Below are positions 1 through 32,895 of a stretch of 32,895 nt of DNA, piece by piece (within the stretch, counting starts at the first letter, position 1; each line of letters starts with the position of its first letter). The stretch lies in NCBI GenBank assembly GCA_021739695.1, contig JAIPBM010000036.1:1-32895 (forward strand). The letters are read 5' to 3'. Made by a program: the position numbers and the translations under genes. Below the pieces are notes generated by a model that saw nothing but the letters and a program-made list of their open reading frames with translations, was not told where the DNA came from and made no database searches. This stretch comes from Flavobacteriales bacterium. Its GTDB lineage: Bacteria; Bacteroidota; Bacteroidia; UBA10329.

Positions 1-115
1 CTCTGTTTGAGGGCTTTCGGGTACGAATGGCTGTTCAAAGAGCTCTGTTTATGGGCTTTCGGGTACGAAAGGCAGTTCCAAGAGCTCTGTTTGAGGGCTT
101 TCGGGTTCGGAACGC
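1..115. repeat. 42-bp tandem repeat, about 2.7 copies
   Basis: The motif CTCTGTTTGAGGGCTTTCGG starts at 1, 43 and 85, so the period is exactly 42 bp with a few substitutions. The array abuts the stop codon of the leftward DUF2520 gene and may continue outside the window. Because 42 is a multiple of three, an open frame runs through it on the plus strand with a 14-residue period, but that frame continues antisense through the DUF2520 gene, so I do not call it a gene. Confidence 0.9.
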
Positions 116-897
116 TACTTATGCATCCTGATGATGCTCTCGCTCACATCCTCGTAAAGCTTCTTCAGCTCGGGAGAAAGCTTGTCGAGCATGTCGAGGT
201 GTTCTTGCATCACCGTAGTGTCGTTGCGCTTGGCGGGACCGGTCTGCAAGGCCTTCGGATGGTCCGTAAGAATATTGGCAGCCGTCTTTTTGATGAGCGG
301 TTTGAGGATGTCGAGGCTCATACCGTTCTTCTCCAGTATCTCTTCCGATAAAGCATAGAAATGATTGGTGAAATTGCAGGCAAACACAGCCGCAATGTGC
401 GTGATCTTGCGCTGCTCCGAACTCAAAACCTGTACATTATCACTGATGGAGCTCGCCAGTTCGAGCAGCATGCCTTCATTCCAATTGGAATTGCCCTCAA
501 TGCAGAATGGCACCTCCTTCATGTTCACCTCAAAGTTTCGATGCATGGTCTGCAAGGGGTAGAAAACCCCCAATCTATCCGAAGCATCGCCCAAAGCAGA
601 CATCGGCACACTGCCCGAAGTATGCACCACCACTTTTCCTGGGCAGAAGATCCTGCTGGCCACTTCGCTGATAGCATCATCCTTTACTGCAATGATGACG
701 ATGTCCGTTTCGTCCGGAATGGCCTTGAAATCAGTCGTGAATTTGCATCCAAGCTCAAAGCCCAACCGTTCCCCGCGTTTCTCATCGCGGTTAATGAGCA
801 ACAGCAGCCTGTTTCCAGACCGCTTCAGCGCCTTTCCCAAGTGGAAAGCCACATGACCAGCACCAATAAGGACTACATTCTTTGGTTCGAGAGGCAT
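115..897 (-). CDS. Rossmann-fold and DUF2520 domain protein
   Basis: This 260-residue protein is probably an NAD(P)-dependent oxidoreductase related to the ProC/F420-dependent reductase superfamily; its substrate is unknown. The N-terminal half carries a dinucleotide-binding loop GAGHVA at residues 12-17 after a hydrophobic strand (NVVLI), then further Rossmann strands (DIVIIAVKDD, KVVVHTSGS). The C-terminal half, from about residue 125, matches the helical DUF2520 pattern, including FYPLQTM and the helix around AAVFACNFTNHFYAL. Length is normal for the family and the start is a plain ATG. It stands alone, with repeat DNA on both sides. The family assignment is confident; no reaction should be inferred from it. 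Confidence 0.85.
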   Translation of the reverse strand: MPLEPKNVVLIGAGHVAFHLGKALKRSGNRLLLLINRDEKRGERLGFELGCKFTTDFKAIPDETDIVIIAVKDDAISEVASRIFCPGKVVVHTSGSVPMSALGDASDRLGVFYPLQTMHRNFEVNMKEVPFCIEGNSNWNEGMLLELASSISDNVQVLSSEQRKITHIAAVFACNFTNHFYALSEEILEKNGMSLDILKPLIKKTAANILTDHPKALQTGPAKRNDTTVMQEHLDMLDKLSPELKKLYEDVSESIIRMHK

Positions 898-970
898 GGT
901 GCTAAACTAAATAATCCTCGGCCTGTATCAATAAATTCTCCGCCTTACTTCGGCAGGCTCAGCACAGGCT

Positions 971-1164
971 GTTCCTCGGCACCTCCTTTATAAAGGAGGA
1001 CGGAGATCGTACATCTTTCAAAGGTCGGGAAACCAAACGCGGGCATTCTAGTCTTCTACCAACGCTTATCACCGCACTGCACCCCATCCCCCTTTCAAAG
1101 GGGGTGGCATCATGAAGCTTTAGCGGAATGATGACCGGGGATTTTGGTTGAAAAGAAATCCTCC
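971..1164. repeat. Long direct repeat, copy A, with two palindromes
   Basis: This 194-bp block matches 1806-1999 at an offset of 835 bp, with about seven mismatches by eye. It contains a perfect 18-bp palindrome at 982-999 (CCTCCTTTATAAAGGAGG) and a second near-palindrome at 1088-1104 (five C, TTTCAAA, five G). Together with copies B, C and D it fills the gene-free DNA on both sides of the DUF559 gene. I see no coding potential in it. Confidence 0.9.
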
Positions 1165-1349
1165 ACCTTACTTCGGCAGGCTCAGCACTGGCTGTGCCTC
1201 GGCACCTCCTTTATAACGTAGGACGGAGATCGTGAAGGTTTCATGCCTCAGCAGGTAAGAACAATAGTATCGTATTCCAATAAGTTTCAAAAATGCTCTG
1301 CACCCCATCCCCCTTTCAAAGGGGGTGCCCGAAGGGCGGGGGATTATCC
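1165..1349. repeat. Palindrome repeat unit, copy B
   Basis: This unit opens like copy A (the CTTCGGCAGGCTCAGCAC stretch, then a decayed first palindrome near 1205-1223) and closes with the second palindrome at 1309-1325, followed by GGGGGATTA. The DNA between the palindromes differs from copy A. The unit ends directly at the 3' end of the DUF559 gene. Confidence 0.8.
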
Positions 1350-1355
1350 ATGTGA

Positions 1356-1736
1356 TTACAAACGATCTTTCTCTTCAAAAGCCTCCACCCACCTATCAAT
1401 CTCCCAAACAACATTATCAAGATCAAACCTCGCCTGACTTTCGGTGAAACGGAGAAACGAGAGCCCCAATTCTTCCAAGATACGCTGCCTTTCCACGTCC
1501 TTTACCATGATCTCCTCAAAATGATGGCTTCCACCGTCAATCTCAATCACCAGATTCACGGGCTTGCAATAAAAATCAACGATGTAATTGCCCAGCGGCT
1601 TCTGACGGTTGAACGTATGTCCTCGAAGCTGCTTTTGTTTCAAGCGATTCCACAACAGGACCTCGCCTTTGGTAGAATGCATGCGCAACTGGCGCGAGAA
1701 CTCTTTGAGGTTCCTATTGTAGGGGATGAATTTCAC
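1356..1736 (-). CDS. DUF559 endonuclease-like protein
   Basis: This predicted 126-residue nuclease belongs to the DUF559 family, which has a very-short-patch-repair/restriction-endonuclease-like fold. From the GTG at 1736 it starts with the usual pattern of the family (MKFIPYNRNLKEF), continues with LRMHSTKGEVLLWNRLKQ at about residues 18-35, and has the likely active-site strands IVDFYC (Asp54) and LVIEIDGGSHH (Glu65, Asp67). It ends with LEELGLSFLRFTESQ and a terminal helix. The frame stays open upstream to 1922, but that part is translated palindromic repeat (copy C), so I prefer the inner GTG. No methyltransferase or other restriction gene is nearby; its neighbours are only repeats. What the nuclease cuts is unknown. 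Confidence 0.85.
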   Translation of the reverse strand: MKFIPYNRNLKEFSRQLRMHSTKGEVLLWNRLKQKQLRGHTFNRQKPLGNYIVDFYCKPVNLVIEIDGGSHHFEEIMVKDVERQRILEELGLSFLRFTESQARFDLDNVVWEIDRWVEAFEEKDRL

Positions 1737-1762
1737 AGTTTGAAGATAATAATCCCCCGTCT

Positions 1763-1999
1763 CTATCAATAAATCCTCCGCCTGTATCAATAAATCCTCC
1801 GCCTCGTTCCTCGGCACCTCCTTTACAAAGGAGGACGGAGATTGTACATCTTTAAAAGGTCGGGAAACCAAACGCGGGCATTCTAGTCTTCTACCAACCC
1901 TTATCACCGCACTGCACCCCATCCCCCTTCTAAAGGGGGTGGCATCATGAAGCTTTAGCGGAATGATGACGGGGGATTTTGGTTGAAAAGAAATCCTCC
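1763..1999. repeat. Direct repeat copy C with a 21-bp tandem at its edge
   Basis: Positions 1806-1999 are nearly identical to copy A at 971-1164. The first palindrome is at 1817-1834 and the second at 1923-1939. The edge next to the DUF559 gene (about 1763-1805) holds two tandem copies of the 21-mer ATCAATAAATCCTCCGCCTG, and the same 21-mer recurs at the start of copy D. Confidence 0.9.
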
Positions 2000-2176
2000 G
2001 CCTGTATCAATAAATCCTCCGCCTCGTTCCTCGGCACCTCCTTTACAAAGGAGGACGGAGATCGTGCGAATTTGCCAGACTTCCTAAACCGTAGATCTTA
2101 AGATTTTCCAATAAACTTGACTAAAGCACTGACGCCCATCCCCCTTTCAAACGGGGTGCCCGAAAAGCGGGGGATT
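2000..2176. repeat. Palindrome repeat unit, copy D
   Basis: This has the same architecture as copies A to C: the first palindrome at 2037-2054, a spacer of different sequence, the second palindrome with one broken arm at 2140-2156, and the closing GGGGGATTA. It leaves about 50 bp before the next gene. The whole 1923-2225 interval contains only repeat sequence and no recognisable gene. Confidence 0.8.
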
Positions 2177-2225
2177 ACTTCACCAAAACATTTAACTTGC
2201 CTCCACAACCTTAACACTAAAAACC

Positions 2226-2540
2226 ATGAAACACCTCAAAACAACCCTTCTGACCTTTGCCCTGCTTTTTTCTGTGAACACCTTGATGGCGCAGGAGAAA
2301 TATGATTATGCCGTGGTGAACTATGATGCTTCTTCACAATCAATTTTTGTTTCAATCAATGGTGAATCATTCGAGCAGATTAAGGTCTCAAAGGATGAAA
2401 CAAAAGAAAAGTTCCTAGACCTAAGCCCCGTTTTAAGACAGCTTAATAAGATGAATGATGAAGGCTGGGAGGTGTACAGTACACAGGTTCCAGCGAATAC
2501 CGCATGGCACATGTATCAACTAAAAAGAAAAGAACAATAA
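2226..2540 (+). CDS. Small secreted protein, DUF4177-like
   Basis: The 104-residue product begins with a clear Sec signal peptide (basic MKHLKT, hydrophobic stretch to about residue 21, cleavage after LMAQ). The mature part is about 80 residues and resembles DUF4177-type small proteins: a first strand YDYAVVNYD, a helix LSPVLRQLNKMNDEGWEVYS, and a last strand MYQLKRK. The LN.M...GWEV pattern is the best clue. Its role is unknown. It converges directly on ccmF, with the two stop codons adjacent. ATG start; no strong ribosome-binding site is visible. Confidence 0.7.
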   Translation: MKHLKTTLLTFALLFSVNTLMAQEKYDYAVVNYDASSQSIFVSINGESFEQIKVSKDETKEKFLDLSPVLRQLNKMNDEGWEVYSTQVPANTAWHMYQLKRKEQ

Positions 2541-4958
2541 TCAGCTCTTCAACCTCCTCCGTATCGCCATTACCGTTCCGATGATCATCACCAAGCAACC
2601 AGCCCAAAGGATGTTGATCCACGGGAAGATCATGGCTTTCATTACGATGAATTCCCTGTAAGCATCGGGCTTTTCGTAGAGCGCGATTTCGGCTTTACCT
2701 TCTTCTGGCAGCACCTTATTCAGCACCAATCGAAATCCTAGGTCCTCCATCTCAGCTGGAATCGGAATGGCCATTCTGTCGCGGATCACGTACACAGGCG
2801 TAAGCTGCGTTTTCTTTCCAGATATGTCCAGCGCAGTAAGGTCGGCTGCCACAGCAATATCGCCTTCCTGTAGGTCATACTTCGTTCTGTCCACTTGCAG
2901 ATTGAAGCCATTGAAAATGATGAGTGCCTGCCCAGCAAAAAGCGTATCGCCAGGTGCCAATTGCTTGGTGCTGGTGTTCTTGTATTCCTCCGGTTCTTTC
3001 TTCGCCTCATCTGTCTCTACCTCCGCATAGGTCACAAAACTGTAAATGTCTTTGTACAAGAAATGCTTGGTATCTGGCTCCGCGATGTTGCCCATACGTG
3101 GGTTGGTCTGCACACGTGGATGCAACGAGAACTCCAGATTATAACCGCTTTCGGTCTTTGTCAGATAATCCACCTGATAGAACACATTCACGGCTTCCTT
3201 CTCCTTTCCAACATAGGTCACGAAATAATCGGCCATGCGCAGCGTATCGCCTTTCATCATCAGGATGTTTTCGCGGTTGCTGAAATCGCCTTTCTGGCCC
3301 AGACTCTCCACATCCGTTCCAGAAGTGTTCATGGAGATGATCTGCGTTTTTGAGGTACTGAGGAATGCTCCGAGCAAGATCATCCCAAAACCGATGTGCG
3401 CCACCGAAGCACCTGCCACCTTCATCTTTCCTTTCAACACACTCACCCAATAATTGAGATTGGCCGTAATGAGGAATAGCGTGGTGAACAACATCAGAAT
3501 GTACATCACATTCGTGTAGTGCATCAGATAGCCGATGATGGCCGTGAGCACAACCGAAGCGCCAATTGGCACCAGCAGTGCGCGAGAAAACTGTTGTGGG
3601 TCGGTCTTTTTATACTTGAAATACTGCGTAACGGCAATCAGAATGGACAACATAATCGCCAAAGGAATCTGGAAACTGTTGTAGTGTGCAATCGGGTCGA
3701 GCGGTGGCGCAAGATTGGTTCCAAGCAATTTATTCCACACTGGAATGGAAGTGGTGAACATGATCTGGAACGAAGAAATGACCAATACCAGCGCCCCAAT
3801 GAACATCCAGAACTCACGCGAGTAAAGACTGTCCTCATCTTTCGATTTCGGGATTTCCTTCCAGCGTACGATGAGCAGAATGATAGCAATGAAAAGGAAT
3901 GCCAAGAGGTAAACCAACAGCTGACCAGACATTCCCAAATCGGTGAAAGCATGAACCGAAGTGTCTCCCAAAATTCCGCTTCGCGTGAGGAAGGTGGAAT
4001 AGAGAATGAGGATGAACGTTGAAACTGTAAGAACAAACGTCATAATGAGCGATTGCCCACGGTTCTTCTGAATAACCATCACGTGAGCCGCTCCAACAAG
4101 TGTTATCCACGGCACAAGACTCGAATTCTCCACCGGATCCCACGCCCAGAAACCTCCGAAACTCAAGGCTTCGTAGGCCCAAGCACCACCCATCAGAATT
4201 CCCGTTCCGAGTATCATTACTCCGAAGAAGGTCCATGGCAATGCAGGCTTCATCCATTCGGTGTATTTCTTCTTCCAAAGCCCTGCTATCGCGAAAGCAA
4301 AAGGAACAAGCGTAGAGGCAAAACCAAGGAAAAGTGTTGGTGGATGAATGGTCATCCAATAGTTCTGAAGTAGTGGATTCAATCCTCGCCCGTCCAATCT
4401 TTCTAAATACGCTGCATTCTGCAAGAACGGCAGATTGGCAAAATCAGGATGATCGCGCAGCAACAGAAACGGGCTGCTACCAATGCGGATAATGTCATTT
4501 AGGTTGATGCCAAGTACCATCGAAACCAAGAACATTTGCACCAATGCGAAAACAGCCATCACGGGCGCTTCCCATTTTTTGGCGGTCAGCAAAAGGATGG
4601 CACCAAGCACAGCATGCCAGAATAGCCAAAGCAGGAAGCTTCCCTCCTGTCCTTCCCAAAAACTGGACATGATGTAGCGCATCGGCATCTCCGAATTGGA
4701 GTGTTGCCAGATATAATGGTATTCGAACATGCCGTTGTAGAGCATGTAAAGCAGCGTACCGATGATGCCGAAAACCGAAAAGATATGAAGGCTGAAAGCG
4801 CTGCGTGAAAGGAGTTTCCAATCGCTGAAAGCATGGTCATTTTTGGCCGCAAACGCATAAGCAATGGCTGCAACCATGGCCGACACGAATGCCAAAACTG
4901 TACACAATTGACCGAGTTGACCGGCCCAAAGATGTTCTCCGATGTAGTTTATGTCCAT
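2541..4958 (-). CDS. ccmF: Cytochrome c maturation protein CcmF (heme lyase subunit)
   Basis: This is an 805-residue polytopic membrane protein of the heme-handling CcmF/CcsA family, which transfers heme from CcmE to apocytochrome c on the outer face of the inner membrane. The WWD signature is intact at residues 271-284 (WAWDPVENSSLVPW). Other family motifs are WEGQEGSFLLW at 101-111 and NYWMTIHPPTLFLGF at 199-213. More than ten hydrophobic segments precede a soluble C-terminal region at about 545-775, and one last membrane helix closes the protein. Its length is greater than that of E. coli CcmF because of this C-terminal region. The start ATG overlaps the ccmE stop (TAATG), so the two are translationally coupled. 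Confidence 0.95.
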   Translation of the reverse strand: MDINYIGEHLWAGQLGQLCTVLAFVSAMVAAIAYAFAAKNDHAFSDWKLLSRSAFSLHIFSVFGIIGTLLYMLYNGMFEYHYIWQHSNSEMPMRYIMSSFWEGQEGSFLLWLFWHAVLGAILLLTAKKWEAPVMAVFALVQMFLVSMVLGINLNDIIRIGSSPFLLLRDHPDFANLPFLQNAAYLERLDGRGLNPLLQNYWMTIHPPTLFLGFASTLVPFAFAIAGLWKKKYTEWMKPALPWTFFGVMILGTGILMGGAWAYEALSFGGFWAWDPVENSSLVPWITLVGAAHVMVIQKNRGQSLIMTFVLTVSTFILILYSTFLTRSGILGDTSVHAFTDLGMSGQLLVYLLAFLFIAIILLIVRWKEIPKSKDEDSLYSREFWMFIGALVLVISSFQIMFTTSIPVWNKLLGTNLAPPLDPIAHYNSFQIPLAIMLSILIAVTQYFKYKKTDPQQFSRALLVPIGASVVLTAIIGYLMHYTNVMYILMLFTTLFLITANLNYWVSVLKGKMKVAGASVAHIGFGMILLGAFLSTSKTQIISMNTSGTDVESLGQKGDFSNRENILMMKGDTLRMADYFVTYVGKEKEAVNVFYQVDYLTKTESGYNLEFSLHPRVQTNPRMGNIAEPDTKHFLYKDIYSFVTYAEVETDEAKKEPEEYKNTSTKQLAPGDTLFAGQALIIFNGFNLQVDRTKYDLQEGDIAVAADLTALDISGKKTQLTPVYVIRDRMAIPIPAEMEDLGFRLVLNKVLPEEGKAEIALYEKPDAYREFIVMKAMIFPWINILWAGCLVMIIGTVMAIRRRLKS

Positions 4959-5374
4959 TAAGTATTGGCGCTTTCTGCGGTGAATTCCTGCATTTCGCCC
5001 GGTTGTCCTTCGTTGTATTTAGAAGGGCACTTCATCAGAATCTTAGAAGCCTCGAATGCGTCATTCTCATATTTCCCAACAAGAACGATCGACTCTGAAC
5101 GTTCAAAATCCTGTGGCTTTGAGCCTGCAAAATGCACCAATTGCTCGTCACCGTTATTGTCAATCATTCGGAAAGCGAACAGATTGGCATCGACTTCCGG
5201 ATCGTAGGTCATTTCAGCTTCCTTGTTCAGTTTACCAACCACATGGTATTCCTTTCCTGGATTTTCAATTGCTTCTTTGAAGTTGGAATACGTGCTGCTG
5301 TCAGCAACCGTGGTCATGATGGCACCGATAGCAATTGCTATTACAATAATTGCGAGAATGTGTGTCTTTTTCAT
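4958..5374 (-). CDS. ccmE: Heme chaperone CcmE, CxxxY type
   Basis: CcmE is a membrane-anchored periplasmic protein that carries heme covalently to CcmF. The 138-residue product has an N-terminal anchor (residues 5-20) and an OB-fold-like body (YHVVGKLNKEAEM, then LVHFAGSKPQDF and ESIVLVGKY). The heme-binding motif is CPSKY at residues 116-120, a CxxxY instead of the classic HxxxY. Cys-type CcmE is known from some bacteria and archaea. ATG start. A 122-bp gap containing a short repeat separates it from ccmD upstream, so it may have its own promoter. Confidence 0.92.
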   Translation of the reverse strand: MKKTHILAIIVIAIAIGAIMTTVADSSTYSNFKEAIENPGKEYHVVGKLNKEAEMTYDPEVDANLFAFRMIDNNGDEQLVHFAGSKPQDFERSESIVLVGKYENDAFEASKILMKCPSKYNEGQPGEMQEFTAESANT

Positions 5375-5394
5375 TGACTACGAATTTGAGTTTA

Positions 5395-5434
5395 ACCGCA
5401 AAGACGCTGAGCTTTCGCTAAGGGCGCAAAGACA
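5395..5434. repeat. Short G/C-rich repeat between ccmD and ccmE
   Basis: On the minus strand this reads as two CTTTGCG blocks (GTCTTTGCGCCC and GTCTTTGCGGTT) around a CTTAGCGAAAGCTCAGCG centre. Dispersed repeats of this kind are common in Bacteroidota intergenic DNA. I base this on the visible internal repetition and general recollection; no second copy lies in the window. Confidence 0.5.
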
Positions 5435-5496
5435 AAAGTCAATGTGTTTCTGTGGCTTTAACATTTTTCGAATTTGATTTTTTCGTGCTTCGAATT

Positions 5497-5706
5497 TTAC
5501 TTCTCTTCTTTCTCAATCTTGGTCAACCTGCGGTCGATGGTTATGAGGTAAACAACCAAACCGATGAAAATGATCGCGAGTACACCCACAACCACATAGA
5601 TCTTTCCGTTTTCATGAAGAATATCTGCCATTTCAACATCTTGAGCGAAAACAGAAACAGGCATAAAAACCATCAGCCAAACGAGTATTTTATTCACGTT
5701 TTTCAT
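5497..5706 (-). CDS. ccmD: CcmD-family small membrane protein
   Basis: This 69-residue protein fits the CcmD role of helping CcmC hand heme to CcmE. It has a hydrophobic N-terminal signal-like segment (ILVWLMVFMPVSVFAQ), a short outer loop, a transmembrane helix (IYVVVGVLAIIFIGLVVYLI) and a charged tail (DRRLTKIEKEEK). I start at the ATG at 5706 because it overlaps the ccmC stop as ATGA; a TTG nine bases upstream is possible but unlikely. Sequence conservation in this family is low, so the call rests on topology and position between ccmC and ccmE. Confidence 0.82.
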   Translation of the reverse strand: MKNVNKILVWLMVFMPVSVFAQDVEMADILHENGKIYVVVGVLAIIFIGLVVYLITIDRRLTKIEKEEK

Positions 5707-6407
5707 TTTTCCCAATTCATTTTTCGTTTCTCCTCAATCGATCTTATCCTCACGCGCACATTCACCAACCAAACGCCCATAAGCGTCCAACCGATGATTG
5801 CCGGATAGAAAACCAGTTTCATGTTATTGTTGAGATCGTAGCCCCCGAAACCGGGATTTCCTCCGTTACCGGGATGCAAACTGTCTGTCATTCGCGGCAG
5901 CACCATGATGAACACCATGAACATGACGTAAGCGAAGATGTTGTAAACGGCCGAAACACGTCCACGTTTCTGCTCTTCGTCCATGCTTCCGCGCAAAACG
6001 GTGTAAGCCAGATAAACAAGCATTCCCATCGCTACGCCATTCAATTTGGCATCGCCTGTCCAATATGTTCCCCACGTATTCTTGGCCCAAAGCATGCCTG
6101 TAAGCAATCCAAGCGTGCCCATGAAAAGCGCCACGTTTATTCCTTCAGAAGCGATAATGTCAGAACGTCTATCGCCTTTGGCGAGGTGAATAATGCTGTA
6201 CACCAACGAAGCGGTGAGAATGATCATCATCCCAAACCATTGCGTTACGTGGTAGTAGAGATTTCGGATGGTTTCGTGCAGAATGGGCAATCTCGGAACG
6301 TCTAAGATCATTCCCGCGGTCAAGGAAAAAAGCACAAGCGCAATGGCAATCCACTTCCACCAGGCCAGTCCCACAATCTGTGTTGATGTTTCTCCGATCT
6401 TATGCAT
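5703..6407 (-). CDS. ccmC: Heme exporter/handling protein CcmC
   Basis: CcmC presents heme on the outer membrane face and loads it onto CcmE. This 234-residue protein has six hydrophobic segments and a WWD-type motif at residues 112-119 (WGTYWTGD), followed by AKLNG. The two expected heme-ligand histidines flank it: His53 in YYHVTQWF and His178 in DSLHPGNGG. The end of the motif reads WTGD where many homologues read WxWD. ATG start; the gene follows ccmB after 39 bp and overlaps ccmD by four bases. Confidence 0.94.
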   Translation of the reverse strand: MHKIGETSTQIVGLAWWKWIAIALVLFSLTAGMILDVPRLPILHETIRNLYYHVTQWFGMMIILTASLVYSIIHLAKGDRRSDIIASEGINVALFMGTLGLLTGMLWAKNTWGTYWTGDAKLNGVAMGMLVYLAYTVLRGSMDEEQKRGRVSAVYNIFAYVMFMVFIMVLPRMTDSLHPGNGGNPGFGGYDLNNNMKLVFYPAIIGWTLMGVWLVNVRVRIRSIEEKRKMNWEK

Positions 6408-6446
6408 CGATGTGTGGGTAATTTAGATACGATTTACCCCTCTTTT

Positions 6447-7103
6447 TTAATCGCGCCAAAGGTAGGGAAATAGAATATAGCTGAGGGCGAGAACGATCAC
6501 AATGATCATTACTAAGACAATTATAAGATTGTAGCTCACGGACGGATCTAGACCATCAACCGCATTCTTCGAGAATTTGATGAGGGTCATCAAGAACGGT
6601 AGCTGCACCGGAAAACTCAAAATGGCCATCAAACTCATGTTGTTTTCCGTTTTGGAAGCAATGGCCGACATAAGCGTAAGAATAAGCGCAAAGCCCGTGC
6701 TTCCGAGGAAAAGTGCCAAGCCGAACATGAGATGATCCTGAACCAGATCTCCGATAAACAGGAAATAAATTATGTAGGCCATCAGCGCAATAACCCACAT
6801 AATGAGCGTGTTGTACGCCATTTTGGCCAGCACAAATGCCTGTGGCGAACTAATGCTGTAATAGTAAAGCAGCCTCCCCTTCCGTTCTTGAATGAAGGAA
6901 CGGCCAACTGCATTGATGGATGCGAAAAGCATGATAATCCAGAAAAGCGCATTCCAAACTGGAACGGAAGTGATCTGCCTGAAACTGAGGTAGCACACGA
7001 AAACAGTACTGATCACGTACAGCAACATGCCATTCAACGCATAGCGGTTCCGCCATTCGAGCGTAAATTCTTTCAGAAATAGGGTTTTAACTTGCTGTAG
7101 CAC
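6447..7103 (-). CDS. ccmB: Heme ABC exporter membrane protein CcmB
   Basis: CcmB is the membrane subunit of the CcmAB transporter that releases loaded CcmE from CcmC and CcmD. The 218-residue product starts with the amphipathic VKTLFLKEFTLEWRNRYALN typical of CcmB and has six hydrophobic segments, with ERKGRLLYYYSISSPQAFVLAK in the first cytoplasmic loop region. It begins with GTG at 7103 and heads the leftward ccm cluster. The partner ATPase CcmA is not adjacent: the next gene upstream is divergent. Confidence 0.93.
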   Translation of the reverse strand: MLQQVKTLFLKEFTLEWRNRYALNGMLLYVISTVFVCYLSFRQITSVPVWNALFWIIMLFASINAVGRSFIQERKGRLLYYYSISSPQAFVLAKMAYNTLIMWVIALMAYIIYFLFIGDLVQDHLMFGLALFLGSTGFALILTLMSAIASKTENNMSLMAILSFPVQLPFLMTLIKFSKNAVDGLDPSVSYNLIIVLVMIIVIVLALSYILFPYLWRD

Positions 7104-7190
7104 GGGGCGAATTTACGCAACCTGAAATGCCTAATTTTCGATTCGATAAACATTGAACCGATTCTTGTGTTTATCCAAAAAAATCAACTC

Positions 7191-7727
7191 ATGAAAAAAC
7201 TACTTATCATTCTATTTTCAATCACAACAACAGTCGCCATGTCGCAGACAAAAACGCTTTATGACTTTACCGCCAAAACCATTGACGGAAAGGATTTCGA
7301 TTTCTCTTCCCTTAAAGGAAAGAAAGTGCTTATTGTGAATACCGCCAGCAAGTGTGGTTACACTCCACAATACGCCAAACTGGAGGAACTTTACAAGGAA
7401 ATGGGCGGTGAGAAATTCGAGATCATCGGTTTTCCTGCTAACAACTTTGGAGCTCAGGAACCTGGCAGCAATGACGAGATCGCTGGATTTTGCCAAAAGA
7501 ATTATGGCGTGACCTTCACCATGATGGAGAAGATCAGCGTGAAAGGAAAAGACATCCACCCAATTTATGCTTGGCTCACCGAAAAAGATGAGAATGGCGT
7601 AGAAGACGCTGGCGTGAAATGGAATTTTCAAAAATTCCTGATCGATGAGAATGGACACTACGTAAAGTCGCTTGGTTCAGGAGTTGACCCAATGTCGAAA
7701 GACGTAACTTCTTGGTTAGGGAAATAA
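7191..7727 (+). CDS. Glutathione-peroxidase-family thiol peroxidase
   Basis: This enzyme reduces hydrogen or lipid peroxides; members with cysteine usually draw electrons from thioredoxin. From the ATG at 7191 it has 178 residues and a signal peptide (MKKLLIILFSITTTVAMSQ), which points to the periplasm. The catalytic tetrad is visible: Cys55 in NTASKCGYTPQY, Gln89 in FPANNFGAQEPG, and Trp144-Asn145 in VKWNFQKFL. Position 55 is Cys, not selenocysteine. An in-frame start 24 bp upstream would put extra residues before the signal peptide, so I rejected it. A strong terminator follows. Confidence 0.93.
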   Translation: MKKLLIILFSITTTVAMSQTKTLYDFTAKTIDGKDFDFSSLKGKKVLIVNTASKCGYTPQYAKLEELYKEMGGEKFEIIGFPANNFGAQEPGSNDEIAGFCQKNYGVTFTMMEKISVKGKDIHPIYAWLTEKDENGVEDAGVKWNFQKFLIDENGHYVKSLGSGVDPMSKDVTSWLGK

Positions 7728-7743
7728 AATTGATCACTAGTTG

Positions 7744-7790
7744 AAAAGGCGCGGAGAACAAACAGTTCATCCGCGCCTTTTTCGTTTTTA
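7744..7790 (+). terminator. Rho-independent terminator after gpx
   Basis: The stem AAAGGCGCGGA/TCCGCGCCTTT, with a loop of about 14 nt, is followed by TTTTTCGTTTTTA. It lies 17 bp after the peroxidase stop and before bshB1. Confidence 0.9.
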
Positions 7791-7824
7791 ACCGTTTACG
7801 AAACGCTTCATTTAACTTCGCATC

Positions 7825-8526
7825 ATGAAATTGGACATTCTTGCCTTCGGAGCGCACCCTGACGATGTAGAGATCTCTGCTGCCGGAACAATCCTCAAGC
7901 ACATTGAGCTCGGTTACAAATGCGGGATAATCGACCTGACGCAAGGCGAACTGGGAACACGCGGAAGCGGAGAGCTCCGATTGAAGGAGGCAGAAAGATC
8001 AATGCAGATCTTAGGGATTTCAGCACGGGAAAACCTTGGTTTTGCCGATGGTTTCTTTCAGAACGACAGGGAACACCAGCTTCCGATCATAAAAATGATC
8101 CGCAAATACCGTCCAGAGATCGTATTGGCAAATTCGGTTCACGACCGTCATCCCGACCACGGAAAAGGGGCAAAATTAGTGGCTGATGCTTGTTTCCTAG
8201 CTGGCCTCATCAAGATAGAAACCGGACAAGAGGCTTGGCGCCCGAAAGCAGTATACCATTACATACAGGACGAATACATCCATCCAGATCTGACCATCGA
8301 CATCACGCCTTATTTCGACAAGAAGATTGAGGCCATTCTTGCGTTCAGTTCGCAGTTCTATGACCCAAAAAGTGATGAGCCAAGTACGCCTATTTCAGGC
8401 AAGGATTTTCTCGACTTCCTAAGAGGAAGAGCCGCAGTTGTTGGTCGCCCTATCGGTGCTGAACTGGCAGAAGGATTTACGGCAAGCCGGAACGTTGGTA
8501 TAAATAATTTGTTTGACCTGATTTAG
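7825..8526 (+). CDS. bshB1: Bacillithiol biosynthesis deacetylase BshB1
   Basis: BshB1 removes the acetyl group from GlcNAc-malate in the second step of bacillithiol synthesis. This 233-residue protein of the PIG-L/LmbE family has the zinc motif AHPDD at residues 10-14 and the second metal/catalytic motif HDRHPDH at 106-112. TQGELGTRGSGELRLKEA at about 39-56 is typical of the BshB1 branch. The ATG at 7825 is the only sensible start, and a TAACTTCG sequence about 12 bases before it resembles a poor copy of the -7 box. No bshA or bshC is in the window. Confidence 0.92.
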   Translation: MKLDILAFGAHPDDVEISAAGTILKHIELGYKCGIIDLTQGELGTRGSGELRLKEAERSMQILGISARENLGFADGFFQNDREHQLPIIKMIRKYRPEIVLANSVHDRHPDHGKGAKLVADACFLAGLIKIETGQEAWRPKAVYHYIQDEYIHPDLTIDITPYFDKKIEAILAFSSQFYDPKSDEPSTPISGKDFLDFLRGRAAVVGRPIGAELAEGFTASRNVGINNLFDLI

Positions 8527-8796
8527 GACATATTTTTTCCAATCGAACAACGACATTCGCGTCCCGAATTTAAAACGTTCATGTTTATCACCTCCATACA
8601 GCGTTGTTGCGCGAAAACGCCAGTACATTCTATTCGGTGTGTCCCTTTACTCCAAATGGCACTCGGATTCATTAGTAATATATTTTGTTATATTCATACT
8701 GTGCACCTACAAAGCGAGGAAGACGATTAGTATGCCCCAGTCAATCACTTAGGCTCTTTTACAAACAACCATTTAAAAACACAAATCAATTAATTA

Positions 8797-10593
8797 ATGC
8801 GAATTATTTTTTTCGGACTCCTTATCATTCAGCCTATACTGTTGGTTATTTCTTCATTTCAACAACGAGCACAAACAGGATCAGGCAAGAATCAAGTCCC
8901 CGTTCGAGTAGATGGGCAATTCTTCACTTCACCGCTTCTTGATTGCGATATGGAATTTGATCACATTCCTCCTTTTAAGACTCAAATCGAAGAATACGTA
9001 GCATCTGCAATAAAAAGAGGGGATGCCAAGCGAATTTCTGTCCATTTCAGACAGCTTAATAATGGATACACATTTGGAATTAATGAAGACGACAAATTTC
9101 AGCCAGCAAGTCTGTTCAAAGTCGCTGCCATGATGTACGTGTTAAAAAAGGCTGAAAATCATCCTGAAATTCTTGATGAAAGTGTAGAAATGAAATTCCG
9201 CAATGACCCTGTGTTGGGAGAGACCGATTTAAGACATGGACAATCGTACACTATCCGAGAATTGGTTTCAGCGTTGATTATCAACTCTGACAATCATGCA
9301 TTGGCAACCCTTCAATTCCGATTCCAAAATCGTGTAATGTGGCAAAGTGTGCTGTCCGAATTAGGATATCCAATAACATCTACCGCCAGCACATTAAATA
9401 ACATTTCGCCCAAGGCGTATTCGATTCTACTACGAGTTCTTTACAACGCAGCCTATTTAAACAGGCAATATTCTGAAGAAGCTTTATCCATTCTTTCGAA
9501 GGCTAAATTCAAGGGCGGCATTGTTCAGGGAGTTGGAAGCGAAGACATTATCATTGCTAACAAGTTTGGCCTTCGAAAATGGTCGGGCAGTGTTCAATTG
9601 CACGAATCTGCATTAGTTTACTTATCTAATGCACCGTATACCCTAACAATAATGACTGAAGGAAAAGATGAGAATGATCTTAAGTCAATTCTATCTAGGA
9701 TTTCTGAAATTACGTATAAGCATGTTAATGAATCAGTTACAGACCGCCAACTAGCGACAAATAATTCACCTACTAGATTAACCAATCCAATTTTAGACTG
9801 CGATTCACATCCCGATATGGCAGTCAATTTCTCAATTTCTACCGACAGCTTAATAGATGATTTCAAAAAGGATGAAACCATAAAAGACCTGTCCATTTAT
9901 GTTAGAGAATTAAGGTTCGGGGACATCTACTATCGCGGAGAAGACCACAAATACAATATAGGCGGTCTAACGACTTTAATTCACACGATGGCTATTTTAC
10001 GCGAAGTCAAAACTAGTACGCTGCTAAAGGCAAATGAAAAGACCATTCAAGATGAATCGAACGCAAGGAGAATGCTAGTTGTAGATGTTTTGCAAAAACT
10101 GGAAACTGGCTCAGTTCCTTCGAAGGTTTATCACGCGTATGGAGTTGAGATGAAACCTGCTCTTGTTAATCTTTTCGAGGATATTGGAGTTAAATATTTC
10201 GACCTGGAAAATGTGTTGAATGCAAGTATAAATACCGAAGAAGCTTCCATGCTCTTCAGAGTGCTTTACAATGCTACGATTCTGAGCAGAGAAGATTCTG
10301 AGAATATCTTGAGCGCACTTTCAAGTTATCAAGCGAAACAAGGAATAAGAAAAGGAATTGGTAACGATGATTATTTTGCTTCGATTCAATCAATTAGTAC
10401 CTGCGAAATTCTAGGTGATCATGTTTATGAATTGTGCGATTTAGGCATCGTTTACATGGATGACAACCCTTATATTATCTGTGTTATGATTAAAGGAGCA
10501 AATAAAGGAAGATTATCAGAGTCCATTTACCAATTATCGAAACTGGTCTACAAGGAAATTAAATCTAAAAAATCAACTTCTGTTATTGATTAG
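8797..10593 (+). CDS. Tandem class A beta-lactamase-like protein, second domain inactive
   Basis: This exported 598-residue protein has a signal peptide (residues 1 to about 26) and two related domains, each opening with LDCD (48-51 and 333-336). Domain 1 keeps serine-hydrolase motifs: SLFK at 105-108 (SxxK), SDN at 164-166, and KFG at 256-258 where beta-lactamases have KTG. Domain 2 aligns to it (LLRVLYNA at 211-218 against LFRVLYNA at 487-494; then GGIVQGVGSEDI against QGIRKGIGNDDY), but Gly390 and Thr393 stand where Ser and Lys should be, and the SDN and KTG motifs are gone. Domain 1 may be a hydrolase acting on peptidoglycan or an amide, not necessarily a beta-lactamase. The gene stands alone, with 270 bp of A/T-rich DNA without features before it. 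Confidence 0.8.
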   Translation: MRIIFFGLLIIQPILLVISSFQQRAQTGSGKNQVPVRVDGQFFTSPLLDCDMEFDHIPPFKTQIEEYVASAIKRGDAKRISVHFRQLNNGYTFGINEDDKFQPASLFKVAAMMYVLKKAENHPEILDESVEMKFRNDPVLGETDLRHGQSYTIRELVSALIINSDNHALATLQFRFQNRVMWQSVLSELGYPITSTASTLNNISPKAYSILLRVLYNAAYLNRQYSEEALSILSKAKFKGGIVQGVGSEDIIIANKFGLRKWSGSVQLHESALVYLSNAPYTLTIMTEGKDENDLKSILSRISEITYKHVNESVTDRQLATNNSPTRLTNPILDCDSHPDMAVNFSISTDSLIDDFKKDETIKDLSIYVRELRFGDIYYRGEDHKYNIGGLTTLIHTMAILREVKTSTLLKANEKTIQDESNARRMLVVDVLQKLETGSVPSKVYHAYGVEMKPALVNLFEDIGVKYFDLENVLNASINTEEASMLFRVLYNATILSREDSENILSALSSYQAKQGIRKGIGNDDYFASIQSISTCEILGDHVYELCDLGIVYMDDNPYIICVMIKGANKGRLSESIYQLSKLVYKEIKSKKSTSVID

Positions 10594-10653
10594 ATTAACC
10601 TTGAATGGACTCATCCTAATTTAAATTGAATTTTAACCTGTAATTCCGTTGAT

Positions 10654-11925
10654 TCAGGCAGCAACAAAAACCACCCCAATCGCCACCGAATACCCCAAAT
10701 GCCATTTCCACGGCCAGTAGCTGATCGGTGAAACGCCTTCTGAAGACTTCAGCCAAAACATTAGAACCAGTTTATCTAGAACGCTAGCAATCACTGTTGC
10801 AAAAGCAATTCCTACCAAGCCAAATTGTTGGACGAAAAGTATGCTTAGTCCGAAGTTGACTGCCAATTCCAAACCAGCAACAAGCATGATGGTTTTGGTT
10901 TTCTTTAGTCCGATGAGCAGCGTTTGCGGAAAAACCAATCGACTTACAACCAGGAGCAGATAGACGTTGAAAACCGCGGCACTCGCACTGAAATCAGGAT
11001 TGAAGAGGCGTGGATAAAGCCATTCGCTCACAAGCATGAAACCGATGGAAATCGGGAAGAAAAAATGCATCAGTTTGAGGCTTTCCTTCTTAATGGTTTC
11101 GGTTGCTTGCTTAATGCCTAATTGAGCCACTTTAGGTACCATTCCATTACTGAATGCATTTGCCAAAAGCAGCACCAATGGAAATTCCTTGGCGCCATAG
11201 CGATAGATGGCAAACGTTCCTTCGTCAAAGTACTTGGATACGATGAAACCGTCCAAATATTCTGCTGAGCCAGAAAGTAAAGTTGCCGCCATAAGCGGTC
11301 CTGCGGTTATCAGAAACTGTCGAATAAAATCCTTGTCGAGTTTGAATTCCGCGTATTTGGCTAGCAACCCAAGGGTGATGATGAATCGAACGACCGAACT
11401 GAAAACCAATCCAATCATGGCTTCATCCAATCCATATCCCAAGGCAATCGGTCCAGCAACGGCAAGCAACTGAATGCCGAAAGCCACAATTCCGTAAAAT
11501 GCCAATCCTTTTCCTTTCTCTTTTAAAAGCAGCATATATTCGGTCAGAACGCTCGGTCCTATGAAAAGGACGTAAAACGAGAAAGTGCCGTAAAACGCCA
11601 ACACCTCTGGGTTGTTTGCCATCATCGAATATGGCGTAATGAGCAATCGGAACGCTACAAAAACAAGTACCGAAATACCCAATAGGACCAAGAAGGCATT
11701 GAAAAATTCCTTCGATTTTTCCTTTGGATGATAATTGGCTAAAAGCGATTGAGTCAACCCAGAAAGCCAAAAGAAACTGAGTACACTGCCAAGAAAAAGC
11801 AACGATTCATAAAGGCCGATGTCATACGTGCTCAGACCAAGTTTCGTGAACAGAATTCCTGTTAGGAAAAACGTTCCGAAACGTAGTACTTGAAAGAATT
11901 GTAGAGCGCGGACGGGAGTTAACAC
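10654..11925 (-). CDS. Polysaccharide/oligosaccharide flippase family protein
   Basis: This 423-residue integral membrane protein has about 12 hydrophobic helices and the look of the Wzx/MurJ-like polysaccharide biosynthesis family in the MOP superfamily. Typical landmarks are the N-terminal FFLTGILFTKLGLSTYDIGLYESLLFLGSV and AIYRYGAKEFPLVLLLANAFSNGMVPKVAQ in the middle. Such proteins flip lipid-linked sugars across the inner membrane, but no glycosyltransferase is nearby, so the substrate is open. The start is GTG at 11925. The gene begins 21 bp after copA on the same strand, so the two may be co-transcribed. Confidence 0.82.
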   Translation of the reverse strand: MLTPVRALQFFQVLRFGTFFLTGILFTKLGLSTYDIGLYESLLFLGSVLSFFWLSGLTQSLLANYHPKEKSKEFFNAFLVLLGISVLVFVAFRLLITPYSMMANNPEVLAFYGTFSFYVLFIGPSVLTEYMLLLKEKGKGLAFYGIVAFGIQLLAVAGPIALGYGLDEAMIGLVFSSVVRFIITLGLLAKYAEFKLDKDFIRQFLITAGPLMAATLLSGSAEYLDGFIVSKYFDEGTFAIYRYGAKEFPLVLLLANAFSNGMVPKVAQLGIKQATETIKKESLKLMHFFFPISIGFMLVSEWLYPRLFNPDFSASAAVFNVYLLLVVSRLVFPQTLLIGLKKTKTIMLVAGLELAVNFGLSILFVQQFGLVGIAFATVIASVLDKLVLMFWLKSSEGVSPISYWPWKWHLGYSVAIGVVFVAA

Positions 11926-11946
11926 GAGGCGAAAGTTACCAGTTAA

Positions 11947-14076
11947 TCACCCAATCTGTTTAAACTTAAACCGAACGGAATTTCCAATCACGACCACATC
12001 TGAAAAGGCCATACTGAAAGCTGCAACCATAGGATTTAAGAATCCGAGGGCTGCCACTGGAATGGCCAGCGAATTGTACAAAAATGCCCAGAACAGATTC
12101 TGTTTGATGGTGAGAACGGTATGATGTCCGAGTTGAAACGCGTCTTTGATCTTGCCAATGCCACCTTTTTCGAGGATGACCACGGAGGCGGCACTGACGG
12201 CAACCTGTGTGGCATTGCTCAATGAAATTCCGACTGTTGCACGTGTCAATGCTGGCGCATCGTTTATGCCATCTCCGACCATGGCGGTAGGAGCTAGATC
12301 AGAAAGCTCCGTAATCAGCTTGAGTTTTTCATCTGGAGACTGCTCTGCATAAACGGTTTTGATGTCGAGTTCTGCGGCTACCAATTCGCATTTGCGCTTG
12401 CGGTCGCCACTTAACATGATTGTTTCAATTCCTTTTGAGTTGAGATAAGAAATGAGGTCTTTGGCATCTTCCCGAACCTTGTCTGTGAGCGAAATCTCAG
12501 CAGCCAACTCGCCATTTTTCAGCATGTAGATATCGCAATCAGACCGTTCCATTTTTTCGTCAAGCATCTTGAACGAACCGACTTTCCATTCATTGCCTGC
12601 GGCATCTTTTCCGATAAGGCCTTTTCCTTTCTCTTCTTGAACAGAAGCAAATTCATGCTTTTTTGATGTCGGTTGAAGTTCTTCGACAATAGCACGGGCA
12701 ATCGGATGAGATGAATGCTGCTCGATACTGAAAAGCACGTTCTTCAATTCTTCCTCTTTTCCATCCAACACGTTGAAGGAACCGATCTTGATTTCGCCTG
12801 AAGTCAAGGTTCCCGTCTTATCAAAAACGACCTTTTTCACCTTTGATAGGTTTTCGATGCTTTCAGCTCCTTTGAAAAGGATACCTTCTTTGGCGCCTCG
12901 CCCCAGACCGACCATCACGGCCGTAGGTGTGGCCAATCCCATCGCACACGGACACGAAATGACCAACACGGCCACCGCCTGCATGATGGATTGCTGCAAG
13001 GAAATATCAAACGCGAAGTGCGCTAACAGAAAGGTCAATGCTGAAATTCCGAGCACCACAGGAACAAAAACGCCACTCACTTTATCGGCCAAACGCTGAA
13101 TGGACGGTTTTTCCATCTGCGCCTTTTTTACCATTTCGATGATGCTCGAAAGCACCGTCAGTTTTCCGATGGTTGTGATCCGAACCAAGCCATTTCCATC
13201 TGAAACAAGCGTTCCTCCAATAACGAGTTGCTCGACTCCTTTTGAAACGGGCATGCTTTCGCCCGTCACCATGCTTTCATCTACTTGGAGTTCGCCTTTC
13301 ACAAGAATTCCGTCCGATGGAATGCTGTCACCTGACTTCACCATTACTAGATCATCCACCTTCAGTTGATTGAATGGAACACGCGTCACATGCTCGTGAC
13401 CATCGTGCTGCACCACTTTATCGGCCAAACCTTCCTGTAGTTTTCCGAGTTCGGTAATGGCTGTTGTGGTCTGCTTGACGGAGCGATGCTCAATCACATT
13501 TCCGAGAAGAACGAGCGTTACAATTGTAGCCGAAGTTTCGAAGAATAGGTACTGATGCTGCGCAACTGGATCTCCCCAATTCATAAACGTTCCGACCAAA
13601 CTGTAAATGAACGCGGATGTGGAACCGATGAAAATGAGCACATCCATGTTTGGAACACCATTGCGAAGCGAGCCAAGGGCACTTTTCCCGAAGTGATACA
13701 TTCCGAGCAACATGACGGGCAAACTCAGCATCAGTTGAAAAATGGGGTTGCTGAAAAATTCCGGCATTCCCGGAATCATATGCAGCAACAACGGAATCGT
13801 AAAGGGCAGTGTGAACAGGAATTTCTTCTCGATGGAAGCCATGCCTTGCTTCTCAATACGCTTCGTTCCAACATATTCGAAACCTGCTTTTTTAACGAGC
13901 TCGGCCACGCGGTTCAGATCAATATCCTTCACGTCCGATAGGAAAACCTCGCCTGTTGCGTAGTTCACGTTCACGTCAGAATAACCGCCTTTTGTGAGTG
14001 CACGATTGACCCCGGCAGCACAACTGCTGCAGGTCATTCCTTCCACCAATACTGTTGCTTCCTTCTTGCCTGACAT
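11947..14076 (-). CDS. copA: Copper-exporting P1B-type ATPase
   Basis: This is a 709-residue ATP-driven Cu(I) exporter in the inner membrane. A single heavy-metal-associated domain carries GMTCSSC at residues 13-19. The transport site CPC is at 375-377 (CPCAMGLATP) and the phosphorylated aspartate is Asp419 in DKTGTLT. The ATP-binding HP motif (SSHPIARAI) and the hinge MVGDGINDAPAL follow. Eight hydrophobic segments are expected and visible. ATG start, with a TATATTTG box five bases upstream on the coding strand. No copZ or metalloregulator gene is adjacent. Confidence 0.93.
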   Translation of the reverse strand: MSGKKEATVLVEGMTCSSCAAGVNRALTKGGYSDVNVNYATGEVFLSDVKDIDLNRVAELVKKAGFEYVGTKRIEKQGMASIEKKFLFTLPFTIPLLLHMIPGMPEFFSNPIFQLMLSLPVMLLGMYHFGKSALGSLRNGVPNMDVLIFIGSTSAFIYSLVGTFMNWGDPVAQHQYLFFETSATIVTLVLLGNVIEHRSVKQTTTAITELGKLQEGLADKVVQHDGHEHVTRVPFNQLKVDDLVMVKSGDSIPSDGILVKGELQVDESMVTGESMPVSKGVEQLVIGGTLVSDGNGLVRITTIGKLTVLSSIIEMVKKAQMEKPSIQRLADKVSGVFVPVVLGISALTFLLAHFAFDISLQQSIMQAVAVLVISCPCAMGLATPTAVMVGLGRGAKEGILFKGAESIENLSKVKKVVFDKTGTLTSGEIKIGSFNVLDGKEEELKNVLFSIEQHSSHPIARAIVEELQPTSKKHEFASVQEEKGKGLIGKDAAGNEWKVGSFKMLDEKMERSDCDIYMLKNGELAAEISLTDKVREDAKDLISYLNSKGIETIMLSGDRKRKCELVAAELDIKTVYAEQSPDEKLKLITELSDLAPTAMVGDGINDAPALTRATVGISLSNATQVAVSAASVVILEKGGIGKIKDAFQLGHHTVLTIKQNLFWAFLYNSLAIPVAALGFLNPMVAAFSMAFSDVVVIGNSVRFKFKQIG

Positions 14077-14080
14077 CTCT

Positions 14081-14088
14081 CAAATATA
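14081..14088 (-). promoter_or_regulatory. Possible -7 box for copA
   Basis: TATATTTG on the minus strand matches the Bacteroidota TAnnTTTG box and ends five bases before the copA ATG, which would imply a very short or absent leader. No TTG is found at the ideal distance. Confidence 0.4.
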
Positions 14089-14147
14089 GTTAATGGCCAA
14101 CCCGAACGGTCGTCCTTTTAATGATTAACAGTTATAAAATTGAACTG

Positions 14148-14177
14148 TTGTCCGAATAAACGATTGCATTATCTTTG
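14148..14177 (+). promoter_or_regulatory. Bacteroidota-type promoter of tRNA-His
   Basis: A TTG at 14148-14150 is followed by exactly 19 nt and then TATCTTTG at 14170-14177, a full match to the TTG-N19-TAnnTTTG consensus. The tRNA begins 11 bases downstream. Confidence 0.8.
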
Positions 14178-14188
14178 CGCGCCTAAAC

Positions 14189-14263
14189 GGTGGTTGTAGC
14201 TCAGTCGGTTAGAGCATCGGTTTGTGGTACCGAGGGTCGTGGGTTCGAGCCCCATCATCCACC
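14189..14263 (+). tRNA. tRNA-His (anticodon GTG)
   Basis: A cloverleaf can be drawn: D arm AGCTCAGTCGGTTAGAGC, anticodon stem TCGGT/ACCGA around the loop TTGTGGT (anticodon GTG at 14223-14225), and T arm GTGGG-TTCGAGC-CCCAT. The extra 5' G (G-1) facing C73 is the histidine identity element. CCA is not encoded. The acceptor stem has one U-U mismatch (position 5 with 68: T14194 and T14258); the other six pairs are standard. Confidence 0.95.
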
Positions 14264-14264
14264 C

Positions 14265-14300
14265 AAAAAGTCCTGATTTCGTTTGAAGTCAGGACTTTTT
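14265..14300 (+). terminator. Terminator of tRNA-His
   Basis: The stem AAAAAGTCCTGA/TCAGGACTTTTT begins two bases after the tRNA and ends in a T run. Because the stem is A-rich on one side and T-rich on the other, it could act in both directions. Confidence 0.88.
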
Positions 14301-14313
14301 ACATTTATAGCAA

Positions 14314-14523
14314 ATGCAACCTGACCCGAACATATTAAAAGAACTGACGACCTTTAAAATGCCTTACGGCAAATACAAGGGAACCACTATCATCAGAATC
14401 CCAGTCCATTATTTGGAATGGATAGCCTCGCAGGGATTTCCTGCTGGAAAGTTGGGAATGCTGCTTTCAACCGCTCACATCATTAAGACGAACGGCTTGG
14501 AACATTTGGTTCCGAGGGAATGA
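14314..14523 (+). CDS. DUF3820 family protein
   Basis: This small 69-residue cytoplasmic protein matches DUF3820: MPYGKYKGTTIIRIPVHYLEW, then SQGFPAGKLGMLLSTAHIIKTNGL. The GKYKG, YLEW and GFP.GKLG blocks are the family hallmarks. The molecular role is not known. It covers the full family length and starts with ATG 13 bp after the tRNA terminator. Confidence 0.85.
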   Translation: MQPDPNILKELTTFKMPYGKYKGTTIIRIPVHYLEWIASQGFPAGKLGMLLSTAHIIKTNGLEHLVPRE

Positions 14524-14563
14524 GCAGAACTCCATATAGAAGTTCAAAGCAAGCTGTAAAAAC

Positions 14564-15016
14564 CTACTTTTTTAGAATCTCAAGTGACTCCCGAATGTGC
14601 TTGGTAGGACTAAGTTGCGAATCGAATTTATGAATCACCTTTCCTTCTTTGTTGATCACAAACGTGACGCGGCCTGGAATCATTCCGAATAGATCGTAAG
14701 CTCCGTATGCCTTGCGCACTTTTCCTGTGATGTCGCTCAACAGTATGAACGGAAGTCGATGGTTTGCTGCAAAACCTTCATGACTTCCGGTGCTATCGCT
14801 GCTGATGCCGATCACCTCAGCTCCTACTTCTTTGAAATCTTCATAACTATCTCTGAATGAGCATGCTTGAGCCGTACACCCTGGCGTTTCATCTTTAGGG
14901 TAGAAATAAACGACCACGCTTTTCTCTCCTCTGAAATCACTGAGTTTCACGAGATTTCCTGCTTTATCTTTCAATTCAAAATCGGGAGCTGTATCTCCCA
15001 CAATCACTTTTCCCAT
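14564..15016 (-). CDS. bcp: Peroxiredoxin of the Bcp/PrxQ type
   Basis: This is a thioredoxin-dependent thiol peroxidase. The chosen ATG gives 150 residues, the normal PrxQ length; an in-frame TTG 27 bp upstream is a weaker start. VGDTAPDFELKDKAGN opens the thioredoxin fold, and TPGCTAQACSFRD carries the peroxidatic Cys47 and the resolving Cys52, five residues apart as in atypical two-cysteine PrxQ enzymes. GRVTFVINKEGKV lies near the end. It is read toward DUF3820 and is a single gene. Confidence 0.93.
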   Translation of the reverse strand: MGKVIVGDTAPDFELKDKAGNLVKLSDFRGEKSVVVYFYPKDETPGCTAQACSFRDSYEDFKEVGAEVIGISSDSTGSHEGFAANHRLPFILLSDITGKVRKAYGAYDLFGMIPGRVTFVINKEGKVIHKFDSQLSPTKHIRESLEILKK

Positions 15017-15087
15017 TTGTACTATTTCTGATGGTGAGGCCAAAAGGCCTTGTTAGTTATATCAATTGCGTGCAATGCACTGAAAAG

Positions 15088-15753
15088 CTAAACGCCTTCA
15101 ATGCGAATTAGTTCGTTCAGTATCAGTTTGGTCACTTCGTCTCCCTGCAAGTAAACCATCAAATGCGAGCCTCCTTGCACAGGAATGGCATTCTTTATCC
15201 TTCGGAAAGGGAACATTCGGTCAGCGGTTCCGTGAATGTGCGATATCCTCGATTCATCGCCTTTTCCGCGCCACTTAGGCGCATGAACAATGGCCCAACG
15301 CATGAACTTATCATCTTGATCGTGGAACATTTGCACCATGTGTTTACCATCGCCTTTCAGTTTCTTTTTCTGAGCCATTTCCCAAAGGAACGTGAACTTC
15401 TTCATGGTATTTGGCGGCATGAGGCTTTGGATTGGAAATGCCCGACCCCATTTCAGGATGTTGGACCTTTCTTCGTGCGATTTGATGCTGGACACCAAGA
15501 TCACTTGTAAATCAGGCATGAACGTGGTCATTTCAGAAGCCAGAATCCCACCCAAAGAAAGTCCGATAACCACTGGATTCTTGGCCTTCAGTATTGGTTC
15601 GGCCATTTTACGGGCGTAAGTATGAATCGTGTCTTTCCATTCGGGAATGATCCACGGCAAATGGGTTTGCTCGTAACCTTCCAACTTTATCCTGTCGAAA
15701 GCACGATGATCGGCACCAAGGCCGGAAATGAAAAATATCTGTGGTTTTGACAC
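15088..15753 (-). CDS. Alpha/beta hydrolase
   Basis: This 221-residue hydrolase of unknown substrate has a likely catalytic triad: Ser66 in the nucleophile elbow GLSLGG (64-69), the Asp in HGTADRMFP, and the His in GGSHLMV near the C terminus. The N terminus has the oxyanion region FISGLGADHRAF. A lysine- and methionine-rich segment in the middle (TMKKFTFLWEMAQKKKLKG) is probably the lid. The start is GTG at 15753. No pathway is suggested by its neighbours. Confidence 0.85.
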   Translation of the reverse strand: MSKPQIFFISGLGADHRAFDRIKLEGYEQTHLPWIIPEWKDTIHTYARKMAEPILKAKNPVVIGLSLGGILASEMTTFMPDLQVILVSSIKSHEERSNILKWGRAFPIQSLMPPNTMKKFTFLWEMAQKKKLKGDGKHMVQMFHDQDDKFMRWAIVHAPKWRGKGDESRISHIHGTADRMFPFRRIKNAIPVQGGSHLMVYLQGDEVTKLILNELIRIEGV

Positions 15754-15837
15754 GTCTGTTGGAATTAGGAACGGTTACGAATATACGAATGCCGAGAAGG
15801 CGAGAATATTCGTTATTTGCGTACGAAACCGCTGAAC

Positions 15838-16092
15838 ATGGCAAAGCTTAAACTCGACCTCCACGAAATATTCAATAAAGGCTGGAAAATCGATCAGGCG
15901 TTGAATGACATTATTGATGAAGCGGTGGAAAAGAAAATCCCACTGATTGAGATAATACCTGGAAAAGGCAGCGGCCAGCTAAAGAAGAAAGTGATCCGAT
16001 TTCTAGACCAAAAACACATCAAGGCCAAGTATCATCGAATTGACAAGGACAGCAAGAACTTTGGGCGACTTTTCGTGCGATTCAAACACTAA
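15838..16092 (+). CDS. Smr domain protein
   Basis: From the ATG at 15838 this is an 84-residue stand-alone Smr (small MutS-related) domain: LDLHEIF, then IDEAVEKKIPLIEIIPGKGSG with the GKGSG loop, then KKVIRFLDQ and FGRLFVRFK. Smr domains in MutS2 relatives nick or bind branched DNA or act on RNA. The motif LDLH near the N terminus is present. A TTG 21 bp upstream would only add residues of no family resemblance. The function in the cell is not known. Confidence 0.85.
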   Translation: MAKLKLDLHEIFNKGWKIDQALNDIIDEAVEKKIPLIEIIPGKGSGQLKKKVIRFLDQKHIKAKYHRIDKDSKNFGRLFVRFKH

Positions 16093-16101
16093 AAGTGTGA
16101 A

Positions 16102-16162
16102 GCACTGAATCTGAGAGGAAGAAATTCGAAATGCTTCGAATTTGAGGATTTAGATTTTGTGC
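16102..16162. terminator. Possible bidirectional hairpin between convergent genes
   Basis: AAATTCGAA/TTCGAATTT with a 4-nt loop at 16122-16143 is nested inside an outer imperfect stem GCACTGAATCT/AGATTTTGTGC. It fills the gap between the Smr and WG-repeat stop codons. There is no clean T run. Confidence 0.5.
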
Positions 16163-18322
16163 TTAAAACCCAGCAGATTGCCAGATGTATTTTTTCGTTC
16201 GAAGGTCGAAATAGGCCATTTTTTCTTCTTTTTCAATACGAAGAACGCCACCGTCCATCACCACAATTTCATCCATGGCGCATGGTATAACGTATGCGCC
16301 AGAATTATCGATCACACACGAGAAATCGCTTCGTTTTACCAACGCAAATCCTTCGAAGAAATCTGATGCTTCTTGGAATTCTGCAGGAACCACCAGTTCG
16401 TCAGCATCGTTGATGTAACCCCAATTTTCGCCCAGTTTTACGGATGCCATGCCTTCAGAGAAACCGCCTGTGTCATCGTATTTTGAAGGAATCACATCTA
16501 TTCCAGACTCATTGAAAAACCCAAACTTATCTTTTTTCTTGGCCGCAAATCGTCCATCCTTCAAAGGGTCAATCAACGAAAATTCGAAAGCCTTCATCTC
16601 AGTTCCCGTTTTATCGATCACTCCATATTTTTTCCCTTTTCGAGCAACGGCTCTTCCGTTCATGAATTGAAAGCGAACCAGTTCCTCTAGTGTTCCATCA
16701 TAACTGAGCGGAATAACTTCATGCCCATAACGGTCAATGTATCCTACTTTTCCGTTGTTCAGTACGCAAGCAAGTCCTTCAGAAAAACCACCTATCCGCT
16801 CGTATTTGCAAAGCGCTATCGAATCTCCTCCCGCATTGATCAGCCCCATTTTGCCATCCTTTACCACTCGAGCCAAACCATCTTCAAACGATTCAGCCTC
16901 ATCATATTGACATTTGATGACCACCGCGCCATTCACATCCAAATACCCTTTCAATCCTTTTAGTTCAATCACCGCCAACCCTTCCGAAAAATCGAAAGCC
17001 CCTTCAATTTTCAAGGGAATGGTCAATTCTCCTTTACGATTGACGTAGCCGTACATTTCATCTTTAACCACACTGGCCATTCCGTCTTTAAAATCGTAGA
17101 TCTCATCATAGGCAATATCAACCACCACATTTCCCGTGTTATCCAACATGCCGAAATTGTCGCCACGACCAACGATTGCCACTCCGTTGCTGAACGATTC
17201 TGCTTCATCGTTATTAAAGTCGATGATCGTTTTTCCTTTCTTATCGATGTAACCCCAACGTCCATCTCGATATACAGCGGCCAACGCTTCGCTGAAATCT
17301 GCGGCATTATCATACAGGAATGGAATCATCACTTTTCCAGACCTATTCACGTAACCGAACTTTCCATTCTGTTCGGCTGGAAACAGTTGCATGGTCAGAA
17401 TACTTAATTCATCATCCAACTCATCCATGAAAGGATACATCGGATATTCCAACTTGAATTCGGCCAAGGTTTCGGCATTCAGTTCGGGCGCATACAACCG
17501 AAATAGCTTCCGCCAAGCTTCATCTAAATGCGGACTATCGGCATTCTTTTTAATGAATTCGTGTAGAGATTTTACGGTTGGATCTTCAATCGAAAACTGG
17601 TACACACGGTCCTGTGCCTGTCTCTTAAATGGCGAATTCGGATACTCAACAATGAATTTCCTAAAGCTGTCGAGGCTTCCGTCCCTGGTCTTATCTTCAA
17701 ATAGGAATTTCTCGAAAAGTACTTTTCCTTCTATCGTTTCGGGTGCATTGGGGAAATCTATCAGAAACGCTGCAATGCTTTCGTAAGAATTTGCAGCCTT
17801 GGCCAATTCGAATGAAATGGTTGCCTTGAGGTCGAGTACTTGTTTTTTCTGTGGAGCGCTCGGAAATCTTTTCAGAAACGAATCGCAGGCTCGTACTGTT
17901 CGTTCTTCTTTCAATTCGTCCATTGCATAAGTGTAGACCATCACACTCAATCCTTCCACGGCTTTGGCGCTTATTCCGTATTCAGCCACATTCGCTTTTT
18001 CCTTTTCAGAAGCCAGTTTCCAGAACGATTCGGTTCTAAGTGCATAAACTTGGGCCGAATCGAGGTTGTAGAATGGATTCTGTTTGGTGATATGTACCAT
18101 GCACAGACCGAAGTTCCCTACCAGGCGATCCTTATTCACGACTTTTTGAAAAAGTTCTCGCGCCTTGAAGTAGTCTTTAACCTCAAGCGCTTCGAAGGCC
18201 TTATCAATGACACCTGCTTTTAAACGCACCGATGACACCATCAAAATGATAGCGACAAACAATCCTATTTTAAGCGCTCTGGTCAATCTATGAATTTCCT
18301 GAAAGGGGCACAAAAGTAACAC
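16163..18322 (-). CDS. WG-repeat protein with a signal peptide
   Basis: This exported protein of up to 719 residues is of unknown function. The first part, after a hydrophobic signal (IGLFVAIILMVSSVRLKAG), is helical and resembles tetratricopeptide-type repeats (KAFEALEVKDYFKARELFQK). From about residue 315 on come at least nine WG (KWG) repeats, each reading roughly G.WGYI...G..VIP..YD.A..FSEG.A.V, as in GRWGYIDKKGKTIIDF. WG repeats form beta-propeller-like folds. The start is uncertain: GTG at 18322 is the longest, but a TTG at 18286 gives a tidier signal peptide. Confidence 0.85.
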   Translation of the reverse strand: MLLLCPFQEIHRLTRALKIGLFVAIILMVSSVRLKAGVIDKAFEALEVKDYFKARELFQKVVNKDRLVGNFGLCMVHITKQNPFYNLDSAQVYALRTESFWKLASEKEKANVAEYGISAKAVEGLSVMVYTYAMDELKEERTVRACDSFLKRFPSAPQKKQVLDLKATISFELAKAANSYESIAAFLIDFPNAPETIEGKVLFEKFLFEDKTRDGSLDSFRKFIVEYPNSPFKRQAQDRVYQFSIEDPTVKSLHEFIKKNADSPHLDEAWRKLFRLYAPELNAETLAEFKLEYPMYPFMDELDDELSILTMQLFPAEQNGKFGYVNRSGKVMIPFLYDNAADFSEALAAVYRDGRWGYIDKKGKTIIDFNNDEAESFSNGVAIVGRGDNFGMLDNTGNVVVDIAYDEIYDFKDGMASVVKDEMYGYVNRKGELTIPLKIEGAFDFSEGLAVIELKGLKGYLDVNGAVVIKCQYDEAESFEDGLARVVKDGKMGLINAGGDSIALCKYERIGGFSEGLACVLNNGKVGYIDRYGHEVIPLSYDGTLEELVRFQFMNGRAVARKGKKYGVIDKTGTEMKAFEFSLIDPLKDGRFAAKKKDKFGFFNESGIDVIPSKYDDTGGFSEGMASVKLGENWGYINDADELVVPAEFQEASDFFEGFALVKRSDFSCVIDNSGAYVIPCAMDEIVVMDGGVLRIEKEEKMAYFDLRTKKYIWQSAGF

Positions 18323-18401
18323 TCGTTGAGAACGAATAGCAAAACTTGATGAGTGACTGATCCATGAACCTTTTTGCAGCTTCGTTTAGAACCCAATCGG
18401 T

Positions 18402-19025
18402 TCAATTTTCTTGACCAGAATGTTCCACTTCGGCAATGGCGCTGACCAAATAGACTCGACCGGTTCCCTCCTGCTTACAGCGATACCTTTTGCGCAATTT
18501 CTCACCTTTTACAAATACCCGATTTCCTAGCTTGAATTGCTGTCCTTCTTCAATATCCTCCAAAAGAACTGTATGTGTCCGGTCGTCATAACTACGGAGA
18601 ATGCGCATAAGTTCCAGATCACGAACGGTAGCCGCTTTGGGATTGCGCATGTGTATTTTCAGCTGCTTCAATATATCGGCAGGAAAAACCTCACCGACCA
18701 AAAAAGGCTGCATTTGTTCTTGAAATGCTAGTTTCCATTCTTTGCCATGCGGACTCGCTTTTCTTCCGTGGCGTTCCCAGCATACGAGGTGTGCCATTTC
18801 GTGCACAAACGTGATAAGAAACGCGTAGTTGTTCAGACTTCCGTTCACCGAAATCCGATGCCCGATCTTCCCGAAAGGATGACGATAATCTCCCGCTTTC
18901 GTTTTCCTGTCGCGCGTAATGGTAAGATGACAGCGATATCTGACGATCTGCTCCGCTAAAAGAACTTCCGTGCCATTGGGCACAAATGGTCGGATGGCAT
19001 CACGAATACGTTCCTCGCGGTTCAT
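18402..19025 (-). CDS. SprT-like zinc metalloprotease
   Basis: This 207-residue protein of the SprT/Spartan-like family has the zinc site HEMAH (His75, Glu76, His79) followed by a third likely ligand His93 in ASPHGKEW. Family features include RYRCHLTITRDR and KIGHRISVNGSL before the active site. The C-terminal RYRCKQ has only one cysteine, so the zinc ribbon found in many SprT proteins is missing or degenerate. The ATG lies three bases after the feoB stop, suggesting co-transcription. The substrate is unknown. Confidence 0.85.
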   Translation of the reverse strand: MNREERIRDAIRPFVPNGTEVLLAEQIVRYRCHLTITRDRKTKAGDYRHPFGKIGHRISVNGSLNNYAFLITFVHEMAHLVCWERHGRKASPHGKEWKLAFQEQMQPFLVGEVFPADILKQLKIHMRNPKAATVRDLELMRILRSYDDRTHTVLLEDIEEGQQFKLGNRVFVKGEKLRKRYRCKQEGTGRVYLVSAIAEVEHSGQEN

Positions 19026-19028
19026 CCG

Positions 19029-20921
19029 CTAAAGTAAAGACGCCAAATTGTAAACCACAAGGCTTGAAATATAGGCCAAACCTGTCATCATCACCAACTG
19101 AATAATGGGCCATTTCCACGTTCCTGTTTCTGTTTTGACCACGGCCAGCGTGCTCATGCATTGCATGGCAAACGCATAGAATACCAATAGCGATAGACCG
19201 AATGGAAGGTCGTATAGTGGTTTACCCGTTTTCGGATTCACTTGTGCTTGCATTTTCTTGCGCACAGAAGCAACTTCGTCATCCGAAGAACCGATGCTGT
19301 AAATGGTAGACATCGTTCCGACAAAAACCTCGCGTGCAGCAAAAGAGGTGATGAGCGCAATTCCGATCTTCCAATCGTAACCAAGTGGTTCAATTGCGGG
19401 GTCGATTGATTTTCCAAGAATTCCGATGTACGAATTTTCGAGAAGCTCCGCTTTTTTCAGTTGTTCTGAATTCTCCACTTGTTCGTATTTGCGTTCAATT
19501 GCCTCAAACCTGCCTGATGGACCAAAAGAAGCCCCAAGCCAAAGCAGTACAGAAACAAACACAATGATCTTTCCAGCACTTTTCACAAACTGTGTCACTT
19601 TGCGTGTGATCTCCATCAGTACATTCGAAAGTTTTGGCACCCGATAATCGGGTAATTCGAGTATAAAATGGCTTTCATCGTTGGTTTTGATGGTCTTTTT
19701 TAGAACCAATGCCACAGCTAAAGCCATCACCACACCCAACAGATACATGGCCAGCAAGGTGAGACCTTGAAATCCAGTTGGAATGACCAACGCAATGACC
19801 AAAGCATAAACCGGTAATCGGGCAGAACAACTCATAAATGGCGTTACCATTATGGTGATCAAGCGTTCTTTTTGATTGGAAATGGTTCGAGCAGCCAATA
19901 TTGCCGGAACGGCACAGGCCACACCACCGATGAGCGGCACAATGGATCGACCTTGCAGTCCGAATTTTCGCAACGAACGATCGGCTATGAAGCTAACGCG
20001 CGCCATGTATCCGGTTTCCTCCAAAAGAGTTACGAATAGGAACAGAAATGCAATCTGCGGAATAAAAATCACCACGCCTCCCAAACCTGCCCAAATACCT
20101 TCTACCCACAATCGCGTGAGAAAGGAATCTGGAAGTACATCAGAGAAAAATGCTCCGCCAATTCCGAATAGTTCTTCAATGAGCTCCATCGGGTAAGATG
20201 ACCACGAATAGATACTCTGGAATACCAGGCCGAGCATAGCTAAGAAAATGACAACTCCCCAAATGCGATGCGTGAGCACATCATCCAGTCGTCTTGTAAC
20301 CTCGTGATTCTTGACAGGACCGTCAGCTTTGGCCCGTTCAAGAATGGCCTTAATAATTACATGTCGCTCCAAATTCTTCCCTTCCCATCTTGGGGCAAGT
20401 GCCAAAAACGAGTGGCTTTCAATGGCTTCTTTTAGTTCTGAAAGTCCGATGCCTTCGCGAGCGTTGGTTTTCACAACTGGCACACTTAGCTCTTGCGATA
20501 GTATATGAAGATCGAGTTCGGCTGCAACACGAGGCAACTGATCGGCCATGTTCAGTACCAACACAGCAGGTATTTTCTGTTCCAACACCTGCAATGCCAA
20601 ATAAAGGCTGGTTTTCAGATGCGATGCATCTACCACGATCAATATCAGGTCCGGATGGTCGGGATTGTTCGAATCTATGACGGCAGCTGCAGCCACTTGC
20701 TCGTCCATCGAACGGGGCTGCAGGCTATAAGTGCCCGGAAGATCCAGCACTTCCACTTTTTTCCCGTTCAACCGGAATTGGCCGGTCTTTTTTTCGACTG
20801 TTATTCCTGGAAAATTGCCAACCTTTTGATGTAGTCCTGTAAGTTTATTGAAAAGAGATGTCTTGCCGCTGTTCGGGTTGCCGACCAAGGCCACCTTCAG
20901 CGTCTCATTCCCTTCCTTCAT
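19029..20921 (-). CDS. feoB: Ferrous iron transporter FeoB
   Basis: FeoB imports Fe(II) through the inner membrane using an N-terminal GTPase. With the ATG at 20921 it has 630 residues: G1 loop GNPNSGKT at 14-21, DLPGTYSL at about 60, a GTPase-linked helical domain, then two Gate repeats with about eight membrane helices. The first gate has GGVACAVPAILAARTI and CSARLPVYALVIALVIP. Further signs are FAAREVFVGTMSTIYSIG and FAMQCMSTLAVVKTETG. A TTG at 20963 would overlap feoA and is less likely. Confidence 0.96.
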   Translation of the reverse strand: MKEGNETLKVALVGNPNSGKTSLFNKLTGLHQKVGNFPGITVEKKTGQFRLNGKKVEVLDLPGTYSLQPRSMDEQVAAAAVIDSNNPDHPDLILIVVDASHLKTSLYLALQVLEQKIPAVLVLNMADQLPRVAAELDLHILSQELSVPVVKTNAREGIGLSELKEAIESHSFLALAPRWEGKNLERHVIIKAILERAKADGPVKNHEVTRRLDDVLTHRIWGVVIFLAMLGLVFQSIYSWSSYPMELIEELFGIGGAFFSDVLPDSFLTRLWVEGIWAGLGGVVIFIPQIAFLFLFVTLLEETGYMARVSFIADRSLRKFGLQGRSIVPLIGGVACAVPAILAARTISNQKERLITIMVTPFMSCSARLPVYALVIALVIPTGFQGLTLLAMYLLGVVMALAVALVLKKTIKTNDESHFILELPDYRVPKLSNVLMEITRKVTQFVKSAGKIIVFVSVLLWLGASFGPSGRFEAIERKYEQVENSEQLKKAELLENSYIGILGKSIDPAIEPLGYDWKIGIALITSFAAREVFVGTMSTIYSIGSSDDEVASVRKKMQAQVNPKTGKPLYDLPFGLSLLVFYAFAMQCMSTLAVVKTETGTWKWPIIQLVMMTGLAYISSLVVYNLASLL

Positions 20922-20940
20922 CCGTAAAATTTGATTTTGT

Positions 20941-21168
20941 TCAGAAAATTTCTGGCTGAACAAGAATAGTAGATGCTTCCGTTTTACGAAGACAAAGCAC
21001 GTGATCTGATACGCGAATAGCTATTGGATCGCCCATTGGAGCAACGCGCTCAACACAAAGTCGCTCTCCTGCAACCACACCTCGTTCTGCGAAAAAAACC
21101 GCCAACCGAGCATCCGAAAAAGATGATACGATAGCTTGTTGTCCTACAATGAGATCCGTTGCCGTCAC
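20941..21168 (-). CDS. feoA: FeoA, ferrous iron transport accessory protein
   Basis: This 75-residue SH3-like protein is thought to support FeoB. It shows the family pattern: VGQQAIVSSFSDARLAVFFAERGVVAGERLCVERVAPMGDPIAIRV, split by the conserved GE..CVERVAPMGDP loop. The start is GTG at 21168. It lies 19 bp upstream of feoB, in the usual feoA-feoB order. The upstream TACCTTCG on the coding strand is a poor match to the -7 box. Confidence 0.9.
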   Translation of the reverse strand: MTATDLIVGQQAIVSSFSDARLAVFFAERGVVAGERLCVERVAPMGDPIAIRVSDHVLCLRKTEASTILVQPEIF

Positions 21169-21234
21169 TTCCGTTGTGATTTTAGAATATCGAAGGTAGA
21201 TACAAACTCAGCCTTTTAAGAGTACCAATGGAGC

Positions 21235-21393
21235 TTATACCCTAAATGAGGTAGTTGCCACCATCGAACCTGTTTCCATCTCAACTTGACCAAAAGTTGG
21301 GCAGTCGCATCCTTTTCCGTGTCTGCGCTTTGAGCACGCACTCAGCACGATGGTTGAAAAAATAAATGCAATTAAAACGTGACGTCTTTTCAT
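21235..21393 (-). CDS. Very small lipoprotein
   Basis: This 52-residue peptide starts with MKRRHVLIAFIFSTIVLSAC, a compact lipoprotein signal with lipobox LSAC (cysteine at residue 20). The mature part has 33 residues, is rich in basic residues after the cysteine (SKRRHGKGCDCP), and contains two more cysteines spaced CDC. No known family is recognised. An open frame continues upstream, but the signal peptide fixes this start. Translation is plausible, not certain. Confidence 0.55.
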   Translation of the reverse strand: MKRRHVLIAFIFSTIVLSACSKRRHGKGCDCPTFGQVEMETGSMVATTSFRV

Positions 21394-21462
21394 TGATTGA
21401 CAAAGGTAAGTGTTGTTTAAACATCGAAACTGCTTCGATATTTTTTGTGTGTATTCAGAATA

Positions 21463-21474
21463 GCTAAATTTAGC
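21463..21474. promoter_or_regulatory. 12-bp palindrome upstream of mlaE
   Basis: GCTAAATTTAGC is a perfect palindrome ending nine bases before the mlaE ATG. It could be an operator or a chance A/T palindrome; no protein partner is visible. Confidence 0.3.
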
Positions 21475-21483
21475 CGCAACTAC

Positions 21484-22224
21484 ATGAGCATATTCTTCCA
21501 CATTGGGCAATACGTACTTTGGATGGGTCGCGTATTCAGGAAACCCGAAAAATGGCGTATCTACAGACAACGCATCTTTGAAGAAGTTCAAAGTATCGGT
21601 TACGCATCGCTCGGATTGGTTGCCATTGTAAGCGGATTTATGGGTGCGGTGCTTACCATTCAGTTGGCGTACAACATCGATAGCCCACTTATTCCGTTAT
21701 ACACAGTAGGTCTTGGTGTTCGAGATTCGTTGATTCTCGAATTCTCCCCAACCATCATCAGCATCATTTTGGCCGGAAAGGTTGGGTCAAGCATTGCAGG
21801 CGAAATTGGAACGATGCGCGTTACCGATCAAATTGATGCCTTAGACATTATGGGCGTTAATTCTACTGGTTACTTGGTTGGTCCAAAAATGATTGCAGCC
21901 ATCCTTTGCAACCCGTTCATTGTAATAATGAGCATGGCTTTAGGCTTGGTAGGTGGCTACTTGGCGGGGATACTTACTGGAGAAGTTGCAGGTAGCACCT
22001 TCATCTATGGGATTCAGTATTGGTTTCAGCCGTACTACATCACTTATGCTATCATCAAAACAATGGTTTTCGCAGTGATCATCACCACTGTACCGGCCTA
22101 TTTTGGTTACCACACTGCGGGTGGAGCGTTGGAAGTTGGAAGAGCAAGCACAATATCTGTGGTATACAGCATCGTCATCATCCTGATGTTCAACCTGATC
22201 CTTACTCAAATGTTGCTTCAATGA
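21484..22224 (+). CDS. mlaE: MlaE-type ABC transporter permease
   Basis: This 246-residue inner-membrane permease resembles MlaE/YrbE, which moves phospholipids between the inner and outer membranes. The family signature is visible: LAGKVGSSIAGEIGTMRVTDQIDALDIMGVN, preceded by VGLGVRDSLILEFSPTI. Five to six membrane helices follow a short amphipathic start (YVLWMGRVFRKPEKW). I chose the ATG at 21484, as the upstream extension lacks family similarity. The stop overlaps the mlaF start (ATGA). Confidence 0.92.
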   Translation: MSIFFHIGQYVLWMGRVFRKPEKWRIYRQRIFEEVQSIGYASLGLVAIVSGFMGAVLTIQLAYNIDSPLIPLYTVGLGVRDSLILEFSPTIISIILAGKVGSSIAGEIGTMRVTDQIDALDIMGVNSTGYLVGPKMIAAILCNPFIVIMSMALGLVGGYLAGILTGEVAGSTFIYGIQYWFQPYYITYAIIKTMVFAVIITTVPAYFGYHTAGGALEVGRASTISVVYSIVIILMFNLILTQMLLQ

Positions 22225-22979
22225 TAGAGGTCAAAGGCTTGAATAAGAGTTTTGGGGAACATCACGTGTTAAAGAACATCGATGCCAAATTCCATAAAGG
22301 CCAAGTAAATATCATTATCGGTCAAAGTGGCTCAGGAAAGACAGTGCTGACCAAATGCATGGTTGGCCTGCATGATGTAGATTCTGGAACGATAGAATAT
22401 GACGGACGCGATTTTGCATCCATGTCTTTTTCGGAAAAGAGACATATCAGGCAGGATATTGGAATGCTTTTTCAAGGAGGAGCGCTGTTCGATTCAATGA
22501 CTGTAGCGGAGAACGTCATGTTTCCTCTTTCCATGTTTACAGAAACTTCGGCTGCTGAAAGAAAGGAACGGGCACTATTCTGCCTAGAACGCGTGAATCT
22601 GCCGAACGCTTCGGCCTTGTTTCCGTCTGAATTGAGTGGTGGGATGAAAAAACGAGTGGCAATTGCACGCGCCATTGCCATGAATCCGAAATACTTGTTT
22701 TGTGATGAACCAAACTCTGGGCTTGACCCAAAGACCGGACTGGTTATCGATCAGTTGATCAGTGAGATCACCGAAGAGTACAACATCACCACCATCGTTA
22801 TTACGCACGACATGAACTCCGTGATTGAAATTGGAGACAACATCCAGTTCATTTACAAGGGAGAAAAATGGTGGGAAGGTTCTAAGGAAGAAATTTTAAG
22901 AACGGATAATCAGGAAGTTCTAGACTTCGTGTATGCTTCCAAATTCATGAAAAAGGTCCGCACAGACCTGATCAAATAA
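22221..22979 (+). CDS. mlaF: MlaF-type ABC transporter ATPase
   Basis: This 252-residue ATPase energises the MlaE permease. Walker A is GQSGSGKT at about residues 34-41, the signature motif is LSGGMKKR, Walker B is YLFCDEPNSGLDP, and the H loop is VITHDM. The long D-loop PNSGLDPKTG is usual for MlaF. Translational coupling to mlaE (ATGA) supports the pair. No MlaD (MCE) substrate-binding gene follows in this window. Confidence 0.93.
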   Translation: MIEVKGLNKSFGEHHVLKNIDAKFHKGQVNIIIGQSGSGKTVLTKCMVGLHDVDSGTIEYDGRDFASMSFSEKRHIRQDIGMLFQGGALFDSMTVAENVMFPLSMFTETSAAERKERALFCLERVNLPNASALFPSELSGGMKKRVAIARAIAMNPKYLFCDEPNSGLDPKTGLVIDQLISEITEEYNITTIVITHDMNSVIEIGDNIQFIYKGEKWWEGSKEEILRTDNQEVLDFVYASKFMKKVRTDLIK

Positions 22980-23050
22980 CTATCAGGAAGTAATAATGGA
23001 GGCTATTGCCACGTTCTTGGCAATCTCTATTCATTTTTCAACCCCAGATT

Positions 23051-23596
23051 ATGAGCGTGTTAAAAAAGCATTTAACTCCACTTTTAGTATTACCTGCAAT
23101 TCTATCAGGCATGTTGCTGCCAAGCTGCGCAAACCATGATGAAGCTCCTGTACCCGAAACTGCGTGGGAGAAATTTGTCGGAGAGTATCGTGTCACAAAA
23201 CTCGAAACTGGCGAGTCGTATACAATGAAAGTTTCGTTTGACACGCTACCCATAACAGGGGCTTCAGAAGAAACTGACCTTCACATTATCTATGAGAATT
23301 TTGATAATTCATTTGATAGTCTTGTTGGACAATTTCCGAATGGAACACCTGTAGATGAAAAGCAGATAGCAGGTTTTAGTGCTCCATTTGGAGTTTACGA
23401 TGATGTTGGTCACCGCTGGGCTTTATCAATGCACTATTACAATAGTTTCGACAACCCGTTTCTTCTTCCATCCAATACACTAGTAAACGACACAATACTT
23501 TTCAATTTCAGCAAAAGCAACATTGCATTTTATGCTGGAGATAACGTAGCGTACTACTCTTGCGAATGTCAACACTTAGCGGTAAAAGTGGAATAA
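23051..23596 (+). CDS. Lipoprotein of unknown function
   Basis: From the ATG at 23051 it has 181 residues. The signal peptide MSVLKKHLTPLLVLPAILSG leads to a lipobox-like LLPSC (cysteine near residue 26), so it is probably membrane-anchored. The mature part looks beta-rich and begins EKFVGEYRVTKLETGESYTMKV, a pattern also seen in small Bacteroidota lipoproteins of the lipocalin-like kind, though I cannot assign one. It follows mlaF by 71 bp on the same strand; a weak ATTGCCA/TGGCAAT hairpin sits in the gap. Confidence 0.7.
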   Translation: MSVLKKHLTPLLVLPAILSGMLLPSCANHDEAPVPETAWEKFVGEYRVTKLETGESYTMKVSFDTLPITGASEETDLHIIYENFDNSFDSLVGQFPNGTPVDEKQIAGFSAPFGVYDDVGHRWALSMHYYNSFDNPFLLPSNTLVNDTILFNFSKSNIAFYAGDNVAYYSCECQHLAVKVE

Positions 23597-23629
23597 TCCA
23601 AGCATAGTCAACGATTACAGACGAACAAA

Positions 23630-23655
23630 AAAGGGCGGCCAGTTGGCCGCCCTTT
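23630..23655. terminator. Bidirectional terminator
   Basis: AAAGGGCGGCC/GGCCGCCCTTT is an 11-bp perfect stem with a 4-nt loop between the convergent lipoprotein and T9SS genes, flanked by A-rich and T-rich ends. Confidence 0.9.
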
Positions 23656-23676
23656 CTATTTCATTGAATGAGATTC

Positions 23677-24738
23677 TTATTTCAAGATCTCCATTCTTTT
23701 AGCCATTCTCTTTCCATCTGCATCAATGCTGTAGATGTAAGATCCAGCGCTAAGTGTTCCAGCAGGAACAGTTACGTTGTAAAGACCGTTTGCTTTAGCT
23801 CCTTGAGACGCAGTGTACACCAATTGTCCGTTAAGACCGTAGATGTTAAGATCAACGTTTTTAACTGATGTTTCCAAAGCATATTGAATTGTAGCGTTAT
23901 CGCTAGAAACAGCTGGGTTTGGATACATGGTCATTTTAACACCATTCAAGAAACCTTGCTCCTCAATTCCAACACCGCTTTCAGCAACGATAGCGAAAAT
24001 TGCCACGTGGTTGTTAACAGGTGTAGCAAATGTTGCAGAAGAACGAACCCAAAGAGTTCCTGTTCCTGGGAAGTTCAACTTTGTCCAAGTGTACTCACCA
24101 TCGCTATCTCCGTCAGCATCAGCCCAAAGAGCCAAAGTGTCAGCAGGAGTTCCATAAAGCGGAGAGATATCAACAGATAGAGCGAAATCTTGGTTCACCC
24201 AAACTGGGTTTGTAAAGAATGTGAACGTTGGAGTAATGAAAGTGGTATCGATATCAGCAAAAGCGATAGGTGCAGTTGCCAATGATTGATTAGGACCGAT
24301 TGCATCCAATCCAGTTGAAGCAGCACTAGCGATAGCCTTGTTATCAGCCAAGCTGTACATTTTCAAATTAGCAGCAGCTGGATTACCTGAAGCATCAGCT
24401 TTAGCAGAAAACCAAGTCATTGCACCGATAACGTTGTACGGGTCATTCACGATGAAACCACCAGCCAACTCGGCATTTTGCTGCAATCCACCTTGACCAT
24501 CATCAGCACTCAAAGTACCGAAGAAATAACCGCCTCCGATCAGACCGTAGTTAATCACTGTATTCCCGAAATCTTCAAGACCCAATGTATCAGTACCATC
24601 TAATGCAGCTACTGAGTTCTCGATAGGAGCAATTTCACGAGCAACAGATGTTGACATCTCGTGAGCAGCAAAGCGCTGTTGAGACATACCCAATGAAGCA
24701 ATAAGCAACGCTGGAATAGTTAAGTAGATTTTTTTCAT
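23677..24738 (-). CDS. Secreted protein with type IX sorting domain
   Basis: This 353-residue protein has a signal peptide (MKKIYLTIPALLIASLGMSQ) and a C-terminal type A sorting domain over about the last 85 residues. The domain opens with MTMYPNPAVSSDNATIQY, continues with VDLNIYGLNGQLVYTA and ends with AGSYIYSIDADGKRMAKRME, the pattern recognised by the type IX secretion system. The middle is acidic, Ala/Asp-rich and beta-like, with no family I recognise. It is likely a surface-anchored or released protein. ATG start; single gene before obg. Confidence 0.88.
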   Translation of the reverse strand: MKKIYLTIPALLIASLGMSQQRFAAHEMSTSVAREIAPIENSVAALDGTDTLGLEDFGNTVINYGLIGGGYFFGTLSADDGQGGLQQNAELAGGFIVNDPYNVIGAMTWFSAKADASGNPAAANLKMYSLADNKAIASAASTGLDAIGPNQSLATAPIAFADIDTTFITPTFTFFTNPVWVNQDFALSVDISPLYGTPADTLALWADADGDSDGEYTWTKLNFPGTGTLWVRSSATFATPVNNHVAIFAIVAESGVGIEEQGFLNGVKMTMYPNPAVSSDNATIQYALETSVKNVDLNIYGLNGQLVYTASQGAKANGLYNVTVPAGTLSAGSYIYSIDADGKRMAKRMEILK

Positions 24739-24816
24739 TATTAATTTGTTAAGGTTATTGTTTGAGGCGCTGAAAATAAATAAAAATCAAGTGCTATACG
24801 TTCGAAACTTACGTTT

Positions 24817-25803
24817 TCAATTCATTTTTTCCCAAAGAACGTCCTTAAGCTCCTGAATTCCCTTTTGAGTTGCAGACGAAATATAAACCGTTGGCACATC
24901 CAGATCGATACTTTCTTTCAGCTCTGTTTCCAATTCCTCATCCAGCAGGTCACATTTAGTGATAGCAAGAACACGCTGCTTGTCCAATAATTCGGGGTTG
25001 AACTGCTCTAATTCGTTAAGCAGAACATGGTACTCCGTTTTCACATCATTCGCATCTGCTGGAACCATGAAAAGCAAGATTGAATTCCGTTCTATATGAC
25101 GGAGGAATCTCAATCCCAGACCTTTGCCTTCGTGCGCTCCTTCAATAATACCGGGTATATCTGCCATCACAAACGAACTGTGTCCTCGGTAATCAACGAT
25201 TCCGAGATTGGGAACCAATGTTGTGAACGGATAGTTGGCTATTTCAGGTTTGGCTGCTGAAACAACGGAAAGCAATGTTGATTTTCCGGCATTTGGAAAT
25301 CCGACCAAGCCAACATCAGCCAACACTTTGAGCTCGAGTGTCTTCCACTCTTCTTTCCCTGGTTCGCCCGGTTGTGCATAACGTGGCGTTTGATTCGTTG
25401 GAGATTTGAAGTGAGTATTTCCCCATCCACCTTTACCGCCTTCGGTCAGGATTTCCCGCTGACCATGTTCGATGATCTCAAAAAGTACTTGGTCTGTTTC
25501 GGCATCTTTCACCACCGTTCCAAGCGGAACGTAGATAATTTCGTCCTTGCCTTGTGCACCAGTCGCTTCAGACTTACCTCCTGATTTACCGTCAGTGGCA
25601 ATGATGTGCTTCTTATAACGGAGATGAAGCAATGTCCAAAGTTGCGTATTGCCCTCAATGATCACGTGTCCACCGCGACCTCCATCACCACCATCTGGTC
25701 CACCCTGCGTAATGCTACGTGACCGAAACAAGTGCTTAGAGCCTGCACCACCTTTTCCACTTCTACAGCAGATTCGTACGTGGTCAATGAAATTGTTCTT
25801 CAT
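24817..25803 (-). CDS. obg: GTPase Obg (CgtA)
   Basis: Obg is an essential GTPase in 50S ribosome assembly and stress signalling. The 328-residue form lacks the extra C-terminal OCT domain, as is common. The N-terminal Obg fold has the glycine-rich loops [14 protein letters not shown] and [14 protein letters not shown]. The G1 loop GFPNAGKS is at 168-175, [17 protein letters not shown] gives G3, and TKCDLLD gives G4. ATG start. A strong hairpin with a T run ends immediately before this start codon, which may separate it from adk. Confidence 0.96.
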
Positions 25804-25805
25804 GA

Positions 25806-25842
25806 TAAAAAAGAAAGGAGAACCAAAGATATGGTTCTCCTT
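25806..25842 (-). terminator. Intrinsic terminator or attenuator between adk and obg
   Basis: Read on the minus strand, the 11-bp stem AAGGAGAACCA/TGGTTCTCCTT with a 6-nt loop is followed by TTCTTTTTTATC and then the obg ATG. It has the shape of a rho-independent terminator, and its T run touches the obg start codon. Confidence 0.75.
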
Positions 25843-25864
25843 CAGGTTCGTTTATAACTAAGGC

Positions 25865-26434
25865 CTAGCCTTTATCTACCGCATCGCAGATACGGGCAAA
25901 AATTTCTTCTATTGAACCGATTCCATCAACCAAACGCAATTTCCCTTGGGCCTTGTAATATTCTGCCACAGGTGCTGTCTGTCTGTTGTAATTGGCAATT
26001 CGATTCTTGATTATTTCAGGATCCGCATCATCTGCTCTTCCGGAAACTTCTGCTCTTTTAAGGAGTCGGGTTTTCAATTCATCCTCCGCAACGTTTAGCG
26101 CTACCATCAACGAAATGGAGTCTCCCTTGGCTTCCAAAAACTTATCTAAAGCTGCTGCTTGTGCATTTGTTCTTGGAAATCCGTCATAGATGACTCCTTT
26201 GGCATCTGGATGTTTTAAAACTTCGTTTTCCAATATCTTGATCGTCACATCATCTGGAACCAGATCACCTTTATCTGAATAGCTTTTCGCCAACTTGGCC
26301 AGATCTGATGCTGGGTCCAGTGCCCTAAAAACATCTCCTGTAGAAATATGGACCAAACCATAATGGTTGATCAACTTTTCCGACTGGGTCCCTTTTCCAG
26401 CCCCTGGAGGGCCGAACAATACTACATTCAACAT
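25865..26434 (-). CDS. adk: Adenylate kinase
   Basis: Adenylate kinase catalyses ATP + AMP to 2 ADP. This is the 189-residue short-lid form: the P-loop GPPGAGKGTQ is at residues 8-17, STGDVFRA marks the AMP site, VIYDGFPRT follows, and the lid is a short loop (LKRAEVSGRADDADPEII) without zinc-binding cysteines. ATG start, five bases after the hpt stop, so hpt and adk are one operon. Confidence 0.95.
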   Translation of the reverse strand: MLNVVLFGPPGAGKGTQSEKLINHYGLVHISTGDVFRALDPASDLAKLAKSYSDKGDLVPDDVTIKILENEVLKHPDAKGVIYDGFPRTNAQAAALDKFLEAKGDSISLMVALNVAEDELKTRLLKRAEVSGRADDADPEIIKNRIANYNRQTAPVAEYYKAQGKLRLVDGIGSIEEIFARICDAVDKG

Positions 26435-26439
26435 GCCGC

Positions 26440-26985
26440 TTAACTATTTGGTTTGATCTGATAAACTGAGGGAAGGTTTCGCCCTAGACCATCATAGTCT
26501 AAGCCATAACCTACCACAAATCTGTCTGGTATTTCAATGCCGATAAAATCTATCGGGTAATTGCCTTGAAACGCGTCTGGCTTGTACAAAAGCGTGCAAA
26601 TGCTGACCGATTGAGCACCAGCATCCATCATCTTTTGTTTTATCTCACCCATTGTTTTTCCTGTATCAACAATGTCTTCTACAAGAATCACATCTCTTCC
26701 CTCCACATCCGTTCCGATCGGCATCAGTTCTTTCACCTCTCCAGTGCTTGCCGTGCCCCTATACGAACTGACCCGTAAAAAACTCACTTCGCAGTTTACA
26801 TCAACTTTCTTGATAAGGTCGGAGGCAAACATGAATGCGCCATTCAAAACAACCACAAAAAGTGGTGTTTTTTGATGGTATCTATGATTGATTCTAACGG
26901 CAAGGTCGTCCACGATTACGCCTAACTCCTGTTCGGAGAGATAAGGCATAAACTCAAGATCGTGAAGTTTAACTGTGTCAGCCAT
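26440..26985 (-). CDS. hpt: Hypoxanthine phosphoribosyltransferase
   Basis: This purine salvage enzyme uses PRPP to convert hypoxanthine or guanine to IMP or GMP. With the ATG at 26985 it has 181 residues. The PRPP-binding motif VILVEDIVDTGKTM is intact, LFVVVLNGAFMFASDLIKKV precedes it, and PDRFVVGYGLDYDG is the C-terminal base-binding region. A TTG five codons upstream is a weaker start. The gene is divergent from purK, with 69 bp between them. Confidence 0.94.
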   Translation of the reverse strand: MADTVKLHDLEFMPYLSEQELGVIVDDLAVRINHRYHQKTPLFVVVLNGAFMFASDLIKKVDVNCEVSFLRVSSYRGTASTGEVKELMPIGTDVEGRDVILVEDIVDTGKTMGEIKQKMMDAGAQSVSICTLLYKPDAFQGNYPIDFIGIEIPDRFVVGYGLDYDGLGRNLPSVYQIKPNS

Positions 26986-27042
26986 GGATAAGGCGCGCAA
27001 AGGTAGTTACCAATATCCAATGGCGCGAAGCTTTCTAAGGGC

Positions 27043-27050
27043 TACTTTTG
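27043..27050 (+). promoter_or_regulatory. -7 box of purK
   Basis: TACTTTTG fits TAnnTTTG and ends four bases before the purK ATG. The position 19 nt upstream reads TGG rather than TTG. If it is used, the purK transcript would be leaderless or nearly so. Confidence 0.45.
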
Positions 27051-27054
27051 CGAC

Positions 27055-28188
27055 ATGAGTTACAGACCAAAGACCAAGCTTGGAATTTTGGGTGGCGGAC
27101 AGCTTGGCCGTATGCTTATTCAGGAGACGATCAATCTTGATGTGGATGTTCACGTTCTGGATCCAGACCCAGATGCACCTTGCCGAGATATTGCACATTC
27201 ATTCACAAACGGAAGTTTCAATGATTACGAAACCGTGCTTGCGTTCGGAAAAGGGATGGATGTGCTCACGATTGAAATCGAGCATGTGAATGTGGAAGCG
27301 CTGGAAGAGTTGGAAAAACAGGGAGTGAAAGTATACCCAGAGCCGAATGTGATCCGTCTGATTCAAGATAAAGGCGCGCAAAAAGAGTTCTACGATAAGC
27401 ATGGAATTCCAACATCCGATTATCGATTGATCGGAGAAAACGATGCTGAAAATCACAGCGATTTCTTCCCTGTTTTTCAGAAACTCAGAAAAGGTGGCTA
27501 TGATGGAAAAGGCGTTCAATCGCTGAAAACGGCTGCTGATCTTTCCAAAGCTTTCTCAGAACCATCTGTTCTTGAAAAAGCCGTTGATCTTGAAAAAGAA
27601 CTCTCAGTGATTGTGGCGAGAAATGCAGCTGGAGAAGTAAAAACATTCCCAACCGTTGAGTTGGAATTCAACCCAATAGCCAATTTGGTGGAGTTCCTTT
27701 TCAGTCCGGCCAATGTGAGCGATGAAGTAGAGAAAACCTCACAGAAAATTGCTAAAACCATTGCCGAGAAATTGCAGATCGTTGGTCTTTTGGCCGTGGA
27801 ACTTTTCCTCGATAAAGAGGGAAATGTACTGGTGAATGAGATTGCGCCACGCCCACACAACAGCGGTCATCAGAGTATTGAAGGCAATTACACTTCGCAA
27901 TTCATGCAGCATGTTCGAGCAATTCTCAACATCAGCCTTGGAAATACGGAAATTGTAAAGCCATCGGTAATGGTCAATCTTTTGGGCGAAGACGGTTTTT
28001 CGGGCGAAGCCCAATACGAAGGCTTAGAAGATGTGCTTGCCCTGAAAGGCGTGAATGTGCATCTTTACGGGAAGCGGTTCACGAAGCCGTTCCGTAAAAT
28101 GGGCCATGTAACCGTCATTGCGGAAACCTTAGAAGAAGCCAAAACAACAGCTAAAAAAGTGCAACAAACCTTGAAAGTAAAAGCATGA
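27055..28188 (+). CDS. purK: 5-(carboxyamino)imidazole ribonucleotide synthase PurK
   Basis: PurK is an ATP-grasp enzyme that carboxylates AIR to N5-CAIR in purine biosynthesis. The 377-residue protein has the N-terminal LGILGGGQLGRMLIQ, the ATP-grasp core (FPVFQKLRKGGYDGKGVQ and EKELSVIVARNAAGEV), and the metal-site motif NEIAPRPHNSGHQSIEG. The full expected length is present. It overlaps purE by four bases (ATGA), the usual coupled pair. Confidence 0.97.
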   Translation: MSYRPKTKLGILGGGQLGRMLIQETINLDVDVHVLDPDPDAPCRDIAHSFTNGSFNDYETVLAFGKGMDVLTIEIEHVNVEALEELEKQGVKVYPEPNVIRLIQDKGAQKEFYDKHGIPTSDYRLIGENDAENHSDFFPVFQKLRKGGYDGKGVQSLKTAADLSKAFSEPSVLEKAVDLEKELSVIVARNAAGEVKTFPTVELEFNPIANLVEFLFSPANVSDEVEKTSQKIAKTIAEKLQIVGLLAVELFLDKEGNVLVNEIAPRPHNSGHQSIEGNYTSQFMQHVRAILNISLGNTEIVKPSVMVNLLGEDGFSGEAQYEGLEDVLALKGVNVHLYGKRFTKPFRKMGHVTVIAETLEEAKTTAKKVQQTLKVKA

Positions 28189-28685
28189 GCAACGCACAAG
28201 TTGGTATAATCATGGGCAGCAGTTCCGATCTTAAAGTGATGAAAGATGCGGCTGATGTTCTTAAAGAACTAAGTATTGAATTCGAAATGACGGTTGTCTC
28301 TGCTCACCGAACTCCAGACCGTATGTACGATTACGCCAAAGGCGCTGCCGACCGTGGATTGAAAGTGATCATTGCCGGAGCTGGTGGCGCAGCACACTTA
28401 CCAGGAATGGTAGCTTCCTTAACGCCACTTCCTGTTATTGGCGTTCCCGTAAAAAGTTCTAATTCCATTGATGGTTGGGACAGTATTCTTTCCATCCTAC
28501 AAATGCCGAATGGCGTTCCCGTTGCTACCGTTGCGCTCAATGCTGCCAAAAACGCAGGCATTCTTGCAGCACAGATCATCGGTTCGTCAGACAAAGTGGT
28601 ACTTAAACGAATTTCCGATTTCAAAGAGGGTTTGAAAGAGAAAGTGATGGAAAGTAAAGACGAGGTGGAAGGGTATTCCTCTTGA
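28185..28685 (+). CDS. purE: N5-CAIR mutase PurE
   Basis: PurE converts N5-CAIR to CAIR, the next step after PurK. The 166-residue class I enzyme has the motif GIIMGSSSDLKVM at the N terminus, VVSAHRTPDRMYDYA, then GAGGAAHLPGMVASLTPLPVIGVPV, all conserved. The ATG overlaps the purK stop. Its end marks the boundary between housekeeping genes and the toxin-module island. Confidence 0.97.
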   Translation: MSNAQVGIIMGSSSDLKVMKDAADVLKELSIEFEMTVVSAHRTPDRMYDYAKGAADRGLKVIIAGAGGAAHLPGMVASLTPLPVIGVPVKSSNSIDGWDSILSILQMPNGVPVATVALNAAKNAGILAAQIIGSSDKVVLKRISDFKEGLKEKVMESKDEVEGYSS

Positions 28686-28709
28686 TAATTCAGCCAAACC
28701 ATTGTTGAT

Positions 28710-28733
28710 TATATTTGTAATTCATAAATACAA
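28710..28733 (+). promoter_or_regulatory. Promoter box and possible operator of the RHH/MazF module
   Basis: TATATTTG at 28710-28717 is a good -7 box, and TTGTA at 28715-28719 with TACAA at 28729-28733 forms an inverted repeat overlapping it. Ribbon-helix-helix antitoxins usually repress their own promoter, so this is a natural operator candidate. Confidence 0.5.
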
Positions 28734-28739
28734 TTAGCA

Positions 28740-28985
28740 ATGGCAACTTTCACAACCACGCTCCCAAACGACCTGCTTGAGCGTCTTTCGCAGAAGGCCG
28801 AAGAATACCACCTTGCCAAGAACAAGCTCATTGAAAAAGCGCTTCGCGTTTATTTGGATGAACTGACGAAAGCTGAGTATGCCAAGTCTTTCAAACGTGC
28901 AGTCAACGACCCTGATATGCTCTTGATGGCCGAAGAAGGTATGGCAGAGTACCTTAGACTACTTAACGAACTTGACGAAGAATGA
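28740..28985 (+). CDS. Ribbon-helix-helix antitoxin
   Basis: The 81-residue protein starts with the ribbon strand ATFTTTLPNDLLERLSQKA and continues with AEEYHLAKNKLIEKALRVYLDEL, the helix-helix part of a CopG/RHH fold that binds DNA as a dimer. The acidic C terminus (EEGMAEYLRLLNELDEE) probably wraps and blocks the MazF toxin. The stop overlaps the toxin start as ATGA, as in classic toxin-antitoxin pairs. Confidence 0.85.
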   Translation: MATFTTTLPNDLLERLSQKAEEYHLAKNKLIEKALRVYLDELTKAEYAKSFKRAVNDPDMLLMAEEGMAEYLRLLNELDEE

Positions 28986-29314
28986 AACAGGCAGAGGTTT
29001 GGCGGGCTTATCTTGACCCCACGGTGGGCAGCGAACAGAGTGGTTTGCGTCCTGTGGTAGTGATAAGTGGAAATACCATGAACGACCACTTCAACGTGGT
29101 CATCGTTTGTCCCATAACTTCTAAGCTCAAAAATTACAAAGGTCATGTGATCTTGGAACCCTCAGCTACAAACGGGCTTGACAAGAGATCGGAGATACTG
29201 AACTTTCATGTGCGTTCCGTTTCCAAAGACCGATTGGTGAAAAAGCTGGGAAGCATCTCCAAAGCCGAATTGGAATTGACCAAGAAGGGGTTGAATGAAA
29301 TTATGACGTTCTGA
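28982..29314 (+). CDS. MazF/PemK-type endoribonuclease toxin
   Basis: MazF-family toxins cut RNA at short sequence motifs. The 110-residue protein shows the family elements: KQAEVWRAYLDPTVGSEQSG, LRPVVVISGNTMN, VVIVCPITS, and LNFHVRSVSKDRLVKKLGSIS. It is the last gene of the first module; its stop is followed by the first copies of the island repeat. Confidence 0.9.
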   Translation: MKQAEVWRAYLDPTVGSEQSGLRPVVVISGNTMNDHFNVVIVCPITSKLKNYKGHVILEPSATNGLDKRSEILNFHVRSVSKDRLVKKLGSISKAELELTKKGLNEIMTF

Positions 29315-29370
29315 ACAAATTGACCCGATGAAGCGGGATCAGCTTATCGCGTACCCGTGCCAGGTTCGAA

Positions 29371-29430
29371 CACAAAAACCAAAAGCTACCTAGCGCACTT
29401 TCACGGGCAAGAGAGAAAAACCAGAGCACC
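29371..29430. repeat. Island repeat copy R1
   Basis: It begins CACAAAAACC, contains the core TAGCGCACTTTCACGGG and ends with GAGAGAAAAACCAGAGCACC. It aligns over about 60 bp with R4 at 32611-32669 and over its first half with R2 and R3. It follows the MazF module. Confidence 0.8.
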
Positions 29431-29432
29431 AA

Positions 29433-29499
29433 TTTTGTCATTCCGAGGAACGAGGAATCTCACATCAAGAGAGACGCTTCCTTCGTTAGCGTGACAAAA
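29433..29499. repeat. 67-bp element with inverted ends
   Basis: The ends are TTTTGTCA (29433-29440) and TGACAAAA (29492-29499). Inside, CGAGGAA and TTCCTTCG can extend the stem with gaps. Sequences starting TCATTCCGAGGAACGAGG are a familiar dispersed repeat in this phylum, so I read this as a small hairpin repeat unit. Confidence 0.65.
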
Positions 29500-29524
29500 G
29501 GAGTGTTCCCGTGATGAGATCGGA

Positions 29525-29543
29525 CACAAAAACCAATAGCTAC
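29525..29543. repeat. Partial island repeat copy R1b
   Basis: CACAAAAACCAATAGCTAC matches the first 19 bases of R1 (one change) and then diverges. The DNA before it (CCCGTG..G..G.TCGGA) also matches the DNA before R1, so the start of R1 is duplicated around the 67-bp element. Confidence 0.65.
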
Positions 29544-29559
29544 CCGCCCCTCATTCGCT

Positions 29560-29567
29560 TATATTTG
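29560..29567 (+). promoter_or_regulatory. -7 box of the MntA/HepT module
   Basis: TATATTTG fits TAnnTTTG and lies four bases before the GTG start of the nucleotidyltransferase. There is no well-placed TTG upstream. Confidence 0.4.
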
Positions 29568-29571
29568 TGTT

Positions 29572-29877
29572 GTGGAATCTTTTAAGGACATCAGCAACAA
29601 ATTGTCAGAAGCCCTTCCGGCTCTGAAGAAGCGGTATCCTATTTCGTACTTGGCACTTTTCGGGTCCGTAGTGCGGTCCGATTTCAATGCACAGACAAGC
29701 GATGTGGATATTCTCATTGATTTTGATGGCGAGATGGGATGGGAATTCTTTGATCTGCAACAAGAACTGAAAGACCTACTCGGTCATGAAGTGGATCTGG
29801 TTTGCAGGCGGGCGCTGAAACCCCACTACTGGGAGATCATTAAAGAAGAGGTGGTCAATGTCGGTACGGCTGCCTAA
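29572..29877 (+). CDS. MntA-like nucleotidyltransferase antitoxin
   Basis: This 101-residue minimal nucleotidyltransferase has the motif GSVVRSDF at residues 31-38 and SDVDILIDF at 43-51, which fits the GSx10DxD active site. In HEPN/MNT systems such proteins neutralise HepT, in known cases by AMP-ylating the toxin. The start is GTG. The 3' end overlaps the toxin gene by 20 bases. Confidence 0.88.
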   Translation: MESFKDISNKLSEALPALKKRYPISYLALFGSVVRSDFNAQTSDVDILIDFDGEMGWEFFDLQQELKDLLGHEVDLVCRRALKPHYWEIIKEEVVNVGTAA

Positions 29878-30196
29878 GATCATTCTGCAAGATATGGTAG
29901 AGGCAGCCCAGAAAATACTGCTTTACGCGGATGGGCTTAGTTTCGAAGGTTTTGTTTCCGATGGAAGAACACGCGATGCCGTTTATCATAATCTGATCGT
30001 TCTTGGTGAAGCGGCAGGAAGGATGCCAGAAGTATATGTGCATGACCACAATGATATTCCGTGGCAGAAGATGATCTCAACCAGAAATGCGTTGGTGCAT
30101 GGATATGATGTAATTGACGATAGGATTGTTTGGAAGATCGTTACAGACATTCTCCCTGGTCTTTTAGAACAGTTGAATCCTTTATTGGAACCTTAG
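29858..30196 (+). CDS. HepT-like HEPN ribonuclease toxin (DUF86)
   Basis: The 112-residue all-helical protein carries the HEPN RNase motif RNALVHGY (Arg76, His81, Tyr83), placed after the family's IPWQKMISTRN. AVYHNLIVLGEAAGRMPE in the second helix is typical of DUF86. It pairs with the upstream nucleotidyltransferase. ATG start. Confidence 0.9.
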   Translation: MSVRLPKIILQDMVEAAQKILLYADGLSFEGFVSDGRTRDAVYHNLIVLGEAAGRMPEVYVHDHNDIPWQKMISTRNALVHGYDVIDDRIVWKIVTDILPGLLEQLNPLLEP

Positions 30197-30228
30197 ATTG
30201 ACAATCCTTTGCAAGGACAATTTTCGTT

Positions 30229-30319
30229 CAAAAACCGATATACACTGAGCGCACTTCCACGGACTTGAGAGAAGAACCTGAGAACAAAAACCGATATTTA
30301 TGCCATGTTGGGGTTTCGC
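30229..30319. repeat. Island repeat copy R2
   Basis: This 91-bp block is nearly identical to R3 at 31806-31896 (offset 1577), differing at a few bases after CAAAAACC and at one base in TTTATGCC/TTTAAGCC. The core is GAGCGCACTTCCACGG. Its end reaches into the start of the Rhs-tip reading frame, which begins at 30305. Confidence 0.9.
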
Positions 30320-31156
30320 CATTTTCCGTCCTCTGAGCACACTGGTTACAGATTCGGCTTCAACGGCATGGAGAAGGATGATGAAATAAAGGGTAATGGG
30401 AATTCGTTGGATTTTGGAGCTAGGTTATACGACCCGAGGGTTGGACGGTGGCTTGCGTCAGACAAACTTGCCGCCAAACGACCAGACCTAACGCCTTATA
30501 GATTTGGGCTAAACAACCCGATTTCTTTCATCAATCCAGATGGGAACTTTGAATTTGACCCAGCGGTTTTGGCTAAATATCCTAATGTTAAGCCAGCGTT
30601 AATGAATCTACGGGAAGAGTTGAAAAAACCAGAAAATATCGATCGCCTCAATGACATTTTGAAAATAGGAGAATATTCCAGTGCGGATCAATTTTTTAAC
30701 CTTTTTGATGACAATAACAAGGATATTCGAATAACCGCTCATGGTGAGTTGAAGCTATCGAGCAAAGGTGAAATAACTGGACCTCTTGCACATACTTCCA
30801 ATCAAGGAGTAGCGGGTGAAACCCAAAAAGGCAAGTCTACTATTGCGTTTGCCGAAGCTGTACTGGGTGCTTTGGAGAACGCGGATGATGATGCGAAATC
30901 TCAAGTGAGTACGTTCTTCAATGTAATAGCCGAACACGAGCTCGTTCACAACGGGGATAATCAGGATGGCATAAAAGGAGACGCCCAAATGCAATTGAAA
31001 GTAGACGATACGGGTCAAATAAGGATCCAAGATGAAGCAGGAGAGATATATGAAGGAAATGCATACGGGAAAGTATTAGGTACTTCTGACTTTCCAAAAG
31101 CGGATAAAGCAATTAAAAATGAGTTACAAGAGAAGGACCCTGAACGTCAGAAATAG
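30305..31156 (+). CDS. Orphan Rhs C-terminal tip with an HExxH toxin-like domain
   Basis: This 283-residue frame contains only the end of an Rhs protein. Residues 15-81 are the Rhs-associated core (YRFGFNGMEKDD, LDFGARLYDPRVGRW, then LTPYRFGLNNPISFINPDG). Everything after about residue 82 is a variable toxin-type region without Rhs similarity, with HELVH at 211-215, a zinc-metallopeptidase-like HExxH. The thousands of residues of a full Rhs body and any secretion signal are absent, and an in-frame stop at 30266 closes the frame upstream. The ATG at 30305 sits within repeat R2. It overlaps the next gene by 38 bp, as toxin-immunity pairs do. It may be a silent tip awaiting recombination or a degraded remnant. 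Confidence 0.82.
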   Translation: MLGFRHFPSSEHTGYRFGFNGMEKDDEIKGNGNSLDFGARLYDPRVGRWLASDKLAAKRPDLTPYRFGLNNPISFINPDGNFEFDPAVLAKYPNVKPALMNLREELKKPENIDRLNDILKIGEYSSADQFFNLFDDNNKDIRITAHGELKLSSKGEITGPLAHTSNQGVAGETQKGKSTIAFAEAVLGALENADDDAKSQVSTFFNVIAEHELVHNGDNQDGIKGDAQMQLKVDDTGQIRIQDEAGEIYEGNAYGKVLGTSDFPKADKAIKNELQEKDPERQK

Positions 31157-31685
31157 AATTATTCAAACAGTCCGTACAATTCTGTTAATCCATCTTTTCA
31201 GTGTCGCTGGTTACGCCCAAGTGGATTATGAGTCTCTAATCGTGATTTGCAAGGAACAAGCACCTACAGATGTGGATAGCATCCAACTTGAAATATTGTT
31301 CTTTAATAACTCAAACGATACAATCCTTTTGCCTACCGATGATTTAGATTTTGAAAACTTCACAACGGTGGTATTTGTTGATCATCCCAGGGTCATTTGT
31401 TCGAAAATGACAAAATGGGCCTGGCCAACAAAACAGACGGGATGCGATATCGAATATGCAACGCAGCATGGTAGAACGTTGATTTTACCTTATTCAGCAT
31501 GCACTATCAAATATCCAATTGACGATAGAGGTTTTTGTTGTGTTGGAGTTAATAAAGAGTTTAGGAAAGGCGAGAAAGTTCAGTTTTATGTCAGATTCAA
31601 CATAGATGAAAGGTTTAAATACGATTGTGACAAGATTTGGAGCGGAAAGGTAAGTTCAACGTTAGGAAGTTTTGTCATTAGATAA
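31119..31685 (+). CDS. Putative immunity protein, exported
   Basis: This 188-residue protein has a basic N terminus (MSYKRRTLNVRNR) and a hydrophobic segment ending SVAGYAQ, which is a likely signal peptide, so it would act outside the cytoplasm. The body is beta-rich and contains six cysteines (in VICKEQ, RVICSKM, TGCDIE, SACTIK and GFCCVG, and near the end YDCDK). No family is recognised. Immunity function is inferred only from its position, overlapping the Rhs tip on the same strand. An exported immunity protein would fit a toxin acting in the periplasm. Confidence 0.55.
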   Translation: MSYKRRTLNVRNRIIQTVRTILLIHLFSVAGYAQVDYESLIVICKEQAPTDVDSIQLEILFFNNSNDTILLPTDDLDFENFTTVVFVDHPRVICSKMTKWAWPTKQTGCDIEYATQHGRTLILPYSACTIKYPIDDRGFCCVGVNKEFRKGEKVQFYVRFNIDERFKYDCDKIWSGKVSSTLGSFVIR

Positions 31686-31699
31686 TCTGTCCCTAGATG

Positions 31700-31712
31700 C
31701 CCCCCCCCCCCC
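31700..31712. repeat. Run of 13 cytosines
   Basis: Bases 31700-31712 are all C, 15 bp after the immunity-gene stop. Such tracts are prone to slippage and to sequencing error, so the true length may differ. Confidence 0.95.
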
Positions 31713-31735
31713 GCTCGGCTAAGTGTTCCATATTG

Positions 31736-31799
31736 CTCGCGCGAGTGTTCCGCAGGATCACTCGTGTGGAACCAAGTACGATCAGTTTCCAAACTGATC
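31736..31799. repeat. Cluster of three palindromes
   Basis: CTCGCGCGAG is perfect at 31736-31745. The hairpin CGAGTGTTCC-GCA-GGATCACTCG (31742-31764) has one mismatch. GATCAGTTT/AAACTGATC with a 2-nt centre is at 31780-31799. They lie directly before repeat R3 in the 405-bp gene-free interval 31686-32090. Confidence 0.8.
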
Positions 31800-31803
31800 T
31801 CTA

Positions 31804-31896
31804 CACAAAAACCACTGTACACTGAGCGCACTTCCACGGACTTGAGAGAAGAACCTGAGAACAAAAACCGATATTTAAGCCATGTTGGGGTTTCGC
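31804..31896. repeat. Island repeat copy R3
   Basis: It begins CACAAAAACC and is nearly identical to R2 over 91 bp, including the core and the stretch GCCATGTTGGGGTTTCGC. After 31896 the similarity stops. Downstream to 32077 I see only a short hairpin (CTCAGG/CCTGAG at 32011-32028) and no gene. Confidence 0.9.
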
Positions 31897-32077
31897 TGAT
31901 TTCTGGTCTGATGTACAACCGACTGCCACATAGGTATGACCGCGGGTAAAATAAAAGACCCAAGAGGCGCCATCCCCTTTGACCATCGACAGCTATGACC
32001 GCCCTGCTTACTCAGGTCGCACCCTGAGCCCAACTGCGGCAGCGGCCTTGCAGAACCTCGCGAAGCGATGAATATAT

Positions 32078-32085
32078 TATCTTTG
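32078..32085 (+). promoter_or_regulatory. -7 box of the last toxin module
   Basis: TATCTTTG fits TAnnTTTG and ends five bases before the antitoxin ATG. No TTG stands at the ideal distance upstream. Confidence 0.4.
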
Positions 32086-32090
32086 GAAGT

Positions 32091-32306
32091 ATGAACTTAC
32101 AGGCTGACATCAATTGGATCATGAAAGAGTTGCAGCAGGTCAACGACCCGCATTTGATCGAAGCGTTCAAGCAACTGCTTATTTACCGCAAGACCAAGAA
32201 CGAAAAAGCCTTCGATGAGGCATTTGAAAGGGCATTGGCGGATAAAGAGGCAGGAAGAGTTCTATCGCATGACGAGGTGCGTACCAAGTATGCCAAATGG
32301 CTCTAA
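32091..32306 (+). CDS. Antitoxin of a RelE/ParE-type pair
   Basis: The 71-residue protein is helical and charged. It has no clear DNA-binding motif, but its C terminus (ADKEAGRVLSHDEVRTKYAKWL) resembles small addiction-module antitoxins of the type that pair with RelE/ParE toxins. It overlaps the toxin gene by ten bases, which is the strongest evidence for its role. ATG start. Confidence 0.75.
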   Translation: MNLQADINWIMKELQQVNDPHLIEAFKQLLIYRKTKNEKAFDEAFERALADKEAGRVLSHDEVRTKYAKWL

Positions 32307-32590
32307 CGGTCCGTTGGACACAGGAAGCTGCCGATCAGCTTGATGGCATCATCGAATATCTGGAACTCAACTGGAGCAAGAAGGAGGTCAGAACGTTTTT
32401 CCGAAAGTTAGAAGAAGCTGTAAGATCAATTTCCGAACACCCCGATAGAAACAAACTATCAGAAAGAAAACCAGGAACGAGGGAGTATCAGTTGACGCGC
32501 CATACGACCATTTTCTATGATTTTGATGATGCACATGTCACCATTCTACTTCTTTGGCAAAATCTGATGAATCCGAAGAAATTGAAGTAG
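32297..32590 (+). CDS. RelE/ParE superfamily toxin
   Basis: The 97-residue protein fits the RelE/ParE fold: LTVRWTQEAADQLDGIIEYLE, then KVRT-type helix FFRKLEEAVRSISEHPDRNKLSE, then REYQLTRHTTIFYDFDDAHVTILLLWQN. The final strand with LLLWQN.MNP is characteristic of the superfamily. RelE members cut mRNA on the ribosome, ParE members poison gyrase; the sequence does not tell which. It is the second gene of the fourth module. Confidence 0.85.
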   Translation: MALTVRWTQEAADQLDGIIEYLELNWSKKEVRTFFRKLEEAVRSISEHPDRNKLSERKPGTREYQLTRHTTIFYDFDDAHVTILLLWQNLMNPKKLK

Positions 32591-32610
32591 TTATCCGCGG
32601 CTGATCCAAC

Positions 32611-32669
32611 CACAAAACCCACTATACACCTAGCGCACTTCCACGGCAAGGAGCCAGAAATCAAGCACA
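32611..32669. repeat. Island repeat copy R4
   Basis: It starts CACAAAACCCACTATACACC, has the core TAGCGCACTTCCACGG and ends CCAGAAATCAAGCACA. It is closest to R1 in its core and second half, and to R2/R3 in the ACTATACAC segment. It follows the RelE/ParE toxin. Confidence 0.8.
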
Positions 32670-32821
32670 CTTTTGACATTGAGAGAAAACCTACTTTATG
32701 AAGACGCAGGACAGCAGCAATGATCTGTATGACACCAATTAGCCTCCACACCTAATTCTGTTCAATAAACTGTGTCAACGGTCAGTAATACTTAATTTAA
32801 AAACTGAAAAAGACACAGACA

Positions 32822-32895
32822 ATGAAAGAAGAAGAGAAAGACAGATTCGATTACGCCAACTTTGAGAGGGAAGCGATAGAGAAATTGAAGAACGG
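32822..32895 (+). CDS. Start of a possible IS256-like transposase (cut by window end)
   Basis: Only about 24 codons are visible: MKEEEKDRFDYANFEREAIE then KLKN. An acidic start followed by FDYxxFExxAIEKLKxG resembles the N terminus of IS256-family transposases in this phylum, but this is a short match from memory. The 150 bp before it contain CTGTGTC (32770-32776) and GACACAG (32812-32818) in inverted orientation, possibly part of an IS end. Confidence is low because the catalytic part lies outside. Confidence 0.4.
   Translation, partial: MKEEEKDRFDYANFEREAIEKLKN

Follow-up and report, generated by a model that had tools for sequence, protein, structure and literature searches.

The DUF559 locus and its repeat units

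The window (the whole stretch of DNA analysed here, 32,895 nucleotides of contig JAIPBM010000036.1 in the Flavobacteriales assembly GCA_021739695.1) carries a gene for a DUF559 nuclease, Vsr-like (EDxHD) and of the PD-(D/E)XK fold, placed between two pairs of composite palindromic units in the order U1-U2-gene-U3-U4 (Table 1). All four units follow one design: between an outer arm like AATCCTCCG at one end and one like CGGGGGATT at the other lie first an A-type and then a B-type hairpin, separated by a spacer. The outer arms of U2 and U3 adjoin the gene, one on each side, that of U2 at the gene's 3' end. U3-U4 is a duplicate of U1-U2, as reflected by direct repeats at 971-1168 and 1806-2003, which are 198 bp long, 96% identical and offset by 835 bp. 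Because a pair of complete units stands on each side of the gene, and one pair directly duplicates the other, at least one local duplication step must have occurred at this locus. The first-pass annotation of this DNA had described a DUF559 gene bracketed by units of two palindromes, two near-identical copies ("A" and "C") at an 835-bp offset, and an open frame reading upstream from the gene into copy C. We confirm each of these observations, the units being resolved here into U1 to U4, and the frame (1356-1922, 188 amino acids) starting at an ATG at 1922 inside copy C. This reading of the window's frame into the repeat is the intergenic counterpart of the in-frame insertions found elsewhere (see below).

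Table 1. Coordinates of the gene and of the repeat units in the window
Feature	Position	Strand	Components or basis
DUF559 (Vsr-like/EDxHD, PD-(D/E)XK fold) nuclease gene	1356..1736	-	Profile match, AlphaFold model, closest solved structures, conserved residues
Upstream continuation of the DUF559 reading frame, in frame across U3's A-type hairpin	1737..1922	-	ORF
Composite unit U1	930..1145	.	A-type hairpin 982-999 (CCTCCTTTATAAAGGAGG); B-type hairpin 1088-1104 (CCCCCTTT-AAAGGGGG); holds most of copy A
Composite unit U2	1153..1350	.	Decayed A-type hairpin 1205-1222; B-type hairpin 1309-1325 (CCCCCTTT-AAAGGGGG); outer arm GGCGGGGGATTAT
Composite unit U3	1745..1980	.	A-type hairpin 1817-1834 (CCTCCTTTACAAAGGAGG); B-type hairpin 1923-1939 (CCCCCTTT-AAAGGGGG); outer arm ATAATCCCCCGTC; holds most of copy C; 96% identity to U1 across 198 bp
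Composite unit U4	1988..2177	.	A-type hairpin 2037-2054 (CCTCCTTTACAAAGGAGG); B-type hairpin 2137-2153 (CCCCCTTT-AAAGGGGG); outer arm GCGGGGGATTA; counterpart of U2

The A-type palindromes are present beyond chance, since a 26-base A-type motif (up to three mismatches) has six copies in the 4.24-Mb genome, four of them clustered in the 1.2 kb of this locus, and the reversed control motif has none. The same genome contains three DUF559 matches, 68 hits to a generic hairpin pattern (two for its reversed control), and gene-less units of the window's design at other positions, for example at G000:C1:272367 and C7:145836. A search of plasmid records with the window's block returned no DNA match.

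The window protein matches DUF559 (PF04480) with an E-value of 2.9e-28 and 98.3 bits, against a curated cut-off of 20.6. Its AlphaFold model (pLDDT 90.6) is structurally closest to 3hrl, a DUF559 crystal structure, followed by the catalytic domain of I-Bth0305I (TM-score up to 0.79 of target) and more weakly by Vsr, a ranking with which profile searches agree (3r3p, I-Bth0305I, E-value 1.1e-5). The protein has the acidic and histidine residues that the whole family conserves, so that the EDxHD/Vsr-like fold is recognised in both the model and the sequence. A DUF559 gene has likewise been assigned to the EDxHD homing endonuclease family in a study of cyanobacteria (PMC9403480). Phage records contain only distant relatives, several of which are annotated as helicases.

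Apart from this locus, the window contains three tandem 42-bp repeats (CTCTGTTTGAGGGCTTTCGGGTACG...) at the contig edge (1-126) and two adjacent short genes at 29572-30196 that resemble, by eye, a nucleotidyltransferase/HEPN pair. Other possible toxin-antitoxin genes, also judged by eye, lie near that pair at 28982-29314 and 32297-32590.

Hairpins beside DUF559 genes

We define polar hairpins as those with the pyrimidine arm first, and our detector requires perfect arms. At 40 DUF559 loci of relatives, the density of polar hairpins is 3.67 per kb up to 150 bp from the gene and falls to 0.008-0.035 per kb beyond 2 kb. A hairpin lies within 350 bp of the gene in 168 of 205 DUF559 loci (82%), on both sides in 103, on one side in 65 and on neither in 37, and none of 75 control windows placed 3 kb from DUF559 contains one; several of these statistics rest on loci picked by match strength, and many of the genomes are metagenome assemblies. 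Hairpins number 2.56 per kb near DUF559, whereas intergenic DNA far from it has 0.143 and far coding DNA 0.040, which corresponds to a per-base excess of 18-fold over distant intergenic and about 64-fold over distant coding DNA. The first-pass annotation had named this statistical association as the point on which its reading should stand or fall, and the association holds. The 18% of loci that have no recognisable hairpin include ten DUF559 genes fused in frame to the start of HisF (L205, L224, L227, L228, L230, L250, L252, L277, L121, L138), several of them in Pedobacter and Mucilaginibacter, which are possibly fixed or domesticated fusions.

The hairpins that flank a given gene are also related to each other and to the nuclease. 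Left and right arms within a locus have a similarity of 0.744, compared with 0.536 (sd 0.014) in shuffles, and 25 pairs of left and right arms are identical where 1.5 are expected. The two hairpins are in inverted orientation in 59 loci and in direct orientation in 19. Nuclease and hairpin distances are correlated (Mantel r 0.28, 0/999), and the hairpin arm sequence thus tracks the nuclease lineage. A second purine arm, which would provide a third strand, follows on at least one side in 90 of the 103 two-sided loci according to a simple pattern, the window's own outer arms being degenerate. When several full DUF559 copies are present in one genome they are mostly diverged, with the exception of tandem duplicates, and for this reason recent dispersal of the coding form is not seen.

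At the genome level, hairpin density and DUF559 copy number increase together across 395 genomes of the class (Spearman rho 0.53; 0.03 for the reversed control pattern), and shuffling within taxonomic families did not reach the observed correlation in any of 2000 permutations. The median number of hairpins per Mb is 0.36 in genomes where DUF559 has no strong match, 1.76 for a single match, 1.90 for two or three and 15.9 for at least four; repeat abundance is therefore far from equal with and without the gene, the outcome that would have spoken against the first-pass reading. Eight genomes without a strong match carry at least 20 hairpins; among them are incomplete assemblies and three genomes whose only match is weak.

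The suggestion that such palindromes are widespread in the phylum is borne out, and their range extends well beyond it. A wider collection, scanned with a four-sequence DUF559 alignment, yielded 80 further DUF559 loci, of which 30 lie outside Bacteroidota (in Acinetobacter, Variovorax, Methylomonas, Chloroflexota, Planctomycetota, Cyanobacteria, Nitrospirota, Omnitrophota and a Methanophagales archaeon). The pairing of gene and hairpin also holds in Proteobacteria, Chloroflexota, Cyanobacteria, Planctomycetota and one archaeon; in these other phyla and the archaeon, hairpins occur at 3.92 per kb near DUF559, compared with about 0.03-0.05 per kb at 2-6 kb. Units outside the phylum read CCCTCACCCCAGCCCTCTCCC-N-GGGAGAGGGCTGGGGTGAGGG and close variants.

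Escherichia coli offers a well-annotated example. A BoxC element tabulated at 1,351,204-1,351,239 of the K-12 genome (PMC4666352), one of 23 K-12 copies, lies according to the K-12 annotation between fabI and ycjD, a DUF559 gene whose end reads RRSPSP-stop into a decayed hairpin. The ycjD gene is present in 3,364 of 5,426 E. coli genomes, and BoxC matches range from 1 to 27 per genome (median 15). The ycjD side of the locus is missing from one O157:H7 strain, and 12 BoxC matches are nonetheless counted in another strain of this serotype. Two E. coli strains that lack that side (L282 and L283) have an efflux operon in place of the sap operon upstream of fabI, a rearrangement at the BoxC/ycjD site.

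Insertions in conserved genes

In the set of relatives that was listed in full, about three in ten DUF559 matches fall within open frames longer than 300 amino acids; a further list of 78 loci is enriched for such cases, which were fetched on purpose. Hosts identified by Pfam include LeuS (two sites), IleS, MetH, RecG, RecJ, acetyl-CoA synthetase (Acs), HsdR, TsaD and methylmalonyl-CoA mutase, and DUF559 either splits a host Pfam domain or falls between domains of one host protein. The sites recur across families: before FTTRPDT and before MPGWAGSSW in LeuS, before DYIGAF and before ATVKGDVHDIG in MetH, and before HTQGSGKS in HsdR. The inserts measure about 140-200 amino acids and replace about 4-11 codons of host linker. 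We looked for a target duplication at the in-frame sites or a single fixed target motif and found no clean case of either. The inserted copies also keep the conserved acidic and histidine residues, which suggests that their nuclease activity may be maintained. An intein or intron reading of these inserts was rejected, since the frames stay open through them and Pfam detected no splicing domain in ten chimeric proteins, where DUF559 alone was found inside the host domains.

Empty sites, which the first-pass annotation had proposed to look for, are present in LeuS and MetH within genera. In two genera the same LeuS and MetH codons are either empty (with about 15 residues between the landmarks in LeuS), occupied by a short in-frame hairpin unit, or occupied by a full DUF559 element. 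At LeuS site 1 of one genus, the three states are represented by G195 (empty), G334 (short, CGCCCCCTCTCCTTCAGGAGAGGGCCGGGGTGAGGCA) and G070 (full). In the window's own genus, LeuS site 2 is empty in G003 and holds short units in G005 and in the window's genome (G000), while G008 carries full elements in LeuS and MetH, genes that are continuous in most congeners. G008 has no LeuS match other than the two halves of its interrupted gene, so that its LeuS is presumably a working protein with the insert in place. A gene of the PP2C/SpoIIE type in the window's genome also contains a short in-frame unit (L310, G000:C2:64388), at the very site where other genomes have a full DUF559 element (L045, L071, L124).

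Several further observations were made at or near such sites. Hairpin units lie inside open frames of 320-646 amino acids at three other loci of the window's genome (L314, L318, L306), one of them within a sequence that resembles a C-terminal sorting domain. LeuS site 1 holds in-frame repeats of a different kind (GGTTCAAGGTTCAAGG-like) in L173, L184, L185 and L189, so that this loop is a hot spot not confined to a single repeat family. At LeuS site 2, L189 (G007) has an unrelated, hairpin-free in-frame insert of about 50 amino acids where its congeners hold hairpin units. Finally, a MetH match of 40% identity at G002:C1:109531-111324 (L163) is interrupted by 13 TGA, 3 TAG and 3 TAA codons and is not a normal ortholog.

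Interpretation and comparison with known systems

The association of DUF559 genes with hairpins, and their mobility, are well supported. We consider it probable that the window locus belongs to a palindrome-ended mobile element, a two-part system organised like REP/RAYT in which a Vsr-like nuclease replaces the transposase. The locus would be a coding copy of this widespread element, its ends being pyrimidine-first hairpins with an added purine strand, that is, of the BoxC/PIT/intrastrand-triplex class, and the gene-less short units would be its far commoner non-autonomous form, as REP is to RAYT. We infer that the DUF559 nuclease processes or spreads the palindromes, by an enzymatic step in which it would recognise or cut the hairpin ends and/or a target lacking the unit, after which host repair or replication may copy the unit into the new place. 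Where the new place is a loop of a conserved gene that tolerates insertions, survival would be limited to copies that keep the frame, and these would be translated as an unspliced extra domain.

The main rival is that the hairpins spread otherwise, through replication slippage, template switching or another enzyme, and that DUF559 is a homing-type selfish gene landing in them. The short units do far outnumber the nuclease (68 pattern hits and three genes in the window's genome), tandem duplications occur, and at some loci, including the window's, complete units enclose the gene and turn their outer arms towards it. Yet within families hairpins increase with the number of DUF559 copies, each nuclease has its own matched and mostly inverted pair of ends, and hairpin sequence follows nuclease lineage, so that we regard this explanation as unlikely. 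Still less probable, in our view, is homing of the full element at conserved loops, which would account for the recurrent in-frame sites, with the gene-less palindromes as decayed remnants that are not separately mobile. It would fit the structural proximity to the homing endonuclease I-Bth0305I, the decayed ends seen at some occupied sites (L150, L182), and a tree, many of its forks unresolved, in which a single clade holds most in-frame DUF559s and copies from the same insertion site group together more than under label shuffling. The same tree gives no single origin per insertion site, LeuS site 1 alone needing seven changes, and the short units are intact hairpins at many unrelated loci rather than ragged deletions.

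Two other accounts fare worse. Caulobacter VsrA, a DUF559 protein, is functionally linked to a cytosine methyltransferase (PMC12907096), and by extension DUF559 could be a housekeeping mismatch-repair nuclease, as proposed for VsrA, with the hairpins as ordinary terminators or regulatory structures. We find this very improbable given that the hairpins lie on both sides, also occur within coding sequences, are matched to one another and multiply genome-wide as DUF559 copies increase; neither the patchy presence of the gene nor its insertion into unrelated genes fits such a role. A local accident, in which intergenic repeats were duplicated in tandem around a functionally unrelated gene, would account for the 835-bp direct duplication in the window, but it is rejected and deserves next to no credence, as the pairing recurs in 168 of 205 loci across phyla with a sharp contrast between near and far hairpin densities.

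Returning to the palindrome-ended element, our results suggest that DUF559 spreads a repeat family of hitherto unexplained origin. A broader claim, to which we would give close to an even chance, is that these elements form a class of bacterial and archaeal mobile DNA in its own right, in which a single Vsr-like nuclease spreads hairpin/triplex units, including into essential genes as an unspliced domain, and from which the BoxC/PIT/TM repeats, those of E. coli among them, originate. If DUF559 is the engine, a multi-phylum family of dispersed repeats gains a mechanism, directly testable in E. coli K-12 with ycjD and its BoxC copies, and a large family of unknown function gains a candidate role. 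The in-frame form would then be selfish DNA that persists unspliced within essential proteins, and it would offer a natural route by which proteins gain inserted domains.

BoxC, PIT and triplex repeats have been known since the 1990s. The DUF559-associated hairpins share with these BoxC/PIT/TM (potential intrastrand triplex) repeats a pyrimidine arm, a loop, a purine arm, a short loop and a second purine arm, a design that takes the form CCCTCTCCC-N-GGGAGAGGG-TTA-GGGTGAGGG in BoxC; the pyrimidine and purine arms next to DUF559 are likewise G/C-rich and at least 7 bp long, and a second purine arm is likewise found. BoxC/PIT copies are dispersed and linked to genomic variability, and an intrastrand triplex has been demonstrated for the E. 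coli sequences (Holder et al. 2015, PMC4666352), to which the units described here are likened by sequence. No mobility gene was reported near the E. coli repeats in that study (PMC4666352), nor is a coding partner described in the papers that we found, whereas here DUF559 is the partner; our units also differ in occurring in frame within genes and in having lineage-specific arms, such as those of the window. We found no paper in the open-access literature that connects DUF559 to these repeats.

Other systems resemble the element in part. Rickettsia palindromic elements (RPEs) insert in frame into protein-coding genes, as do the short palindromic units in LeuS, MetH and PP2C. To our knowledge, RPEs come without a nuclease gene and have been described only from Rickettsia and its relatives; the DUF559 elements differ in having a coding form and a range that spans phyla. 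Inteins with homing endonucleases likewise place a nuclease in frame inside essential genes, with a patchy presence in relatives, but the inserts studied here measure only about 140-200 amino acids, and Pfam detected no Hint/splicing domain in the ten chimeric proteins. Classical insertion sequences and MITEs differ in that the element contains no transposase and shows no target-site duplication at the in-frame sites. With I-Bth0305I (EDxHD) and Vsr, DUF559 has in common the fold, a sequence relation and recurrent insertion at conserved gene sites. I-Bth0305I is described as an intron-borne phage enzyme with long DNA-binding regions (PMC3943268), whereas the DUF559 element has one compact protein domain and hairpin ends, and no intron or intein was found.

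The likeness to REP sequences and their RAYT transposases, but with a PD-(D/E)xK-like nuclease in place of the transposase, had been noted from the layout of the window, and this analogy is borne out. As in REP/REPIN and RAYT (TnpA-REP) systems, short palindromes are dispersed, their sequence is lineage-specific, and a scarcer coding gene lies between inverted palindromes that match the dispersed copies. The difference lies in the enzyme, which is an HUH/Y1 transposase in RAYT and a Vsr-like PD-(D/E)XK nuclease here, and in the many copies that stand in frame in conserved genes. The closest analogies are REP/RAYT in organisation and the homing endonucleases in enzyme.
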